Positions 1 to 64,000 of a DNA stretch of 64,000 nucleotides are shown here, one piece after another. A program made the position numbers and the translations under genes. The stretch is taken from positions 102,407-166,406 of the forward strand of contig JAFVGZ010000018.1 of NCBI GenBank assembly GCA_017478025.1, given 5' to 3'. Each line of letters starts with the position of its first letter. Position 1 is the stretch's first letter. The notes under the pieces were generated by a model. That model was not told the DNA's origin and did not search any database. It saw only the letters and a list, made by a program, of their open reading frames with translations. This stretch comes from Prevotella sp. (GTDB taxonomy: Bacteria; Bacteroidota; Bacteroidia; Bacteroidales; Bacteroidaceae).

Positions 1-111
1 GTACCCGCCACCGATGCATTGGTCTCCAGGTTTCAACAGGTCCTTGTGCTGATTTACCATTCCGAGCCGGAAATGGCCGTCCATTGTAATGATGAATTTC
101 GGGAGTGACAT
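1..111 (-). CDS. Conserved hypothetical protein, N-terminal 37 residues only
   Basis: The reading frame starts with ATG at 111 on the minus strand and runs off the window edge. The visible residues begin MSLPKFIITMDGHFRLGMVN and continue with a Gly-rich stretch (QCIGGGY). I recognise this opening as a conserved Bacteroidales protein of roughly 100 aa with no assigned function, from memory only. No stop or frameshift is visible in the part present. The gene is too short here for any domain call. Confidence 0.6.
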   Translation of the reverse strand, partial: MSLPKFIITMDGHFRLGMVNQHKDLLKPGDQCIGGGY

Positions 112-162
112 AATTTAGGTTAGAAACAAAGTGATGGACTATGAATAATGCAGGCTTATAAT

Positions 163-507
163 CTAATCTGTTACAACCTCGCTGAAATGCTCCTTACCCC
201 ATTCGATGAGGGCTGTAAGTACTGGCATCAGCGATTTGCCTGTATCTGTCAATGAGTATTCCACACGGGGCGGAACCTCGGGATAGACCTCACGATGAAC
301 CAGATGGCTCTGCTCCAGACTCTTCAGCGTCTGAGATAGCATCTTCTGCGAGCAGTCCGTCATGAAGTTGCGTAGCTCGCTGAACCGCAACACTCCTGTT
401 TCACTGGTGTGAAGCATGTATAGGACCAACATTGACCACTTGTCGCCGAAACGACTCACCACTTGCCTGATGGGACAGGCTAAATATGCTGCTTTTATAT
501 CTGCCAT
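163..507 (-). CDS. HxlR-family winged-helix transcriptional regulator
   Basis: A 114-aa protein, the usual HxlR length. It has the family signature CPIRQVVSRFGDKW at residues 11-24, then the recognition region around FSELRNFMTDCSQKMLSQTL and the wing PRVEYSLTDTG. HxlR proteins are small dimeric winged-helix regulators that often respond to electrophiles or redox stress, and the Cys near the N-terminus is typical. The gene is divergent from the cupin/FMN-binding pair starting at 900, and the 390-bp spacer holds a perfect inverted repeat (607-621) that is a plausible operator. Control of that pair is inferred from arrangement. The family call is secure; the ligand is unknown. Confidence 0.9.
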   Translation of the reverse strand: MADIKAAYLACPIRQVVSRFGDKWSMLVLYMLHTSETGVLRFSELRNFMTDCSQKMLSQTLKSLEQSHLVHREVYPEVPPRVEYSLTDTGKSLMPVLTALIEWGKEHFSEVVTD

Positions 508-600
508 AGCTAAAAACTTTCACGTTTCGTAAGTGCGCCCTTAGGGCGTTTAAGTACTAAAGAGAAAGTTGAATAAATACTCTTTATATATTTTTCTGCG

Positions 601-621
601 CAAAGGTAACAAAAAGTTACT
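601..621 (-). promoter_or_regulatory. Putative HxlR promoter -7 box with overlapping inverted repeat
   Basis: CAAAGGTA at 601-608 reads TACCTTTG on the minus strand, matching the Bacteroidetes -7 consensus TAnnTTTG. No clean TTG lies 19-21 bp upstream of it. GTAAC-AAAAA-GTTAC at 607-621 is a perfect inverted repeat touching the box, so a protein bound there would block transcription of the HxlR gene. Autoregulation is inferred. Confidence 0.5.
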
Positions 622-693
622 AAGTATCGGCATTATACTACGTTAATCTAAGTTAACGCCGGTTATGCGGTAGTCCTATATTCATCCAATTCC

Positions 694-708
694 TACTTTT
701 TGGTAACT
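694..708. promoter_or_regulatory. Second operator-like site similar to 607-621
   Basis: TACTTTTTGGTAACT read on the minus strand is AGTTACCAAAAAGTA, close to the inverted repeat at 607-621 (shared GTTAC/AAAAAGT elements). It lies just upstream of the -33 element of the cupin promoter, where a regulator could act. It may be coincidence in AT-rich DNA. Confidence 0.35.
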
Positions 709-729
709 ATGAAACCAAAAAGTGCCTTC

Positions 730-760
730 TTGTGGGAACGGAATAGTTGCCGTACCTTTG
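730..760 (+). promoter_or_regulatory. Bacteroidetes-type promoter for the cupin/FMN-binding pair
   Basis: TTG at 730-732, 20 bp, then TACCTTTG at 753-760 match the TTG-N19/20-TAnnTTTG pattern. Transcription would begin near 767 and give a leader of about 130 nt. That leader holds a GAAGC-AC-GCTTC inverted repeat around 808-820 and is otherwise featureless to me. Confidence 0.7.
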
Positions 761-899
761 CACCCAGTTAAGAACCGGTGGCGGAGATGTTCACTCTCGG
801 CATAAATGAAGCACGCTTCGTTCTGCTCTCGCTTAATCGCATCGTTGCACCGGCAAAACAAAAACAACAATTAGTTTAACTTAATAAAGAATAAGAACA

Positions 900-1352
900 A
901 TGAAACAGATTGAGACAATTAAGGAAGGCAAGAACTTCAAGGCAGTTAGTGTAGGTAAGATGGATGAGATCATTGAGCATGAGTTGCCAATGGGTCCTGT
1001 AACCATTCAGGGTAAGGTATTCGCAGGTCAGGCCGTAGGTGCTACTGGCAGCGAACTGAGTTTCCAGACGCTTGTTCCGGGTCAGGACAGCGGTTTCCTT
1101 CACACTCACAAGACCCACGAGGAGCTTTACATAATCCTGAAGGGTGAGGGTCAGTATCAGGTTGACGGTGAGATATTCCCTGTCAGCGAGGGTGCCATTA
1201 TCCGCGTTGCTCCAGATGGCAAGCGTGCCCTGAAGAATACCGGTAAGGAGAACCTGACCATGCTCTGCATCCAATACAAGGCCAATGCCTTCACCGAGGC
1301 TGACAGCCCTATGACAGACGGCGTTATACTGCAGGACGAACTGAAATGGTAA
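900..1352 (+). CDS. Cupin-domain protein
   Basis: A 150-aa single-domain cupin. Cupin motif 1 is seen as HTHKTHEELYIILKGEG (metal-binding His residues and a Glu), followed by motif 2 around FPVSEGAIIRVAPDGKRAL. The start is the ATG at 900, which follows the promoter leader. The stop overlaps the neighbouring frame and the next likely start is six bases downstream, so the two are probably co-transcribed. The family includes dioxygenases, isomerases and storage or sensor proteins, so no substrate can be named. The divergent HxlR gene suggests a stress-inducible role. Confidence 0.85.
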   Translation: MKQIETIKEGKNFKAVSVGKMDEIIEHELPMGPVTIQGKVFAGQAVGATGSELSFQTLVPGQDSGFLHTHKTHEELYIILKGEGQYQVDGEIFPVSEGAIIRVAPDGKRALKNTGKENLTMLCIQYKANAFTEADSPMTDGVILQDELKW

Positions 1353-1357
1353 GCAAT

Positions 1358-1840
1358 ATGTTCGGCAAAGCAATACAGTTTCTCAAAGAACATAAGGAGA
1401 TTGCCCTCGCCACGTGTGAGGGCAATCTGCCTAAGTTGCGTGTCTTCCAGGTAATGAAGCAGGAGGGGCATGTACTTTATTTTGCCACCTCTGCCCATAA
1501 AGCTGTCTATAGGGAGTTACGTCATAACCCTAATGTGGAGATTATGGCGTACGCCGATAATGTCTCTGTCCGCTGCTCTGGGATGGTGAACTTTAACGTG
1601 GAGGACGATGTGAAACGCTGGATATATGACAATAACCCCGTGCTGCCTCGTCTCTACACCAGCTATGATCAGCTGGAGTATTTCTGTCTGCCTATAGCGG
1701 CAATGGATTATTATGACCTGACGCCCACTCCCCCTGTCTTTGAGCATTTTGATCTTATAGCCGGTGAAGTGGAGCAGGGGTTTGTAGGTAACAGGTTTAC
1801 GCCTGCTCCTCAAACACATACCCAAAGCCGGTGCGACTGA
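1358..1840 (+). CDS. Pyridoxamine-5'-phosphate-oxidase-like FMN-binding protein
   Basis: About 160 aa. The sequence IALATCEGNLPKLRVFQV, then VLYFATSAHKAVYRELRHNP and VEIMAYAD, follows the split-barrel flavin-binding fold of PNPOx-like proteins. I chose ATG 1358 (MFGKAIQFL) over ATG 1346 because the earlier one overlaps the cupin stop. The last 44 bases overlap the 3' end of the convergent Na/Pi transporter, and the final residues look non-conserved. Likely a small FMN reductase or nitroreductase-type protein working with the cupin; substrate unknown. Confidence 0.8.
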   Translation: MFGKAIQFLKEHKEIALATCEGNLPKLRVFQVMKQEGHVLYFATSAHKAVYRELRHNPNVEIMAYADNVSVRCSGMVNFNVEDDVKRWIYDNNPVLPRLYTSYDQLEYFCLPIAAMDYYDLTPTPPVFEHFDLIAGEVEQGFVGNRFTPAPQTHTQSRCD

Positions 1841-3761
1841 CAATGTTCTGAGCATACGGTCCCAGCTTCTTCCTCAGACGTGTGACGTTGACGTTTATGG
1901 TACGGTCTGTGACTATGACGCCTTGCCATATAGTATCCATCATTTGCTGGCGTGATACGACCTTACCCATGTTGGCCATCAGTTGGTGGAGCAGCGCGAA
2001 CTCTGTGGGGGTAAGTTTCACGAGGATACCGTCAACGGTTATGCTCTTTTTCTCGGTGTTCAGGTGCAGGCCTTTGTACGCCAGCAGATGTTTACCCAAA
2101 CGTGCTTCAACGATGTTCATGACATAATCGCCTATCTTCTCGCAGTCCGCTATGATGTCATTGTAGAGCGTATAGAGCGCATAGGAATGCTGGTGTGAGT
2201 CGCTTTCTGTGATGGTCTCATGCCTTATCTGGTCTCTCAGTCCGTTGATGTCGCTCTCTATGGATTGCGAGTCGGCGAGTGAGAGGTCTTCGCGACGTCC
2301 GCTCACCACGACATTCATCTGCACCAGAGCCTCGTTCACCAGTCGGAGCATGTCCTGCAGTCTGGCGTATTGCCCGGTTGTAAAGTCCTCCTTGTGTTCG
2401 CGCAGGTGCTTAACGGTGCGTGCTATCTTATAGCAGGCATCGCCGACTGACTCCAGTTCACCTATCTGTCTGAGCATCACGCGCGTCTTCTCCTTTGTGT
2501 CATCAGAGAGGTGCTCATTGCTCACCTGCTCCAGATAGTTCGCTATCTCTATCTCCATATTGTCGGCTATGGTCTCATAGTTCTCAATGCGAGCATATTG
2601 ACTCGCAAACTCCTTCTTGTCCTTTTCGTCTATGAGTGTGCACAGCATGCCAAACATGCGCAGCATACGCTCTGCAAAATGCACTATCTCCTTCTGTGCC
2701 TGCAGCACGGCAATCTCAGGTGTCTGTATCACGCCGCCGCTGATGAAGTGCAGCGTAGTGGGCAGCGTCACATCGTTCTTGTTTGCAGGCAGGATGCGGC
2801 ACACTATTCGCTCCATCTGGGGAATAAAGCCGATGAGCAGGGCCGTGTTGAGAATGTTAAAGCAGGTATGGAACATTGCCAGCACCACCGGTATGCGTTC
2901 CGCCTGTCCTGTTGCCGCAGGGTCATATCCCACGATGCCGCACACCATATCCACGAAGGGATAGAACACACAGAGCACCCAGATGACGCCAAAGACATTG
3001 AACAGCAGGTGTGCCAGGGCTGCCCGCCTTGCGTCAATGCCGGCACCCAGGGCTGCAAGATTGGCTGTTGCCGTAGTGCCGATATTCTCGCCCATCACCA
3101 GGGCAATACCCATGTATATGGGCAGCACGCCGGTAGAGCAGAGCAGAATGGTAATAGCCATCACCGCTGCCGATGACTGCACGATGCAGGTGATGATGGT
3201 GCCGGCAGCCAGGAAGGCCAGAATGGTGAAATAGCTGCCCGTATCAAATGAGGCAAAGAACTCGATGACATCGGGATTGTGTGCCAAATCCATATCGCGC
3301 CCCACGCTGCTCAGCATGACGAGCGACCAAAAGAGGAACGCCAATCCAAAGAGGAAATCGCCTGCCACGCGGTGGCGCTTCTTGTATATGAGCACCATAC
3401 CGATGAGGAAGGCTGGGAACACCACTATGGTCAGGTCGATGTTGTAGCCCAGCGACATAATCCACGCCGTGAGGGTGGTGCCGATGTTGGCACCCATGAT
3501 GACTGAGATAGCCTGTGCCAGTGTGAGCAGTCCTGCCGAGACGAATGATACCGTCATCACGGTCGTGGCCGATGACGACTGCACGGCACAGGTCAGCATT
3601 GTGCCTGTCAGCATGCCGCTCAGCCTGTTTCCTGTCATGCGGGCTAAGATGTGTCGCAAGCCTGGACCTGCCATTTTCTGCAGGGCATCACTCATGGTCT
3701 TCATTCCATAGATGAGCAACGCCAGAGTGCCAAGTAGCTTGAAAAATAATTCGATAGTCAT
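1797..3761 (-). CDS. Na/Pi cotransporter-PhoU protein with a C-terminal winged-helix DNA-binding domain
   Basis: A 654-aa protein in one uninterrupted frame. Residues 1-320 are the duplicated Na/Pi-cotransporter fold, with QSSSATT at 61 and QSSAAVM at 195 (the paired QSS repeats) and GANIGTT/GENIGTT motifs. Residues about 340-555 form a helical PhoU-like region. Residues about 564-654 match an OmpR/PhoB-type winged helix (LTPTEFALLHQLM, RTINVNVTRLRKKLG, GFGYVFEE). Transporter-PhoU fusions are common; the terminal DNA-binding domain is unusual. It implies a membrane-tethered regulator that could couple phosphate transport to transcription. A TATCTTTG -7 box lies at 3793-3786. The domain calls are strong; the regulatory role is inferred. 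Confidence 0.88.
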   Translation of the reverse strand: MTIELFFKLLGTLALLIYGMKTMSDALQKMAGPGLRHILARMTGNRLSGMLTGTMLTCAVQSSSATTVMTVSFVSAGLLTLAQAISVIMGANIGTTLTAWIMSLGYNIDLTIVVFPAFLIGMVLIYKKRHRVAGDFLFGLAFLFWSLVMLSSVGRDMDLAHNPDVIEFFASFDTGSYFTILAFLAAGTIITCIVQSSAAVMAITILLCSTGVLPIYMGIALVMGENIGTTATANLAALGAGIDARRAALAHLLFNVFGVIWVLCVFYPFVDMVCGIVGYDPAATGQAERIPVVLAMFHTCFNILNTALLIGFIPQMERIVCRILPANKNDVTLPTTLHFISGGVIQTPEIAVLQAQKEIVHFAERMLRMFGMLCTLIDEKDKKEFASQYARIENYETIADNMEIEIANYLEQVSNEHLSDDTKEKTRVMLRQIGELESVGDACYKIARTVKHLREHKEDFTTGQYARLQDMLRLVNEALVQMNVVVSGRREDLSLADSQSIESDINGLRDQIRHETITESDSHQHSYALYTLYNDIIADCEKIGDYVMNIVEARLGKHLLAYKGLHLNTEKKSITVDGILVKLTPTEFALLHQLMANMGKVVSRQQMMDTIWQGVIVTDRTINVNVTRLRKKLGPYAQNIVSRTGFGYVFEEQA

Positions 3762-3927
3762 ATTAATAGCATTTTAATTGCGTTGCAAAGATACACAAAC
3801 TTAACCAAACAGACTAATAAACTGGGTTACAATTCGGTTACGATTGCAGATATGGGAGCTGTAATCGTTGTTTTTTCCGTGGGTGTGTCTGTTTTATATT
3901 GATGTTTGTGGGATATTTGCAGGAAAA

Positions 3928-4071
3928 ACAGGAGGCGATGTGTCCTCATGTCTCAGTTGTTAGTGATGCTGATAATGATGCCGGTTATTGTGATGCTGAT
4001 AATGATGTGTGTTATTATGATGGCTGATTGTGATGGCTGACGATTGCGACGTGAGATACGTCGCCTCCTGT
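3928..4071. repeat. Stem with tandem 27-bp repeats in the loop
   Basis: ACAGGAGGCGA (3928-3938) and TCGCCTCCTGT (4061-4071) are exact inverted 11-mers. Between them two near-identical 27-bp units start at 3964 and 3991 (TGATGCTGATAATGATG core), followed by shorter decayed units (TGATGGCTGATTG). This lies in the 940-bp gene-free stretch between the transporter and the AraC gene. No supported coding sequence is seen there. Confidence 0.6.
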
Positions 4072-4314
4072 GCTACAACATTTTGGGCGATAGGACAAAA
4101 GTGACATTTATGCAGAAAATACATATTTATTCGTGCTCTACAGTCGATTATTTTCCACGACAAAATATATTTTTGCGTATATGCGCTAAAATGGCCGGTT
4201 TTGTAAAGTATTGTTATATAGGAGGTTAGTGTTTGGTGTATTAAAATTGGATTTTCTAAAGGGTAAAAATGGGACAATATAGCGGTATCAGAGGTGAATT
4301 TTTGGCCTGTCCGC

Positions 4315-4387
4315 GAGTAACTTTAAGGGTGTCGCGGAGTAACTTTAAGGGGGTAAAAGACCTACTTCGAGGGGGTTAAAGTTACTC
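4315..4387. repeat. Direct and inverted GAGTAACTTTAA repeats
   Basis: GAGTAACTTTAAGGG occurs at 4315-4329 and again from 4337, and its inverse TTAAAGTTACTC is at 4376-4387. The second and third copies make a 12-bp stem with a loop containing AAAAGACCTACT. Related pieces (GAGTAACTTTTA, AAAAGACCTGCT) recur at 61480-61534. The function is unknown. Confidence 0.55.
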
Positions 4388-4585
4388 GGGGACCCTGCGA
4401 AGGGTCATTTTGGCTCTCCTGGAAGTTTTTTAGCGATTTTTTAGAGGTTTTTTCATAGGGAGTTGATGCATAGTTATTCATAGGATTTATGCAACAATTG
4501 GTCTTCTGCTATGACGATGTTCCGTAAGCCTATGGAAAGGTGATTTCTATGCTTTCTTTTTCGCAAACTGAGCCGTAAGATCAAC

Positions 4586-4676
4586 AAAATGTGCTATTTT
4601 TCCGACTTGCAGATGTAAAAGAACACATTTTATGAAAAAAAAAGCATTGCAGTTTCGGAAAAATAGACTAATTTTG
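4586..4676 (+). promoter_or_regulatory. AraC gene promoter with overlapping inverted repeats
   Basis: TTG at 4647-4649, 19 bp, TAATTTTG at 4669-4676 form a good promoter. The 11-mer CTATTTTTCCG at 4594-4604 has its exact inverse CGGAAAAATAG at 4656-4666, inside the promoter spacer. A second inverted pair AAAATGTG/CACATTTT sits at 4586-4593 and 4624-4631. The arrangement suggests an operator controlling the AraC gene. The promoter position rules out an ATG at 4632 as the translation start. Confidence 0.6.
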
Positions 4677-4703
4677 CACATGAGTTTGCAAAAACGAACA
4701 TAT

Positions 4704-5636
4704 ATGAAACTACAAAACCTAAAACCTCCCATAGGCAGAGACACATACAGAATAGGCGACAGCGATGATCTGGTGGTGACCGAAAATGTGTGCACCATTC
4801 CTTCCGGCACTTTCTATATGGAGGATTACGGCCTCATTATCGTTTGCACATCGGGCCGTGCTCAGTTGGAGTATGACGGTGTGCTGACTCAGATGAAGGA
4901 GAATGACCTCTTCCTATATATGGCTCATAGCGTGGCATCCAACTTTATGGCCACGACAGATTTCAAGTGTCGGCAGATATGGTTCTCCCGGAGCGGACTA
5001 TTCAATATCAATATCTTTACGCAAGCGAGCCTTGCTGATATCCCGCATCTGAAGTTGAATCCTGTGACCCATCTCAACGGAGAGGAAGTGAAGTTGCTGG
5101 ACAACTATTTTGATTTGATTATCAGCAGGATGAAGAACATCTCCGTAGGACTCTATCCAGACATTGCCCGTGCTCTCATAGGTACGATGATGCTGGAGAT
5201 GATGGAGATCATGCGACGCACCAAGCCTGAGAACCGCGCATTTCCTGACAGCATGCAGGCGATGGCGTTTGCCGCAGAGGAGAACAGTGGCCGGGTTCAT
5301 AAACGACGTATCACGGATCAGTTTATGCGGCTGGTGGAGCAGAGCGACGGGCGCATACGCAAGGTGGAGGAATATGCCAACATGCTGAATATCACCCCGA
5401 AATATCTTTCGACCGTTATGAAGGAAGTGATGAACCGCAAACCGAGTGTGTTTATCAAACTCTTCACAATGAGGGCCATTGAGCACCGTCTGCGCTATAC
5501 GGATATGACAATGCAGGAGATAGCTAATGACCTGAAGTTTCCGAACGCCTCATTCTTTGGCAAATACTTCAAAGAGCAAATGGGAATGACCCCTATGGAG
5601 TACCGAGTGAAATACTATGCTAAGACCAAGAGATAA
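4704..5636 (+). CDS. AraC-family transcriptional regulator
   Basis: About 310 aa when started at ATG 4704, which lies downstream of the promoter at 4647-4676. The N-terminal half is a cupin-like sensory region (FYMEDYGLIIVCTSGRAQLE). The C-terminal 100 residues carry two helix-turn-helix units, including VEEYANMLNITPKYLSTVMKE and MQEIANDLKFPNASFFGKYF, ending in the AraC signature GMTPMEYR. It is directly upstream of the patatin-TolC-HlyD-permease run on the same strand, with only ten bases between its stop and the patatin start. It is therefore the probable regulator of that export cluster. A similar AraC gene accompanies the second exporter near 47 kb. Confidence 0.9.
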   Translation: MKLQNLKPPIGRDTYRIGDSDDLVVTENVCTIPSGTFYMEDYGLIIVCTSGRAQLEYDGVLTQMKENDLFLYMAHSVASNFMATTDFKCRQIWFSRSGLFNINIFTQASLADIPHLKLNPVTHLNGEEVKLLDNYFDLIISRMKNISVGLYPDIARALIGTMMLEMMEIMRRTKPENRAFPDSMQAMAFAAEENSGRVHKRRITDQFMRLVEQSDGRIRKVEEYANMLNITPKYLSTVMKEVMNRKPSVFIKLFTMRAIEHRLRYTDMTMQEIANDLKFPNASFFGKYFKEQMGMTPMEYRVKYYAKTKR

Positions 5637-5646
5637 GCATGATATT

Positions 5647-7896
5647 ATGAAAAAAACGATATTGATATTAGTTGCGTTGCTGACATGCGTACTGGCTAAT
5701 GCGCAAAGTGACAGCGTCTATGCTAACCGAAAGAAGGTGGGCATCGTGCTGAGTGGCGGCGGTGCCAAGGGTATGGCGCACATCGGCGTGCTGAAGGTGC
5801 TGGAGAAGGCCGGTATCCCTGTAGATTACGTGACGGGCACATCGATGGGCAGCATCATCGGCGGCCTGTATTCCATAGGTTATAACGCCAATGCGCTCGA
5901 CTCGCTGGTGCGCGTGCAGGACTGGAGCTACGTGATAAGCGACAAGGAGGATATGCGCAACCAGAGCATCAATGACCGCAAGAAGCAGAACACCTATTTT
6001 ATTACTACAGGCCTGACCATCGGCAAGAAGGATATGAATGCCGGCGGCATCATCAAAGGCAAGAACCTGGCTGAGCTGTTTCAGAAACTCTGCGTAGGCT
6101 ATACCGACTCCATTGACTTCTCAAAGGATTTGCAGATACCGTTCTCGTGCGTAGCAACTGATATCATCACCAACAACGAATATGACTTCCACAGCGGCCG
6201 CTTGCCACAGGCCATGCGTGCCTCGATGTCAATCCCCGCTGCCTTCTCGCCTGTGAGACTGGGCGATATGGTGCTCGTAGATGGCGGCTTGAAGAACAAC
6301 TATCCTGCCGACATTGCCCGCGAGATGGGAGCAGAGGTCATCATTGGCGTCACCGTGCAGGGCCCTCCAAAGGTAGCTGAGGATATGGGCGGCACGATGA
6401 GCATCATAAGCCAGATTGTGGACGTGAACTGTAAGAACAAGTATGACGAGAACCTGGCCATTACCGACCTTCATGTGCCCGTAAACACAAAGGGCTTCAA
6501 CGCCGCCAGTTTTACTCCGGCTGCCATCGACACGCTGATACGCCGAGGCGAGGAAGAGGCTATGCGCCATTGGGACGAGATTATAGCCCTGAAGAAGATA
6601 ATCGGCATAGACGAGAATTTCCATCCAGTCATCCATCAGCCGCTGCGCCCAGGGGTGCTGACCGAGAAGCAACGCGTGACGGGGTTCACCTTTGAGAATA
6701 TGACGCCGCAGGCAGAGCGCTTCGTGAGGCAGAAGTTTCACCTGAACAAGGTGGACAGCATAGATGCAAAACTGGAGCAGCAGATTACCACCACTATGCG
6801 CGTGGACCTTTTCTATCAGACGGCAGAGTGCCGCTTGGTGCCTGATGGTGACGGAGTGCGCGCCATCCTCTCGGCAGGCCAGCGTAAGTCGGTGCAGCTG
6901 CATGCGGGATTCCGTTTCGATACGGAGGAATATGCTACTGTACAGGCCGGACTTGACATCCCTCTGAAGACAGCCATACCCGTCAATACGGAGATCACGC
7001 TGCGACTGGGCAAGCGACTGAAGACACGTGCCGAGCTGACGGTACACCCACGAAGCTTCACCAGACCTACTGCCAGCTTTGAGTTCTGCAGGAATGATGT
7101 GGATGTCTATCTGAAAGGCGAGCGCTCATTCAACATTCTGTACAACCAGTTCCAAGGTGAGCTGACCCCCATCAACTTCAATCTGAAGAACTTCAATCTT
7201 CAGTTCGGCGTGCGTTGGGACTACATGCATTACCGCAATAAGCTGGGGGCAGAGGACACGCCTGAGCTGACGCTGCGTGATGAGCATTTCTTCAGTTACC
7301 GTGCCCGTCTGACCTACAACAGCGAGGACAGCTGGTATTTCCCCACAAGGGGTGCCAGGCTGAATGCGGAGTATTCATATCTTACGAATAATATGGCCAA
7401 GCTCTACGTTCGCGATGCAGAGGGAAACCGACAGGGGAATACCGCCGGCATGAGCGACGTGAGTGCCAACTGGCGTATGTCATTTACCATCGGCGGGCGT
7501 TTCACTATCCAGCCCATGCTGTACGGCCGTCTGCTCTTCGGCGCTGTGGTTCCCACTGTCTTTGGCAATAACATAGGCGGTGAATGGTTCGGGCATTACG
7601 TGCAGCAGCAGATGCCGTTTGCAGGCATCGGACACATGGAGTATATCGCGAAGCAGTTTGCTGCCGCACAGCTGCAACTGCAGCAGCGCATCGGTGACAA
7701 CCATTACGCGTTGGTCCGTGTGGCATTCGGGCAGCAGGCTGACAAGCTGAAGGAACTCTTTGACAACCGTACGATGTTTGGCGTGCAGGCAGCCTATTAC
7801 TTCAATACAATCTTCGGTCCCCTCGGGGCTACGCTCGGTTATAGCAACCATACGAAGAAAGCGTATTTCTTCCTGAACCTCGGTTATGAGTTCTGA
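5647..7896 (+). CDS. Patatin-like phospholipase with C-terminal outer-membrane beta-barrel (PlpD-like)
   Basis: 749 aa from ATG 5647 (MKKTILILVALLTCVLANAQ, a signal peptide). The patatin domain comes first: oxyanion loop GGGAKGMAHIGVL, nucleophile elbow GTSMGS, and the catalytic Asp in VDGGLKNNYP, so the Ser-Asp dyad is intact. A POTRA-like stretch follows (RVTGFTFENMTPQAERFVRQ), then a barrel rich in alternating hydrophobic strands that ends in an aromatic residue (FLNLGYEF). This order is that of type Vd autotransporters such as PlpD. It should sit in the outer membrane and act on lipids. Its position in an export operon suggests envelope lipid remodelling, which is inferred. Confidence 0.88.
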   Translation: MKKTILILVALLTCVLANAQSDSVYANRKKVGIVLSGGGAKGMAHIGVLKVLEKAGIPVDYVTGTSMGSIIGGLYSIGYNANALDSLVRVQDWSYVISDKEDMRNQSINDRKKQNTYFITTGLTIGKKDMNAGGIIKGKNLAELFQKLCVGYTDSIDFSKDLQIPFSCVATDIITNNEYDFHSGRLPQAMRASMSIPAAFSPVRLGDMVLVDGGLKNNYPADIAREMGAEVIIGVTVQGPPKVAEDMGGTMSIISQIVDVNCKNKYDENLAITDLHVPVNTKGFNAASFTPAAIDTLIRRGEEEAMRHWDEIIALKKIIGIDENFHPVIHQPLRPGVLTEKQRVTGFTFENMTPQAERFVRQKFHLNKVDSIDAKLEQQITTTMRVDLFYQTAECRLVPDGDGVRAILSAGQRKSVQLHAGFRFDTEEYATVQAGLDIPLKTAIPVNTEITLRLGKRLKTRAELTVHPRSFTRPTASFEFCRNDVDVYLKGERSFNILYNQFQGELTPINFNLKNFNLQFGVRWDYMHYRNKLGAEDTPELTLRDEHFFSYRARLTYNSEDSWYFPTRGARLNAEYSYLTNNMAKLYVRDAEGNRQGNTAGMSDVSANWRMSFTIGGRFTIQPMLYGRLLFGAVVPTVFGNNIGGEWFGHYVQQQMPFAGIGHMEYIAKQFAAAQLQLQQRIGDNHYALVRVAFGQQADKLKELFDNRTMFGVQAAYYFNTIFGPLGATLGYSNHTKKAYFFLNLGYEF

Positions 7897-8022
7897 CATT
7901 CCCTTGGCTGAGCCACCCCTTGCAGGGGAGGGCAATGAACGAAAAGGGAAGCAGGGGAAATGTAACAATGGTCGAAAGCATAAAGCAGGGAAACTGTAAC
8001 AATAAATAGAAGAAATAAAGTC

Positions 8023-9531
8023 ATGAAGAAGAGAAAATCTGAATGGACGATGATGGTCCGGGCGGTTATGCTCGGGATGCTGTTGTCGTTGCCTATGGCC
8101 GGAGGTGCGCAACGGATGTTGACGCTCGACAGTTGCAGGGCAATGGCATTGAGAAACAACAAACAGATGGGTGTGGCGAGGATAAAGCAGGAGGTGAACA
8201 CCAACCTGCGTAAGTCTGCGCGCACACAGTATCTGCCAAAGGTGAATGCGCTGGGCGGCTATGTGCTGATGAGCAGAGAGATGTCGCTCCTGAATGATGA
8301 CCAGAAGGCAGCTCTGCGGAATATGGGCACGAGTGCTACGGGCAAGTTGCAGGATGCATTGTCGCCGCTGATGTCTCATTTGCCATCTGCCACACAGGAC
8401 AAGATAGGCCAGGATCTGGGGCAGTTTGCAGGAGTGCTGAACCAAGTCGGAGCAGGCTTGGTGGATGGCTTCCGTACTGACACGCGCAATATGTTTGCGG
8501 GTGCGGTAACGGTGACCCAGCCCGTGTTTATGGGCGGTGCCATCGTGGCAGCCAACAAGATGGCTGACATCAACGAGCAGATAGCAGCAAACTCATTGGA
8601 GATGAAGCGCCAGAACACCTTATATAATATAGAACAGGCATACTGGCAGGTAGTGTCGCTTAGGCATAAGCAGACACTCGCTGAGAGTTATGTGGCACTC
8701 GTCAGAAAGCTGAACGGCGATGTGCAGAAGATGATAGACCAAGGCGTGGCTACGAAAGGCGACGGCCTGAGCGTCAGCGTGAGAGTAAACGAGGCAGAGA
8801 TGGCGCTGACACAGGTGACTGACGGGTTGGAACTCTCGAAGATGTTCCTGTGCCAGCTGTGCGGGCTGCCCGAGGATGAGCAGATCGTGCTGGCTGACGA
8901 AGAGCGTAAGGAACTCTTTACAGAGGCTCAGATAGCTGAGGGAGCCGGTGCGGTGATACCTGCCGATGCATCCATAGCCCTGGAGAACAGGCCTGAGCTG
9001 AAGGTGTTGCAGAACACGGTGGACCTGTCAAGCCAGGCCACAAACGCGCTGAAAGCCGGCAACATGCCACAGGTGCTGCTCACGGGAGGCTATGCCGTGA
9101 CAAATCCGAACACCTTCAATGGCTTTGAGAAGAAGTTTGGAGGAGTATGGAACATGGCTGTCGTGGTGAGAGTGCCCGTGTGGAATTGGGGTGACGTGAA
9201 GTACAAGGTGCGTGCCTCTAAGGGTACTACGGCAATGGCAAAGCTCGAGCTCGACGATGCACGCGAGATGGTGAACCTGCAAGTGCGTCAGAATAACTTC
9301 AAGGTGAAGGAGGCGCAGAAGAAGCTCACGATGGCTCTGTCAAATGTTGCTAATGCTGAGGAGAACCTGCGCATGGCCAACCTTGCCTTCAAGGAGGGTA
9401 CTGCATCGCACACCACCGTAATGGAGGCGCAGACAGCATGGAACCAGGCTCAGTCGCAGAAGATTGACGCGGAGATTGGTGTCAAGCTGAGTCAGGTAGA
9501 GCTGGAGAAGGCACTGGGTATCTTGGAGTGA
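8023..9531 (+). CDS. TolC-family outer-membrane efflux protein
   Basis: 502 aa with a cleavable signal peptide (LLSLPMAGGAQ). The two long alpha-helical repeat regions of the OEP family are visible: LDSCRAMALRNNKQMGVARIKQE early, and repeated Ala/Gln/Asn-rich helices such as LALKEG-type AFKEGTASHTTVMEAQ near the C-terminus. It forms the outer-membrane channel for the HlyD and ABC-2 permeases that follow. Its TGA stop touches the start of a heptanucleotide repeat tract. The substrate is unknown. Confidence 0.9.
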   Translation: MKKRKSEWTMMVRAVMLGMLLSLPMAGGAQRMLTLDSCRAMALRNNKQMGVARIKQEVNTNLRKSARTQYLPKVNALGGYVLMSREMSLLNDDQKAALRNMGTSATGKLQDALSPLMSHLPSATQDKIGQDLGQFAGVLNQVGAGLVDGFRTDTRNMFAGAVTVTQPVFMGGAIVAANKMADINEQIAANSLEMKRQNTLYNIEQAYWQVVSLRHKQTLAESYVALVRKLNGDVQKMIDQGVATKGDGLSVSVRVNEAEMALTQVTDGLELSKMFLCQLCGLPEDEQIVLADEERKELFTEAQIAEGAGAVIPADASIALENRPELKVLQNTVDLSSQATNALKAGNMPQVLLTGGYAVTNPNTFNGFEKKFGGVWNMAVVVRVPVWNWGDVKYKVRASKGTTAMAKLELDDAREMVNLQVRQNNFKVKEAQKKLTMALSNVANAEENLRMANLAFKEGTASHTTVMEAQTAWNQAQSQKIDAEIGVKLSQVELEKALGILE

Positions 9532-9657
9532 GGATTGACCATTGACCATTGAGGATTGACCATTGAGCATTGAGCATTGACCATTGAGCATTGACCATTG
9601 AGCATTGAGCATTGAGCATTGACCATTGAGCATTGAGGATTGAGCATTGAGGATTGA
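9532..9657 (+). repeat. Heptanucleotide tract, 18 units of NNATTGA
   Basis: Eighteen consecutive 7-bp units fit NNATTGA, where NN is only GG, CC or GC. ATTGA is invariant in all 18. Because 7 is not a multiple of 3, the TGA in each unit closes all three forward frames. It separates the TolC and HlyD genes of one operon. Confidence 0.95.
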
Positions 9658-9678
9658 GAATTATAATTTAAGAGTATT

Positions 9679-10671
9679 ATGACAGATAAAGCAAAAGAAC
9701 AGCATAACAATATCCTGCTAGCTGTGGCAGGGTTTTCGGCAGTAGTAGTTATCGTAGCTCTCATCGGTTTCCTGACCCTGGGCCGTGCCCCTGAGGTGAT
9801 ACAGGGCGAGATGGAAGTGGAGGAGTATCGCGTGTCGGGTAAGGTGCCCGGACGTATCCTTGAGCTCCGAGTGAAGGAGGGTGACTTTGTGAAGGCTGGT
9901 GATACGCTGGCTATCATCGAAGCTCCCGAGGTGGAGGCCAAGATGGTACAAGCCCGGAGTGCCGCCGATGCAGCCCAGGCAATGGAGCAGATGGCTCAGA
10001 ACGGAGCCCGCAAGGAGCAGATACAGGCCGCCGCACAGCTCCTGGAGCAGGCAAAGGCAGGACTGGAGATAGCCGAGAAGTCATATAAGCGCATGAAGTA
10101 TCTCTATGAAGAGGAGGTGGTAAGTGCGCAGAAGTTTGATGAGGCTGAGGCTATGTACAAGTCGGCTCAGGCCCAGGTGAAGGCTGCGCAGAGCTCGTAT
10201 GACATGGCTGTCAACGGTGCCCGCGCTGAGGAGCGCCGTGCCGCGTCAGCCACAGCGGGTCAGGCCCGCGGTGCCGTGCAGGAGGTGAACAGCTACATAC
10301 GTGAGACTGTGCAGGTGGCACAGATGGCAGGCGAGGTGACCGATGTATATCCAAAGGTGGGTGAGCTCGTAGGCACGGGTACGCCCATTATGACCATCGC
10401 TGTGATGGAAGACCAGTGGGCTACGTTCAACATACGTGAGGATCTGTTGAAGAATGTCAAGGTGGGGCAGGAGATAACAGTACGTATCCCGGCAATTGAC
10501 AAAGAGGCCAAGATGAAGGTCACCTCGATGAAGGACAAGGGCTCATTTGCTGCATGGAAAGCTACGAAGGCCAGCGGTCAGTATGACCAGAAGACCTTTG
10601 AGGTAAAGGCCCGTCCGATAGCAAAGATTGCAGATATCCGTCCGGGTATGTCTGTCATACTGGAGAAGTAA
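9679..10671 (+). CDS. HlyD/EmrA-type membrane fusion protein
   Basis: 330 aa with one N-terminal membrane anchor (ILLAVAGFSAVVVIVALIGF). The biotinyl-lipoyl half-motif RILELRVKEGDFVKAGDTLA follows, then a long Ala/Gln/Glu-rich coiled-coil hairpin (AQAMEQMAQNG to SYDMAVNGARAEERRA). The second lipoyl half and beta-barrel domain follow (VYPKVGELVGTGTPIMTI, RPGMSVILEK). It bridges the inner-membrane permeases and TolC across the periplasm. It is closest in style to the YbhG/HlyD adaptors of ABC-2 exporters. Confidence 0.9.
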   Translation: MTDKAKEQHNNILLAVAGFSAVVVIVALIGFLTLGRAPEVIQGEMEVEEYRVSGKVPGRILELRVKEGDFVKAGDTLAIIEAPEVEAKMVQARSAADAAQAMEQMAQNGARKEQIQAAAQLLEQAKAGLEIAEKSYKRMKYLYEEEVVSAQKFDEAEAMYKSAQAQVKAAQSSYDMAVNGARAEERRAASATAGQARGAVQEVNSYIRETVQVAQMAGEVTDVYPKVGELVGTGTPIMTIAVMEDQWATFNIREDLLKNVKVGQEITVRIPAIDKEAKMKVTSMKDKGSFAAWKATKASGQYDQKTFEVKARPIAKIADIRPGMSVILEK

Positions 10672-10734
10672 TGAGGTGAGTATATATAATAAAAGAGGTA
10701 AGAAATAAGTAGTAAGAGATAAAAAGTAAGAATA

Positions 10735-11904
10735 ATGAAGTATTTATCTCAAATAGGCCATGTAGCGCTACGCGAACTGGAAATCCTGCGGAAGAATACC
10801 ATCTACGCCTTCTGCATGATAGTGTTCCCGCTATTGCTGGTGGTTTTCTTCACTACGATGCTCGACGAGGGCACCCCTCAGGATCTGCCCATCGGTGTGG
10901 TGGACCACGATAACAGCGCCACGTCGCGCGGTCTCATTCGCAATCTGGAGTCAATGCGCAGCACTCGCATCGTCTATTGGTTTGCCAATGTCACCGAGGC
11001 CCGCTGCGCAATGCAGGAAGGCAAGGTGTTTGCCTACCTGTACATCCCCGATGGCACTGCGGAGAAGTTGCTGGCAGGTCGTCAGCCCAAGATTTCGTAC
11101 TACTACACGATGACCTGTATGACCGCCGGCTCAATGGCTTCCAAAGACCTGACCACCATCGGCACCCTCGGTTCCAAGGCTGTGGGACAGGCCACGCTGA
11201 GCGGAAAGGGCGCGTCGAAGGAGCAGATAAAGGTTGCCATGCAGCCCATTGCCGTTGATGCCCACATGATAGCCAACCCTGAAGGCTCGTACAACTACTC
11301 GCTGACGACGGTCTTTGTGCCGGGCATCCTGATGCTCTTTATGGCGCTGCTCTCTGCCTACTCGCTAGGTATGGAGATGAAGCTGGGGACAGGAAAGGAA
11401 TGGCTCGACACTGCCGGTAACAATATCCTGGTGGCTATCCTTGGCAAGTTTATCATCCATGCGCTGGTATTCCTGCTCGTGATATTCTTCTATGAGTATT
11501 ATATCTTTGAAGTACTTGGCTTTCCGCGGCTTGGCGGCACATGGAAGATTGTGCGCCTCACACTGCTGCAAGTGTCTGCAGGCCTCGGCTTCGGCATCTT
11601 CGCCTTTGGCCTGATGCCCTCAATGCGCATGTCGATGAGTATCTCGTCACTATGGCAGGTGCTGGGCATCTCCATGTGCGGCTCGGCATTCCCCGTGGCA
11701 GGCATGGACGCACCGCTGCAGGCGATGTCATGGCTCTTTCCCTTGCGTCATTACTGGATGCTCTATCAGGCTACGGTGCTCAATGGATTCCCTGTCATTG
11801 AGGTGTGGTTCCATTTTGTGGCGCTTATCGCCTTCACGCTGTTGCCTTGGTTCGTAATTCGTAAAGTCAAAAACGCAATGCTGAATTATGTTTACATTCC
11901 TTAA
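10735..11904 (+). CDS. ABC-2-type permease, first of a pair
   Basis: 389 aa. One N-terminal membrane helix (YAFCMIVFPLLLVVFFTTML) is followed by a periplasmic domain containing IGVVDHDNSATSRGL. About five further helices come after residue 190 (VPGILMLFMALLSAYSLGMEM and following). This is the YbhS/YbhR-like layout of the ABC-2 family. The next permease starts 17 bases before this stop, so translation is coupled. No ATPase gene is present in this operon. Confidence 0.88.
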   Translation: MKYLSQIGHVALRELEILRKNTIYAFCMIVFPLLLVVFFTTMLDEGTPQDLPIGVVDHDNSATSRGLIRNLESMRSTRIVYWFANVTEARCAMQEGKVFAYLYIPDGTAEKLLAGRQPKISYYYTMTCMTAGSMASKDLTTIGTLGSKAVGQATLSGKGASKEQIKVAMQPIAVDAHMIANPEGSYNYSLTTVFVPGILMLFMALLSAYSLGMEMKLGTGKEWLDTAGNNILVAILGKFIIHALVFLLVIFFYEYYIFEVLGFPRLGGTWKIVRLTLLQVSAGLGFGIFAFGLMPSMRMSMSISSLWQVLGISMCGSAFPVAGMDAPLQAMSWLFPLRHYWMLYQATVLNGFPVIEVWFHFVALIAFTLLPWFVIRKVKNAMLNYVYIP

Positions 11905-13090
11905 TAGAATACATGAACATTTCACGGATGTGCTCCACATTTGGCGGCATGAGATGGTGAAGGTCATAAAGGACGAAGGTGTGCTTATGTTCCTTGTCGT
12001 GGTGCCGTTGGGCTATCCGTTGATCTACTCGTGGATATACAACAACGAGACGCTGCGTGAAACGCCTGTTGCCGTCGTTGATCAGTCGCACTCAGCGCTG
12101 TCGCGCCAGTTCATCAACGACTGTGACGCCACGCCTGATGTGCATGTCAAATACTATGCTCAGGACCTTGATGAGGCACGCTCGCTAGTCAGCCGTCAGT
12201 TGGTTCGCGGCATATACCTCATCCCTTCCGACTTTGCCGATTGCGTGAATCGCGGTGAGCAGGCTACGGTGAGTGTCTATTGTGATATGTCCCTGATGCT
12301 TGCCTATAAGGCTGTCTATCAGACCGCAATGGTCGAGGCAGGGCGACTGGGTGCGGGAATCAGTATGCAGAAGAGCGGCGCCTACACCAAGCGTGAGGCT
12401 GTCATCTCGGCCCAGCCGCTGGCTGTGGATGGGGTGGTGATGTATAATCCCTCGGGCGGATATGGCTCATGCGTGCTGCCTGCGGTGCTGATGCTTCTTG
12501 TGCAACAGGCGCTTGCACTGGGTATCGGTATGGCTGCTGGAACCGCCCGCGAGCGACACCGCAATGGCCGGCTTATCCCCGACGACGACCCGCATTACCG
12601 TGGGCCATACCGCATAGTGTGGGGCAAGGCGCTATGCTATCTTATGATAGGTGCTGCAACATCTGCATACCTGTCTATGGCGGTGCCTGCGATGTTCTCA
12701 TTCCCGCAACAGGGTTCTGGCTGGGCGCTGTTCTGGCTGTTGCTGCCTTACACGCTGGCAAGTGTCTTCTTTGGCATGACGGTGAGCTGCCTGGTGCGTT
12801 ATAGGGAGAACGTGATGCTGCTGATGGTATTCGTCTCTGTGCCGTTGTTATTTATGACCGGTGTGTCATGGCCGCAGTCCAGCATTCCTGGCGCATGGCA
12901 GGGCATATCGTGGCTCTTCCCCAGTACGTTCGGCGTGAGGGCCTTCATACGTGTGAACTCCATGGGAGCCAACGTCAGTCAGGTGTTGCCAGAGCTGCGC
13001 ATACTGTGGATACAGGCTGCGGTATATCTAGGCATGGCGTGCATCGTGTATCGCTATCAGTTCTACCTGATGCGCAAATATGCTCAATAA
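11888..13090 (+). CDS. ABC-2-type permease, second of a pair
   Basis: 400 aa with the same layout as its neighbour: N-terminal membrane helix (GVLMFLVVVPLGYPLIYSWI), periplasmic domain (TPVAVVDQSHSALSRQFIND) and a C-terminal set of helices (YTLASVFFGMTVSCLV, VSVPLLFMTGVSWPQSSIPG). It overlaps the first permease gene, and together they would form the membrane channel of the exporter. The cluster ends here, since the following GH13 gene has a different function. ATP hydrolysis would have to be supplied in trans, for instance by the double ATPase at 43.2-44.7 kb, which is speculation. Confidence 0.88.
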   Translation: MFTFLNRIHEHFTDVLHIWRHEMVKVIKDEGVLMFLVVVPLGYPLIYSWIYNNETLRETPVAVVDQSHSALSRQFINDCDATPDVHVKYYAQDLDEARSLVSRQLVRGIYLIPSDFADCVNRGEQATVSVYCDMSLMLAYKAVYQTAMVEAGRLGAGISMQKSGAYTKREAVISAQPLAVDGVVMYNPSGGYGSCVLPAVLMLLVQQALALGIGMAAGTARERHRNGRLIPDDDPHYRGPYRIVWGKALCYLMIGAATSAYLSMAVPAMFSFPQQGSGWALFWLLLPYTLASVFFGMTVSCLVRYRENVMLLMVFVSVPLLFMTGVSWPQSSIPGAWQGISWLFPSTFGVRAFIRVNSMGANVSQVLPELRILWIQAAVYLGMACIVYRYQFYLMRKYAQ

Positions 13091-13138
13091 CTATTCATAC
13101 ACAAATATATACTAATAACTAAAACACTATATCTAAGC

Positions 13139-14293
13139 ATGAAGAATTGGTTTGATAATGTCCGTATCTATCATCTGCTGATTGACAGATTTAACGGAGG
13201 GTGGCAGACACCGCCTAAGAGTGAGAATGTGTTCTGCGGGGGAACATTGCAGGGAGTTATAGAGAAGCTTGACTATATCAAGGGCCTTGGCTTCAATGCC
13301 GTGATGCTTTCGCCTATCTTCAAGTCGGCAAACTATCACGGATACCACACTCTGAATTTTGATGAGGTGGATCCGCATCTCGGCACGTGGGAGGACTATC
13401 AGTGCCTGCTTGACACTGCCCATGAGAAGGGGATGAAGATAATCTGTGACTTTGTGCCAAACCACTGCTGGTATGAAGCGCCAGTCTTTGTGGAGTCTCT
13501 GCTGAAAAACGGCGGCAATCACCGCGACTGGTTCTTCTTTACAGAGGAGAATAGCGACGCGTTTGTATCGTTCCTGGGCTTCGGGGACTTGCCTAAGTTT
13601 AACCTAACGAACCCTGAAGTGGTGAACTTTATGGTTGACAAGGCAGAGCGCTTGGCCCGTATGGGAGTGGATGCATTCCGCATCGACCACGCCTTGGGCC
13701 AGCCGCATGAGTTCTTGAAGAAGCTTCGTGAGGGTGTGCAGGCTGTTCGCAACGATATCGTGGTGTTCGGAGAGGTATGGGCTCAGGGCATCGGGCCTAA
13801 CCTTGCAGGTCAACTGTACTTCAAGACAGAAGCCAGGCTGAACGAGTTCCTGGCTCAAGAGAGTAAGCCGTTTAACCAGGATGCCCTGCAGACCGATTAC
13901 ACAGAAACACTGGACGGCGTACTGGACTTTGCATATCGTGACATCCTGCTGCAGGAGGTTCATGCGGGACGTGGCATCAAAGGCAACGATACCCTGCGCA
14001 GCAAGATAGAGGAACACTTTGCCAAGTATCCCAAGGACTTCAAGCTGGTATTGTTCCTCGACAATCATGACACGGATCGGTTTATGTTTGACTGCCAGGA
14101 TGACGTGAACCTGCTGCATGAAGCCATTGATGTGACAACGAGTCTGGGCCGCCCGTTCTCCTTCCTCTATGGCACGGAGCAGCTGATGACGAACAATCCG
14201 ACCATCGTCAATGCCGAACCATACGCCGACCTGCGTGTACGAGCCTGCATGGACTGGAGGAAAGAGCCCCTGATGTTAATGCATAATGCATGA
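13139..14293 (+). CDS. GH13 alpha-amylase-family glycoside hydrolase, possibly C-terminally shortened
   Basis: 384 aa, no signal peptide, so cytoplasmic. GH13 motifs are in order: CDFVPNHC (region I), DAFRIDHA (nucleophile Asp, region II), FGEVW (acid/base Glu, region III) and FLDNHDTDRF (region IV). The substrate is probably a maltooligosaccharide or glycogen fragment, given glgX nearby. The protein stops soon after MDWRKEP, where I expect the end of the barrel, and the last residues (LMLMHNA) are encoded by an AT-rich ATGCATAATGCATGA repeat. The C-terminal beta domain seen in most GH13 enzymes is missing. Confidence 0.85.
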   Translation: MKNWFDNVRIYHLLIDRFNGGWQTPPKSENVFCGGTLQGVIEKLDYIKGLGFNAVMLSPIFKSANYHGYHTLNFDEVDPHLGTWEDYQCLLDTAHEKGMKIICDFVPNHCWYEAPVFVESLLKNGGNHRDWFFFTEENSDAFVSFLGFGDLPKFNLTNPEVVNFMVDKAERLARMGVDAFRIDHALGQPHEFLKKLREGVQAVRNDIVVFGEVWAQGIGPNLAGQLYFKTEARLNEFLAQESKPFNQDALQTDYTETLDGVLDFAYRDILLQEVHAGRGIKGNDTLRSKIEEHFAKYPKDFKLVLFLDNHDTDRFMFDCQDDVNLLHEAIDVTTSLGRPFSFLYGTEQLMTNNPTIVNAEPYADLRVRACMDWRKEPLMLMHNA

Positions 14294-14318
14294 TTTATAA
14301 TACTTAATAAATGAAACT

Positions 14319-14612
14319 ATGGAAATATATAAGCTAAGTGACGAGCTGGACTCGTTCAATTATCAGGAGGTGCAGGACGGTATCATTGCAATTCTGGAGA
14401 AAGGAAATGATGCTGTGCTTGACATGACAGAGTGTAATTATGTATCCAGTACAGGATTGCGCGTGCTGCTGTATTGCAAGAAGATGGCAGCTTCCAAAGG
14501 GCTACGGTTCTGTCTGGTCGGAGTCAGCGATGAGGTCAAGGATATCATGAGTGTCACGGGCTTCAACAGTTTCTTTGAGACCTTCAACACTCTGGAAGAA
14601 GTGAAGGGCTAA
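14319..14612 (+). CDS. STAS-domain anti-sigma-factor antagonist
   Basis: 97 aa. The SpoIIAA/RsbV-type STAS fold is recognisable: GNDAVLDMTECNYVSSTGLRVLLYCKKM, where the Ser in SSTGLR matches the phospho-acceptor of antagonists. In known systems this protein is phosphorylated by an RsbW/SpoIIAB kinase and, when dephosphorylated, releases a sigma factor. A matching HATPase gene lies 2.2 kb downstream (16827-17237). No partner sigma factor is visible, and Bacteroidales often use such pairs for other switches. Confidence 0.88.
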   Translation: MEIYKLSDELDSFNYQEVQDGIIAILEKGNDAVLDMTECNYVSSTGLRVLLYCKKMAASKGLRFCLVGVSDEVKDIMSVTGFNSFFETFNTLEEVKG

Positions 14613-14622
14613 GACGCTGGGA

Positions 14623-14662
14623 TTAATTTGTTAATTTGTTAATTTGTTAAATTGTTAATTCG
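14623..14662 (+). repeat. Octanucleotide tract, five TTAATTTG-like units
   Basis: Five 8-bp units (TTAATTTG three times, then TTAAATTG and TTAATTCG) lie just before the glgX start. The same octamer in the opposite orientation forms the tract at 61830-61893. Confidence 0.9.
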
Positions 14663-14667
14663 TCAGT

Positions 14668-16791
14668 ATGCACAGAGTCGATTTATTTCCAACCCATGAA
14701 TATCAGGGACTGAAGTTGCGTACAGGCAGGCCCTATCCCTTTGGCGCAACGGTCATAGGCAATGCGGTTAATTTCTCTATCTATTCCCGCTATGCCACAA
14801 ACTGTACGTTGGTGCTCTTTCACAACCGTGAAGAACAGCCCTTCGTGGAGATTCCCTTCTTCAAGGAATTCCGTCTGGGCAACGTGTTCTCCATGATGGT
14901 GTTCGACTTGGATTACGAGAACATAGAGTACGGATACAGAATGGACGGTCCCTTCATGCCAGAGGAAGGCCATCGTTTCAACAGGTCGAAGATACTGCTC
15001 GACCCCTACGCCAAGCTGATTGTGGGGCGTGACGTGTGGGGAAAGGAACCGAACTGGGATAACTGCTACCCCTATCGGGCACGTGTAGTGTTCGATGATT
15101 TCGACTGGGAGGATGACCTGCCCTTGCAAACTCCCGTCAACGACCTCATCGTCTATGAGATGCACGTGCGCAACTTTACGTGCGGTAACGGCTCGGGGGT
15201 AAAGCACAAGGGCACATTCGCCGGTATCGTGGAGAAGATACCATACCTCCTGGAACTGGGTGTGAACTGTGTGGAACTGATGCCCGTACATGAGTTTGAC
15301 GAGTTTGAGAACCACCGTGTCTCACCTATCGACGGGCGTCAGTTACTCAACCTGTGGGGCTATAGCAACGTAGGATTCTTTGCTCCCAAGGCTGCCTACG
15401 CCTCCTCGGGGCGTTTCGCCATGCAGGTGGATGAGCTGAAGAACCTTGTCAAGCAGCTACATGCTAACGGCATAGAGGTGATACTCGATGTGGTGTTCAA
15501 TCACACCGCCGAGGGCAACGAACAAGGGCCCTATATCTCCTATCGCGGCATAGACAACAAGACCTATTATATGCTGACCCCCGATGGCAGCTACTACAAC
15601 TTCAGCGGTTGCGGCAACACGCTGAACTGCAACAACCCCAATGTGCGCGACATGATAGTGGAAAGTCTGCGCTACTGGGTTACGGACTACCACATCGACG
15701 GTTTCCGTTTTGATTTGGCGGCTATCTTGGGACGCGACCAGAACGGTAACCCGATGTCTAACCCGCCACTACTCGAATCGCTGGCACATGACCCTATTCT
15801 CGGTAAGACAAAACTCATCGCTGAGGCGTGGGATGCAGGTGGTCTCTATCAGGTAGGCTCCTTCCCGTCGTGGGGACGATGGGCCGAATGGAACGGAAAA
15901 TTCCGTGACAGCATGCGGCGTTTACTGAAGAGCGACGATCAGGTTTTGGGTGATGTAAAGGAACGCATCATCGGTTCGCCAGACCTCTATGCCTCACAGG
16001 GACGAGGCATCAAGGCCAGCGTGAACTTCATCACCGCTCACGACGGCTTCACCCTGTGGGATCTTGTGTCATATAACAGCAAGCACAACGAGGCCAATGG
16101 CGAGGATAACCGCGACGGTGAGAATAATAACAACAGTTGGAACTGCGGCTGTGAGGGCAATACCGACAATCCAGACATCCTGAGCCTGCGCCGCCGACAA
16201 GTGAAGAATGCAGTCACCATGCTCATGCTGAGTCAGGGAATACCCATGATTCTGTCGGGCGATGAGATTGGAAACTCGCAACAGGGCAACAACAATGCCT
16301 ACTGTCAGGACAATGAGATAGCCTGGCTCGATTGGGGTAATGCGGAGAAGAATGCAGACATCCTGCGCTTCTTCAGGCTGATGATACAGTTCCGCCGCCG
16401 TCATAAGGTGCTGCGTTATGAGGACAATCTCCGGCATAGCGACTACCTCGGCTTGGGTTACCCCGACTTCTCATGGCACGGCGTGAAGGCTTGGCAGCCT
16501 GAGAGTGGGTATCACAACCTCACCCTTGCATTCATGCTTAACGGTCAATATGCCCAGAGCAACGGTGTCCCCGACGACTTCATCTATGTGGCAATGAACA
16601 TGCATTGGGAGGCACACGGCTTTGAATTGCCTCGGTTGCCAGAAGGCATGAAGTGGCATGTCTTTGCCAACACAGGCATGGAATCCCCCAACGACATCTG
16701 CGAGCCGGGAACGGAACGACTGCCGGAAAGCCAGGACGGAGTGCTTGTGGGACCAAGATCTATCATCGTCCTGGTGGGGCGGTATGCGTAA
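14668..16791 (+). CDS. glgX: Glycogen debranching enzyme GlgX (isoamylase type, GH13_11)
   Basis: 707 aa. A CBM48-like N-terminal domain (FGATVIGNAVNFSIYSRYA) precedes the GH13 barrel: LDVVFNHTAEGN (region I), DGFRFDLAAIL (nucleophile), IAEAWDAGG (acid/base) and FITAHDGFTLWDLV (region IV). The segment GEDNRDGENNNNSWNCGCEG and the motif LMLSQGIPMILSGDEIGNSQ are hallmarks of GlgX/TreX enzymes. It hydrolyses alpha-1,6 branches of glycogen. It is flanked by STAS and HATPase regulatory genes on the same strand. The function call is strong and the length is usual. Confidence 0.93.
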   Translation: MHRVDLFPTHEYQGLKLRTGRPYPFGATVIGNAVNFSIYSRYATNCTLVLFHNREEQPFVEIPFFKEFRLGNVFSMMVFDLDYENIEYGYRMDGPFMPEEGHRFNRSKILLDPYAKLIVGRDVWGKEPNWDNCYPYRARVVFDDFDWEDDLPLQTPVNDLIVYEMHVRNFTCGNGSGVKHKGTFAGIVEKIPYLLELGVNCVELMPVHEFDEFENHRVSPIDGRQLLNLWGYSNVGFFAPKAAYASSGRFAMQVDELKNLVKQLHANGIEVILDVVFNHTAEGNEQGPYISYRGIDNKTYYMLTPDGSYYNFSGCGNTLNCNNPNVRDMIVESLRYWVTDYHIDGFRFDLAAILGRDQNGNPMSNPPLLESLAHDPILGKTKLIAEAWDAGGLYQVGSFPSWGRWAEWNGKFRDSMRRLLKSDDQVLGDVKERIIGSPDLYASQGRGIKASVNFITAHDGFTLWDLVSYNSKHNEANGEDNRDGENNNNSWNCGCEGNTDNPDILSLRRRQVKNAVTMLMLSQGIPMILSGDEIGNSQQGNNNAYCQDNEIAWLDWGNAEKNADILRFFRLMIQFRRRHKVLRYEDNLRHSDYLGLGYPDFSWHGVKAWQPESGYHNLTLAFMLNGQYAQSNGVPDDFIYVAMNMHWEAHGFELPRLPEGMKWHVFANTGMESPNDICEPGTERLPESQDGVLVGPRSIIVLVGRYA

Positions 16792-16826
16792 GGCAGTTCT
16801 GTATGAAGTAAAGAAAAACGCAAATA

Positions 16827-17237
16827 GTGATGAGTGAACTACATTTCCAACATATTAAGGGTCAGGCTCGTCAGATACTGAGAGCCGTTCTGAAAACGCC
16901 TGAGATATCCTCCTGCGGCCTGAAGGATGGTATGCTCCTCCGTCTGGCTTGCGAGGAGATAATCATGAATATCACATCCTATGCCTACCCCGATGACGTG
17001 GACGGCTATCTGGATGTGGACATACTGAGGACGGACCGCATCACGATACGTTTCAAGGACGGCGGCGTCCCCTTCAATCCTCTGGAACGGGAAAAGCCCG
17101 ACACCAAGCTGTCGTGGAAATTGCGGCATGTCGGTGGGCTTGGCATATATCTTGTCACCAAGAAAATGGATGCAGTCAGTTACGCCTATGAAAACAACAG
17201 GAATGTACTGACTATCGAGAAGAATATAAGCGAGTAA
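16827..17237 (+). CDS. RsbW/SpoIIAB-like ATP-binding anti-sigma-type kinase
   Basis: 136 aa GHKL ATPase domain. The N-box is seen in LRLACEEIIMNITSYAYP, followed by IRFKDGGVPFNPL (G1 box) and LRHVGGLGIYLVTKKMD (G2 box). This is the HATPase_c_2 type of anti-sigma-factor kinases. With the STAS protein at 14319 it would form a partner-switch pair, separated only by glgX. Function in carbon-reserve control is inferred from context. Confidence 0.88.
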   Translation: MMSELHFQHIKGQARQILRAVLKTPEISSCGLKDGMLLRLACEEIIMNITSYAYPDDVDGYLDVDILRTDRITIRFKDGGVPFNPLEREKPDTKLSWKLRHVGGLGIYLVTKKMDAVSYAYENNRNVLTIEKNISE

Positions 17238-17285
17238 TCGCATACAGATAACATTATTTACAAACACAGAAAGGACTAACTGATT

Positions 17286-17501
17286 ATGATTAACAACCTA
17301 ATTGGCGAGAACGCCGGGATTGTTTGGCGTACATTAGAGAGTAAGGGCCGCCTCAACTTTGAGGAGTTGCAATCAGAGACTGGTCTTGACATGCCGGTAC
17401 TCTTTGCTGCTATCGGTTGGTTGGCTCGCGAGAACAAAATTAGTTTCAACAAGGAGCAGAACGTCACATACGTACAGCTCTATCGTGAAAGATACTATTA
17501 G
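17286..17501 (+). CDS. Small winged-helix protein (DUF2582-like)
   Basis: 71 aa. [29 protein letters not shown] and [16 protein letters not shown] form a compact winged helix of the type annotated as winged-helix domain-containing (DUF2582) in Bacteroidales. The start ATG at 17286 follows TGATT. It ends 11 bases before pfkA, so the two probably share a transcript. The DNA-binding role is inferred from the fold. Confidence 0.8.
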
Positions 17502-17512
17502 AAAGAATCATT

Positions 17513-18490
17513 ATGGGTAAGATTAAAACTATCGGTATTTTGACATCAGGTGGCGATTCACCTGGCATGAATGCCGCTATACGTGCGGTGACACGAGCTG
17601 GCATTTACAACGGTTTTAAGATCAAAGGTATCTATCGTGGCTACGATGGCCTCATCAATGGCGAGGTGAAAGAGTTTACCACCGAGGACGTCAGCGGTAT
17701 CATCACCAAGGGCGGCACCATTCTGAAGAGTGCCCGCAGCAAGGAGTTCATGACCGTTGAGGGCAGACAGAAAGCCTATGAGACCTGTCTGAGGGAAGAG
17801 ATTGACGCCCTGGTCGTCATTGGCGGCAATGGTTCGCTGACAGGTGCGCGTGACTTCGCACAGGAGCATGACTTCCCCGTGATTGGTTTGCCCGGCACTA
17901 TCGACAACGATCTATACGGTACGGATGCCACCATCGGCTATGATACGACAATGAATACTATCATGGAGTGTGTCGATCGCATCCGCGATACCGCCAATTC
18001 CCATGAGCGTATCTTCTTTGTTGAGGTAATGGGACGCGATGCAGGTTTCCTGGCACAGAATAGCGCCATAGCCTGCGGTGCGGAGGCAGCCATCGTACCA
18101 GAGGAGGTTACCGACGTCGATCAGCTGGCTGTCTTCATGGGGCGCGGCATACGTAAGTCTAAGAAATCGTGCATCGTTATAGTGTCAGAGAGCCCTAAGT
18201 GCGGAGCTTTCTACTATGCTGACCGTGTGAAGAAGGAATTCCCGGAGTTTGATGTCCGTGTATCCATACTTGGACACATGCAGCGTGGCGGCAGCCCCTC
18301 AGCACGTGATCGCATACTGGCAAGTTGCATGGGGGTGGGAGCCATCGAAGCCATACTGCAGGGTCAGCGCAACGTGATGATAGGATATCGTAACAACGAC
18401 ATCGTCTATGTTCCATTCTCTGAGTGCATACGTACCGACAAATGCTTTGACAAGCGACTCATCACCGTTCTGGATGAATTAAGCATCTAA
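17513..18490 (+). CDS. pfkA: ATP-dependent 6-phosphofructokinase
   Basis: 325 aa, the normal bacterial PfkA length. Motifs are [18 protein letters not shown] (nucleotide site), [14 protein letters not shown] (catalytic Asp), [10 protein letters not shown] and [14 protein letters not shown]. Gly follows GGN and GLPG precedes TIDND, the residues that mark ATP rather than pyrophosphate use. One departure is GGNGS where the E. coli enzyme has GGDGS; this may be a lineage variant. It phosphorylates fructose-6-phosphate in glycolysis and follows the glycogen genes. Confidence 0.95.
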
Positions 18491-18631
18491 GTATCTTCAT
18501 ACCGCTGTTCAGTTCATCGCTATAGGAAAGAACTGCGTGTATCTGCGGAAACAAAGTGTAAAGGATATCCCCCCACCCCCTTTACATTGACTTGCGGTTA
18601 CAGTGTCTTGCGGTTTCCCCGCAAGATCTTC

Positions 18632-18669
18632 AAAAAAATGTCCCCCGAGAGAAACTCTCCCGGGGGACA
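18632..18669 (-). terminator. Rho-independent terminator for the pectinesterase transcript
   Basis: A 13-bp stem (TGTCCCCCGAGAG with its complement, two-nt bulge, AAA loop) spans 18639-18669. On the minus strand it is followed by seven T residues (18638-18632). It lies 100 bp beyond the pectinesterase stop, in the 278-bp spacer between convergent genes. That spacer otherwise holds only short GC-rich palindromes. Confidence 0.85.
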
Positions 18670-18768
18670 CTGCGTACAGTCTCTCATCTCTCCAGCCACC
18701 GTGCCCTGCGGTTTTCCCTTAGGGAATAGCGTCCTAAAGGGCTGAGCGGTGCATTATGAATGATCCAT

Positions 18769-21700
18769 TTATCTCGTGGGCTGTGCCATCAATTTCTTAG
18801 TCGTACCGTCTGACATGCGAACGATGTTCAGCCCCTGCTGCAGGTTGCTTGTCTGACAACCGTCAACGGTGTAGATTGCTACAGGCTGTTGGTTGGCAGA
18901 TGCTGACACCTTGTCAACAGCCGTTGTACCATTAGCCTTTGCCTTCTGACTCAGGCCGCCGTTCTCGTTGACCGCCTGTACCTGCCAGGTGTCGCCATCC
19001 GTGTAGCCGTTGAAGGTGGTATCCTTCGTGAAGCCCACAACCTCGCCGTTCTTGGTCACCACGTAGCAGATGGCGTAAGGCACAGCCTCCCATTGCAGCT
19101 GACTGCCAGCAGCCTTTACTACAGGAGCATCGCAGGCCTCGCACATCAGGTCGGGCTGCCAGTTGTCATCGCCGCCCATCACGTTCTTCAGCGTGTATTC
19201 TGATGCCTCCTCTGCTGTCAGCGTGTTCTTCACATTGAATACCTCAGCCTTGGTGCCGGCTTCCTTGTCAATCCAGTAGTAGTAATAGGTCTCGCGCTGG
19301 CTCAGGTCAACGGGATTACCGTCTTTGTCAACAGTATTGTACTCTGCCCAAAGTGCAGGCAGACCGCCCATGGTGTTGTACCAGCCCTTGGCAGGGATGT
19401 TGATGAATGTCTGTGTGTTGATAAACACCGTCTTGGGCTGATCATGCCAAGGACGACCCAGCCATACGTCGGTGACGTTGATACCGTTGCGTGGACGTAT
19501 GATGTTGTTCTGGAACACATAGCCCCACTTCGTATCGGCAGTGTGGCGTGGCGCAACAATGTAGCCGCCGCTAGGACGGTTAATCTGCAGGGTGTCGCCA
19601 TCCAGATACACGTCGCCGTTGTTGTAGATGAAGTCAACTGCTCCCTCGATGAGTGAGTTCTTGATGTAGTGGCGCGCCGTAGAGCTGCTTGATGTGATCC
19701 ATGTGTCCTGATAAGAGAGCAGTGCCACATTGTTCATGCAGACGCGGTCAGCAACGGTGTTCAGGGCCAGAGCCTGCGGTCCGTCCAACTTCTCGTAGCC
19801 GTAGCTGTTCTCAAGGGTGATATTCTCAAAGAAGGTGTCAGCGGCCTTTACCACTACCGACGCACCCGGGTCAACGGGATAGGCGTTGTCGCCGCCACTG
19901 AGACGGTTGTCATAGACAACGGTCTTGTCGCGGTCCTGACCGATGATGTGGAGATAGGTCTTTGTGGCCGGTATGTCGATGTGCTCGTTATAGCGTCCGT
20001 TCTTCACGAAGATGAGCCAAGGCTTTGCGCGTCCTGCAGGTGCATTGTCTATGGCATCCTGCAGCTTGGTGTAGTCACCGCTGCCGTCCTGGGCTACTAC
20101 TGCATCATACAACTTCGCTTCGGGCTGCTGACGCTCCATCGTGGTGAATGTGATAGAGGTGGCGGCTACAGCCTGTCCGCTACGGCTTACGAGCACGCCC
20201 TCAGGCATGGTGAAGGCGTACTGGGTCGCATAGTTCAGACCTGCGTACTTGAAGATGGCTGACTTGCCGCTGATGATTGGCTTTATCTGCTCTCCATTGA
20301 GCGTGGCAGCACCAGTGCCGGCCTTGATCTTATTGTCGAAGTTGAGTATCACAGAACCATTGCGTGATGTTCCTGTAGCATTGTCAGTAGGAGTGCTTGA
20401 GACGAGGGTAGCCACTTCACTGGCTGCACCTGTAGCATCGGCCAGCACGAAGATGTCGGCGACAGCCGTGCCGTCGTTATCACTTGCCACACCTGTCATT
20501 GGTGAGTCGTAGTCGGGCATGAAGCGGATAAAGAGACGGTCAACGCCGGCAGCATCAGCAGGAAGGTCAAACTCCTGTGAGTCCCAGCCGCGGTTTGGCA
20601 GGTTATAGGTTCCGAAGGTCTTGAATGTCTGACCGCCGTCGGTGCTGTATTGTGCAAAGATGATGCTGTGTGCGTTGTAGTCATCGCCGACAGAGGCTGA
20701 CAGCTTCAGGTTCTCATAGCCCTTGGAAGAGAATGAAATCTCAAAGTAATAATTGCCTGTGAGTGGACGCCATACGCGGGCACCATACTTGCCGTTCATC
20801 TTGCCGGCAGCAACTCCGTTGGCAAGCCAGCTGGTGGTCTCGCCGGCAGCATTGCGCAGAGACAACAGACCGGCATTCTCGGTGTCTGCCTTATAGTCGG
20901 CGGCACGCTCGGTCTTAGGAGCATCATTGTAGAGATCCCAACCCACGATGAAGTCGGTGGCAGAGAAGTTGGCGGTGACGTTCTTGTCAGAATTCATCTT
21001 GATGTCATACTCGGCACTGGTGCCCTGTGCGTCACCCTCCCAATTGGTGAAGGTCAGAATGCGGTTGTTTACCGCAGTTATCTTGACATCGGTACCTTCC
21101 TCATAATAGTGTGTGCCATCGACGTAGTTGCCTGTAGGCAGGAACTGCACAAGATTCTCGTTTGCGCCGCCTTCCAGCTTCATGTTGAGTGCATATACGT
21201 TGTTCTTGGTGTAGGTAGCCACAAGGGTGGTGTTCTGCGCAATCTCAAAGCTGTAGGGGTTATCCGTGGATACGCTCTTTCCTTCACCATCGGTCCATCC
21301 TGCGAAGTGATAGCCGAAGTTCTCTGTTGCTGTCACTGTCAGCGCGGTTCCCTCGTCAAACTCCGCTCCGGCAGGATTGCACGACACTGTGCCTGCACCT
21401 TCAGTACCCAGTTTTACGTTCATCGTATAGGCAGGCACAGTCTCCGGTGTACCAGACACATCGCCTGTCAGAACAATGCTTCCAAAGCCATACTCCTTAC
21501 TGGTCGCCAGCGAATAGACCTTGATTTTGATTACCAGGCCATTAGCGTCAGGTGTCAGTTTGGACAGGTCGTATGAGAGTTGTGAGAACTCATTGTTGCG
21601 CAGCGGACTGAAGCCCTGGTCGAGCACTGTCTCCGTGCCGCCCGCTATGGCTATGACATCAAACTTGCCGCCGCCTGTTCCCCATTTAGAAGACTCAAAC

Positions 21701-22605
21701 GAGAATGACTTGGGGGCAAAGGTAATGCCCTTCTTGGGCTTGATGGTAAAGGTGAGTACGTCATCGTCGTTAGGTGTGCCAGCGTTGTTGTTTGTAGGCT
21801 TGTAGAGTGTCTGCTGTGAAGTGCCGGCAGCGCGCTGTGTGGAGATGTTCAGTTTGCCATAGTCAAACTCTGCCACGCTGAAGAGACCGGGAGTCTTTAC
21901 CTCAGCAGCCGTAGCATCATCGGCACCCTTGCCGAGAGGCCACGAGAGGGTGAAGCCTTTCTCGTCAACGGGCTTCGCCTCTTCCATCTTCTCGCCATTG
22001 ACTACCACATAGTCCATGTTCCAATTTGACTTGAAACCATTACCAGCAATGAGTCGCAGGATTACCTTTTCCTTATTGTTGGCAGAGAGCTGCACACTGT
22101 TCTTGTTATAGGTCCACCATGTGGCAGCGGTCTTATATGCACCTGCGTCAAACCATGTAGCGCCGCCATCGGTAGAGACTACAGCCTCCAGCGTGGCTTC
22201 GGCATTGGCACCGTAAGCACAGGCAAAGTCAACGCTTATGTTCTTGTAGCCAGTCGTGGGGAACTGCACCTCATAATAGACATTGTGTTTTGAGGCATCG
22301 GTGTAGTCGGTAATAGCATTCTCTGCGGCATTCTCTATGCGCAGCACCTTGTTCTGATAACCAGTGCAGAGCTGCCAATAGCGGCCCTCGCTCCATCCTG
22401 TCAGCAGATAAGCGGCTTTGTCGCCGATAGTTTCATCGGGAGCAATCTGGGGTGCTCCGCCCTGTGAGAACCATGTGACAGAGATGTCATCACTGCTCTC
22501 CATGTTCCATTCAGCCAGTTTCACGCTCTCCTGAGCCGCTGCCATCATGGGCAGCAGGGCGAAGAGTGCAACAAGCAGTCTTGTAAGATAGCTTTTCTTT
22601 TGCAT
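18769..22605 (-). CDS. Secreted multidomain pectinesterase (CE8)
   Basis: 1278 aa with a signal peptide (LLVALFALLPMMAAAQ). The N-terminal 400 residues are beta-rich carbohydrate-binding-like modules. An InlB B-repeat-like segment follows (GTEGAGTVSCNPAGAEFDEG, GYHFAGW), then an Ig-like Big_5 region (TPTDNATGTSRNGSVILNF). The pectin methylesterase domain is about residues 835-1150: VAQDGSGDYTKLQDAIDNAP, LLSYQDTWI, GAVDFIYNNGDVYLDGDTL and LGRPWHDQPKT, with catalytic Asp residues in the second and third. The tail IYTVDGCQTSNLQQGLNIVR resembles a T9SS sorting signal. It removes methyl esters from pectin and sits just downstream of the acetylesterase gene. Confidence 0.9.
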   Translation of the reverse strand: MQKKSYLTRLLVALFALLPMMAAAQESVKLAEWNMESSDDISVTWFSQGGAPQIAPDETIGDKAAYLLTGWSEGRYWQLCTGYQNKVLRIENAAENAITDYTDASKHNVYYEVQFPTTGYKNISVDFACAYGANAEATLEAVVSTDGGATWFDAGAYKTAATWWTYNKNSVQLSANNKEKVILRLIAGNGFKSNWNMDYVVVNGEKMEEAKPVDEKGFTLSWPLGKGADDATAAEVKTPGLFSVAEFDYGKLNISTQRAAGTSQQTLYKPTNNNAGTPNDDDVLTFTIKPKKGITFAPKSFSFESSKWGTGGGKFDVIAIAGGTETVLDQGFSPLRNNEFSQLSYDLSKLTPDANGLVIKIKVYSLATSKEYGFGSIVLTGDVSGTPETVPAYTMNVKLGTEGAGTVSCNPAGAEFDEGTALTVTATENFGYHFAGWTDGEGKSVSTDNPYSFEIAQNTTLVATYTKNNVYALNMKLEGGANENLVQFLPTGNYVDGTHYYEEGTDVKITAVNNRILTFTNWEGDAQGTSAEYDIKMNSDKNVTANFSATDFIVGWDLYNDAPKTERAADYKADTENAGLLSLRNAAGETTSWLANGVAAGKMNGKYGARVWRPLTGNYYFEISFSSKGYENLKLSASVGDDYNAHSIIFAQYSTDGGQTFKTFGTYNLPNRGWDSQEFDLPADAAGVDRLFIRFMPDYDSPMTGVASDNDGTAVADIFVLADATGAASEVATLVSSTPTDNATGTSRNGSVILNFDNKIKAGTGAATLNGEQIKPIISGKSAIFKYAGLNYATQYAFTMPEGVLVSRSGQAVAATSITFTTMERQQPEAKLYDAVVAQDGSGDYTKLQDAIDNAPAGRAKPWLIFVKNGRYNEHIDIPATKTYLHIIGQDRDKTVVYDNRLSGGDNAYPVDPGASVVVKAADTFFENITLENSYGYEKLDGPQALALNTVADRVCMNNVALLSYQDTWITSSSSTARHYIKNSLIEGAVDFIYNNGDVYLDGDTLQINRPSGGYIVAPRHTADTKWGYVFQNNIIRPRNGINVTDVWLGRPWHDQPKTVFINTQTFINIPAKGWYNTMGGLPALWAEYNTVDKDGNPVDLSQRETYYYYWIDKEAGTKAEVFNVKNTLTAEEASEYTLKNVMGGDDNWQPDLMCEACDAPVVKAAGSQLQWEAVPYAICYVVTKNGEVVGFTKDTTFNGYTDGDTWQVQAVNENGGLSQKAKANGTTAVDKVSASANQQPVAIYTVDGCQTSNLQQGLNIVRMSDGTTKKLMAQPTR

Positions 22606-22624
22606 AATTGTTTATAGATTAGTA

Positions 22625-24514
22625 TTAATAAATGAGTTTCTTAATGCTTCCGTCGCTCATGCGAACGATGTTCAGGCCGCGCTGCATCTGAGCATGCTGA
22701 CGACCGTCAACGGTAAAAAAAGCGGTTGTCATGGTGCTGTCTGTGCTCACCTGGCTGATACCTGTAGCTGTTACGGCCATGCCGTGGATGGTGAGGTCAG
22801 AGAGGCAGATGGTCTTGCCGCTTGCAGCGCCATTGTACCAAGGATAGACACGAACGAGGAGTTCCTGACCCTCCTTGACAGTGAGCACTGGCTTTGCCTC
22901 TACATACTGTGGATTGTTGGCAGGCATGCTCTTCATCTCGAAGATTGTGGTGCGGGTCTCGAAGTTGTCTGTGGAATAGTAGATGTGGCAGCACATACCG
23001 TTGCCTCCGCAACCTGATGCGAAGAGTGATATCTGGTCTATCTTCAGTTCTGTGCCGACTGCGGGCTTTATGCCCCACTGTATGTAACGCTCAGGATTAT
23101 CATCAATCTCGTCTGCAGGCCATGCATCTCCTGTCAGCAGATCACGCTGCATCTTGCGGCTTGCATCGTAGCCAGTCCATTCTGGCCATACGGTCTTTGC
23201 ATTAGGGTTAGAATAACGCTGCACGTACATGCCTTGGAAGGTCTGGGCTATAGGTGTGGCAGGACCGGTCAGCTCGCAGGCATCGTCCTTTTCCAAGCGC
23301 CAGTAAGCCTTTACCTCTGTTCCTCCTTCCAAGGTAACGGCAGTGGCCTTGACAGGTATCTCGATGGTCTTGTCGTCCTGACGGACTGTGATGGTGCCAG
23401 TGGTCTCACCGTCTGTTGTCAGCGTTACTTGGGCGTAGAAGGTCTTTACCAGCGTAGAACCGCTATAGTCAGCAGAAAGGGTTGTCTGCCACTCCTTCTT
23501 GTCAAACGAAAGTACGATGCCATCCGTGGCTGTGACGCTTACCGTACCTGTCTCGGGTGACAGACCGAAGCCGTTGAGAGTGAATTCTTTTTGCAGTGTC
23601 TGACCTTTGTACGCTTCGCCAAAGTCACCTGTCGAAGGCGCTACGGTGAGGTCGGTTGGGAGTGTTATGGCATCGGTCAGAATACCCTGTGCCTTCATCA
23701 GCCGTGCACATTCGCGAGCTACCAAGACAGCTCCGGTGGTGTTGAAGTGTGTGGAACCCTCGCCATCAAAGAGATACTCGTGACACTTGGCATCGCCATA
23801 GCTCTCGTAGAGCTTAGCGGTGGAGGTGGTGAGGTCTATGAAGGATATACCCTTTTCCTCTGCCAGCTTCTGTGAGTGGTAGGCATAGTCCATTGTGTGG
23901 TCATCAGCGGGTACACTCTGTTTCTCCTTGATACCGCCAGAGGTCAGGACAGAGAATGAGTCACCCAGGTCATGACGCCCATTGCGACGTATCTTTGAAC
24001 CGTCGAAATAGCTGCGGCATACGGGTGAACATATAATAGGTGTGGCACCTAAGGCCTTCGCCTCATCAACGATTTTGCCCAGCCACTCCTTGTAGGTTGT
24101 GGATGGGACGGTGCCGCGCAGGTCAACGGCTGCAGCCTTGGCTGTTTCGCCGATGCTCTCATAATAGGCCTTCAGCTCGTAGCCGTCCATGCCGGAGTTC
24201 TTCTCGTCGTTGTGTCCGAAGGTGATGATGACATAATCACCTGCTGTGACATTCTTTTTGGCTGTCTGCCAAAGCTCTTCGTAACCGCCGCGTGAGTCCC
24301 TGCCTCCTTTGGCATAGTTGATACTCATCCAACCGTTGGTGAGGAAGTTACCGAAATACATACCCCAACCACGTGTGACGGTGGCTGACTCGTCATAAGG
24401 AGCCATAGTGGAGTCACCCAGCGTGTGTACTTTTTTTGCGGCTTGCACCTGCAATGCCCCCATCGTCACGATGGCAAGCAGCGCAAGCAGAATACGATGT
24501 AGTGTCTGTCTCAT
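22625..24514 (-). CDS. Rhamnogalacturonan acetylesterase (SGNH, CE12)
   Basis: 629 aa with signal peptide (ALLAIVTMGALQVQAA). SGNH block I is TLGDSTMAPYD (nucleophile Ser), followed by INYAKGGRDSRGG (Gly), FGHNDEKN (Asn) and STHFNTTGA (His), all in CE12 order. A beta-rich module follows, and the end (FFTVDGRQHAQMQRGLNIVR) has the same T9SS-like tail as the pectinesterase. It removes acetyl groups from the pectin rhamnogalacturonan backbone. The 19-bp gap to the pectinesterase implies one operon. Confidence 0.9.
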   Translation of the reverse strand: MRQTLHRILLALLAIVTMGALQVQAAKKVHTLGDSTMAPYDESATVTRGWGMYFGNFLTNGWMSINYAKGGRDSRGGYEELWQTAKKNVTAGDYVIITFGHNDEKNSGMDGYELKAYYESIGETAKAAAVDLRGTVPSTTYKEWLGKIVDEAKALGATPIICSPVCRSYFDGSKIRRNGRHDLGDSFSVLTSGGIKEKQSVPADDHTMDYAYHSQKLAEEKGISFIDLTTSTAKLYESYGDAKCHEYLFDGEGSTHFNTTGAVLVARECARLMKAQGILTDAITLPTDLTVAPSTGDFGEAYKGQTLQKEFTLNGFGLSPETGTVSVTATDGIVLSFDKKEWQTTLSADYSGSTLVKTFYAQVTLTTDGETTGTITVRQDDKTIEIPVKATAVTLEGGTEVKAYWRLEKDDACELTGPATPIAQTFQGMYVQRYSNPNAKTVWPEWTGYDASRKMQRDLLTGDAWPADEIDDNPERYIQWGIKPAVGTELKIDQISLFASGCGGNGMCCHIYYSTDNFETRTTIFEMKSMPANNPQYVEAKPVLTVKEGQELLVRVYPWYNGAASGKTICLSDLTIHGMAVTATGISQVSTDSTMTTAFFTVDGRQHAQMQRGLNIVRMSDGSIKKLIY

Positions 24515-24578
24515 GAAATGTTTTGTTAGAAATTGTTTGTTTTGTAATTATGTTTCAAGTTTCTCAAGTAGTCGGAAG

Positions 24579-24623
24579 CTATTGCTCCACATTGTTACGC
24601 AAGCATCCCAGGGGTCCGAGCGG
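24579..24623 (-). repeat. Diverged copy of the 50-bp interspersed repeat
   Basis: ATTGCTCCACATTGTTACGC AAGCATC...GTCCGAGCGG is recognisable as the inverse of the element found at 41967, 49427 and 63755, with several substitutions. It lies in the leader region of the pectin operon. Confidence 0.55.
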
Positions 24624-24637
24624 AGTAGTTCTGACAC

Positions 24638-24722
24638 ATTACCAAGCGTTGGTAATTGGGTTACCAAGCCTTGGTAATGTGGTTACCAAGCGTTGGTAAT
24701 CAGTTTACCAACCTTTGGTAAT
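24638..24722. promoter_or_regulatory. Array of four 19-bp palindromes with exact 22-bp period
   Basis: ATTACCAAGCGTTGGTAAT and three close variants begin at 24638, 24660, 24682 and 24704. Each is a near-perfect palindrome (TTACCAA-NNN-TTGGTAA) separated by 3 bp. The period is close to two helical turns. It lies 124 bp upstream of the acetylesterase start, between the sensor gene's terminator and the pectin operon. This suggests a multi-site operator, or a structured leader element. Confidence 0.6.
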
Positions 24723-24838
24723 CGTCTTACTCGACCTTGGCCTCTCTTCGCACGTTGCTTATTTTTAACGATACTCAAGCGAGGAAAGCCCAAAGCAGGG
24801 CATTTATCGAATAGTTGAGTAATGATGTTTTCTTGCTG

Positions 24839-24846
24839 CAAAGATA
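24839..24846 (-). promoter_or_regulatory. Candidate -7 box upstream of the pectin operon
   Basis: CAAAGATA reads TATCTTTG on the minus strand, matching TAnnTTTG. It lies 325 bp before the acetylesterase start and downstream of the terminator at 24894-24929. No clear -33 TTG is present, which is usual for activator-dependent promoters but also lowers confidence. Confidence 0.4.
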
Positions 24847-24893
24847 GTCAGTTTTCCCGATGAAATGGGGGTAATTTTGCGTCAAAGAAGATA

Positions 24894-24929
24894 AAAAATG
24901 CGTCATACACCGCTGTATGACGCATTTTT
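24894..24929. terminator. Bidirectional-looking rho-independent terminator
   Basis: AAAAATGCGTCATACA, loop CCGC, TGTATGACGCATTTTT form a perfect 16-bp stem with A and T runs at the ends. It lies 87 bp beyond the stop of the sensor-regulator gene and should end that minus-strand transcript before the pectin operon promoter. Confidence 0.9.
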
Positions 24930-25015
24930 CCACTATATTCAGTCGCTTTATTTCTCTCATCCATCATCTCTCATCCATCATCCCTTAAAAATTCTTCACT
25001 CTTCACTTAAATCCC

Positions 25016-27598
25016 TCATCCCCCTCTGTACTCCGTAGGGGTCTGCCCAATGGCTTGTCTAAAGCTGCGGCTGAAATACTTAGGGTCGCTGAATCCACAG
25101 GCATAGGCTATCTCGGAAACGTTCTTGTCAGACGAGCGCAACAGGTGACAGGCTCTCTTGATGCGTGCTTCGTGCATCAATTCTTGTGGTGTGACACCCA
25201 GTGTTTGCTTCAGCTTGCGTTGCAGTCCGCTGCGGCTCGTGGCTGCTGCCAGTGCCATATCGCCAACGCCGACATCGCTGTTGGAGATGTTTTCCTCTAC
25301 AAACTCCATCACGCGTTTCAGCATTGGATCAAGGTCATCGGTCTGCACGGTGATGTCTGATGTCTCAGGCGTGTTGTCAGGCTGCGGTGTTGCCGTTTCG
25401 TCACTCTTTTCCCTCACCTCTATCAGGGCGAGATACTTCTCCAATGTTTCGTGTTGCTGGCGTTTGATGTGCCTTATATATAAATAGGTGTATATGATGG
25501 CTGCCAATGTTGCCACGATGAGCAGTACGATGAGCAGCCGTCCTATTGCGGATTCCCAGAATGCTGGCTTCACTATGACGGTCAGTCTGCGTTGGTTGCT
25601 CAGCCACTCGCCGTCGCTGTTTGTGGAGCGTATTTCAAGGAGATAGGTGCCAGGTGCAAGATCCAACAGCGTAGCAGAGCGGTCATGGCCTATGTAGTTC
25701 CAATCTGTGCTGTCGTTGCGGTTTTCAGGGATTAGTCTGAAGGCGTAGCTGATGCGCTCGGGGGCGTTGTAGTCAATGGCAGCGAAGTGTACCGTGAGGC
25801 TGCGTTCGTCTGGCATCAGTGACAGTGTGTCAATGCTTTCGGCAGCCCAGTTGTCATTCCCACCTTGTATTGACACATGAGTCAGCACCACGTGTGGAGT
25901 GTAGCTATGCCGCTCCTTGTCGTCCCCGGTAGTGATGAATGCTCCGTTTGTCAGGGCGAAAAGCCATTGCTCGCCCTTTTTCTGCTGCGCTCCAGGGCCG
26001 TCACCGTGTGCAGAGCGTTGCAACAGCAGTGGCCGTGCTTCGCTGAAACGATAGTCTGCATGGAAGTAGTGTGCGTCAAAGACTCTGGCATGGTTCGTAG
26101 TGTCAAGCAGACTCACGAGGTGGCTCCCCACCACTATCAACTGTCCGTCAGCCTTTGCAATCATGGACTGTACCATGTCTGACGGCAGTTCGTGGCTACT
26201 GACGTTGATGTGCTGGAAGTTAAGCTGCGGCTTTGTCAGGTCTTTGTCAAGGATTTTGTTTACTCCTCCGCTCTCCGTGCTGACAAACAAGTGGCCAAGC
26301 GCATTCTCGGCAATGTCCATTGTGGCGCTGCTGCTGAGGCTTGATGCGCGGGATGGCTCCCGCTGGTGTAGCCTGAAGCGCATGGCGTCTGCGTTGGCCT
26401 CTATCTTTGACACAAGGAGGCCGCTTGATGTGGCAACCAACATGACCTGCTCTTTCCCCGCCGTAGCTGGGGTGATGTGAATGAAGCGTGCGCGGGCAGC
26501 GTCTTTTATTGGGTAGTGGTGCGGGGTGATAAAGTGAGGAGTTTCTGCATCGGGGGTGTTGGTATAGCAGATACCGCCGCCCAGTGTGGCAAACCAGAGG
26601 CGCCCCTGACGGTCAGAGGTGATATGATAGATGTTTTTGTCAGGAATGTCGGTGAAATGAGCTATTTTATATGTGTTACTGCTTATTTCTTTCAGACGGA
26701 AGAGACCGTCAGGCTTAGTCCCAAGCCAAAGGGTGCCGTCATCTGACTCGTACATGCAGTAAACGGCTGCACCGAATTGAGTGTATGATGGTCGAATATG
26801 TCCGTCTGAGCCGAGATAGCCTATGAGGCGGTTGTCTGCGGCGCTGAATACTCTTACCGCCTTATCGTCTTTCGTTGCCACCCAGTATCGCCCCCTGCTG
26901 TCGGCAAAGAGTGTCTTTACTTCTGCCTGTGGGGTTATAGGCAAACGATGGGTGCGCTGCTCGTCGGTCGTGAAGCGATAAATGCTGGAATTGCCAAGTG
27001 CCCACAGATTGCCCTGATGGTCGGGCATGACGAATGTGAGATTGCGGATACTCTGTTCTTGCGGAACACTCTGCTGACTGCCGTTAAGAGGGTCCAGGTA
27101 TGTGAGTGTTCCTCGCGCGTCAAGTGTCCAGTGCGTGTTGTGGTTGTCCGTCCACGTGTATGGCTTGCGTTGCAATGAGCGACTCATCCTCGTCCCCTTT
27201 GCTTTCTGTTGCTCGCTTTCGCTCAGGTCACGGAAGTGATATGTCTTTAGGTCAAAGATAAACTGCTGCTCGTCCAACTGACACAGTATCACCCCTTCGG
27301 ATAGTAACTCAATGTTGCGGATCCGGTCGGTCATCATTTTGCAACCATCGCCCACCTGGGGCTTGAAGGTGCGAAACTCGTATCCGTCGTACCGGCACAG
27401 TCCGTTCCATGTGGAAAACCACATGAATCCCTGCCGGTCCTGCAGCAGCTGCGTGATGTGGCTGGATGCAACGCCGTTATCTTCGTCGTATCGCGTCACC
27501 TGGCACAGGGGCTGTCCCTCTATCGCCAATGTCGCCATTAGGAAGAGCAAGGGCAGGAGCTTATGGTAATTGTGTTTAAGCATAGCGCTTTTCTGCAT
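25016..27598 (-). CDS. Membrane reg_prop/Y_Y_Y sensor fused directly to an AraC DNA-binding domain, no kinase
   Basis: 860 aa. After a signal peptide (LLPLLFLMATLAIEGQP) come two-component-regulator propeller repeats (DRQGFMWFSTWNGLCRYDGY, DGTLWLGTKPDGLFRL, DRQGRLWFATLGGGICY). A Y_Y_Y domain (YLLEIRSTNSDGEW) and one membrane helix near residues 693-712 (LLIVLLIVATLAAIIYTYLY) follow. About 40 linker residues then lead to a C-terminal AraC domain ending FSDPKYFSRSFRQAIGQTP. Classical hybrid two-component systems of this family are about 1300-1400 aa and carry HisKA, HATPase and receiver domains; none is present. It is a one-piece transmembrane regulator, probably of the pectin operon beside it. 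Confidence 0.9.
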   Translation of the reverse strand: MQKSAMLKHNYHKLLPLLFLMATLAIEGQPLCQVTRYDEDNGVASSHITQLLQDRQGFMWFSTWNGLCRYDGYEFRTFKPQVGDGCKMMTDRIRNIELLSEGVILCQLDEQQFIFDLKTYHFRDLSESEQQKAKGTRMSRSLQRKPYTWTDNHNTHWTLDARGTLTYLDPLNGSQQSVPQEQSIRNLTFVMPDHQGNLWALGNSSIYRFTTDEQRTHRLPITPQAEVKTLFADSRGRYWVATKDDKAVRVFSAADNRLIGYLGSDGHIRPSYTQFGAAVYCMYESDDGTLWLGTKPDGLFRLKEISSNTYKIAHFTDIPDKNIYHITSDRQGRLWFATLGGGICYTNTPDAETPHFITPHHYPIKDAARARFIHITPATAGKEQVMLVATSSGLLVSKIEANADAMRFRLHQREPSRASSLSSSATMDIAENALGHLFVSTESGGVNKILDKDLTKPQLNFQHINVSSHELPSDMVQSMIAKADGQLIVVGSHLVSLLDTTNHARVFDAHYFHADYRFSEARPLLLQRSAHGDGPGAQQKKGEQWLFALTNGAFITTGDDKERHSYTPHVVLTHVSIQGGNDNWAAESIDTLSLMPDERSLTVHFAAIDYNAPERISYAFRLIPENRNDSTDWNYIGHDRSATLLDLAPGTYLLEIRSTNSDGEWLSNQRRLTVIVKPAFWESAIGRLLIVLLIVATLAAIIYTYLYIRHIKRQQHETLEKYLALIEVREKSDETATPQPDNTPETSDITVQTDDLDPMLKRVMEFVEENISNSDVGVGDMALAAATSRSGLQRKLKQTLGVTPQELMHEARIKRACHLLRSSDKNVSEIAYACGFSDPKYFSRSFRQAIGQTPTEYRGG

Positions 27599-27616
27599 AG
27601 GATGGTGCTCTACGCA

Positions 27617-27686
27617 CCACCTTAAACTGATGAGATATTAAAGGTGGGAATTAATAGACCCCACCTTAAACTGATGAGATATTAAA
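27617..27686 (-). promoter_or_regulatory. Two identical 26-bp direct repeats upstream of the sensor gene
   Basis: An identical 26-mer (core CTTAAACTGATGAGATATTA) occurs at 27617-27642 and 27661-27686, 44 bp start to start, 19 bp upstream of the sensor-regulator start. AraC proteins typically bind direct repeats, so autoregulation is plausible but not shown. Confidence 0.5.
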
Positions 27687-27712
27687 ATCCCCCCACAGTT
27701 TGCGTGGGGGGA
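27681..27712 (-). terminator. Rho-independent terminator of the RND efflux operon
   Basis: TCCCCCCAC, loop AGTTTGC, GTGGGGGGA (27688-27712) followed on the minus strand by TTTTAAT (27687-27681). It lies 29 bp past the stop of the outer-membrane factor gene. Confidence 0.85.
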
Positions 27713-27740
27713 TCTACTTAATATAGTTTGGTTGTGTCTG

Positions 27741-29162
27741 TTATTCACCACCGCCGCCCAGCGCAATGTACAGCTCTATGACCGCTTCAGCGGCATCATA
27801 CATGTTCATTGCCTGGCTAAGCTGAGCATCCAACAGCGACTCTTGGGCCTTCAAGACCTCAATGTAGTTTGCCTTGCCGTTGTCCATCAGCTCGTGAGTG
27901 CCTTTGTAGGCGTTGTGAAGCGCCTCTACCTGACTGATATAGTAGCCGTGCTTCTCGCGGGCAGCCATGCAGTCGGCCATAGCCTCATTCACCTGGTTGC
28001 CGGCGTTGATGACGGTCTGCACATATTTCTTCTGCAAATCTTCCTCCGTGAGCATGGCAATCTTTTTGTTTGCGGTCAGTTTGCCACGTGCAAAGATGGG
28101 CTGAGCCAGCTGGGCCATAGCGTTGAGCAGTATCTTACCCGGGTCAACGATGAGGCCTCCGGCGGAATTGGTCCAGCCGGCAGCGCCGCTCAGCGTGAAG
28201 GTGGGGTAGAAAGCGGCACGCGCCACCTGGGTGTTGTAGAACGCCTCTTCCATAGCATAGTTCGCCATACGTATGTCAGGACGGTTCTCCAGCATCATGG
28301 CGGGCACGCCAAGGTGCAGGTACTTCGTGTCAAACATGCGCTGGTCTGCATCACCCTGTGCCTCCGCATGGTGCAGGATGGAGCTGCCCCATGCCTGACG
28401 GTTGATATGCTGAGGAGTGATTGCCAGCAACTCACAGATGGCATTCTCTACAGAGCGGATCATTCTGCGCGTATCTACTATCTGTGTCTTCACGCTTAGG
28501 TAGGATGCCTCCATCTGGTTTACAGCGGTGCTATAGGCTTTGCCGTTTTCCCAAAGGGATTTCTCCGTCTCGAGTGACTTGTTCCACAGGCTGTCTGTCT
28601 GGATGAGGATTTCCAGCTGCCTGTCGAGCATCTGCAGCAAGAAGTACTGCTGGGCAGTGGTCGAGATAAGGTTGGCGCGCACAACGTCCTTCTGCATCTG
28701 TGCCTGCAGCAGCACGGCCTTTGCAGCCCGCTTCTTGTTGGTGATGGAACCGAAGACGTCGATGTCTATCGACAGCTGCAGCGGTACGTTGTAGGTCTTC
28801 GTCAGCTTGCCGCCGTCAAAGCTTGACAATGTACCCTGAGGGGCGAGCGTGAGCGATGGCAGGTAGGCTTTCTTCGCAAGCTTCAGTGAAGCCTCGCTCT
28901 TCTCTACAGCAATGCGGGCCGAATTGAGGTCGGTGTTGTTCGCCAGCACCTGCTCTATGAGTTGTTGCAGGAGCGGGTCGGTGAAGAACTCACGCCACGA
29001 CATCTGTGCTATCGACTGGTCGCCCATGGCCTGGCTTACGTCCTGAGTGGTGCCAAAGGCATCTGCCGGTGCCGGCGTGTTGGCCTCATACTTCTTATAC
29101 AGGCCGCAACCCGTGAGCATGGCGCTCACGGTAGCGGCTATGATGACATTCTTGAATTTCAT
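27741..29162 (-). CDS. RND efflux outer-membrane lipoprotein (NodT/OprM family)
   Basis: 473 aa. A lipoprotein signal peptide has its lipobox at LTGC (MLTGCGLYKKYEAN). The family's paired repeats are seen: WREFFTDPLLQQLIEQVLANNTDL, and AAFYPTFTLSGAAGW with GLIVDPGKILLNAMAQLAQPIF. It provides the outer-membrane exit of the tripartite pump encoded upstream on the same strand, and is the last gene of the operon (17-bp gap to the pump gene). Confidence 0.92.
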   Translation of the reverse strand: MKFKNVIIAATVSAMLTGCGLYKKYEANTPAPADAFGTTQDVSQAMGDQSIAQMSWREFFTDPLLQQLIEQVLANNTDLNSARIAVEKSEASLKLAKKAYLPSLTLAPQGTLSSFDGGKLTKTYNVPLQLSIDIDVFGSITNKKRAAKAVLLQAQMQKDVVRANLISTTAQQYFLLQMLDRQLEILIQTDSLWNKSLETEKSLWENGKAYSTAVNQMEASYLSVKTQIVDTRRMIRSVENAICELLAITPQHINRQAWGSSILHHAEAQGDADQRMFDTKYLHLGVPAMMLENRPDIRMANYAMEEAFYNTQVARAAFYPTFTLSGAAGWTNSAGGLIVDPGKILLNAMAQLAQPIFARGKLTANKKIAMLTEEDLQKKYVQTVINAGNQVNEAMADCMAAREKHGYYISQVEALHNAYKGTHELMDNGKANYIEVLKAQESLLDAQLSQAMNMYDAAEAVIELYIALGGGGE

Positions 29163-29178
29163 ATTGTTCTGTTAGTCT

Positions 29179-32100
29179 TTATTCTTTAACACTTGGTTCT
29201 TCTGTCTTTACTGTCTTACCCTGGAAGCGCTCATGCAACCCCTGGAATACGATGAAGAATGCCGGAACAACGAAGAGCAGGGCAACGGTACCCACACTCA
29301 TACCTCCGATGACACCGAGTGCAAGGGCACGGTTACCGTTGGCACCGGCGCCGCCTTCTATCACAAGCGGTATCATACCGATAATCATCGTCGCCACAGT
29401 CATCAGAATAGGACGAAGACGCTCCTTACATGCTTCAAAGGCTGCCTCGGCAATGCCCAGACCCTGGGCACGGCGCTCCGTGGCAAACTCTGTTATCAGG
29501 ATCGCTGTCTTGGCAAGCAGACCGATAAGCATGATGACACCCGTCTGCAGGTATATGTTGTTATCCATACCAGGCAGGTGCAGCAGGTTACCTAAGTATG
29601 CAAAGACGAAGGCACCCATCAGTCCGAACGGTACGCTGAACAGCACAGCCCACGGCGTGAACCATGAGTTATACAGAGATGCCAGGATGAGGTATATCAG
29701 GATGGCACATATCAGGTAGATGAATGCAGTAGCATTTGAGCCCGCCTGCTCCTCCAGCTCGCGCGACATACCGCTGTACTCGTAGGTGGCAGTGGCAGGC
29801 ATCTCCTCCTTGAACACCTCTGCAATGGCCTTGTGCGCGTCACCCTCTGTATATCCGCTTCCAGGGGTCACAAAGCAGGTGATACTCTGGAACAGGTTGA
29901 AGTGCTCGATGTTTGACGGACCCACAATCTCCTTCAGGCTTACAAACTCAGAGATAGGAGCCATCTTTCCTCCGCGCACCTGTACGAATATATTGTTCAG
30001 CGATGAGGGCTCAAGGCGATACTCCGGTGAGGCGGCAGCCATGATACGATATACCTTACCGAACTGGTTGAAGTTGCCGATATATGCTCCACCGCAGAAA
30101 GATCCGAGGGTGTTGAGCACGTCAGCAGGTGATACGCCGGCACGGTCACACTGTGTTGCGTCAATATCAACCCTGAACTTCGGGAATCGCTCAGAGTATG
30201 ATGACATAGCTGAGCCGACCTCTGGGCGCTGGGCAAGCTTGGCGAGGAATTTCTCCGTCTGCTTGGCAAACTTTGACAGGTCGCCGTCAGTAGGATCCTC
30301 CACGACAAGACTCACACTGTTGTTGGTACCGTAACCTGGAATCTGTGGCATCTGGAACGGCAGCACCTGCACGTTCTTGATGTCGGCACAGTCATAATAG
30401 AAGCGGCCTATGACAAGGTCTATCAGATGGTTCATGCCAGGACGCTCGTCCCAGTTCTTCAAACGCACGATGAGCGTCGCATAGTTGGAACCCGCACCCG
30501 AGACCATACCGTAGCCACAGCAGACGGCAAAGCTCTCCAGCTCAGGGATCTTCTTCACCTTTGCCTCCACCTGCTTCAGTATCTCGCGGGTCTGCTTCAG
30601 CGTGGTTCCTTCCGGTACACGCACCTCAGCCAGGAACACGCCCTGGTCCTCCTGAGGCACAAGTCCTGAAGGCAGGCTCTTCATGAAGAACACCAGCAGC
30701 ACGGCGGCGATAGCCAGCAGGCTCCACGCCATCACGGGGCGCTTGATGAACTTCTGAACAGCGGTGCTGTATTTATTGTAGATAGCGTTATAACTTACAG
30801 TGTACGCCTTCTTCGTATAGTACGTAAGGCCTTTGCCCTCCTGCTTGCCTTCTGTCACTCTCATCATGATGGCACAGAGAGCAGGACAGAGCGTCAGAGC
30901 CGATATACATGACAGACCTACGGAAGAGGCGATGGTGATACCGAACTGTGTGAAGAATGTACCAGAGGTACCCGGCATGAATGTCACAGGGATGAACACC
31001 GCCATGAATACCAACGTACATGATACGACTGCCACAGACACCTCGTTCATGGCCTGGCGCGTCGCCTCGCGGGCATCGCTGATACCGTTCTCCATCTTGG
31101 CCATTACTGCCTCTACCACCACGATGGCATCATCCACCACAGTACCGATAGCCAGCACAAGCGCGAAGAGCGTAAGGATGTTGAGCGAGAAGCCTGCCAT
31201 CATCACAATGGCAAACGTACCCAGCAATGATACAATGATTGATATGGAAGGAATGATGGTGGCCTTGAAGTTCTGCAGGAAGAAGAATACCACCAATATC
31301 ACGAGGATGATAGCAATGACAAGTGTCTCCACCACATTGTGGATAGCTGCAAAGAGGAAGTCGTCACTGGTCATCATGGTCACGAACTCCAGTCCGGCAG
31401 GCATGCTCTGCTTCATCTCCTCACATGTCTTGTTGATAGCGGCGTTCACCTCAGTAGCGTTGGCACCTGGTGCTGCGAATACCATGAAGAGCGCACCTGG
31501 CTTATCCTGGATGTTTGAGGTGAAGTTGTAGCTCATGGCACCGATCTGCACTTCTGCCACGTCGCTCAGGTGCAGCAAGCCGCCACCGCTGGTGCGTAGC
31601 ACGATGTCGTTGAATTCCTCGACGCTCTTCAGCGTACCCTTGTACTGCATGGAGTACTGGTAGGAGTTCTCTGACAGCTCGCCCAGGGTTCCCACAGCTG
31701 CCACGAAGCTCTGTCCGCCAATGGCATTGAAGACATCGTTAGGTGTCAGGCCGTACTGTGCCATTACATCGGGCTTCAGCCATATACGCAGGGCGTATGT
31801 GTTACCCAGGCTCTGCACGTTACCCACACCGGTGATACGCATCAGGCGGGGCTTGATGTTGATATCCACATAGTTTGACACAAAGTCCTCGTCATACTTG
31901 CCGTCTGAACTCTTCACGGCAAAAATCTGCAGGATGTTGTTCTGGCGCTTCTCCACCTTCACACCCACCTTGTTCACATCGGCAGGCAGCAGGGACTGTG
32001 CTCGCGTCACGCGGTTCTGCACGTTCACCGTCGCCATGTCGGGGTCGGTGCCCTGCTTGAAGTAGATGTTGATATCCACCTCACCGTTTGATGTGGCCTT

Positions 32101-32343
32101 TGAGGTCATGTATGTCATGTCGTTCACACCGTTGATGGCCTCTTCTAATGGCTGGATCACAGACTTCATCACCGTGTTCTCATCGGCACCGGTATAGCTG
32201 GTCGAGACATTCACCGTAGGCGGGGCAATGTCCGGATACTGCTCCACGGCCAGTGTGCTCATTGAGATATAGCCCACCAGCGCTATCACTATAGAGATGG
32301 CACACGCCATCACATATTTGCTGATAAATATATTGTTCTTCAT
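29179..32343 (-). CDS. RND multidrug efflux pump inner-membrane subunit (AcrB/HAE1 type)
   Basis: 1054 aa, the usual HAE1 length. It starts MKNNIFISKYVMACAISIVI and shows the expected order: porter domains (YTGADENTVMKSVIQPLEEA, VQNRVTRAQSLLP), a transmembrane set including LALVLAIGTVVDDAIVVVEAV (the proton-relay Asp pair), and FIPVTFMPGTSG. The second half ends with GLLAKTAILITEFA and RPILMTVATMIIGMIPLV. It pumps drugs or hydrophobic molecules using the proton gradient. It sits between adaptor and outer-membrane genes; the substrate cannot be told. Confidence 0.95.
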   Translation of the reverse strand: MKNNIFISKYVMACAISIVIALVGYISMSTLAVEQYPDIAPPTVNVSTSYTGADENTVMKSVIQPLEEAINGVNDMTYMTSKATSNGEVDINIYFKQGTDPDMATVNVQNRVTRAQSLLPADVNKVGVKVEKRQNNILQIFAVKSSDGKYDEDFVSNYVDINIKPRLMRITGVGNVQSLGNTYALRIWLKPDVMAQYGLTPNDVFNAIGGQSFVAAVGTLGELSENSYQYSMQYKGTLKSVEEFNDIVLRTSGGGLLHLSDVAEVQIGAMSYNFTSNIQDKPGALFMVFAAPGANATEVNAAINKTCEEMKQSMPAGLEFVTMMTSDDFLFAAIHNVVETLVIAIILVILVVFFFLQNFKATIIPSISIIVSLLGTFAIVMMAGFSLNILTLFALVLAIGTVVDDAIVVVEAVMAKMENGISDAREATRQAMNEVSVAVVSCTLVFMAVFIPVTFMPGTSGTFFTQFGITIASSVGLSCISALTLCPALCAIMMRVTEGKQEGKGLTYYTKKAYTVSYNAIYNKYSTAVQKFIKRPVMAWSLLAIAAVLLVFFMKSLPSGLVPQEDQGVFLAEVRVPEGTTLKQTREILKQVEAKVKKIPELESFAVCCGYGMVSGAGSNYATLIVRLKNWDERPGMNHLIDLVIGRFYYDCADIKNVQVLPFQMPQIPGYGTNNSVSLVVEDPTDGDLSKFAKQTEKFLAKLAQRPEVGSAMSSYSERFPKFRVDIDATQCDRAGVSPADVLNTLGSFCGGAYIGNFNQFGKVYRIMAAASPEYRLEPSSLNNIFVQVRGGKMAPISEFVSLKEIVGPSNIEHFNLFQSITCFVTPGSGYTEGDAHKAIAEVFKEEMPATATYEYSGMSRELEEQAGSNATAFIYLICAILIYLILASLYNSWFTPWAVLFSVPFGLMGAFVFAYLGNLLHLPGMDNNIYLQTGVIMLIGLLAKTAILITEFATERRAQGLGIAEAAFEACKERLRPILMTVATMIIGMIPLVIEGGAGANGNRALALGVIGGMSVGTVALLFVVPAFFIVFQGLHERFQGKTVKTEEPSVKE

Positions 32344-32370
32344 ATTGCGGAAGTAAATTGTTCTACCTTT

Positions 32371-33504
32371 TTATTTCTTCTCTTTTACTTCCTTCGGATA
32401 GATCACACGCATGCCTTCCGTCACATTGTTGGCACCGGTGGTGACAATCCTATCACCCGGCTTCAGACCGGTGTTGATGATGAAGTCCTTACCGTTGCCC
32501 ATGTCTGTCGTGGTCACGTCAGCTGCTGTGGCTGTGCTGTCGGCCTTGACTTTATATACGATTGACTTATCCTGCAGTCTTACAACTGCGTTCTGAGGAA
32601 TGACCATTACGCCCTTCTCGGCAAAGTTCATCACAACCGAACCCTGGATGCCTGAGTACAGATGACCGTTTGGATTGGGGAACGATACTTTAATGGTCAG
32701 CGAACCGGTGGCTGCATTCACAACACCTGACATGCTGACAACGCGACCCTTGTGAGGATACTCCGTACCGTTCTTCATGATAAACGTTACATCAGGCAGG
32801 TTGGCAATATACTTCTCCTTCTGGTTCACGTTCACACCATCCTGCACCATGCCTTCGATAATGCTCTCTGTCACTGAGAATTCAGCATACATCGTTGTAT
32901 TTCCGCTCAGCATAGTCAGCTGTGTTGCAGGTGACACCTGGTCTCCGGCACGTACCGGAATCTCACCGATGATACCTGATACGGGAGCGGTGATGGTACA
33001 GAAGCCGAGATTTACCTTTGCACGGTTCACGGATGCGCGTGCCTGTGCTACTGAGGCCTGAGCCTGCTTGTAGGAATTCTCGCTGTTGTTCAGCATGTAG
33101 CTGCTCACGATGTTCTTCTCAAACAGGTTCTTGTTTGACTCATACTCCAGCTTGGCTGAGTTCTCCTGAGCCAGCGCTGCCTGCAGGTTGGCCTGTGCTG
33201 CCTCCAGCTCCAACTGGGCATTGCGTGAGTCAATGACAAACAGAACGGCTCCCCTCTGTACCTGCTGACCTTCTGAGACGCAGATCCTCATCAGCTGACC
33301 GCTCACCTGCGGGGTAATGGTAACATCGTTCTGTCCTTTCATCTTGGCACTGAACTTATATGGAAGTTCAATGTCCGACTTCTTTACTGTCATCGTCTCA
33401 AATGATGACTGCGTTTCCTGTGGCATGTCAAGACCACACGAAACGAGACCGACCAACGCCGCAGCCATAGCCACAACCATAGTCATTACGTTTCTTTTCT
33501 TCAT
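32371..33504 (-). CDS. RND efflux periplasmic adaptor lipoprotein (AcrA/MexA type)
   Basis: 377 aa. The lipobox is LVSC (VGLVSCGLDMPQ). The lipoyl halves are GQLMRICVSEGQQVQRGAVLF and the SVNRAKVNLGFCTITAPVSG segment, the latter an AcrA hallmark. They flank an Ala/Gln-rich hairpin, and the beta-barrel and membrane-proximal domains follow (GVVNAATGSLTIKVSFPNPN, VYKVKADSTA). First gene of the efflux operon, with a strong promoter 43-71 bp upstream. Confidence 0.93.
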   Translation of the reverse strand: MKKRNVMTMVVAMAAALVGLVSCGLDMPQETQSSFETMTVKKSDIELPYKFSAKMKGQNDVTITPQVSGQLMRICVSEGQQVQRGAVLFVIDSRNAQLELEAAQANLQAALAQENSAKLEYESNKNLFEKNIVSSYMLNNSENSYKQAQASVAQARASVNRAKVNLGFCTITAPVSGIIGEIPVRAGDQVSPATQLTMLSGNTTMYAEFSVTESIIEGMVQDGVNVNQKEKYIANLPDVTFIMKNGTEYPHKGRVVSMSGVVNAATGSLTIKVSFPNPNGHLYSGIQGSVVMNFAEKGVMVIPQNAVVRLQDKSIVYKVKADSTATAADVTTTDMGNGKDFIINTGLKPGDRIVTTGANNVTEGMRVIYPKEVKEKK

Positions 33505-33545
33505 TTTTTTATGTGTTTGATTGATTTAATGTTTTTTACCGGATG

Positions 33546-33575
33546 CAAAGTTAATGTTTTTTTTGTTATTATCAA
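33546..33575 (-). promoter_or_regulatory. Promoter of the RND efflux operon
   Basis: On the minus strand TTG (33575-33573), 19 bp, TAACTTTG (33553-33546) fit the Bacteroidetes consensus. It is back-to-back with the promoter of the divergent gene. No regulator gene adjoins the operon. Confidence 0.75.
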
Positions 33576-33581
33576 AATAAT

Positions 33582-33612
33582 TTGCAAGTTTGATTTCTTT
33601 TTTATACTTTTG
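33582..33612 (+). promoter_or_regulatory. Promoter of the DUF4421-like gene
   Basis: TTG at 33582-33584, 20 bp, TACTTTTG at 33605-33612. It fixes the translation start at ATG 33640, since earlier in-frame ATGs lie upstream of or within this promoter. Confidence 0.75.
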
Positions 33613-33639
33613 TCCCGAAAATGTTACAGAAACAACCCT

Positions 33640-34911
33640 ATGAAGCCGATATTCCTTATCATATCCTTCATGCTCTCCTGCAGCACCTTCGTAGCCGGCC
33701 GTGACAACTGCGTCTCTGCTCCCGACTCTGTCACCGTGCCCGCCAGCACCCATGCCACCGAGAGTCCCGCGGTTTCCTCGCAGGGTAATGACTCAACGCA
33801 CAAACACCGCGACATCAACCTCAAGCATATAACGAAAAAAGTAAGCGAGGCAACAACGGCCATCGCCTACAAGACCTTCGATGTCACAAAGAGCATCGTG
33901 CCGGACCGGTTGTTGAATTACCTCGACTCATCCGGCGTCAAGGGTGCCGATCCCGCCTACATCGCCCTGCCAAAGCGCAAATGGCGCGTCTCCCTCACAA
34001 GCGATATGGACAAGATGTCTGTCGATGTGACCCGTAGTGGCAGCTACATTCCCGCAGAAGGAAAAGTGGAAAACTGGGCTACAGACTTCGATTTCCATAC
34101 TCCTATGTCCGCATCCGTCGGATTATGGGTGGGATACATGGGCTACGGCGCGGGCTTCTCATTCGTCAAGGCAGAGCAGAACAATACCAACATGTCCATG
34201 AATATGGCATCACGCAACTTCGGACTGAATATCAGGTGGATACGCTATTCCACCGACCACGGGCTCAAGGGATGGGCAGAGAAGGGCATACCGCTCACGG
34301 AAGTGATGAAATGCAAGAACTACGCCTATGACATCACCTCCTTCGTCTTCGATGGTTACTGGCTGTTCAACAAGAAGAAATTCTCCTACTCCGCTGCCTA
34401 CGACCTCTCCACCGTCCAGCTGCGTTCTGCCGGCTCTTTCATGGCGGGGCTGATGGTGAACTATCAGAAGTGTGACTTCTCCAATCCTGACAATATACTG
34501 CTGCTCGTCCAGGCCAACAGCATCGGCAAGGTGAACATGTTTCAGGGAAGCGTCGGGGGGGGATACTCCTACAACTGGGTGCCTACGCAGGGCCTTGTCA
34601 TAAACATCACCGCAATGCCAGTGCTAACACTCTACTCACGCTCAAAGTTCTATCGCTACGACTGGGAGGTGCAGCATAGTGAGACCGGCGGTGACGTAAT
34701 CACAAAAGTAACAATCACCAGTGCCGAGAAGCACAGCGAAAACGGTAAGGTAGCCTTCAACCTCAATGCCAGGCTGGCAGCAGCCTACAGATATAAAATC
34801 TACGTTTTCAGCCTGTTAGCGCAAGGTCACTATCTGCGTTCTTACTTTGAGGAGACCTCATTCAAAGTCTTCCAATGGAATGTTAAAGCCACCGCTGGTA
34901 TCACTTTTTAG
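33640..34911 (+). CDS. Predicted outer-membrane beta-barrel protein (DUF4421-like)
   Basis: 423 aa from ATG 33640 (MKPIFLIISFMLSCSTFVAG, signal peptide). The mature protein has alternating hydrophobic strands rich in Tyr/Trp/Gly (VGLWVGYMGYGAGFSF, FGLNIRWIRYS, GGGYSYNWVPTQGLVIN) and ends in Phe after a terminal strand (VKATAGITF). These are features of outer-membrane barrels. It resembles the DUF4421 family from memory. Transcription diverges from the RND efflux operon. The function is unknown. Confidence 0.75.
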   Translation: MKPIFLIISFMLSCSTFVAGRDNCVSAPDSVTVPASTHATESPAVSSQGNDSTHKHRDINLKHITKKVSEATTAIAYKTFDVTKSIVPDRLLNYLDSSGVKGADPAYIALPKRKWRVSLTSDMDKMSVDVTRSGSYIPAEGKVENWATDFDFHTPMSASVGLWVGYMGYGAGFSFVKAEQNNTNMSMNMASRNFGLNIRWIRYSTDHGLKGWAEKGIPLTEVMKCKNYAYDITSFVFDGYWLFNKKKFSYSAAYDLSTVQLRSAGSFMAGLMVNYQKCDFSNPDNILLLVQANSIGKVNMFQGSVGGGYSYNWVPTQGLVINITAMPVLTLYSRSKFYRYDWEVQHSETGGDVITKVTITSAEKHSENGKVAFNLNARLAAAYRYKIYVFSLLAQGHYLRSYFEETSFKVFQWNVKATAGITF

Positions 34912-34926
34912 AATGTCCCACTTATC

Positions 34927-34962
34927 AATTATGCATTATGCATCATGCATTACGCATTAATG
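34927..34962 (+). repeat. Heptanucleotide tract (GCATTAT-like units)
   Basis: AATTATGCATTATGCATCAT and following bases form four to five 7-bp units varying between GCATTAT, GCATCAT and GCATTAC. A related tract (ATAATGCATAATTTATGATG) lies at 35209-35237 beyond the next small gene. Confidence 0.8.
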
Positions 34963-35026
34963 TCCCTCCAAAACAATTCTTTTTATCAAGATAATCGAAC
35001 TTAAATCATTAATTTTTTACACTAAC

Positions 35027-35200
35027 ATGAAAGAGAAAGTATTACAAGCCATGCGTGATGCTGGCAAGCCGGTTTCAGCCGGCGAAGTGACTAAAGCACT
35101 CGGTGCTGACCGTAAGGAAGTGGATAAGGCCTTTGCTGAGCTGAAGAAAGAGGGCACCATAGTGTCCCCTGTCCGGTGCAAATGGGCTCCGGCACAGTAA
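35027..35200 (+). CDS. Small winged-helix-like regulator, 57 aa
   Basis: ATG 35027 to TAA 35200 encodes MKEKVLQAMRDAGKPVSAGE and ends SPVRCKWAPAQ. The pattern (helix, KPVSAGEVTKALGADRKEV, DKAFAELKKEGTIVSP) is a minimal winged helix of the MarR-like type common as a tiny conserved gene in Bacteroidales. It stands alone between AT-rich repeat tracts. Its reading frame and composition match coding DNA. The target is unknown. Confidence 0.8.
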   Translation: MKEKVLQAMRDAGKPVSAGEVTKALGADRKEVDKAFAELKKEGTIVSPVRCKWAPAQ

Positions 35201-35291
35201 TTCAATTCATAATGCATAATTTATGATGCATAATTGAGGAGAAGAGATGAGGCATGTGTTTTTACATCATTTCAAGTAAAAGAGAAAAACA

Positions 35292-36233
35292 ATGGAAATA
35301 AAAGCAGTAAAATTTGTAAAGGACGGGTTCTATACCCAGCCCTTCGTCTTCGGTGGTGAAGAGGGGCCGGATAAGTTTGACAAGAACATACGCTATCGCG
35401 GTAGCCTGCAAAACTATCTCATAGACACCGGCTCAGAGGTCATCCTTGTTGATACGGGTCTGCCTGCAGGCTTCCCCGAACAGGTGGCAGACGAGGCGGC
35501 CTTAGCCTTTCTTGGCAAGCCCATCTGTGACTATATGGATGCTCTGGCAGCGCTTGGCTACAAGCCGGAGCAGGTGACGAAGATACTTCTCACGCACCGT
35601 CATGCCGACCACAGCGGTGAGCTGCGCTCCTTCCCCAATGCGGAAATATATGTGGGCAAGGATGAAATGGATGCCGAGGAGCTGCAAGGGCTCAGCAATC
35701 TCGTTCCTGTGACCTATACCGACGGCCCATACTATAACTTCCCTGAGGCGCAGAAGATAGGGGAAGGTATCTATTTCATCAAGGCAAAAGGCCACACAAA
35801 GGGCAACAGCATCATCATCGTGGAGTCAGACGGGCTGTTCTATATGTTCCACGGCGACATCACATACGTTGATGAGGCGCTATATGAGGACAAACTCTCC
35901 GTGGTCTATGACGATCTGGCAGCAGCACGTGAGACTCAAGACCGCATTCGCGAGTTTATCAGCAAGCATCCCACAGTATATTGCGGTACGCATACTCCGC
36001 AGGGCTATGAGAACCTGGAGGCGAAGCGCGTCATGGATCTTGACAATCCTGTGCCCACAACATTCGCAGAGATTGACTTCTCCAATCAGGAGGCTTCAGG
36101 CAAGTATGTCTGCTCCGTCTGTGGTTACGTGTATGACCCTGCAGAGCATGACGGCGTAGCATTCGAGGATCTGCCCGACGATTGGAAATGCCCTCGTTGT
36201 AAGCAACCCAAGGAGAAATTCAATAAGGCTTAA
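35292..36233 (+). CDS. Metallo-beta-lactamase-fold hydrolase fused to rubredoxin
   Basis: 313 aa, cytoplasmic. Residues 1-255 are an MBL fold: [14 protein letters not shown] (HxHxDH metal site), AKGHTKGN and FHGDITYVD (bridging Asp). Residues 272-313 are a complete rubredoxin: [10 protein letters not shown] and CPRCKQ supply the four iron-ligand Cys. The architecture suggests electron delivery to the MBL centre, as in anaerobic oxygen or NO detoxification proteins, but no flavodoxin domain is present. It could also be a hydrolase with a redox sensor. The domain calls are firm and the function is open. Confidence 0.88.
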
Positions 36234-36238
36234 CATCA

Positions 36239-37015
36239 ATGTCATTAGTCATAGGTCTGCTCATACCCCTGTTAGGAACGATGCTCGGGGCGGCGTTCGT
36301 CTTTCTTATGAAGGATGAGATGTCGCCCCGTCTCCAGAAATCGCTCCTTGGCTTTGCTTCCGGGGTTATGGTGGCAGCGTCTGTGTGGTCGCTGCTCATC
36401 CCTGCCATGCAGATGGAAGAGGCAAAGGGGGCATGGGCAGTAGCCCCGGCAGCTATTGGTTTCCTGTTGGGCATTGCCTTCCTACTCCTGCTTGACGAGC
36501 TCACGCCACACCTCCATATAGGCACCGACACGCCAGAGGGACCGCGTTCACATCTCTCCCGAACTGCTATGCTCGCACTTGCCGTCACCATTCATAATCT
36601 GCCAGAGGGTATGGCCGTAGGCGTTGTTTTTGCCGGTGCCGAAGAAAGGGCCGCGGGACTGTCTGTGGCGAGTGCGCTGGCAGTATCCATCGGTATAGCC
36701 ATACAGAACGTACCCGAGGGGGCTATCATCTCAATGCCCATGCGCGCAGCAGGGAACAGCAAGTGGCGCTCCTTCACCATTGGCAGCCTTAGCGGTGCTG
36801 TGGAGCCGTTGGGCGGACTGGCTGTTGTGCTGCTGGCCTCTCTTATAACGCCGGCCCTGCCATATTTCCTGGCCTTTGCTGCAGGTGCTATGATATATGT
36901 CGTAATAGAAGAACTCATACCCGAGGCATCAGAGGGGGAACACAGCAACCTCAGCACCATCGGCTTTGCCATCGGGTTTGTGCTGATGATGGTGCTCGAT
37001 GTCGTTATGGGATAG
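36239..37015 (+). CDS. ZIP-family metal transporter
   Basis: 258 aa with about eight membrane helices. The central metal-binding helices carry LAVTIHNLPEGMAVGVVFAG and IGIAIQNVPEGAIISMP, the His/Asn/Pro/Glu pattern of ZupT-like ZIP proteins. A short loop has HLHIGTD. Starts five bases after the rubredoxin fusion stop, so probably co-transcribed with it. It likely imports zinc or another divalent metal. Confidence 0.9.
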   Translation: MSLVIGLLIPLLGTMLGAAFVFLMKDEMSPRLQKSLLGFASGVMVAASVWSLLIPAMQMEEAKGAWAVAPAAIGFLLGIAFLLLLDELTPHLHIGTDTPEGPRSHLSRTAMLALAVTIHNLPEGMAVGVVFAGAEERAAGLSVASALAVSIGIAIQNVPEGAIISMPMRAAGNSKWRSFTIGSLSGAVEPLGGLAVVLLASLITPALPYFLAFAAGAMIYVVIEELIPEASEGEHSNLSTIGFAIGFVLMMVLDVVMG

Positions 37016-37079
37016 AAACGGGAGATTGGCAACTCCCATGGTGTGTTAACAAAATAAAGCCAATTAACAGGACCCGCCT

Positions 37080-38009
37080 TTATTTCGCATTAGGCAGCAT
37101 CTCTATTTCCCTCATCCATTGCTCTGCTATCTCGGGCCAATAGGCCGTGGAACCGGGTTGGTCACGCAATGCTATGCTGTGAGCACCAAACGGGAAGATA
37201 TGCAGAGAGGATTGCTTGATGCCGTTGCTGATGAGTGCCTTGTATATCTCCACGCTGTTCATGGGCGACACGGTACGGTCGTTTGAGGCGTGGATCATCA
37301 GCATCGGGACTGTTGTGGAGTCCACCATTTTGTCTATTTGATACTTCTCCAGCAGCTTTTTCACGTTGTCCTTTGCCCCCTTGATGAAGTTGCCTTCATT
37401 CGCGGCACCGGCTGCAGGACTTATGAGAATGGCGAAATTGGGCCGGCAGGGAACTGTGTCTAACTCATCTCCGCATTTGCTGATGTCGTCTTTTGCCACA
37501 CTTACGCAGCCGCTGAGATGTGCTCCGGCGCTGCACCCCATCACTCCTATCTTGTCTGGCGAGATGCCATAGTCCCTGGCATGGGCACGCACCCACTTCA
37601 CGGCCCGCTGTGCATCCATCACGGGACCTGTCACAGGGTCGGTCATATCGGGCTGATTGGGCAGCCGGTGAAGCAGGACAAAGGCCGTCACACCGATAGA
37701 GTTGAGCCACTTAGCGAGGCTCACACCGGCTGTCTCGTAGGCTTGTTTGATATATCCTCCCCCGGGAATCAGTATCACAGCTGCATCCTTACGCTCCTCG
37801 GCACCGGGCAGATACTCATACAGTCGCGGCTGCTCACAGCGCCATATCCTGTTGCGCTCTATGGAATCACGATGGTCTGTGCCCTTCGCATTGGGCATAT
37901 TCCCGATGTGATACAGGTTGATGCGCTTATGACAGAAGAGGTCAGACTCCTGTGCCATAGCCGCAGATACGATTGCGCTGACGAGCAGCATGATAAGAAA
38001 GCGTTTCAT
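37080..38009 (-). CDS. Secreted alpha/beta-hydrolase (acetylesterase/BD-FAE-like)
   Basis: 309 aa with a signal peptide (LIMLLVSAIVSAAMAQ). The oxyanion motif is ILIPGGGYIKQ, the nucleophile elbow GCSAGAHLSG, and the acid and base are in HASNDRTVSP and FPFGAHSIAL. The family includes carbohydrate acetyl and feruloyl esterases. It stands alone with its own promoter at 38052-38081. The substrate is not predictable from sequence alone. Confidence 0.87.
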   Translation of the reverse strand: MKRFLIMLLVSAIVSAAMAQESDLFCHKRINLYHIGNMPNAKGTDHRDSIERNRIWRCEQPRLYEYLPGAEERKDAAVILIPGGGYIKQAYETAGVSLAKWLNSIGVTAFVLLHRLPNQPDMTDPVTGPVMDAQRAVKWVRAHARDYGISPDKIGVMGCSAGAHLSGCVSVAKDDISKCGDELDTVPCRPNFAILISPAAGAANEGNFIKGAKDNVKKLLEKYQIDKMVDSTTVPMLMIHASNDRTVSPMNSVEIYKALISNGIKQSSLHIFPFGAHSIALRDQPGSTAYWPEIAEQWMREIEMLPNAK

Positions 38010-38051
38010 AATATGTTGGGTTAGTTGTTAATTCCTTTTTCGCACAAGGTG

Positions 38052-38081
38052 CAAAGTTACGAAATAATACTGATATGACAA
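38052..38081 (-). promoter_or_regulatory. Promoter of the secreted esterase
   Basis: On the minus strand TTG (38081-38079), 19 bp, TAACTTTG (38059-38052). Both elements and the spacing fit the Bacteroidetes consensus; the start codon is 43 bp downstream. Confidence 0.75.
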
Positions 38082-38119
38082 AACAATCCTGGATGATTAA
38101 CTTAAAAATCCGTTGAAAT

Positions 38120-39016
38120 TCAATCCGTATTCAACTCCATGTCTTTGACATCACATGCTCCGCAATTACTGCATCCGTTGCAGGTTATGCGGCTGCCACA
38201 AGTAGCGCAATGCTCACGAAAGAAAGGCTCTGGTGATATGACATTAGTTCCAAAGAGCGTTCCTTCTGGCAAACGTAGCAGCCTTGGAACTTTGCGTCCC
38301 TGATAACTCAATCCTGAGAGAAATGCCTGCTTGCTTTGTGTGCGTTTGTCAGGAATGCGGTAGGTCTTTCCGTCTTTAACGAACACGGTTCCTGTCTCTA
38401 TGAAGTCAAATGTCACATCATACTTCCGACATTGTTCACTCAACAGCTTCACCCATTCATAATGGCATGGTCGTGCGCCGTCATAGTTTTCGCCACCGCA
38501 AAGCACCTCTTCTATGAGTCCTGTTTTCAGATATTGCTCTGCATCTACAGGACCGATATATGGTGCAGCCATAAATCCACGATGCTTGGCTGGTGTTTCA
38601 ATGAGAATAGGCAACCGCTCATCGGCACGCTTTTGATTCTCCGTAGTGACGCTGAGCATTACATTGTCATAACCCTCTCCCCAGTCTTTCGGAAGACAGT
38701 CGGCAAATCGCTGTGGACGCTTGGTGAGCAGACGGAAGAAGATGTCAGGTCGCTGACGGATGATGCGCCATGCCTCGTCGCGCCATTGATCGGCTTCATC
38801 CACAAAGAAGTCGGTGGAAAGCCCCACATATAGCGTCATGCCAGACGGCAACTTGAACTGTCCGTCGCGCCGTCGCTGTATGGGCAAGGTGAAGTTCTCC
38901 GTACGGAATACGTGCGAAGTATCGAGTCCGCGTTTGCTGTCAAGGAAGTACATGTAGCAATGCTCGCAGCCCTCGCTCACCTTGTGGCAACCATGCCAAG
39001 GGTTCCAGATAATCAT
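38120..39016 (-). CDS. DUF5131 (phage Gp37/Gp68-like) radical-SAM-like protein
   Basis: 298 aa. The N-terminal cluster CHKVSEGCEHCYMYF, then RLLTKRPQRF, VMLSVTTENQKRADERLPIL and GGENYDGARPC are the conserved blocks of DUF5131. The three N-terminal Cys resemble an iron-sulfur or radical SAM site. A Cys-rich tail (CATCGSRITCNGCSNCGACD) looks like a further metal site. Such proteins occur both in phages and on chromosomes; their reaction is not established to my knowledge. Confidence 0.8.
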   Translation of the reverse strand: MIIWNPWHGCHKVSEGCEHCYMYFLDSKRGLDTSHVFRTENFTLPIQRRRDGQFKLPSGMTLYVGLSTDFFVDEADQWRDEAWRIIRQRPDIFFRLLTKRPQRFADCLPKDWGEGYDNVMLSVTTENQKRADERLPILIETPAKHRGFMAAPYIGPVDAEQYLKTGLIEEVLCGGENYDGARPCHYEWVKLLSEQCRKYDVTFDFIETGTVFVKDGKTYRIPDKRTQSKQAFLSGLSYQGRKVPRLLRLPEGTLFGTNVISPEPFFREHCATCGSRITCNGCSNCGACDVKDMELNTD

Positions 39017-39091
39017 TATCTATTATACGGTTATTCCTTGTATGATTTGAATGTTTGCCATTATCTATTTGTCTATTCGCTAAATTGGAAT

Positions 39092-40195
39092 TTACTCGCT
39101 ATAATTATGGTCAACTATTATATCCAGATGTACTCCAGGCACTAAAGGCTGAATGTCACTGATGAGCTGGCTGACTAAGGCCTTCTCATCGTGGACGGCA
39201 ATGTCAGGGACAACATCAACGGAAATTGTATTCTCCTTTTCTGAATAATAGAAGCCATGAACCTGAACAATATCCTTGCGCGAGTGAAGAGCCTGCAAGA
39301 CCTTCGTCTGCAACTCTGCCCGCTTGTTGTCGCCTGTTGCAATGGCATAGATACCAACGGTCAGAATGATACCGTGACGCGCCAACATCTGCATGGTAAT
39401 CTTGCGAGTGAGTCCGTGGATTTCGTGAGCCGACATCGTGTCATAAACGTTGATGTGCAGCGAGCCTATCTTCATATCCGGGCCATAATTGTGGAGTATC
39501 AGATCATAAACTCCATGCACTCCCTCAAATTCAGAGACCTCCTTCTTGATTTGATTGGTGAGCTCAACGGGAATACTGGTGCCTAACAGTTCGTTGACAG
39601 GCGAGGACAGCATTTCGATACCGGCCTTGATGATGACAATGGAAATGAGAACACCGAGAATACCATCGAGCGAAATGCCCCACAACAGCATAACACCAGC
39701 CGAGACAAGCGTAGTCAGGGTTATAATGGCATCAAACAAGGCATCTGATCCTGAGGCTATCAGCGCATCACTGTTCAATTGCACGCCCTTGTTCTTGACA
39801 TACCTGCCCAGCACCAGTTTCACGATAATGGCTACAGCAATGACGATGAGTGTAGTATGGGTGTATTCCGGTTGTGTCGGATTGAGAATCTTCTTTGCTG
39901 ACTCGAAGAGTGAGGTGACACCCGCCGACAAAACGATGACGGCTATGATGATAGCACTGAAATACTCTATGCGCCCATGACCGAAGGGATGCTTCCTGTC
40001 GGCTGGGCGTTGTGACAGTTTAGTGCCGACAATGGTGATGACGCTCGACAACGCATCGCTGAGATTATTAACCGCATCCATCACAATAGCGACAGAATTT
40101 GCCAGAAGGCCTACTGCCGCCTTGAAACCTGCCAGAAAGACATTGGCAACTATGCCTATCCAACTAGTCCGAATGATTTGAGAATTACGATTCAT
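39092..40195 (-). CDS. Cation diffusion facilitator transporter
   Basis: 367 aa. Six membrane helices: ANSVAIVMDAVNNLSDALSSVITI (CDF motif with metal-binding Asp residues), then HPFGHGRIEYFSAIIIAVIV and SDALFDAIITLTTLVSAGVM. The cytoplasmic C-terminal domain contains VHGVYDLILHNYGPDMKIGS and HINVYD. It exports a divalent metal such as Zn, Fe or Mn. Its start overlaps the end of the CAT-like gene by 11 bp, so the two are coupled. Confidence 0.92.
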   Translation of the reverse strand: MNRNSQIIRTSWIGIVANVFLAGFKAAVGLLANSVAIVMDAVNNLSDALSSVITIVGTKLSQRPADRKHPFGHGRIEYFSAIIIAVIVLSAGVTSLFESAKKILNPTQPEYTHTTLIVIAVAIIVKLVLGRYVKNKGVQLNSDALIASGSDALFDAIITLTTLVSAGVMLLWGISLDGILGVLISIVIIKAGIEMLSSPVNELLGTSIPVELTNQIKKEVSEFEGVHGVYDLILHNYGPDMKIGSLHINVYDTMSAHEIHGLTRKITMQMLARHGIILTVGIYAIATGDNKRAELQTKVLQALHSRKDIVQVHGFYYSEKENTISVDVVPDIAVHDEKALVSQLISDIQPLVPGVHLDIIVDHNYSE

Positions 40196-40814
40196 GTAAA
40201 TTCCGATTTATTTCTTCTTTAATATTAGCAAGGAACTTTCCTGCCTGTGCTCCGTCCATCTGTGCATGATGAAACTGGAAGGATATGGGAAGCTTTGTTT
40301 TTAGCCAGCTTTTATGGTACCTGCCCCATGCCAGAAATGGATTGTTGTATCGACCTGAATACTGATTGATTATACAGTCAAGTTCTGTGTGCGGCATGGC
40401 TGATGTTCCTATAATCATACAATCGTCTAACGATGTATTTTCGCAATTCTGGACGGCATTGTCAGTCAGTTCAAGGTAGAATGAATTGAATTGTCTGATG
40501 TTGTCGGAGAAAGGTATGTCGCATGTGCTTAGTCCACCAGCCTTATTCCGGACAATCACGTTGAGAGCAAGCTTGTCGTATCGGAACAACTTCCCATCCT
40601 GAGGCAGCAAAAAGAACTCCTCTATCTGGTTGGCTGCCTTGCCGATACACCAGCATAAAAGCACATTGAACTTGATTCCTGTTTTCTGACTAATCTTTAG
40701 CAAACGGCTGACATCGAATGTCTTCACAAATGTAACCATCGGTTGGGGCGACGACATCCACATATTGAATGCTTCGCCCCGACTTGTATCTTGAGGGTTG
40801 ACTTCTTGTTTCAT
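40185..40814 (-). CDS. Chloramphenicol-acetyltransferase-like (CatA fold) acyltransferase
   Basis: 209 aa from ATG 40814. An upstream TTG start at 40856 is rejected because that TTG is part of the TAACTTTG -7 box at 40861-40854. The catalytic motif FQFHHAQMDGAQ near the C-terminus matches the HHxxxDG of CAT enzymes, and FNMWMSSPQPMVTFVKTFDV and NVLLCWCIGKAAN follow the fold. Resistance to chloramphenicol is possible, but distant CAT-fold acetyltransferases act on other acceptors. Confidence 0.82.
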   Translation of the reverse strand: MKQEVNPQDTSRGEAFNMWMSSPQPMVTFVKTFDVSRLLKISQKTGIKFNVLLCWCIGKAANQIEEFFLLPQDGKLFRYDKLALNVIVRNKAGGLSTCDIPFSDNIRQFNSFYLELTDNAVQNCENTSLDDCMIIGTSAMPHTELDCIINQYSGRYNNPFLAWGRYHKSWLKTKLPISFQFHHAQMDGAQAGKFLANIKEEINRNLHES

Positions 40815-40890
40815 TTTCTCACTTAGTCGTAATTTCGGCGTCAATACATGCCGCAAAGTTACAAAAATATTATGAAACGCGAAAGGGATT

Positions 40891-41931
40891 TTAGCTATTT
40901 TTCTTGTAACTGACTACCGCCCATGAGCTCATTACCAATCCGATTATACCGAGGGCGAGGATCTGATGCGCAATCTCTGCGAAACCTCCGCCGCGGATGA
41001 AGACGGTGCGTATAGCTTCGATGAAATAGTGCATGGGATTGATATACGTGGTCAGATACGCCCATTCAGGCATGGAGCGCGTGGGAGTGAAGAGCCCAGA
41101 GAGCAGCATGATGCATACCACGAAGAACCACATCACGAAGACTGCCTGCTGCATGGTGTCGCTATAGTTTGAGATGATAAGCCCGAACGACGAGAAGAAC
41201 AATGCCAGCAGCATGGCGAGGACATAGACGAGCCAAACAGGACCGGCTGGCGTGATGCCATAGATGGCGTTGGACAGAAGCAAACATACCGTTATGACAA
41301 AGAGGGCGATGAGCCAATAGGGGATGAGCTTGGATAGTATGAAAGCCCATTTGGATACCGGCGTCACGTTGATTTGCTCTATGGTGCCGGTCTCTTTCTC
41401 TCCAACTATGTTCAGCGTGGGCAGGAATCCTGTCATTAGCATCATCACGATGGCAAAGAGGGCGGGTATCATAAAAAGCTTGTAGTTCTGGTGCTTGTTA
41501 TAGAGAAGGAGTAGCCCGCTCCCGGCCTCCCCCTTAGGGGAGGAGAGGGAAGCTACAATCTGCGACAGGTATGCTGAGCCTATTGAGCCTTTGGTACCAT
41601 TGACGGCATTGGCTGCTATGAGGTACTTGCCGTCACGTATCTCAAGGATAACATCGGCGCGGTCGTGCTCCACCTCTGCGAGAGCTGTCTGGTAGGATGG
41701 TTGCTGACCTTGGAACAGAAAGTAGTCAGAGGCCTCTATAGCATGAACGAGGCGCTGTGACAGCGGGGTGCGGTCTAAGTCCACAACGCTTACGCGAATG
41801 TTCTTCACCTCCATCTGCATAACCCACGGCATCACGCACATGATGACGATAGGGAAAATGATGATGAGCCTGGGCAGGAAAGGATTGCGCCTAATCTGCA
41901 GAAACTCCTTTTGTATAAGAAACCTTATCAT
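40891..41931 (-). CDS. ABC-2-type permease (YbhR-like) of the complete exporter
   Basis: 346 aa from ATG 41931 (MIRFLIQKEFLQIRRNPF). An ATG nine codons earlier would put repeat-derived residues at the N-terminus. One N-terminal helix, a periplasmic domain (IRVSVVDLDRTPLSQRLVHA) and five C-terminal helices (LFAIVMMLMTGFLP, EKETGTIEQINVTP, FFVVCIMLLSGLFTP) are typical. Between the periplasmic part and the second helix, ASLSSPKGEAGSG is encoded by a GC-rich palindrome (CCTCCCCCTTAGGGGAGG) like ones found between genes. Confidence 0.9.
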   Translation of the reverse strand: MIRFLIQKEFLQIRRNPFLPRLIIIFPIVIMCVMPWVMQMEVKNIRVSVVDLDRTPLSQRLVHAIEASDYFLFQGQQPSYQTALAEVEHDRADVILEIRDGKYLIAANAVNGTKGSIGSAYLSQIVASLSSPKGEAGSGLLLLYNKHQNYKLFMIPALFAIVMMLMTGFLPTLNIVGEKETGTIEQINVTPVSKWAFILSKLIPYWLIALFVITVCLLLSNAIYGITPAGPVWLVYVLAMLLALFFSSFGLIISNYSDTMQQAVFVMWFFVVCIMLLSGLFTPTRSMPEWAYLTTYINPMHYFIEAIRTVFIRGGGFAEIAHQILALGIIGLVMSSWAVVSYKKNS

Positions 41932-42017
41932 GTACAATTTACAATTTACGATGTACAATTTACGATGTACCGCTCGGCACTCTGTGACGCTTGCGTAACA
42001 AAGTGGAGCAAGAATTT
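41932..42017 (+). repeat. Interspersed repeat copy A with GTACAAT/TTACAAT flank
   Basis: A 51-bp core at 41967-42017 (GTACCGCTCGGCACTCTGTG then ACGCTTGCGTAACAAAGTGG, then AGCAAGAATTT) is nearly identical to copies at 49427, 63755, 63818 and 63911. It is flanked by TACAATTTACGATG heptamers. It lies in the 111-bp spacer between the two permease genes. Confidence 0.9.
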
Positions 42018-42042
42018 ACAATTTACGATGTACGATTTGTTG

Positions 42043-43110
42043 TTACGCCAAGCGCTGATTGAATTTCTTTAGTGCTATGGTCAGCAGCAGGATTGTCATT
42101 ATGGCGAGTATGACAACTTCCTTCATCACCTCATCTATGCCAACGCCCATAATCATCAGTTTACGCATAGCTTCTATGTAGTAGCGCGGTGGTACTATGG
42201 CAGCAACCCATTGCAGCACGGTGGGCATTGACTCCACAGGGAACATCATGCCTGAGAGCATTACTACGGGCATGAGCAGCACCATAGCCGATAGCAGCAG
42301 GGCCACAAGCTGCGTCTGTGCAATGTTTGAGATGAGCAAGCCCAGCGAGAGGGCCAGTAATATGTATAGGGTTGAGATGGCAAGAATCCAGAACAGCGAG
42401 CCTTGCAGCGGCACCTCCAGCACGTAGCGCGACATCAGGAGGATTGTGATGAGAATGCCAAAGGCGAGCACCAGATAGGGCACGGCCTTGGCGATGATGA
42501 CCATCAGCGGACGAATGGGCGAGACAAGCAGCACCTCCATAGTTCCCTTCTCCTTCTCGCGAACAATGGAGATGGAGGTCATCATGGCACAGATGAGCAT
42601 CAGCAACATGCCCATGATGGCGGGAACGAAGTTGTAGGCAGACCTCATCTGGGGGTTATAGAGAAGCTTGGTGTTGATGATGCTGCTCTGCATGTTTGTC
42701 AGCACACCCTGGGCGTAGTTGGTCCATTGCTGCGCCATGTTAGGGTCGGAACCATCTACCATCATCTGCCACCTGATATGTCCGCCCTCCTCAGACTTGG
42801 GAGAAGGGTATGGGATGAGGCTCATGTCAGCCTTTTGTCTGCGGATAAGCCGTTCTGCCTCCTGTGGTGTGCTGACGGTCTGGGTGATTGTGAAATACTC
42901 TGACTGTGCCAGTGTTTCGACTGCAGCCTGTGTACGATAGTCCATCTGCGAAGTCACCACCACCATACGCACGTTTTTTACATCCGTGGAGATAGCAAAT
43001 CCAAAGAGCAACATCATCACAACGGGCATGCCGAAAAGGATGAGCATCGTGCGCTTATCTCGCAGGATGTGCTTTGATTCTTTTATTACGAAAGATAGAA
43101 ATTGTTTCAT
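42043..43110 (-). CDS. ABC-2-type permease (YbhS-like) of the complete exporter
   Basis: 355 aa. It starts MKQFLSFVIKESKHILRDKR and has the helix MLILFGMPVVMMLLFGFAI, a periplasmic domain with VDGSDPNMAQQW, the conserved EKEKGTMEVLLVSPIRP after the second helix, and four to five further helices. The segment IPYPSPKSEEGGH in the periplasmic domain matches a spacer-type palindromic repeat at the DNA level. It pairs with the permease downstream and the ATPase upstream. Confidence 0.9.
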   Translation of the reverse strand: MKQFLSFVIKESKHILRDKRTMLILFGMPVVMMLLFGFAISTDVKNVRMVVVTSQMDYRTQAAVETLAQSEYFTITQTVSTPQEAERLIRRQKADMSLIPYPSPKSEEGGHIRWQMMVDGSDPNMAQQWTNYAQGVLTNMQSSIINTKLLYNPQMRSAYNFVPAIMGMLLMLICAMMTSISIVREKEKGTMEVLLVSPIRPLMVIIAKAVPYLVLAFGILITILLMSRYVLEVPLQGSLFWILAISTLYILLALSLGLLISNIAQTQLVALLLSAMVLLMPVVMLSGMMFPVESMPTVLQWVAAIVPPRYYIEAMRKLMIMGVGIDEVMKEVVILAIMTILLLTIALKKFNQRLA

Positions 43111-43150
43111 GTCTTAGCATTTACCATGTACCATTTACAATGTACAATTC

Positions 43151-43213
43151 TTCACTTTTCACTCTTCACTTTTCACTCTTCACTTTTCACTCTTCACTTT
43201 TCACTTTTCACCC
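43151..43213 (+). repeat. Heptanucleotide tract, nine TTCACTY-type units
   Basis: Nine consecutive 7-bp units: TTCACTT and TTCACTC alternate for seven units, then TTCACTT and TTCACCC. The last unit supplies the TGA stop (43210-43208, minus strand) of the double-ATPase gene. The same unit forms the tract at 49544-49585. Confidence 0.95.
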
Positions 43214-44731
43214 GTCCCCTCTCGTTGCCTGGCGTGCCAGATAGGTGAACACGTGGTCCATATCGGGTTGGTGGAAACGCTCCTTCAGTTCGTCGGGGGT
43301 GCCGAGAGCCTTTATCTTGCCGTCAACCATGATAGAGATACGGTCACAGTATTCTGCCTCGTCCATATAGTGAGTGGTCACAAAGACCGTGATACCCCGG
43401 GCTGCAGCATCGTATATCAGTTCCCAGAACTGGCGCCGAGTGGCTGGGTCAACGCCGCCTGTGGGCTCGTCAAGAAACACCACCCCCGGCTCATGGAAGA
43501 TAGAGACGGAGAAGGCCAGCTTCTGTTTCCAACCGAGAGGCAGCGATGCCACAAGGTCGTTTGCATGATCAGCGAAGTTGAGACGGCGCAGCAATTCTTC
43601 ACTCTTCACTCTTATCTCTTCACTTTTCATGCCATAGATGCCGGCAAAGAGTCTGATATTCTCGCTCACGGTAAGGTCATCGTAGAGCGAGAAGCGCTGT
43701 GACATATAGCCGATGTGACGTTTTATCTGCTCATACTCTGTGCGTATGTCATAACCTACGACACGCCCCGTGCCGCTCGTAGGTTGGTTCAGGCCTGTCA
43801 ACATGTGCATAGCTGTGGTCTTGCCGGCACCGTTGGCGCCCAGAAAACCGAAGATTTCACCTCGCTTCACGTTGAACGATATGTCATCAACAGCATGGAA
43901 CGAACCGAAAGCCTTCACAAGATGCTCCACCTCGATTACGTACTTCGGTTCCGTTTCAGGTTCTGGTTTCGTTTGTGGTTCTGTTTGTTGCTGTGTCACA
44001 GTAACATTCCCCGCAACATCTCTACCACGCTTAATACCAGGTGGATTAAAGATATCCCTAAATTGCTCAAGTATCACCTCCGGCGTACCAATGCCGCGCA
44101 CACGTCCCTCGTCAAGGAATGCCACGCGGTCACAGCAGCGCACCTCGTCAAGGTATGGCGTAGAGGCTACGATGGTGATGCCCCGCTCTCGAAGTGTGCC
44201 CAGCATTTCCCAGAACTCCTTGCGGCTCACGGGGTCAACGCCCGTTGTGGGTTCGTCAAGAAAGAGAACACTCGGCGAATGAACCAACGCGCAGCTAAGC
44301 GCAAGCTTTTGCTTCATGCCACCCGAAAGCGCACCGGCACGGCGGTCCTTAAACCGCTCTATCTGCGAGTAGATGGCGCGGATACTGTCATATCCCTCCT
44401 CAACCGTAGTGCCAAAGAGCGTTGCAAAGAACTTCAGGTTTTCCTCTACGGTCAGATCCTGATAGAGCGAGAAGCGTCCTGGCATGTATCCCACTCGGCG
44501 GCGTATCTCCTTCATCTGACTCACGGTGTCGAAGCCGTCAACGCTGGCAGTCCCCTTGTCGGGCAACAATAAAGTGCACAGGATGCGGTAAAGCGATGTC
44601 TTGCCCGCTCCGTCAGGGCCGATGATGCCAAACACCTCACCCTTCCCGACAGAGAACGTCACATCCTGCAACGCCTGCACCTTGCCGTAACTCTTGCTGA
44701 TTCCGTTTACTTCTATAGCATTCATATTCAT
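43208..44731 (-). CDS. Double ABC ATPase (YbhF-like)
   Basis: 507 aa with two complete nucleotide-binding domains. NBD1: GPDGAGKTSLYRIL (Walker A), GALSGGMKQKLALS (signature), VLFLDEPTTGVDP (Walker B). NBD2: GANGAGKTTAMHML, ASLPLGWKQKLAFS (signature with Leu-Gly in place of the usual SGG), VVFLDEPTGGVDP. A Gln/Pro/Glu-rich linker (QQTEPQTKPEPETEPK) joins them. In NBD2 the segment MKSEEIRVKSEELL is a 7-residue repeat encoded by a 7-bp repeat tract. It energises the two ABC-2 permeases downstream. Confidence 0.93.
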   Translation of the reverse strand: MNMNAIEVNGISKSYGKVQALQDVTFSVGKGEVFGIIGPDGAGKTSLYRILCTLLLPDKGTASVDGFDTVSQMKEIRRRVGYMPGRFSLYQDLTVEENLKFFATLFGTTVEEGYDSIRAIYSQIERFKDRRAGALSGGMKQKLALSCALVHSPSVLFLDEPTTGVDPVSRKEFWEMLGTLRERGITIVASTPYLDEVRCCDRVAFLDEGRVRGIGTPEVILEQFRDIFNPPGIKRGRDVAGNVTVTQQQTEPQTKPEPETEPKYVIEVEHLVKAFGSFHAVDDISFNVKRGEIFGFLGANGAGKTTAMHMLTGLNQPTSGTGRVVGYDIRTEYEQIKRHIGYMSQRFSLYDDLTVSENIRLFAGIYGMKSEEIRVKSEELLRRLNFADHANDLVASLPLGWKQKLAFSVSIFHEPGVVFLDEPTGGVDPATRRQFWELIYDAAARGITVFVTTHYMDEAEYCDRISIMVDGKIKALGTPDELKERFHQPDMDHVFTYLARQATRGDG

Positions 44732-44760
44732 CTACCTTTTCTCTTCCCTCCTCCCTGCCA

Positions 44761-44789
44761 CTGATCCCGTCGGACTCCGACGGGATCAG
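44761..44789. terminator. Perfect 13-bp hairpin inside the exporter operon
   Basis: CTGATCCCGTCGG, loop ACT, CCGACGGGATCAG. No T-run follows on either strand, so it is a weak terminator at best. It lies in the 69-bp gap between the HlyD stop and the ATPase start and could be an RNA-stability or attenuation element. Confidence 0.5.
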
Positions 44790-44800
44790 CAGTCTTCTCT

Positions 44801-45688
44801 CTAAAACTTTGCTTCCCCGTACATTCCTATCTTGATGGCACCGTCATTCTTTACGGCTATCTTCACGGCATAGACAAGGTCCGCGCGTTCGTCATCGGTC
44901 AGGATGGTTTTAGGCGTAAACTCAGAGCGGCTTGAAATCCAGCTTACCGTCCCGGCGTATTCTTTACGCTGTTCGTTACCGAAGTCGGCAAATACCTTCA
45001 CCTTCTGTCCCACCTTCACATGCTCCAACTGTGCCGTTGTGACATAGGCTCGCATATACATGTTGTGTGTGTCGCCCATCTTGAACAGCGGTTTTCCCGT
45101 GACTGCAAACTCACCCTGTTCTACGTACTTCTCAAGCACCGTACCGGATATTGGAGCCACGATATGACACTTGCGCAGCTGGTCCCACAGCTGATTTTTC
45201 TGCACATCGACAGTTGAAAGCTGAGAGTTGAGGGTTGAGAGCTGGGTGTTGAGAGTCGATACCAGCGCGTCAAGCTGACGTTGCAACACCTTCACCTGGT
45301 TCGTGGCATCGTCGAGCATCTTGCTGGGAGCAGCCCCGTCGTTCACCAGTTCCTGATAGCGCTTCTTCTCCGCTTGGGCATTCTCCAACTGCTGGCGCGT
45401 GGCAGCAATCTGCTTCTCCAGGTCGGGCTTCTGACTCTGATAGACTGTCTTCGTAGCATCAGCCTGTCTCAGCTTCAGCCATATATGTGTGGTGTCTATC
45501 AATCCTACCTCGCTGCCGGCCTTGATGTTGTCTCCCTCATCAAGGGCAAACCTGAGCAGCGCACCGCTCTGCTCTGCGGATACCGTAACCTCTGTGGCTT
45601 CAAACGTGCCAGTGGCATCATACTCTTTCTCCTTGCTCCCGCATGCAGCGAGGCATATCGCAAGCAAAATAATACTATACTTCTTCAT
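44801..45688 (-). CDS. HlyD-family adaptor lipoprotein of the complete exporter
   Basis: 295 aa. Lipobox LAAC (AICLAACGSKEKEYD). The lipoyl half LRFALDEGDNIKAGSEVGLI is followed by a coiled-coil hairpin. Inside the hairpin STLNTQLSTLNSQLSTVD is a repeating heptad encoded by a 7-bp nucleotide repeat (45211-45260). The second lipoyl half CHIVAPISGTVLEKYVEQGE and the barrel follow. It links the ABC-2 permeases to TolC. Confidence 0.92.
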   Translation of the reverse strand: MKKYSIILLAICLAACGSKEKEYDATGTFEATEVTVSAEQSGALLRFALDEGDNIKAGSEVGLIDTTHIWLKLRQADATKTVYQSQKPDLEKQIAATRQQLENAQAEKKRYQELVNDGAAPSKMLDDATNQVKVLQRQLDALVSTLNTQLSTLNSQLSTVDVQKNQLWDQLRKCHIVAPISGTVLEKYVEQGEFAVTGKPLFKMGDTHNMYMRAYVTTAQLEHVKVGQKVKVFADFGNEQRKEYAGTVSWISSRSEFTPKTILTDDERADLVYAVKIAVKNDGAIKIGMYGEAKF

Positions 45689-45695
45689 ATCGTTG

Positions 45696-46991
45696 TTAAT
45701 TGTTCGTCGTAAATTTCAGTTCATATATCTCCTTCAGCATCTCAATCTCGTGCACCGTCTGTTGCACCCGGGCTGCGTTCTCGGCGTTTATCTCCTTCAC
45801 CAGGTCGTTCACGTCTATGATGCCATGAGAGAGTTTCGACTCTGCGGCCTTACGCACAGACGAGCGCAGCGAGATGATCTCCTCGTCATCCTTCATCAAG
45901 GAGCGATAGCGGGCTATGGCTTCATTCTGCTCCATCTGCTCCAGGTTGTTATTAAAAAGGAATACCTTGCGGCTTGTCTCGGCCATATCGCGCTGCAGCT
46001 GTATCTTCGCCTTGTCGTTTTTGTGGGTATAGAGTGCCCCGATGTTCCATGAGAGGCGGGCACCGATCATGCCGTTGAGCGACCAGTCACGCTTCATCAT
46101 GTCCTCAAACATGTTATATCCTGGGTAACCGTAAAAGCCCGAAGCAAACACACTCAGCTTCGGCATCAGCGATGCCTTGAGCAAACGCTCCTTCGCGTCA
46201 GCCAAACTGATCTGCGCATCTATGGCACGCAGCTCCGGCCTTTGTCCCGTCTGTTGCTGTGCCACAGTAGCATCCCCCCTCGGCATTTCCACTTTTGTCA
46301 CCTCTATGCCGCAGAAGGCGCTGAGTACCGCGGCAAGCGACCTGCGCTGCGACTGCAGATTTCCTGCCTGTTGACGCACGTTCAGACGCTCCGCCTTCAC
46401 GCTCAGGTAGTCGCTCTCCGCTGCCGTTCCGCGCTCATACATCGCTTTCAGATTACGCTCGTTGCTCTCCAGCACGGTCTGCAGGTCCCTGTTCAGCCTT
46501 ATCTGTTCGTCGATCAGCAACAGCCCGAAGTACATCTCGTTGACTCTTCGGCGCACCTGATACATCGTAACCTCTGTCTGGGCAGCATCCACAACACCCT
46601 GACGCCGTGCTATCTCTTTCTGACCGCTTATGGCCCCACCGTCATAGACTGTCTGACTCACATCTATACCTATTTTATATTGGTCTTTCTTCAGACCCTT
46701 CATGTCTATGCCCATTGAGCTATAGATGGCCTTCACCTGCTCGGGCCACGACACAACGTCGCTCTGATAGGTGGCCTGCGCTGAGGCTGACAACTGCGGC
46801 AGCCAACCCTTCTGGATGTTCGCCACAGTCAGCTCGGTGGTGCGGCTGATGAGGCCATACTGCTGAATGAGCGGATAATTACGCTCCGCAGCATGCTGAC
46901 ACTCCTCAAGACTCTGTGCCATGCAGGGCGCTGCACTAAATAATAATAAGGTGTAGGTAACAGAAAAAAATCTTCTCACTATCTTCATCAT
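45696..46991 (-). CDS. TolC-family outer-membrane efflux protein of the complete exporter
   Basis: 431 aa with signal peptide (YTLLLFSAAPCMAQ). OEP repeats: LEECQHAAERNYPLIQQYGL, QKGWLPQLSASAQATYQSD, GGAISGQKEIAR, and LKASLMPKLSVFASGFYGYPGYN in the second half. It is the first gene of a minus-strand operon running TolC, HlyD, double ATPase, permease, permease. TAACTTTG (47027-47020) is a candidate -7 box upstream. Confidence 0.92.
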   Translation of the reverse strand: MMKIVRRFFSVTYTLLLFSAAPCMAQSLEECQHAAERNYPLIQQYGLISRTTELTVANIQKGWLPQLSASAQATYQSDVVSWPEQVKAIYSSMGIDMKGLKKDQYKIGIDVSQTVYDGGAISGQKEIARRQGVVDAAQTEVTMYQVRRRVNEMYFGLLLIDEQIRLNRDLQTVLESNERNLKAMYERGTAAESDYLSVKAERLNVRQQAGNLQSQRRSLAAVLSAFCGIEVTKVEMPRGDATVAQQQTGQRPELRAIDAQISLADAKERLLKASLMPKLSVFASGFYGYPGYNMFEDMMKRDWSLNGMIGARLSWNIGALYTHKNDKAKIQLQRDMAETSRKVFLFNNNLEQMEQNEAIARYRSLMKDDEEIISLRSSVRKAAESKLSHGIIDVNDLVKEINAENAARVQQTVHEIEMLKEIYELKFTTNN

Positions 46992-47124
46992 ATATGTTTG
47001 TTGATTCGTTTTCGTGCTGCAAAGTTACGACTAATACCTCATACTTACGTTATCTTTTAATAGGAGGAAATGTCCTTTTTGTTCTTTTTGTTGACGGAAA
47101 GAGCTGTGTTTCGGTGTTTTTTGT

Positions 47125-47132
47125 TATCTTTG
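47125..47132 (+). promoter_or_regulatory. -7 box of the AraC gene at 47.2 kb
   Basis: TATCTTTG fits TAnnTTTG, 24 bp upstream of ATG 47157. No TTG lies at the ideal distance. It makes the in-frame ATG at 47070, upstream of the box, an unlikely start. Confidence 0.55.
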
Positions 47133-47156
47133 CACACAAAACAGAAGCAAAAGGAC

Positions 47157-48059
47157 ATGAAAAGACAAGCACCCAAACTGATGAGCCTCTCCGAGATGCG
47201 CAACATCTTCGGGCCTCATCTGCCGCAGTTGCGCGAAGGCATCTTTATAAACGATGAGATGGCTATCCTGCGTGGATCGCCAGACATTTTCCGTCTTGTG
47301 ATGAGACAGAAACCGCCGTTCAGCATCAATGACCACCGCATGGGCATAGTCTTGAAAGGCAGCATTGACGCCAACATCAATCTGGTGGAGAAGCATATAG
47401 AGGGCGGCAGCCTTATGTTTCTGGGGCCGGGAACTATCATCCATCCAAAGCACTTCAGCGATGACCTTGAGATATACGGCTTTGCCCTCTCCAACCGTTT
47501 CCCCATGCCTTTCACGGACGAACAGATGCCTGCTGCGCTGAACGGGCATGTGCGCGACTTTCAACTTCCGGTCTCTGAGGCCGATATATCCACAGCCCTG
47601 CACATAGTACGCACTCTGTGGCACGTGGTGCATCAGCCTGAATACAACCGCCTGCTTGTCAGCAACCTTGTGGCGGCACAGATGCACCACTATGACGCAC
47701 TGTACCGTCAGTATGTCGGGCAGCAACAGGCATCGAGAAGTCGTGAGCAGACCATCTTCGACCGCTTCATACAGTTAGTCAATCAGCATGCCGCAAAAGA
47801 GCATCAGATAGCCTTCTATGCCTCGCGGATGTGCCTCACAGAGCGCTATCTCGGCACCGTGATACGCCAGACCAGCGGCGTTACGGCAAAGGAATGGATA
47901 GACCGCGCCGTCATAAGCCGCATAAAGGTAGAGCTGCGCCACACCGACGAGTCCGTAGCATCTATCAGCGAACAGATGAATTTCCCCAATCCTTCATTCT
48001 TCTCCAAATACTTCAAACGGCTCACACAGATGACCCCAAACGAATACAGGGAGTCTTAA
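47157..48059 (+). CDS. AraC-family transcriptional regulator
   Basis: 300 aa from ATG 47157 (MKRQAPKLMSLSEMRNIFGP). The N-terminal region is cupin-like, and the C-terminal HTH pair includes YASRMCLTERYLGTVIRQTS and VASISEQMNFPNPSFFSKYF, ending QMTPNEYR. It diverges from the TolC gene of the complete exporter, the standard place for a local regulator. It is probably a paralogue of the AraC gene at 4.7 kb, which also precedes an exporter cluster. Confidence 0.9.
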   Translation: MKRQAPKLMSLSEMRNIFGPHLPQLREGIFINDEMAILRGSPDIFRLVMRQKPPFSINDHRMGIVLKGSIDANINLVEKHIEGGSLMFLGPGTIIHPKHFSDDLEIYGFALSNRFPMPFTDEQMPAALNGHVRDFQLPVSEADISTALHIVRTLWHVVHQPEYNRLLVSNLVAAQMHHYDALYRQYVGQQQASRSREQTIFDRFIQLVNQHAAKEHQIAFYASRMCLTERYLGTVIRQTSGVTAKEWIDRAVISRIKVELRHTDESVASISEQMNFPNPSFFSKYFKRLTQMTPNEYRES

Positions 48060-48065
48060 GCCGGA

Positions 48066-48110
48066 GATTCCGTCACGGTTCGGAAAAGGATTCCGTCACG
48101 CTTCGGACTG
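48066..48110. repeat. Direct repeat ATTCCGTCACGSTTCGGA
   Basis: ATTCCGTCACGGTTCGGA and ATTCCGTCACGCTTCGGA occur 25 bp apart in the 97-bp spacer between the convergent AraC and maturase genes. No T-run makes a terminator. Confidence 0.7.
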
Positions 48111-48156
48111 TTGTGAAAGATGTGTGTAACGGTGAGATTCTATTGTGATAAGCCCC

Positions 48157-49419
48157 TCAAGCAAGCTGTTTCTTCATTTCTTCCATGAAGGGCGTTACAT
48201 GCTCGAAGTATCTGCGGTAGCCCTCACACAAGTAGTTGAGGCCGTACTCGCCGTCAGGGGTGACAAGGAAACGGTTCTTGGGACACTCCCCATTGCATGC
48301 AAAAAGGTACTGACACCTGCGGCATTGCCCGGGAAGCTGCTGCTTGAGCTGGGCGAAGCGTGACTGTTGCTCACCGTACATCATCTCAAGAAACGTATGC
48401 TCTGACAGGTTGCCGAGACGGTATTCGGGAAACACAAAGTGGTCACACGAATATACATCGCCGTTATATTCCATCACGGCGACATGCCCGCACGCCTTGC
48501 CCAGCGTGCATACCCCGGGCGTAACGCCGCACCAATTGGCTAACGTGGCCTCGAAAAGCTGTACGAAGACCTCGCCCACATCCTCTTTTACCCACTCGTC
48601 AAAGAGCTTGCAGAGGAAATTGCCCCATTGCTCTGGCGTGACAGAGAGCGGCGTCAGCTGTGCGTCGATGGGGTCCATGATGTGAGCTAAGGTGCGACCA
48701 TCGTCGTGAAGTACCGTTCGCTCAACAATGGGAGCGAACTGTATGTACTTGCAATCTATATCCTTGAAGAAACGATAGAACTCCTGTGGGTGTTCAGCGT
48801 TTATTGCATTCACTACGGCCATCGCGTTCCATTCCACATTATGTTTCTGTAGCAGTTCTATGCCCCGCATCACTTTGTGGAACGTCGGCGCTCCTGCGCG
48901 GTTCTTGCGACAAGCGTCATGCAACTCCTGCGGCCCGTCGATGGATATGCCCACCAGCCATCCATTGTCGTGAAAGAAGCGGCAATGCTCGTCGGTGAGC
49001 AGCGTGCCGTTCGTCTGTATGCAGTTGTCTATGACGTGTCCGTTGGCATAACGATGTTGCAACTCCACGGCGCGCCTGTAGAATGCCAGGTCGCGCATCA
49101 GGGGTTCACCGCCGTGCCACGTGAACAGCACCTCCTGTTGTGACTGGGATGCTATGTACTGACTGACAAAACGCTCCAGCATGGCATCGCTCATAAGTGA
49201 AGAGTGAAGAATGAAGAGTGAAGAATGTCCCTGCGGAGAATCGCAGGGCACTTGTGACGCTTTGCTCGGCAAAGAACCGCATGGCACGGTGGCAGGGATG
49301 AGGGATGACTTTTCGAGGTAATAGCAGTAGTCGCAGGCCAGATTACACATAGGGCCTGCGGGCTTCGCCATCACATACAGAGGACGCGCGTAAGGATCAA
49401 AATATGTACAATTTACCAT
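48157..49419 (-). CDS. Anaerobic sulfatase-maturating enzyme (radical SAM/SPASM)
   Basis: 420 aa. The radical SAM cluster is C25-x3-C29-x2-C32 (CNLACDYCYYLEK). GGEPLMRDLAFYRRAVEL and QTNGTLLTDEHCRFF follow. The SPASM Cys set is in CTLGKACGHVAVMEYNGDVY, SCDHFVFPEYRLGN and QCRRCQYLFACNGECPKNR. It oxidises the active-site Ser or Cys of sulfatases to formylglycine, fitting the Ser-type sulfatase directly upstream. Odd features: residues about 40-75 (IPATVPCGS to HSSL) are extra relative to what I expect, and are encoded by repeat-like DNA. The start ATG (encoding MVNC) lies in a TTACAAT-type tract. Confidence 0.92.
   Translation of the reverse strand: MVNCTYFDPYARPLYVMAKPAGPMCNLACDYCYYLEKSSLIPATVPCGSLPSKASQVPCDSPQGHSSLFILHSSLMSDAMLERFVSQYIASQSQQEVLFTWHGGEPLMRDLAFYRRAVELQHRYANGHVIDNCIQTNGTLLTDEHCRFFHDNGWLVGISIDGPQELHDACRKNRAGAPTFHKVMRGIELLQKHNVEWNAMAVVNAINAEHPQEFYRFFKDIDCKYIQFAPIVERTVLHDDGRTLAHIMDPIDAQLTPLSVTPEQWGNFLCKLFDEWVKEDVGEVFVQLFEATLANWCGVTPGVCTLGKACGHVAVMEYNGDVYSCDHFVFPEYRLGNLSEHTFLEMMYGEQQSRFAQLKQQLPGQCRRCQYLFACNGECPKNRFLVTPDGEYGLNYLCEGYRRYFEHVTPFMEEMKKQLA
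49196..49302 (+). repeat. Repeat DNA embedded in the maturase coding sequence
   Basis: 49196-49227 is a heptamer tract (AGTGAAG, AGTGAAG, AATGAAG, AGTGAAG), the inverse of the TTCACTY unit. 49229-49250 is a CCCTGCG/CGCAGGG hairpin. 49248-49275 (GGCACTTGTGACGCTTTGCT and on) resembles the interspersed 50-bp repeat. All of it is read in frame in the gene. Confidence 0.7.
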
Positions 49420-49477
49420 TTACAATGTACCGCTCGGCACTCCGTGACGCTTGCGTAACAAAGTGGAGCAAGAATTT
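49403..49477 (+). repeat. Interspersed repeat copy B with TTACAAT flank
   Basis: The core at 49427-49477 differs from copy A at one position in the stretch I compared by eye (CTCCGTG for CTCTGTG). It lies between the sulfatase and maturase genes, and the TTACAAT-type flank provides the maturase start codon. Confidence 0.9.
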
Positions 49478-49543
49478 ACAATTTCTTGCGCTCCGTAGGT
49501 GCTCAGGCGAGCAAAGCTCGGAGTCCAATTTACAATTTAATTC

Positions 49544-49585
49544 TTCACTCTTCACTTTTCACTCTTCACTTTTCACTCTTCACTT
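49544..49585 (+). repeat. Heptanucleotide tract, six TTCACTY units
   Basis: Six 7-bp units alternate TTCACTC and TTCACTT. The sulfatase C-terminus (SEE, stop) is encoded in the last units. Confidence 0.95.
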
Positions 49586-51009
49586 CCGAACTCTCCTGGC
49601 AGGGGCCAGTTCGGTGTGGGTACATGCATGCGTTGCATCTCCTCGTCAAAGGCCTTTACCATCTCCGGATATTTGTCCGCCAGGTTAGTCGTTTCCTCTG
49701 GGTCATCCTTCAGGTTGTACAGCTCCAGCGGAGTATTGGGGCGTATGGTGACACACTTCCAGTCGCCTTTGCGTGCTGCACGCTGCTTGCCCGTAAACTC
49801 CCAATAGAGCATACGGTTATTCGTATCGACCTGACCTCCATAGAAAAGCGGCAGGATGTTTATGCCGTTGATGTGCTGCGGCAGGTGTTCGGTAGCTCCT
49901 GTGAGGGCTGCAAAGGTGGGCATGATGTCGGGGAAATATATGGTGTTCTCAAGGCTCTGCACGGGTACCTTGCCCGGCTGATTGACAATGAGCGGCACGC
50001 GTATCCCACCCTCGTAGAGCTGACCCTTGCGTCCCTTGAAGCCGGCATTACAGTTCAGCTCCTTTATGGGTGCCTGCACTGCGGCGCCGTTGTCTGAAGC
50101 AAAGATGATGAGTGTGTTCTCACGCAGCCCCATGCGCTCCAACTTATCGAGCAGACGACCTATGGCAGCGTCCATGTGAGTGATGAGAGAGGCATAGCGC
50201 TTTGTGTCGGGAGTCCATGTCTCCTGTCCGTCATACCATGCTGTCTGGTCAATGTTGTACGGCTCGTGTGGCGCATCAAAGGCAAGGTATAGGAAGAACG
50301 GATTCTCCCTGTTCCTCTCCACGAAGGCAATGGCATCATTCACGCTCAGGTCATTATTATGAATACCGTGCTTGCCATCGGCATTCTCGACAATGTTGAT
50401 GAGCGAGTCACCATGGAAACGGTAGTAGGGATAATAATAAGGTGAATTGCTGTGCACGGTGGAGATGGTCCATCCATAGAACTCGTCAAAGCCTCTGTGA
50501 TTGGGTGACGCCCCCTTGTCATAACCGTCCAGATGCCATTTGTTCACCAGGCATGTGCGATAGCCTGCTGCTGTCAGCACCGTTGCTATCGTCGTGTCCT
50601 CTGGCAGGAGGTTCGCACGGCGCACAATGGTAGAGTCGCCTCGGGGATTTACCTTTATGCCTGCTATGCCCCCGGCAGTACACATGTTGTCACGAATGCG
50701 GGTATTACCCGTATTCTTACCCGTCATCAGCGAGCATCGCGAAGGCGAGCTGATGCCGCTGCCGGCATAACACTGGTTGAAGCGTGTACCCGTAGCCGCC
50801 AACTTGTCGATGTTCGGGGTCTTCACATACTTGCTGCCATAGCATGACAAATCGCCGTAGCCCATATCATCTGCAAGGATAAAGATGATATTAGGCCTTT
50901 CAGGCGTTGCCTTAGGCTGCTTCTCACTATTCTCTCCTGCCGTCAACATGTGCGGCATCATCATTCCGGCTGCAACAAGCCCACTGGTGTAGATACGTTT
51001 CACTTTCAA
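49573..51009 (-). CDS. Ser-type sulfatase (arylsulfatase family)
   Basis: 478 aa, with an N-terminal signal-like segment (YTSGLVAAGMMMPHMLTAG). NIIFILADDMGYGDLSCYG gives the metal-binding Asp pair. S87-S88-P89-S90-R91 is the (C/S)-x-P-x-R motif with Ser as formylglycine precursor, followed by LMTGKNTGN. KWHLDG and IIFASDNGAA complete the site. Ser-type sulfatases need an anaerobic maturase, which is the next gene downstream. It likely desulfates a host or dietary glycan. The final residues and stop fall in a heptamer repeat. Confidence 0.92.
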   Translation of the reverse strand: MKVKRIYTSGLVAAGMMMPHMLTAGENSEKQPKATPERPNIIFILADDMGYGDLSCYGSKYVKTPNIDKLAATGTRFNQCYAGSGISSPSRCSLMTGKNTGNTRIRDNMCTAGGIAGIKVNPRGDSTIVRRANLLPEDTTIATVLTAAGYRTCLVNKWHLDGYDKGASPNHRGFDEFYGWTISTVHSNSPYYYPYYRFHGDSLINIVENADGKHGIHNNDLSVNDAIAFVERNRENPFFLYLAFDAPHEPYNIDQTAWYDGQETWTPDTKRYASLITHMDAAIGRLLDKLERMGLRENTLIIFASDNGAAVQAPIKELNCNAGFKGRKGQLYEGGIRVPLIVNQPGKVPVQSLENTIYFPDIMPTFAALTGATEHLPQHINGINILPLFYGGQVDTNNRMLYWEFTGKQRAARKGDWKCVTIRPNTPLELYNLKDDPEETTNLADKYPEMVKAFDEEMQRMHVPTPNWPLPGEFGSEE

Positions 51010-51022
51010 ATTAGCAAATTAT

Positions 51023-51046
51023 CAAAGTTATTTCGCTGCAAAGTTA
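51023..51046 (-). promoter_or_regulatory. Tandem -7 boxes upstream of the sulfatase
   Basis: CAAAGTTA occurs at 51023-51030 and 51039-51046, each reading TAACTTTG on the minus strand. The outer one is 30 bp from the start codon. A -33 TTG is not exact for either. Confidence 0.45.
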
Positions 51047-51109
51047 CGAAATAATGTTGACGTAGCATAACGTTTTTGGAAGATTAACGCAGTTCGCTCC
51101 ATCAATAAA

Positions 51110-51220
51110 GTTGTTCACCACTTGGTGTAACACCACTTGGTGAACAACTCTATCTGTGTTTTAAATACTTGTTTGCTAGTAATTTGGTTAAAAATACATA
51201 ATGTTCTCTACTTGGTGAAC
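51110..51220. repeat. Palindrome cluster with ACTTGGTGAAC core
   Basis: GTTGTTCACCACTTGGTGT (51110-51128) and ACACCACTTGGTGAACAAC (51130-51148) form a 39-bp near-perfect palindrome with two mismatched positions. A third similar site, GTTCTCTACTTGGTGAAC, is at 51203-51220. They occupy the 300-bp gene-free stretch between the sulfatase promoter and the end of the restriction operon. Confidence 0.65.
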
Positions 51221-51249
51221 GACTTGTTTGTGTATATCAAATAAAGAAG

Positions 51250-51297
51250 ATCAGGGGACTCTTCGGTCATCTCAGAGTGATCAGGGAACCGTCCCCT
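51250..51297. repeat. Left direct repeat of the restriction island, with internal hairpin
   Basis: CGGTCATCT...GATCAGGGAACCGTCCCCT at 51264-51297 matches 61280-61313 at 29 of 34 positions, and the preceding ATCAGGGG is also shared. GATCAGGGGAC (51249-51259) and GTCCCCTGATC (51291-51301) additionally form an 11-bp stem that could end the operon transcript. Confidence 0.7.
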
Positions 51298-51309
51298 GAT
51301 CCTTTGTCT

Positions 51310-51972
51310 CTAACGGTTACTGCTGAAACATTCAACCTCATGCAGCTGTTGGGCTACTTTTAGGAAATTCGCAAAATGCAAGCCCCATTGGTTGTAAACA
51401 GTTAACCTTGTGCCATCAGATAGGGTTATTAAGTCTTCTGGTTCCAAGAAGAATCGTTTAAGAAGATCGGGCTTATTTTGCAGTTTCTGCTGAATATCTT
51501 CATACGGTCTGAATACACCATGAAGAGAACTTCCACTCAATGAATCGGGAAATCGTTCTTTAAGTTGCTCGTAAGTAATACCTGGATGTCCTTCCACGTA
51601 TTTTCTAACCACGGCTAGTACAAACCTTCTTTTCTTCAAAGGCTCACCACCATCAATCGAATACTTGGAAGTGTCTCTTGTTGAGACTGAATCTGAGTCT
51701 TCGTTGAATGAAATGGACTTTATGTTTGTCTGTTCAATAAGTTGTATGTTCAGGCCTTCACTCTTATCAAATGTCACTTTCATCAAGAGTTTGCCCCTTA
51801 ATTTCGCGACAAAAGGTTCCAATTCCTGTTTCAGATGTGGTATAATTTCATCCCGTAGGTATTCTTTTTCAAGTTTGGCCACACCGTTCAGTTGCTCATC
51901 GCTAACAGGTAGGTTCAGAGCTTTAAGCATTTCGATTGCTTCGTATGCCTTTTTCAATAGTTCTACATCCAT
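51310..51972 (-). CDS. Accessory protein of the restriction island, paralogue 1
   Basis: 220 aa, last gene of the operon. Residues 1-85 (KKAYEAIEMLKALNLPVSDE, KLEKEYLRDEIIPHLKQELE, KVTFDKSEGLNI) align closely with the gene just upstream. The C-terminal half is unrelated to that neighbour: FVLAVVRKYVEGHPGITYEQ, LKERFPDSLSGSSLHGVF, then EDLITLSDGTRLTVYNQWGL. I have a vague memory of this last pattern from restriction-linked proteins but cannot name it. No catalytic motif is evident. A DNA-reading or sensing role is only a guess. Confidence 0.85.
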   Translation of the reverse strand: MDVELLKKAYEAIEMLKALNLPVSDEQLNGVAKLEKEYLRDEIIPHLKQELEPFVAKLRGKLLMKVTFDKSEGLNIQLIEQTNIKSISFNEDSDSVSTRDTSKYSIDGGEPLKKRRFVLAVVRKYVEGHPGITYEQLKERFPDSLSGSSLHGVFRPYEDIQQKLQNKPDLLKRFFLEPEDLITLSDGTRLTVYNQWGLHFANFLKVAQQLHEVECFSSNR

Positions 51973-51976
51973 GGTA

Positions 51977-52576
51977 CTACAGCATTTGTTTTTCTAATTT
52001 CAAACCAAGATTTAAACAACGATTGATGGTTTTTATTTGGTCATACTTAGTGTCTGTTGATGAATAGGTACAGACATATAGGCCTGGTTCAATTTCTTTC
52101 TGCCCAACCCTATACCTTTCATTCTCATGCAGCTTGTTTGAGACGAGATTCCCACCCATTATAGTAATCCCAAGTTGTTGCACTCTGCTCGGGCCAGCAT
52201 AACGAATAACATCCATTAGCGTTTCCCATACGGTTTTATTACACGAAACGTGGTTATCAGGAAACAATACGCGTATGATGTATTTTCGCTGTCGTTTTGC
52301 TGGCTGTTCGCTTGCAAATATCTGCGGTTGAATCTTAGGTCGGTCCACCAAAGAGATATCCACGCCATTCTCTTTCGAATAGGTCACTTCAAGTTCAAAC
52401 TTGTTTCTCATCTTTCCAACCATAGATTGCAGTTCCTGCTCAAAGAGTGGAATAATCTCTTCACGTACATAATCCTTTTCCAACCGAGAAATTATTGCCT
52501 TTTGCTCAGGGCTTATAGGAATATCTATTGACTTCAGCAAATCAACTGCCTCATATGCTTTATCAAGTTTCTCCAT
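51977..52576 (-). CDS. Accessory protein of the restriction island, paralogue 2
   Basis: 199 aa. The N-terminal 85 residues (DKAYEAVDLLKSIDIPISPE, RLEKDYVREEIIPLFEQELQ, EVTYSKENGVDISLVDR) match paralogue 1. The C-terminus differs: YIIRVLFPDNHVSCNKTVWE, TLMDVIRYAGPSRVQQLGI, YVCTYSSTDTKYDQIKTINR. Only four bases separate it from paralogue 1 and seven from the HerA gene upstream. Unknown function; one scaffold carrying two different effector ends is the simplest reading. Confidence 0.85.
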   Translation of the reverse strand: MEKLDKAYEAVDLLKSIDIPISPEQKAIISRLEKDYVREEIIPLFEQELQSMVGKMRNKFELEVTYSKENGVDISLVDRPKIQPQIFASEQPAKRQRKYIIRVLFPDNHVSCNKTVWETLMDVIRYAGPSRVQQLGITIMGGNLVSNKLHENERYRVGQKEIEPGLYVCTYSSTDTKYDQIKTINRCLNLGLKLEKQML

Positions 52577-52583
52577 ACCTATT

Positions 52584-54182
52584 CTATATTAAATGTGTAA
52601 CTTTTATCTTCTGCCAAGGTTTGCCTATACCAAGTGCCATATTCGCAGAATCCCTTGTAATGAGTTCTCCTTTTTGCAATCCAGCTATGGCCTGTTTGAG
52701 GTCTTGGAGAGATGAACCTGAAACACCAAACAAATCCTTTATCACGCTGTCGTTCTGCTGTTGCTGCTTCATTATAAGTGGGTATTGTGCATTTGCATAG
52801 AAGTCAAAGTACTTACTCTTGAAGCTTTCCATGTTCTGGGTGGCAAGAATGATGCTCATACCCTTATTGCGACCAACAGCAATAAGCTCACGCAGAGGAC
52901 GGTTATCAAAGTCAAGCATATAGTGAGCCTCATCGATTATAGTAAAGTGCCTCAGTTCAACACGCTCTTCATTCTTTTTCTGGGGTGGCAATGTCTCGTA
53001 GATGTTGTTTAGCTTTGATACCACGAAATACACAATAGCCTTTGCCATTGCGCCATCCTTTGGGAAGCGTCCCAGATTTATGATATAACTGTTGCTCAGC
53101 AAGTCAATCTTGTCCTCATCATCAAATATATTGTTATTGACCAACTGAGTCAATACAGATGTGATGCTGTCATTCTTGTCTTGTTGCTTGTCCGGAAGTA
53201 AATCTCGGTAGCACTCCAAGATTTCAGTAAAGGTAACAGGTTTGAATCTCTTGTCCTTATATGCATTTACAATTGCCGTACTCAAACGGCTATCCATATT
53301 TGCACTAATACTTGTGCGACTTATGGAGCCCAAGGCTGATGATAGTTCTGTAGCATATAGATTCACTTCGTTAATGGGTTTGCCTGTAAAGTCCTTAAAC
53401 GGAGTGAAAGGTAGTGGGCGTTCAATAGGGTTAAGTATTGCCTTTCGATTCGTATTAAACAATTGGAGCCATTGTTCGTGCTGGGGGTCTGAAAACTCTC
53501 CCTTATAGTCAAATAACAAGAAGTTTATGGGATAGTGACTATCGCCTGACAATTCCCTGATTTGGTTTATAAGAACTGCAAGAAGATTTGATTTGCCCGA
53601 ACCTGTCGTACCGGCAATAAGTATCTGCGTGTTTGTAATGCCCTTACTGTTCATGTCTAAGTATGCAGGCATGTCATTTTCATACATACCGATATGAAGA
53701 TTCAATTCTGGAATGTCGCCAATTGCTCCGCCGTTGTTCTTGGGCGCAAACAACAACCAGTCTTCAATACCGCCTCCCTTAAGCAATATCTCTCGACCGC
53801 GCAATATCTCTCTGCCTATTACGCGAGCCACAAATGATGGACTCCCCCAATCACCCTCTACATCGTGATATCTTAACTTCAGTAAAGCCTCGAAAAGCTT
53901 TCCTACGTCTGCTTTTGAAAAGAAAGTGGTAGGGTAAGGCGTATTATCCACAGGCATATTCAGACTCATGACATCCTCCACACTACGATTGCTTCTATCA
54001 CATAGGCCGGCAAAGAGACACAGACGTAGAGGAATACTCATGTTCATTCTTACAGGGCCAACGCCTTCAGAATAATCATTCAAGTCAATATGATTGCGCA
54101 GAGATGCTATCACATCCTGCATCTGGTCATGCATTCCACGAATGGAAGGAATTCCGTTTAGAACAACTTTACTTACATTCAT
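52584..54182 (-). CDS. HerA/FtsK-like ATPase with a DndE-like N-terminal domain
   Basis: 532 aa. Residues about 175-500 are a HerA-type hexameric ATPase: Walker A GTTGSGKSN at 191-199, Walker B FTIIDEAHYML with D417-E418, AVGRNKGMSIILATQN (sensor and arginine region), and a C-terminal Ile. Residues about 20-105 (GPVRMNMSIPLRLCLFAGL, TTFFSKADVGKLFEALLKL) resemble DndE, a small DNA-binding protein of phosphorothioation systems; this part is a judgement by eye. DptH of Dnd restriction is also HerA-like. It probably translocates DNA as part of the complex encoded by the operon. Confidence 0.85.
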   Translation of the reverse strand: MNVSKVVLNGIPSIRGMHDQMQDVIASLRNHIDLNDYSEGVGPVRMNMSIPLRLCLFAGLCDRSNRSVEDVMSLNMPVDNTPYPTTFFSKADVGKLFEALLKLRYHDVEGDWGSPSFVARVIGREILRGREILLKGGGIEDWLLFAPKNNGGAIGDIPELNLHIGMYENDMPAYLDMNSKGITNTQILIAGTTGSGKSNLLAVLINQIRELSGDSHYPINFLLFDYKGEFSDPQHEQWLQLFNTNRKAILNPIERPLPFTPFKDFTGKPINEVNLYATELSSALGSISRTSISANMDSRLSTAIVNAYKDKRFKPVTFTEILECYRDLLPDKQQDKNDSITSVLTQLVNNNIFDDEDKIDLLSNSYIINLGRFPKDGAMAKAIVYFVVSKLNNIYETLPPQKKNEERVELRHFTIIDEAHYMLDFDNRPLRELIAVGRNKGMSIILATQNMESFKSKYFDFYANAQYPLIMKQQQQNDSVIKDLFGVSGSSLQDLKQAIAGLQKGELITRDSANMALGIGKPWQKIKVTHLI

Positions 54183-54198
54183 AACTACCTCTATGTCT

Positions 54199-56244
54199 TT
54201 AGTCCTCTGTTTTTAGTCCAAAATAATCCTCTGTGATAACGGTACATTGCTGCTCTGGGTCACGATGCAATGTGAATGTCTTGGCCACATGAGCCTGAAT
54301 CTTCTTAAAGTCAAGTTCTGTGGTTATCTCCGTGTCTGTGCTCAACAATATAGTTTGGTGAGACAGGTTGGGGAAATACTCCTCAAGAATCACTTCACGG
54401 CTCTTCTTGTCAAGGACACCCATCACAGTATCAATAATAACCGGTGGGTTATAATCCCCCAGTTCATACAATACTTTTAGCAGAACTTGCATGACTGTCT
54501 GCTTGGCACCGGCATTCAGCTGGCTAAGAAATATCTCGTTACCATTCTTATGATAAATCTTGAAGGTAATGCCCTTACTGCCGTCACCGGTCAATTCCAC
54601 CTTGCCAATCATATCCTTATATATAATAAGGTTGATATTAAGGAGTTCACGCATTCGCCTCTCTATGTTAGTCTTCTTGTCTGCAAACAATTTATTATAT
54701 ACTGTTGCGAAGAACTTTGGAAGACGTTTGAGTGTCTCATATTGGGGATCTGGAACCTGCGGGATGTCGAAGTCATATTTCTTGATTTCCTTGTCAAAAC
54801 CATCTATCTCTGTCTTTGCTTGCTCCTTTTCCTCCTTCAGGTTTTTTATGCGCTTCATTTTGTTCTCATACAATTCCAGGAAAGAATAATCTTTACTTCC
54901 TAATTGGTGGCGCAATTCTTCCAATTGCTCATGTTTGCGTGGAAGATCCTTTTGCTCTTCATTCAGCCTTTCACGTTCTCTGTCAAGGGCAACAAATGGA
55001 TTACTATAATTACCCATAGCAACTCGCTCCAGTTCCTTGATGTCCCTTTCGCCAAGATTAGCAAAACGGTCTTTCACCGCCTGCCCTTTGTCTTGTTGCT
55101 CAATCACCACACGGGCTAAAGCATTGGTATCGATATTTGCTGTAACACCATACTTCTCCTGAAGAATTGCTACGATATCCTTGGTCAGTTTCTCTATCTG
55201 TTCTTTCCCTAATTGTATTCCGCGTGCATTTGCGATTGCCCTCTTTTCGCTTAGGATAACTTCTACTTCATCCTTGATGAGATTAGCTATTTTGGGATAG
55301 AGCACATTCACCTCTAAGTCAGCCACCAAGCTATTCATGTCTTGCACATATTTCTTCTCGGCATTATAATAGGTCTTCAGCGCGTCATTCAGCTTCACTA
55401 TTTGAGCCTGTGTTACCTCGTCAGCGGTATGGCCTTCCTGAAGCTGGTCATACTCGTCACGATGCTCGTTGACGTAGTTGATGAGTTCATTGTATTCGTT
55501 GTCCAGCCCCTGGAGGTATTCTTTCTTCTGATTGCGATCCTGAATGAGTTTCGCATATGCATTCCGTTTATCTTCATCAGCCATACGTTCCGCTGTCTTC
55601 TCTGAGAGCAGCACGTCGGCCACATCTTGAAGTGCCTTGTATTTTCCAAGCCCCATTACCATGTTGATATTATCGGTAATGAGTTGGCTCAGTTCACTCG
55701 TCTGAACAAGCTTGCCTGTCTGCATGGCATCAAACAAGAAATACTGACTCAACTCCTGAGGCAGGTTAGCACCTATTATCTTGTTTATGACATTCATGTT
55801 TTGGGCCCTCTGAGCAGCTGTCGAACCTGAACCATAGACAAATCTGTTGCCATCCATGTTCAGCTCCACGCTCTCAACGACATTGTCATCCATCAGTTTA
55901 TATGCACGACGCAGCTTGTATTGAACCTGTCTGTTCAACACTCGTCCCTCAAAGGTTATCTCTAACACTATCATCTTGTCCTTCATGCCAGAGGACACCA
56001 TCTCTCCGGCATTGAACAGCTCGATGAACTGTGCCTTGGTCAGTTTCTTGTTATTGGCTTTGCGTCCCTTTCCCGTATCAAGTCCGTATAGGGCGTGATA
56101 GATGGCATCAAAAAGCGTGGTCTTACCACAACCGTTCATACCACCAATAAGAATGATGGGACGCTCCTCGTCACAGCCTTCCAGATTGAGGTCCAGGCGA
56201 CGATAGGTCTTGTAGTTCTCAGCGTATATGCGTTTTATTTCCAT
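54199..56244 (-). CDS. DndD-like SMC/Rad50-type ATPase
   Basis: 681 aa. Walker A GGMNGCGKTT at residues 34-43 is in an N-terminal half-domain (AENYKTYRRLDLNLEG). Long charged coiled coils occupy about 200-530. The C-terminal half has signature LNAGAKQT (576-583), Walker B VIIDTVMGVLDKKSR and HQTILLSTDTEI. The DTxxGxLD and LLSTDTEI blocks are those of DndD. In the signature the usual Glu or other polar residue before K/RQ is Ala580. DndD is an ATPase in phosphorothioation; here no sulfur-transfer genes accompany it. Sixteen bases separate it from the HerA gene. Confidence 0.88.
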   Translation of the reverse strand: MEIKRIYAENYKTYRRLDLNLEGCDEERPIILIGGMNGCGKTTLFDAIYHALYGLDTGKGRKANNKKLTKAQFIELFNAGEMVSSGMKDKMIVLEITFEGRVLNRQVQYKLRRAYKLMDDNVVESVELNMDGNRFVYGSGSTAAQRAQNMNVINKIIGANLPQELSQYFLFDAMQTGKLVQTSELSQLITDNINMVMGLGKYKALQDVADVLLSEKTAERMADEDKRNAYAKLIQDRNQKKEYLQGLDNEYNELINYVNEHRDEYDQLQEGHTADEVTQAQIVKLNDALKTYYNAEKKYVQDMNSLVADLEVNVLYPKIANLIKDEVEVILSEKRAIANARGIQLGKEQIEKLTKDIVAILQEKYGVTANIDTNALARVVIEQQDKGQAVKDRFANLGERDIKELERVAMGNYSNPFVALDRERERLNEEQKDLPRKHEQLEELRHQLGSKDYSFLELYENKMKRIKNLKEEKEQAKTEIDGFDKEIKKYDFDIPQVPDPQYETLKRLPKFFATVYNKLFADKKTNIERRMRELLNINLIIYKDMIGKVELTGDGSKGITFKIYHKNGNEIFLSQLNAGAKQTVMQVLLKVLYELGDYNPPVIIDTVMGVLDKKSREVILEEYFPNLSHQTILLSTDTEITTELDFKKIQAHVAKTFTLHRDPEQQCTVITEDYFGLKTED

Positions 56245-56247
56245 AGC

Positions 56248-56466
56248 CTATATCTTTTTTAGAGCATTCTTGATAATCTGGCGTATTGTCCTGTCTTCAA
56301 CTACACCTTGATCGTTGCCGCCCTCATTGTATGATTTAAGGATTTCATCTTTCACCCAATCAGGGCTAAGCTGAAAATCAGTACTCGTACATAAGTTCTC
56401 GATAATATTCATGTCAGATGTACGTATTCCATAGTGAAGGAAAGTAGAATCAATAGATTTCTTCAT
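56248..56466 (-). CDS. Small protein of the restriction island, 72 aa
   Basis: It starts MKKSIDSTFLHYGIRTSDMN and ends RTIRQIIKNALKKI. Predominantly helical and acidic in the middle; no motif recognised. It fits snugly between the helicase (13 bp) and the DndD-like gene (3 bp), so it is a real operon member. I recall a short family annotated as a DNA-modification-system-associated small protein and this may belong to it, unverified. Possibly a subunit or adaptor. Confidence 0.8.
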   Translation of the reverse strand: MKKSIDSTFLHYGIRTSDMNIIENLCTSTDFQLSPDWVKDEILKSYNEGGNDQGVVEDRTIRQIIKNALKKI

Positions 56467-56479
56467 TATTATTAGGTTT

Positions 56480-58846
56480 TTACAGTTTACTCAATTCCAG
56501 TCGTGTCCAGCCCTCTGTGCTGTCTATATTGTCAACAAGGCCATCGGGGAAATACCAGTTCTCGCCCTCCTGTATCAGTACTCCGCCATACATTCTCACA
56601 CCTTGATTGCGATAAGTCAGGACAAACTCATACAAGGCGTTATTCTTTTCTTTGCCGTTTTCATCGCTGCCATGAGTCTTGGTATCAAACAATAGGATGG
56701 TGCCGTTCTTCATCCTGATGATGAAGTCCACATAGAAGCAGCGTTTCCTGCCGTCTTGCGAGGTGTAGGGCACAGCAAAGTGTTGCTTGCCCTCATCACC
56801 GTTCTTATACCACCAGTCCACAACTTCTCGTTGCTCGTCTATCCAGCGGGCAAACTTATGTTCTGGTATCGACACATTCTTCTGCTCGAAATAGGGAGTC
56901 AAGGCATGATTGTATATCTCGCCATAACGACTCACGTTCTTTTCCGAATTATATATACGGGTCTCAGGTACTTCCCATACAAACGTCTTATAGTCAGCAT
57001 CATTGTTGCTGTCACCATTCCCCTGCTGGCTTAACAGCGCGGAATATCTAATCAATGCCTTGCGAATCAAATCTTCGAAGTGAGGACGGTTCTTGTGATA
57101 GAGCACTACCTTTGGCACATCCATAGAGAATATCTGCAGATAGTCCTCCAAGGCTTTCTCTATGGCGCCCTTCAATACTGGTGTACTGTCGTGCTTGGCA
57201 AAAGAACCCACATTCTTTCGGCAGAACAACGTAAAGAGATTATCAAGCTCTGAGGCATTCAGCGCTATTCGCGCCTTATCCACTACCTCCACTCTCCCGC
57301 TTTCGCCTGTCAATGGAGTGTCCTTCGGAATAACAACAAAGATACGTGCCACATCTGTCGTTATGCCATGCTTCTTGGCATTGTGGCGGTTTCTTACCAG
57401 TTTGGCTTCCATTTCAGCCTCATTGGGCGCGTTATCATCCATTTCATCATCATCCCCAAAGAAATCTTCTTCACTAAACAAAAGCATGGGATTCTGCTCC
57501 CATTCCATCTCCATCATCTTCAAGAATACAGCACGGAAATCAGCACCTAAACGGTTCCTTCGTTTGCCATTCTTGTCCTGATAGACACTACGCAGCGTGA
57601 TGGGGGTAAACTCCTTACGACGATTGGCAAAAATGGTACTCAGATAATTCATGTCATCGCCGACTATCTGAATAATATCTTCTGAAAGGTTAGTATATAC
57701 ATATCCATAATTCAACCTGTCATCGTGATAGAAGCGCTGTTCCGGCATACGCAGGATTCGTCCTACGGTCTGAGTGGTAAAAGTCATACTCTTTAGCTCT
57801 CTGAATATCAGCAATACAGAGGCGCGTGGACAATCCCAACCCAATGCAATGGCCTGTTTGAAGAGCAAAACCTCTGTCATATCATCATCCTTTGTGATGT
57901 TTTCGAGATTTGGGGACTTGTCTTTCGATAGCCAAACTGCCAATCTACCATTCTCAACGGATATATCACACATTTCAGAAAGATACGCTTTCATTTCCTC
58001 GGCGATTGTCTTTTCTTCGTTTGAAAGGGTGTCGCTCGAGTCATTGGGCAACTGAATCAGTAAAAGTGGGTTAATACCATATTCAGCGTATGCCTTGGCC
58101 AGTTCTTCGCGTTTTCTCAAAGCTTTTACCAACAGTTGCTGATTTACGGTAAGCAAGGACTGGGTATTGCTGGAGTTGACATTAGGATTCAGCTCTACGC
58201 CTTTCTTTATCATCTCCTCTTCTATCACGTCTTTTCGTCTTACCTCCACACCGTGAAAACTCATCGATACAGGCGTAGCAGAGATACGCAATTCTATCTT
58301 GGGATTGATACTCTTGAGCACCTTCTCACTTTTCGTGGCGTTGCGGCCACCAAACATGTGCTCCTCGTCAATAACCGCCACGATAGGCACATTGTTCTGG
58401 ATACGAGTACGACGTAGTAACTCAAACAAAGTCCTGTTTTGCTCATTGTCGCGAATCATCACGGCATTGTCCTTGTTGATGCTCTCCCAGTTCAGGAAAA
58501 GCACATCCCCTTGTTGCAAGCCCTCCAGATGGTCACATTCGTCAAACATCACAGGTCTCAGAGAACGAGTCTCGCTAAAGAAATTCCTCATCGAGCGATA
58601 GCTCTGCTGATGCAGCTTGTTCGGAGCTATCCACACCCAAGCCACACGGGTATAGACGCAATCACCACTCACGGGCAACTCCTGTGTCAGTTCGTCAAGC
58701 AAAGCAGAGGCCATCACAGTTTTACCGCTGCCTGTCGGAGCCTTGAATACTAACTTCTGGCGGTCATCATCCTGATTGAGCATGTCAATCATCTTCTGTT
58801 TCAGTTCCCTGACAGCTCGTTTCTGATAATCTTTCAGTACTATCAT
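56480..58846 (-). CDS. Type III-like restriction subunit: SF2 helicase with PD-(D/E)XK nuclease
   Basis: 788 aa. Helicase motifs: Walker A FKAPTGSGKTVMASALLDEL near residue 34, DEEH in AVIDEEHMFGG, SATPVSMSF (motif III region), and QTVGRILRMPEQRF (motif VI). Near the C-terminus FYVDFIIRM and LLFDTKTHG give D707...D721-x-K723, a plausible PD-(D/E)XK nuclease like that of type III Res subunits. The start overlaps the methyltransferase stop by ATGA, the coupling seen in mod-res pairs. It cleaves or translocates DNA under control of the Mod subunit and perhaps the ATPases. Confidence 0.9.
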   Translation of the reverse strand: MIVLKDYQKRAVRELKQKMIDMLNQDDDRQKLVFKAPTGSGKTVMASALLDELTQELPVSGDCVYTRVAWVWIAPNKLHQQSYRSMRNFFSETRSLRPVMFDECDHLEGLQQGDVLFLNWESINKDNAVMIRDNEQNRTLFELLRRTRIQNNVPIVAVIDEEHMFGGRNATKSEKVLKSINPKIELRISATPVSMSFHGVEVRRKDVIEEEMIKKGVELNPNVNSSNTQSLLTVNQQLLVKALRKREELAKAYAEYGINPLLLIQLPNDSSDTLSNEEKTIAEEMKAYLSEMCDISVENGRLAVWLSKDKSPNLENITKDDDMTEVLLFKQAIALGWDCPRASVLLIFRELKSMTFTTQTVGRILRMPEQRFYHDDRLNYGYVYTNLSEDIIQIVGDDMNYLSTIFANRRKEFTPITLRSVYQDKNGKRRNRLGADFRAVFLKMMEMEWEQNPMLLFSEEDFFGDDDEMDDNAPNEAEMEAKLVRNRHNAKKHGITTDVARIFVVIPKDTPLTGESGRVEVVDKARIALNASELDNLFTLFCRKNVGSFAKHDSTPVLKGAIEKALEDYLQIFSMDVPKVVLYHKNRPHFEDLIRKALIRYSALLSQQGNGDSNNDADYKTFVWEVPETRIYNSEKNVSRYGEIYNHALTPYFEQKNVSIPEHKFARWIDEQREVVDWWYKNGDEGKQHFAVPYTSQDGRKRCFYVDFIIRMKNGTILLFDTKTHGSDENGKEKNNALYEFVLTYRNQGVRMYGGVLIQEGENWYFPDGLVDNIDSTEGWTRLELSKL

Positions 58847-60777
58847 GCCTCGCCTCCTTCCTTCTCTTTATACGAGTATTGTGCAGCATCTGTCAATACT
58901 TCTTCCTGCTCTTCCTCACTCAAAACTATTTCAATCGGCTGAACTTTCTTACGCTTCGGCAACACTCTTCTATATGTCTTGTAAATGGCATCAGGCAGAG
59001 CGCAGAGCGTTACTTTGTTGAGAACATCCTTAAAATCATCGTCGTATGCATACCTGCCCTCGCTAAAGACATAGATCTTGATAAACTCTTTCTCTTCCCA
59101 GGCTTTCAGTTCTTCTACTATGTATTTAATGACAGCAGGCTCATATATAATAATCATTTCCTTGCTGTCTTCAGAGAATCTTCGGGCAAAGTTCTTTCTA
59201 AGTGTCTTTCCGTTACATACTATCTTAGTCTCTTGGTACATATTTTCCTTTATACAAAGCAAATCAGTAGCAGCCTTTACCAACTCCCGCATATTCTTCT
59301 GCGTCCTGTCACGAGAGATAAAGTCCGTTTTGTAGTAGCGCAGGGTGTTGGCTTTCAAAGAATTTATATTATCACCAAATCCTAATATTACCCTACTGTT
59401 TCGGACATAGGTAACATTTTCACATATATTATTTTCGTTATTAGATATTGAAATGCATTGTCGTTTTCCCTTATCACTTTCATTGAGTAGCATAGTTGCA
59501 TGCATTGTAGTTCCACTACCTGCAAAAAAATCCAGAATTATAGATTCTTTATTTATTGCTGAAATTTGAAGAATGTCTTTAATCAAATCTAATGGTTTGG
59601 GATTGTTAAATAGTCTTTCCAAGCCTAACGTCTTTAATTGCTCTGTTCCATTACCGCTACTATATTGGGGTTTATATAAGGTACTTTTTGGCTTTTTAGA
59701 CGGCAAATCACCTAATTCTGGACGCTGTTTCTTATACAAAGAAAAATTGCCTAATGTTCCAGTAACGATAATTTCATGAAGATTATTTTTAACAGTAGAC
59801 CATTGCCATCTCCATGACATCTCCATCCCATTTGTGATAGGCAAAAGTATTGTATAGCCGATTTTTCTATAATGCTCAGCGATTTGCTTCATTATTAAAT
59901 CATCGTGTTCATAGTTTCTGGTATGTGAATTTAAAAATTCTTCTTCAGTTATTGTGGAAACTTTTAATGTTTTATTGTCAATAAGAATAGGATAATAAAG
60001 GTTAGGGCGTTTAGTTCTAGGGGCATTAACACCTGTACTTTTAAGATTAGCACCTTTTTTGTAATAGCCTATTGAATCTATTTCCCATTCGAGTAAATCA
60101 TCTTCTTCTACATTGAGCGCACCTAATGTACAAGTTTGTTTGTTTCGTGAATAAGCAATTGTGTATTCATGAGTACCAGCAAACCCGAATTCATCTTGAT
60201 TTCCTTTTAAATTCATAATTGTAGGTAAATTTCCCAAGATGTTATTCTCTCCAAAAATACTATCACACAACAACTTCAAATTCGCCTGCTCATTATCATC
60301 AATAGAAATAAAGATAACACCCTTGTCACTCAGCAGTTTTTTGGCAATCTTCAATCGCTTGTTCATAAACGAGAGCCACTTGCTGTGACGGTATGAGTCT
60401 TCTGTATCCACAAACGAGTCGTTATAGACAAAGTCCTTATTGCCCGTATTATATGGCGGATCGATGTAGATGACATCAATCTTACCCTCATGCGTATAGC
60501 TAAGGGCGGTAAGAGCCTCAAGGTTGTCACCCTCAATCAAAATATGATTGGGGGCATCCAGCTCTTTGCTCAATATCGCCTTGTCCTTTACCTCACGAAG
60601 CACGGGAAGTTCATCACGCAGACGTTCCTCCACATCTTCTGGTTTGTCTTCCCATACAAGTCCATACTTCTTGTGTTCACGCAGTAGCCCAATAAGACTA
60701 CTACGCTCGTCAACGGTAAGACCCGCTAAGGTTTGCAACTTGCTGATAAGTTCAGCCTTATCTATACGCCTACTCAT
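58843..60777 (-). CDS. Type III-like Mod subunit, beta-class DNA adenine methyltransferase
   Basis: 644 aa from ATG 60777 (MSRRIDKAELISKLQTLAGL); an ATG at 60930 would add 51 implausible residues. The catalytic motif DPPYNTGN is at 106-113 and the SAM site FAGSGTT at 418-424, an order that marks the beta class. Between them lies the target-recognition region, which is visibly AT-rich (line 59941-60000 is 14/60 G+C, against 30/60 for 60601-60660 and 26/60 for 59041-59100). It methylates adenine in a specific site to protect self DNA. First gene of the seven-gene operon. Confidence 0.92.
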   Translation of the reverse strand: MSRRIDKAELISKLQTLAGLTVDERSSLIGLLREHKKYGLVWEDKPEDVEERLRDELPVLREVKDKAILSKELDAPNHILIEGDNLEALTALSYTHEGKIDVIYIDPPYNTGNKDFVYNDSFVDTEDSYRHSKWLSFMNKRLKIAKKLLSDKGVIFISIDDNEQANLKLLCDSIFGENNILGNLPTIMNLKGNQDEFGFAGTHEYTIAYSRNKQTCTLGALNVEEDDLLEWEIDSIGYYKKGANLKSTGVNAPRTKRPNLYYPILIDNKTLKVSTITEEEFLNSHTRNYEHDDLIMKQIAEHYRKIGYTILLPITNGMEMSWRWQWSTVKNNLHEIIVTGTLGNFSLYKKQRPELGDLPSKKPKSTLYKPQYSSGNGTEQLKTLGLERLFNNPKPLDLIKDILQISAINKESIILDFFAGSGTTMHATMLLNESDKGKRQCISISNNENNICENVTYVRNSRVILGFGDNINSLKANTLRYYKTDFISRDRTQKNMRELVKAATDLLCIKENMYQETKIVCNGKTLRKNFARRFSEDSKEMIIIYEPAVIKYIVEELKAWEEKEFIKIYVFSEGRYAYDDDFKDVLNKVTLCALPDAIYKTYRRVLPKRKKVQPIEIVLSEEEQEEVLTDAAQYSYKEKEGGEA

Positions 60778-61181
60778 AGCCGCACCCTCCCAACTTGAAA
60801 CGTGGTAAATGAAACATGAAACCACATGGGGGTACGACGAAGAGAGACAGATTCTAGTTTTAGATACTTCATAACCGGCCAGTTTTTTAGTACTAAATGA
60901 ATTCTGTTTAGGTTGTCTGCCAGAGCACAAAGAAGCGTACCCACTCCTTACGATTCCTGTGCTGAGGGAGAAACTGGCCGGTTAAACCCTTCTATGCGAA
61001 ACCTTCAGGAATGAATACGCCATAACGGCGCATCCTCTTCCTGAGATTATGCATAGAAATACTTGGCCAGTTTTTATCAGCACAAAATCTCAGTCATAAG
61101 ACACGACTATCTTTTTCCAGCAAAAATTTGCATCGCAGCCTTCCCTCCCATCAGAGTTCAGTTAACGCCACAATGCACCTG
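60778..61181 (-). promoter_or_regulatory. 400-nt leader of the restriction operon with mutually exclusive inverted repeats
   Basis: Three related elements occur. On the plus strand they are GGCCAGTTT at 61065-61073, AAACTGGCCGGTT at 60971-60983 and AACCGGCCAGTTT at 60873-60885. The middle one can pair with either neighbour: 9 bp with the first, 13 bp with the last. The alternative hairpins enclose different short reading frames. This looks like an attenuator or RNA switch; it could also be a repeated protein-binding site. Confidence 0.5.
60992..61054 (-). CDS. Possible 20-aa leader peptide
   Basis: ATG 61054 to TAG encodes 20 residues beginning MHNLRKRMRRYGVFIPEGF. It sits in the leader of the restriction operon, inside the alternative hairpin formed by the first two GGCCAGT elements. 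The codons look non-random (Arg-rich helix then VFIPEG), but so short a frame may be a remnant of an older gene. After the stop the same frame continues for 30 codons to another stop. Confidence 0.3.
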   Translation of the reverse strand: MHNLRKRMRRYGVFIPEGFA

Positions 61182-61212
61182 CAAAGGTACGAATTACTTT
61201 TCAATTATCCAA
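61182..61212 (-). promoter_or_regulatory. Promoter of the restriction operon
   Basis: On the minus strand TTG (61212-61210), 20 bp, TACCTTTG (61189-61182): an exact fit to the Bacteroidetes pattern. It lies inside the right-hand direct repeat boundary and points towards the methyltransferase gene. Confidence 0.75.
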
Positions 61213-61267
61213 AACAAGCCCCCAAAAATTAATGTTTTTTTGGGGGGAATCTGGACACATGGCAAAA

Positions 61268-61313
61268 ATCAGGGGGCGCCGGTCATCTATGAGAGATCAG
61301 AGAATCGTCCCCT
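61268..61313. repeat. Right direct repeat of the restriction island
   Basis: ATCAGGGG then CGGTCATCT...GATCAGAGAATCGTCCCCT matches 51250-51297 in the same orientation (29 of 34 positions over 61280-61313). The two copies enclose about 10 kb: operon, leader and promoter. Confidence 0.7.
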
Positions 61314-61497
61314 ACTCTCCAAGCAGGCTGCCCCTTCAGCGCTCAAGCGAAAGTCGAGTAATAAGTACTATGCAGCACAATGAGAAATGCGCAGATATTT
61401 TTTTTATGACATACATACACCTGGTTGTTATCGGTGGGTGTTCGTGACGAAGTGAAAGACCTGCGATTAGGGTCTAATAGAGTAACTTTTACAAGGT

Positions 61498-61534
61498 AAT
61501 AGCAGGTCTTTTAGAAGGCAAAAGACCTGCTATT
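61498..61534. repeat. Perfect 15-bp hairpin
   Basis: AATAGCAGGTCTTTT, loop AGAAGGC, AAAAGACCTGCTATT. Preceded by GAGTAACTTTTA, so it shares two modules with the repeats at 4315-4387. It lies in the 1.0-kb stretch between the operon promoter and the polymerase gene, where I see no protein gene. Confidence 0.75.
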
Positions 61535-61777
61535 GCAACACGCTGATTATCTGACCGTTACAAAGCTCGCAATCGGCATATTTCTTAATGCAAAGTTACA
61601 AAATTATTCTGAATTATTCAGGATTTTGAAAAAAAAGTTTGCACTTTTCAAAATATATACACCTATTTTGATTTATATCATTGTCTTTCTGTTATTTAAG
61701 TCTTTTTAGATATACACCTATAACTACACTAAGCCTACACTAGATATACACTAGACCTACACCTGGTCGAATTGGCA

Positions 61778-61823
61778 AATTCTTGCTCCAATACTTTACG
61801 CAAGCGTCACAAAGTGCCGAGCG
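61778..61823 (-). repeat. Interspersed repeat copy C, inverted and diverged
   Basis: AAATTCTTGCTCCAATACTT TACGCAAGCGTCAC...GTGCCGAGCG is the reverse complement of the family core with a few changes. It lies inside the long inverted repeat. Confidence 0.8.
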
Positions 61824-61829
61824 AACGAG

Positions 61830-61893
61830 TTAACAAATTAACGAATTAACAAATTAATAAATTAACGAATTAACAAATTAACAAATTAACAAA
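61830..61893 (+). repeat. Octanucleotide tract, eight TTAACAAA-like units
   Basis: Eight consecutive 8-bp units: TTAACAAA with TTAACGAA and TTAATAAA variants. The unit is the rotated reverse complement of TTAATTTG at 14623-14662. Confidence 0.93.
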
Positions 61894-61923
61894 TTGCCTG
61901 ACGAGTCTTGCCTGGCTACAGGC

Positions 61924-61982
61924 GAAGTTACTTACAAGCGTTACCGAAGTTACTTACAAGCGTTGCCGAAGTTACTTGCACA
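61924..61982 (+). repeat. 22-bp tandem repeat, 2.7 copies
   Basis: GAAGTTACTTACAAGCGTTA CC begins at 61924, 61946 and 61968; the third copy is partial (GAAGTTACTTGCACA). The unit overlaps in theme with GAGTAACTT/AAGTTACTC modules elsewhere. Confidence 0.9.
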
Positions 61983-62269
61983 CGCATCCAAAGTGGCTGA
62001 CATCAGGTGTATATTAGGTGTAGGTCTAGTGTAGGCTTAGTGTAGTTATAGGTGTAGGGTAAAATAGAGTTATTCCGTTTATATTCATGTGGTTACGCGA
62101 TTTCTTGTGTATATCTGACGAAAACTATGCTTAAAATTTTTTTTCTCTCACACTGAAAACATGGGGATTTGTCGTAAACGTAGAAGCTCTCGAAATCCAT
62201 AATTTACGAAATAATTGTGAATATATGCGTGGGTTTCACGGATTTTTTGTAATTTCGCAGCGCAGATAG

Positions 62270-63691
62270 ATGGATAAGGAGCGAACATACGTTGCCATAG
62301 ACCTGAAGTCGTTTTACGCTTCGGTGGAGTGTGTGGACAGGGGACTGGACCCTCTGACCACTAACCTCGTGGTGGCTGATGTGAGCCGTACGGAGAAGAC
62401 TATCTGCCTTGCAGTGTCGCCGTCGCTGAAGGCGTATGGCATCGGTGGCAGGGCGCGCCTTTTCGAGGTTGTTCAGAAGGCAAAGGAATGCGGCTTTGAA
62501 TATATTGCCGCGCCGCCGCGAATGGCGCACTACATGGAGGTGAGCACGCAGGTGTATAAGACCTACCTGAAGTATGTGTCGGCAGAGGATATACACGTCT
62601 ATAGCATCGACGAGGTGTTCATAGATGTCACGGATTATCTTGCTACATACGGCATGACGGCCCACGAGCTGACGATGACGATGATACGCGATGTGCTGAG
62701 GACCACGGGCATAACGGCTACGGCGGGCATAGGCACTAATATGTATCTGGCAAAGGTGGCGATGGACATCGTGGCGAAACATATTCCCGCTGATGCTGAC
62801 GGAGTGCGCATAGCGGAGCTGGACGAGATGAGTTACCGTCAGCAGTTGTGGGACTATCAGCCCATCACGAAATTCTGGCGCGTGGGCAGGGGCGTAGCCA
62901 AAAGACTTGCCCCGTATGGCATCGACACTATGGGCAAAATCGCGCGACTGTCAGAAGAGAATGAGGACTTTCTCTACCGTCTCTTTGGCGTAAATGCCGA
63001 ACTGCTCATTGACCACGCCTGGGGTTGGGAGCCGTGCACCATAGACATCGTCAAGCAATACCGCCCTGAGACTCACTCCTTCAGCAGCGGACAGGTGTTG
63101 CAACATCCCTATACATGGGAGCAGGCTCGCGTGGTGGTGCAGGAGATGACCGATGCTGCGTGTCTTGACCTCGTGGGAAAGCGACTCGTGACCGACCAGC
63201 TGGTGCTTACGATTGGCTATGATGCAGAGAGCCTGAGAGACCCCGACATACGCTCCAAGTATCACGGCGAGGTGACAACAGATCACTATGGCAAGGAGGT
63301 GCCGAAACATGCTCACGGTACGGCCAACCTGCCTTGCAAGACATCATCGGCAGCAGTCATCATCGATGCCGTTATGAGCCTGTATGACCGCATCGTGAAC
63401 CCCTTGCTTCTGGTACGCCGCATCAATCTGACAACAAATCAGGTGGTGTATGAGGATGACATAAAAAAGGAGCAAGGCCCTCAGCAACTTGATCTCTTCA
63501 CCGATTACGAAGCCTTGGAACGTCAGCGCAAAGAGCAGGAAGAGGCACTCGAGAAGGAGCGACGCATGCAGGAGGCTCGGCTGGCGATAAAGCAACGGTT
63601 TGGGAAGAACGCCCTGCTGAAGGGTCTGAACTTCCGCGACGGCGCTACGGCACGAGAACGTAATGCACAGATAGGAGGGCATAAAGCATGA
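62270..63691 (+). CDS. Y-family translesion DNA polymerase
   Basis: 473 aa. The polymerase palm shows YVAIDLKSFYASVECVDRGL (first catalytic Asp), YSIDEVFIDVTDY (SxDE motif) and TATAGIGTNMYLAKVAMDI. The helix-hairpin-helix region FWRVGRGVAKRLAPYGIDTM and the little-finger domain follow. GPQQLDLFTDYE near residue 400 contains QLDLF, a canonical sliding-clamp-binding motif. It resembles the UvrX/YqjW-type or UmuC-like polymerases, without an adjacent umuD. The start ATG at 62270 follows TAATTTCG (62250-62257), a one-mismatch -7 box. Confidence 0.92.
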   Translation: MDKERTYVAIDLKSFYASVECVDRGLDPLTTNLVVADVSRTEKTICLAVSPSLKAYGIGGRARLFEVVQKAKECGFEYIAAPPRMAHYMEVSTQVYKTYLKYVSAEDIHVYSIDEVFIDVTDYLATYGMTAHELTMTMIRDVLRTTGITATAGIGTNMYLAKVAMDIVAKHIPADADGVRIAELDEMSYRQQLWDYQPITKFWRVGRGVAKRLAPYGIDTMGKIARLSEENEDFLYRLFGVNAELLIDHAWGWEPCTIDIVKQYRPETHSFSSGQVLQHPYTWEQARVVVQEMTDAACLDLVGKRLVTDQLVLTIGYDAESLRDPDIRSKYHGEVTTDHYGKEVPKHAHGTANLPCKTSSAAVIIDAVMSLYDRIVNPLLLVRRINLTTNQVVYEDDIKKEQGPQQLDLFTDYEALERQRKEQEEALEKERRMQEARLAIKQRFGKNALLKGLNFRDGATARERNAQIGGHKA

Positions 63692-63693
63692 TT

Positions 63694-63757
63694 GCTATGT
63701 ACAATTTACCATGTACAATGTACAATTTACAATGTACAATGTACAATTTACTATGTA
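63694..63757 (+). repeat. Heptanucleotide tract of GTACAAT/TTACAAT units
   Basis: GTACAATTTACCATGTACAA and following bases repeat with a 7-bp period (GTACAAT, GTACAAT, TTACAAT, GTACAAT, GTACAAT, TTACTAT). It leads into copy D of the interspersed repeat. Confidence 0.9.
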
Positions 63758-63961
63758 CCGCTCGGCACTCTGTAACGCTTGCGTAACAAAGTGGAGCAAG
63801 AATTTGCTATTTACCATGTACCGCTCGGCACTCCGTGACGCTTGCGTAACAAAGTGGAGCATTTAGAGCCCCTTAATAAGGGGCGGCTATAATGCAGGGA
63901 TTTTTACCATGTACCGCTCGGCACTCCGTGACGCTTGCGTAACAAAGTGGAGCAAGAATTT
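63755..63961 (+). repeat. Three interspersed repeat copies in 207 bp (D, E, F)
   Basis: Cores start at 63755, 63818 and 63911, each beginning GTACCGCTCGGCACTC and reading on to AACAAAGTGGAGC. D has CTCTGTAACGC, E and F CTCCGTGACGC. Between E and F is GCCCCTTAATAAGGGGC, a separate palindrome. After F, GTGCCGAGCG (63967-63976) is a partial inverted piece, and the window ends in AATAGTC heptamers. Confidence 0.92.
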
Positions 63962-64000
63962 GCTATGTGCCGAGCGATAAATAGTCAATAGTCAATAGTC

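Follow-up and report, generated by a model that had tools for sequence, protein, structure and literature searches.

Why an operon with its own putative type III-like adenine methyltransferase and nuclease should also encode DndD- and DndE-type machines, with no DndC in the same assembly, is the question raised by this Prevotella locus. We evaluated a stretch of 64,000 nucleotides (hereafter the window) together with 80 related loci, 77 of them titled Bacteroidota (L and G numbers are our handles for loci and genomes). The best overall explanation, to which we assign a probability of roughly one half, is a type III-like restriction pair combined with a portable DNA-capture machine that would not set the methylation site.

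Operon layout and genomic setting

Seven open reading frames occupy the minus strand from 51310 to 60777 with gaps of at most 16 bp, confirming the seven tightly spaced genes of a preliminary description; the Mod and Res reading frames overlap by 4 bp, and position 61212, where that description ended the stretch, falls in non-coding DNA upstream of Mod. The features are as follows.

51247–51297, plus strand: flanking direct repeat, left copy, 12 bp beyond the Y stop
51310–51972, minus strand: Y, accessory protein, 220 aa, shared N-terminal domain and Y-type C-terminal module
51977–52576, minus strand: X, accessory protein, 199 aa, shared N-terminal domain and X-type C-terminal module
52584–54182, minus strand: HerA protein, whole open reading frame
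52584–53732, minus strand: HerA/FtsK ATPase domain, residues ~151–532 (profiles, invariant residues)
53733–54182, minus strand: divergent DndE-like N-terminal domain, residues ~1–150 (profile-profile comparison)
54199–56244, minus strand: DndD-clade ABC ATPase, 681 aa, coiled coil, no CxC hook (profiles)
56248–56466, minus strand: SP, small protein, 72 aa, PF20306 Sp-DndD family (family evidence)
56480–58846, minus strand: Res, 788 aa, SF2 helicase with C-terminal PD-(D/E)XK-type motif (motifs and profiles)
58843–60777, minus strand: Mod, 644 aa, type III-like beta-class N6-adenine DNA methyltransferase, ATG at 60777
59623–60234, minus strand: hypervariable target-recognition region of Mod, residues ~182–385 (conservation profile, pair comparisons)
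60872–60885 and 60971–60984, strand not given: 14-bp perfect inverted repeat upstream of Mod
61265–61313, plus strand: flanking direct repeat, right copy, 487 bp upstream of Mod

At 42.0%, the operon's GC content is lower than that of three preceding stretches (51–52%) and of the gene that follows (55%). The two repeat copies (49–51 bp) share 80% identity across 51 aligned columns (E = 8.9e-7 within the window), and the repeat's 19-bp core, at zero mismatches, occurs in the left and right copies only; it is present in 3 of 233 loci, all three being pieces of the window's genome. The operon probably consists of a five-gene defence core, acquired horizontally, with cargo, and the inverted repeat (60872–60984) is a possible regulatory element.

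The Mod methyltransferase and Res helicase-nuclease

Mod carries the motifs DPPYNTG and FAGSGT, which are at least 95% conserved across 62 sequences, and matches PADLOC MTase_III (8.1e-89) and Pfam N6_N4_Mtase (1.5e-35), with its family profile matching EcoP15I Mod (4zcf, 4.8e-72) and 6k0w (1.2e-85) in the PDB. Its recognition region is the least conserved part of the protein, the C-terminal tail aside, giving the type III arrangement of a beta-class m6A Mod with a variable central recognition domain. This region is exchangeable between systems: of 13 non-overlapping close pairs, 11 resemble each other in it only at the level of unrelated pairs, L071 and L074 have DndE domains that are 100% identical yet recognition regions at that same level, and L075 and L099 have a recognition region that is 94% shared, with DndD 51% identical. 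A small correlation between the recognition region and the rest remains (0.08–0.12); of 999 permutations, 1, 3 and 17 gave values at least as high. Given Mod's own recognition region, together with the separate coevolution of SP, DndD and DndE/HerA (the trio) and its occurrence without Res in two whole genomes, the trio cannot be read simply as a DndC-type engine fitted with another chemistry. Since the recognition region is swapped without the DndE domain having to change, DndE is unlikely to set methylation specificity in this branch.

For Res, A36–T43 (position 40 excepted), D160-E161-x-H163 and the nuclease-type residues D707, D721 and K723 are at least 95% conserved across 63 sequences. 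Together with matches to Pfam ResIII (64 bits) and PADLOC REase_III (1.5e-17), this conservation gives the SF2 helicase and C-terminal PD-(D/E)XK-type motif of a type III Res; residues 662–746 also match an NCBIfam restriction model (1.7e-6), and no phospholipase-D family match was found in Res in Pfam up to E 0.1.

The SP, DndD-like and DndE/HerA trio

Among 50 relatives of SP, 48 match PF20306 at E of at most 1 (best 4.5e-12), and on this family evidence the predicted 72-aa protein, left unexplained in the preliminary description, belongs to Pfam Sp-DndD. By itself the window SP gives 0.12 against PF20306 and a better value, 0.038, against HU_inhibitor, to which 42 of the 50 relatives also show weak matches (best 7e-4).

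The relation of the neighbouring ATPase to DndD is upheld by PADLOC (DndD 6.7e-66, PbeC 1.4e-56); its 192 bits to TIGR03185 lie under the cut-off of 245.85, placing it outside the DndD equivalog. In a tree, this family is related to DndD on its own long stem and falls outside the two CxC rows, and a CxC or CxxC in the coil is absent from 68 of 69 family members, with L131 (CxC) and L128 (CxxC) as positive controls.

The HerA protein has no Pfam DndE match, and an initial comparison with DndE was weak (probability 2.8%, E 0.016). A richer profile compared with DndE and DndE-HerA fusions scored 30 (probability 60%, E 1.2e-5); 30 column shuffles reached no more than 7.8 and seven unrelated alignments no more than 8.6. 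Judged by these profiles, the DndE-like N-terminus proposed earlier is probably real, as a remote relation. The HerA domain matches Pfam DUF87 (5.4e-12) and PADLOC DndH (5.2e-27), its family profile matches DptH in the PDB (7es4, 8.7e-17), and Walker A G191–K197 (192 excepted), D417/E418, R438 and Q449 are invariant in 55 sequences. Motifs of both ATPases are conserved across relatives. Weak matches to Rad50- and HerA-type repair models were also seen for the DndD-like and HerA proteins.

A conserved five-gene core with looser partners

Gene order recurs in the related loci, with a conserved core of Mod, Res, SP, DndD and DndE/HerA: SP (72 of 72) and Res (71 of 71) are found in every evaluable locus and Mod in all but one (61 of 62; in L067, Mod is absent within 1.6 kb upstream), and SP starts within 25 bp of Res or overlaps it in 51 of 70 scored loci. 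The conserved co-occurrence anticipated for all seven genes is thus borne out for five, X/Y-family proteins being found in only 23 of the 80 loci. Some copies are seemingly broken, with DndD as two ORFs in L091, L095 and L119, Res affected in L060 and L091, and Mod in L093 and L109.

The X/Y family looks like exchangeable cargo. Earlier taken to be paralogous, X and Y are alike over their first ~95 aa and not over the remainder. Searches of PADLOC, Pfam and NCBIfam gave nothing for X at the thresholds applied, the C-terminal part of Y matches the PADLOC candidates PDC-S57 (9.4e-8) and PDC-S11 (2.9e-4), and one protein in L092 aligns with the N-domain and with X-type and Y-type modules within a single polypeptide.

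Correlations are high within the trio (SP-DndD 0.89, DndD-HerA domain 0.92, DndD-DndE domain 0.88; overall r 0.77–0.92) and lower from the trio to Mod (0.35–0.42) or Res (0.45–0.56), such that, by this measure, SP-DndD-DndE/HerA behaves as one tightly coevolving block, with Mod and Res looser. Since the correlation of Res with Mod (0.52–0.58) is only slightly higher than that with the trio, Mod and Res form no tight block of their own. The pair L110/L116 gives 0.91 for DndD and 0.53 for Res, and Mod and Res are exchanged relative to the trio, as expected of independent modules.

Comparison with known systems

The pairing of DndD/DndE-type cores with base methylases has, as a general idea, been published before, for a CxC clade with cytosine methylases (PbeABCD; Rakesh, Aravind and Krishnan 2024, PMC10853773). 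In the sections of that paper on this clade, the gene logic is that of the window operon: SF2 helicase-nuclease, small protein, coiled-coil ABC ATPase, DndE and sometimes a DNA methylase. Relative to the systems as those sections present them, the window ATPase is without the CxC hook and outside the CxC rows, the nuclease motif is PD-(D/E)XK-type and not HKD, the methylase is type III-like m6A, and DndE is fused to HerA.

DndC-linked DndD-DndE::HerA/FtsK operons (L127 in Aureimonas, L189 in Burkholderia, L036, L038–L042 and L156) likewise have DndD and a HerA-fused DndE and, in L127 and L189, an adjacent protein annotated 'DNA modification system-associated small protein'; that of L127 gave no convincing alignment with the window SP family. 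Unlike the window, they have DndC (annotated in L127 and L189, found through TIGR03183 in L156 and by eye in the rest), L127 also has TusA, and no Mod/Res was called in them. The HerA proteins of L035–L043 are 23–29% identical to the window's over the aligned part. In L127 and L189 (annotated DndC - small protein - DndD - FtsK) a related trio comes straight after DndC, so the trio looks portable.

Type III restriction-modification (EcoP15I, Mbo45V) shares with the window the Mod family, its motif order and variable recognition domain, and a Res with SF2 helicase and C-terminal nuclease-type motif. The variable domain compares with modA alleles (PMC3311624). What sets the window apart from type III systems is its three extra conserved genes and a Res profile that, at 0.001, matched no PDB chain of a type III Res. 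Cleavage by type III enzymes requires two inversely oriented unmethylated sites. With DndFGH and HerA-FtsK capture systems the window shares a HerA domain related to the DndH C-terminus, here, unlike in DndFGH, fused to a DndE-like domain; no DndF or DndG model is among the PADLOC matches listed for the seven proteins (the best 25 for two of them).

Proposed mechanism and alternative explanations

We infer that Mod/Res and the trio cooperate. Mod would methylate its own site and mark self, while the trio would capture DNA: the coiled-coil ATPase and DndE domain would hold it, HerA would pump it and SP would regulate trio assembly. The trio would not choose the methylation site and, engaged with DNA found unmethylated by Mod/Res, would help present or move it for cutting by Res; X and Y would be variable add-ons (readers, regulators or back-up effectors), and sulfur chemistry would not be involved. 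Of the coupling of Dnd-type machines to methylation put forward in the preliminary description, the five-gene co-occurrence stands; against it are the trio's own coevolution block, its presence in two whole genomes without Res, and Mod's own recognition region.

It is possible, if somewhat doubtful, that the operon instead holds two independent systems, a complete type III-like pair and a stand-alone trio acting on invading DNA (e.g., plasmids, replicating phage DNA) with methylation ignored. The coevolution block agrees with this, as do genomes in which the parts occur separately: in one family of genomes, SP is present in 5 of 10 and HerA in the same five (one a fragment at a contig end), with neither in the other five; G673 and G665, two whole genomes of one distant genus, have SP, DndD and HerA on three different contigs amid unrelated genes, with Res not found in either; G128 has the trio in the window's order, preceded by two other genes on a 6.4-kb contig, in an assembly whose best Res match is 44 bits; and G174 has a close Mod-Res relative on a contig ending 56 bp after Res, with DndD and SP not found in its assembly. 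Lone Mod-Res pairs include L209, whose contig ends after Res, and the more distant L211 and L216. However, the trio follows Res in all 71 evaluable of the 80 loci, where a hitch-hiker would be expected beside many other systems, and the lone Mod-Res L208 could use the trio of the full system present in the same genome (G021).

A trio on the modification side, loading or licensing Mod so that methylation depends on it as with DndC, seems improbable. DndD and DndE do act in modification in Dnd systems (PMC10853773), and the trios behind DndC in L127 and L189 fit that role, but Mod's motifs are complete, it brings a recognition region of its own and it coevolves least with the trio, and G174 keeps its close Mod-Res in an assembly without DndD or SP. 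We consider it very unlikely that an ordinary type III system sits beside a trio that plays no part in defence and serves DNA repair or partition; the weak repair-model matches would fit, but the distribution is patchy (DndD relatives above 245 bits in 5 of 393 genomes of the order) and the low GC, flanking repeats and defence-type cargo speak against it. That this is a phosphorothioation system whose sulfur-transfer protein is borrowed from another place in the genome is scarcely credible. Related proteins on plasmids carry the annotation 'DNA sulfur modification protein DndD', a label that need not mean phosphorothioate, and housekeeping desulfurases may replace DndA (PMC10853773). Against this, DndC, whose absence had been pointed out before, has no match in the window's assembly (84.68% complete). 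Of 36 carrier genomes, many of them MAGs, a single one has a DndC match above the cut-off, located in a separate DndC-DndD-DndE/HerA operon, and another three show weak partial matches of 19–29 bits.

Implications for Dnd-type machines

As a tentative extension, SP-DndD-DndE::HerA might form a self-sufficient complex that senses and pumps DNA without choosing the site to be marked. It would be recruited by DndC for phosphorothioation or, here, by an m6A type III-like pair, and kept alone, as three dispersed genes, in one genus. If true, the DndD/DndE core would be a general capture machine, with target choice in this branch lying wholly with the swappable Mod. The role of DndD/DndE in phosphorothioation is unsettled, and one published proposal (PMC10853773) is that variable DndE reflects different target sites. 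The window operon would provide a sulfur-free setting for the core's own function (holding, pumping and gating of cleavage), with the genus carrying the scattered trio as a second test case, and it suggests Dnd-type motors to be a reusable machine beside different DNA marks.

Operon organization and signs of acquisition

Evaluating the layout of the operon, we found seven same-strand open reading frames (ORFs) arranged head to tail, with intergenic gaps of at most 16 bp:

58843–60777, minus strand: Mod, type III-like m6A methyltransferase
56480–58846, minus strand: Res, SF2 helicase with a putative nuclease motif, overlapping Mod by 4 bp
56248–56466, minus strand: SP, small protein of 72 aa
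54199–56244, minus strand: DndD-like ATPase
52584–54182, minus strand: HerA protein
51977–52576, minus strand: X, accessory protein
51310–51972, minus strand: Y, accessory protein

The operon looks like an acquired island of ~10 kb. Its GC content is 42.0%, as against 51–52% in earlier parts of the window and 55% in the next gene, and a direct repeat of 49–51 bp (80% identical) lies 12 bp past Y and again 487 bp upstream of Mod. The 19-bp core of this repeat occurred in 3 of 233 loci searched, all three being pieces of the source genome, and a search for an empty insertion site in four sister genomes found only distant relatives of the flanking polymerase gene (26–31% identity). Megablast against a phage collection gave no match, and none of 190 pattern matches among viral contigs was confirmed as a copy of the system. 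DndD relatives in 28 plasmid records were every one below 60% identity, and the 14 of these records that were inspected held no copy of the gene set. Window positions 61700–62060 also contain inverted repeats of ~53 bp (61713–61765 and 62004–62056) and an element of 40–55 bp (61769–61823) with relatives near 42017, 49485 and 63759–63963.

Identity of the encoded proteins

Mod matched type III methyltransferases (PADLOC, 8.1e-89), its family profile matched EcoP15I Mod (4.8e-72), and its motifs, in the beta-class order of DPPYNTG then FAGSGT, were at least 95% conserved among 62 sequences. Res possessed ResIII/SF2 motifs together with a C-terminal D707...D721-x-K723, likewise conserved at 95% or more (63 sequences), and from this motif, together with the similarity of residues 662–746 to a restriction endonuclease model, we read its C-terminus as a putative PD-(D/E)XK nuclease; a PDB search with the Res profile, at a threshold of 0.001, did not recover any chain of a type III Res. 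For the small protein, 48 of 50 relatives matched PF20306 at E ≤ 1 (best 4.5e-12), a family that Pfam describes as a "small protein found in certain Dnd DNA modification systems". The window SP by itself reached PF20306 at 0.12, weaker than its own 0.038 to HU_inhibitor, which 42 of the 50 relatives also touched (best 7e-4), and we assign it to PF20306 by family evidence. Comparing the family with the small protein of another locus (L127) gave an unconvincing result, and that likeness was rejected.

The ATPase matched the PADLOC models for DndD (6.7e-66) and PbeC (1.4e-56), scoring under the DndD equivalog cut-off. Membership of the CxC/Pbe clade was rejected because 68 of 69 relatives lacked CxC or CxxC in the coil, where the Pbe-type controls (L131, L128) each had one. 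A quick tree with long branches placed the DndD clade of the window family apart from other DndD rows and two CxC rows. In the HerA protein, which is similar to the DndH C-terminus, the Walker A residues, D417/E418, R438 and Q449 were invariant. Its N-terminus was less readily assigned: Pfam DndE was matched by 10 of 10 DndE-HerA fusions from a related set at E ≤ 1 (best 1.3e-21), and it was not among the best 25 of 61 families matched by 55 relatives of the window protein, the last of those 25 having 6 members, so that at most 6 of the 55 could match DndE. When the entire HerA family was first set against five DndE sequences, profile to profile, the match was weak (probability 2.8%, E 0.016). 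The N-terminal 160 residues, compared with ten DndE and eleven fusion N-termini, scored 30 (E 1.2e-5, probability 60%, 127 columns), with controls of at most 7.8 for 30 column shuffles, 3.2 for the reversed profile and at most 8.6 for seven unrelated alignments, and with scores of 20 against DndE alone and 17 against the fusions alone. From profile comparison we take this N-terminus as a candidate divergent DndE domain; the Dnd-type relation suggested in the preliminary description stands for the ATPase and is remote for DndE.

Conservation, cargo genes and absence of DndC

Scanning genomes with an alignment of the HerA family gave 184 confirmed relatives, the best 80 of which were analysed, full-length filters leaving 62 Mod, 63 Res, 69 DndD and 80 HerA sequences with the window counted in. 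Of these best 80 relatives, 77 were labelled Bacteroidota, the others being an Ignavibacteriales metagenome-assembled genome (MAG; L123), an Alphaproteobacteria MAG that is possibly misbinned (L087) and an uncultured bacterium (L100). Cultured carriers include Flavobacterium granuli DSM 19729 (L099) and Phocaeicola coprophilus DSM 18228 (L108). Related loci repeat the order Mod-Res-SP-DndD-HerA, some with cargo genes between and a few with split ORFs, and among loci of sufficient length to reveal the gene in question, SP was present in 72/72, Res in 71/71 and Mod in 61/62 (automated scoring gave Res 70/71, the missing case, L116, being an artefact of SP start assignment with Res present). The distribution is patchy: of 393 genomes in the order, 5 had DndD relatives scoring over 245 bits, and of 395 in the phylum, 3 had HerA relatives scoring over 690 bits, two of these three being scattered trios (SP, DndD-like ATPase and HerA protein on their own). 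Two copies of the system lie ~74 kb apart on one Pontibacter arcticus contig (NZ_QMDV01000006.1; L115, L117) with identical DndD, HerA, Res and Mod proteins, reflecting duplication or an assembly repeat. Another locus (L034:6274–10300, genome G356) is apparently a decaying copy, with DndD and HerA each split into two ORFs and Res a C-terminal remnant.

Variable genes were inserted after Mod or Res (32 ORFs in these two places, some possibly spurious) and after HerA; some of the ORFs placed between Mod and Res in three loci (L048, L049, L051) may be spurious. Nine cargo proteins matched Abi_2, RhuM (two), DUF1016/YhcG nuclease (two), GmrSD, AAA_15/DUF3696, Schlafen AlbA_2 and an antitoxin-like family in Pfam. 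The X/Y family comprised 39 proteins sharing a ~95-aa N-terminal domain and differing in their C-terminal parts; among ten tested, one possessed topoisomerase C-terminal repeats and the other nine gave no convincing domain match, and one locus (L092) seems to combine X-type and Y-type modules. We infer that these proteins may be variable sensors or readers. Because they occurred in only 23 of the 80 loci, X and Y were rejected as core members, and of the seven-gene co-occurrence first proposed, the five core genes are what recurs. X-family matches were found in 7 genomes of the order besides the source genome, of 247, and relatives adjoining other large proteins (L178:8487–9128, L180:8506–9498) suggest that X/Y are not confined to the operon.

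Consistent with the preliminary description, which held that no sulfur-transfer gene was present, DndC was not found in the window's own assembly (84.68% complete). Among 36 carrier genomes tested it exceeded the cut-off in one, within a separate DndC-DndD-DndE/HerA operon, and three further carriers gave weak partial matches (19–29 bits), an absence that is not proof since many carrier genomes are MAGs. Phosphorothioation with a hidden DndC was rejected on these counts. One carrier (the genome of L089) holds a DndC-DndD-DndE/HerA operon (L156) alongside the present system, such that both kinds coexist. Elsewhere (L037:10425–12891), DndD and DndE-HerA have two other genes as neighbours, one for a protein of 760 aa that matches RNA polymerase alpha C-terminal and sigma-70 region 4 families and one for a protein of 64 aa, with no DndC recognised there.

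The trio evolves as a block while Mod exchanges its recognition region

Identity-distance correlations over 55 loci were high within the trio (SP-DndD 0.89, DndD-HerA domain 0.92, DndD-DndE domain 0.88, the lowest being SP-DndE domain at 0.77), and lower for Mod-Res (0.52–0.58), Res-trio (0.45–0.56) and Mod-trio (0.35–0.42). The trio therefore behaves as a single block, with Mod the least closely bound of its partners and Res linked about equally to the trio and to Mod. Between catalytic parts, none of 999 permutations reached any of the observed correlations. For the Mod recognition region (residues ~182–385), where conservation is lost, the correlations with Res, DndD and HerA were 0.08–0.12, values attained by 1, 3 and 17 of 999 permutations, and the correlation with the remainder of Mod was 0.29.

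We compared 13 non-overlapping closest pairs (DndD 0.77–0.99 identical; near-copies L117 and L090 excluded), in which recognition-region identity was 0.12–0.44, 11 of the 13 falling at or below the 95th percentile of 874 unrelated pairs (0.30; mean 0.21). With near-copies included, recognition regions stayed below 0.45 in 44 of the 46 pairs whose DndD identity was 0.75 or more, these pairs sharing loci and so not being independent, and the exceptions (L115/L117, L088/L090) were at 1.00. In L082/L089, DndD and Res are 99% and the DndE domains 97% identical with recognition regions at 17%; in L071/L074 the DndE domains are identical and the recognition regions at 18%; and in L063/L113 DNA identity on the two sides of the exchanged block is 87% and 96%. 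The reverse is seen in L075/L099, whose recognition regions are 94% shared and whose DndD proteins are only 51% identical. These pairs, and the unrelated level of identity in 11 of 13, show that recognition cassettes move between systems and that the DndE domain need not follow, with counter-cases in L098/L106 and L064/L065, where the DndE domain varies (0.58 and 0.75). Recognition-region identity exceeded 50% in 30 pairs, and between the window and L044 DNA homology starts at the Mod/Res junction. The idea that recent exchange generally shows as low GC in Mod was rejected, Mod being lowest in only 29 of 54 loci. Recognition cassettes are likewise reported to move among modA alleles (PMC3311624).

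Each half without the other, and how the two may work together

In the reading we favour, at a probability of about one half, Mod/Res and the trio cooperate: Mod would place an m6A mark on self DNA, Res would do the cutting, and the trio would capture and pump DNA, gating or feeding Res. The main rival, that one operon carries two independent defences, is possible but on balance doubtful, and it is a serious one because trios occur without a Res relative. In another, distant family of this phylum (10 genomes), the same five genomes had SP and HerA and the other five had neither, one of the five HerA genes being a fragment at a contig end. Two of these genomes (G673, G665) carry SP, DndD and HerA on three separate contigs, as single genes amid unrelated genes, and whole-genome searches of both found no Res relative; in G820–G822 the search covered the surroundings of the trio genes. 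DndD adjoins HerA with SP elsewhere in G821, DndD lies near a truncated HerA in G822, and the DNA inspected around the distant-family trio genes yielded no Mod or Res call (scattered-trio loci L157, L158, L163, L164, L226, L227, L228 and L229, in G673, G665 and G821). In the DndD tree, a quick one with long branches, the G673/G665 copies nest within the Mod/Res-linked clade, the whole forming one clade with support of 100 and a long stem. Within the order of the source genome, a further locus (L032; G128:C217), on a contig of only 6376 bases, has ORFs of 113 and 365 aa in place of Res, then SP-DndD-HerA, and the best Res match across that genome was 44 bits.

The opposite half also occurs. L208 is a close Mod-Res pair (Res 1124 bits) with no adjoining trio, nested within the linked clade of the Res tree (likewise a quick tree with long branches), and its genome (G021) also holds a full system. 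At L209 (genome G174; Res 970 bits) the contig ends 56 bp past Res, and neither DndD nor SP was found in that assembly; L210 (G016) resembles it, with Res in two pieces. More distant pairs are L211, with Mod in two ORFs, and L216 (Res 534 and 332 bits), and the neighbours differ at L212 and L213.

Relation to described systems

Rakesh, Aravind and Krishnan (PMC10853773) describe DndD/CxC-DndE cores with helicase-HKD nucleases and small proteins, some phosphorothioation systems with DndE fused to HerA next to a DndD-related ATPase, and a CxC clade accompanied by cytosine methylases, in contrast to the type III-like m6A Mod here. In the accessible parts of that text we met no type III-like m6A Mod/Res beside a HerA-fused system of the DndD clade, and literature searches did not find one either, although the ABC-ATPase survey of Krishnan et al. 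(2020) may describe related operons. The parts available of PMC12839542 and PMC12707154 cover related HerA and Dnd systems and did not contain the combination, and those of PMC5608340, PMC8569181 and PMC11514479 held nothing bearing on it. The Dnd-type core has been proposed as able to recruit other modifications (PMC10853773), and the new evidence added here is the exchange of Mod recognition regions and the dispersed trio.
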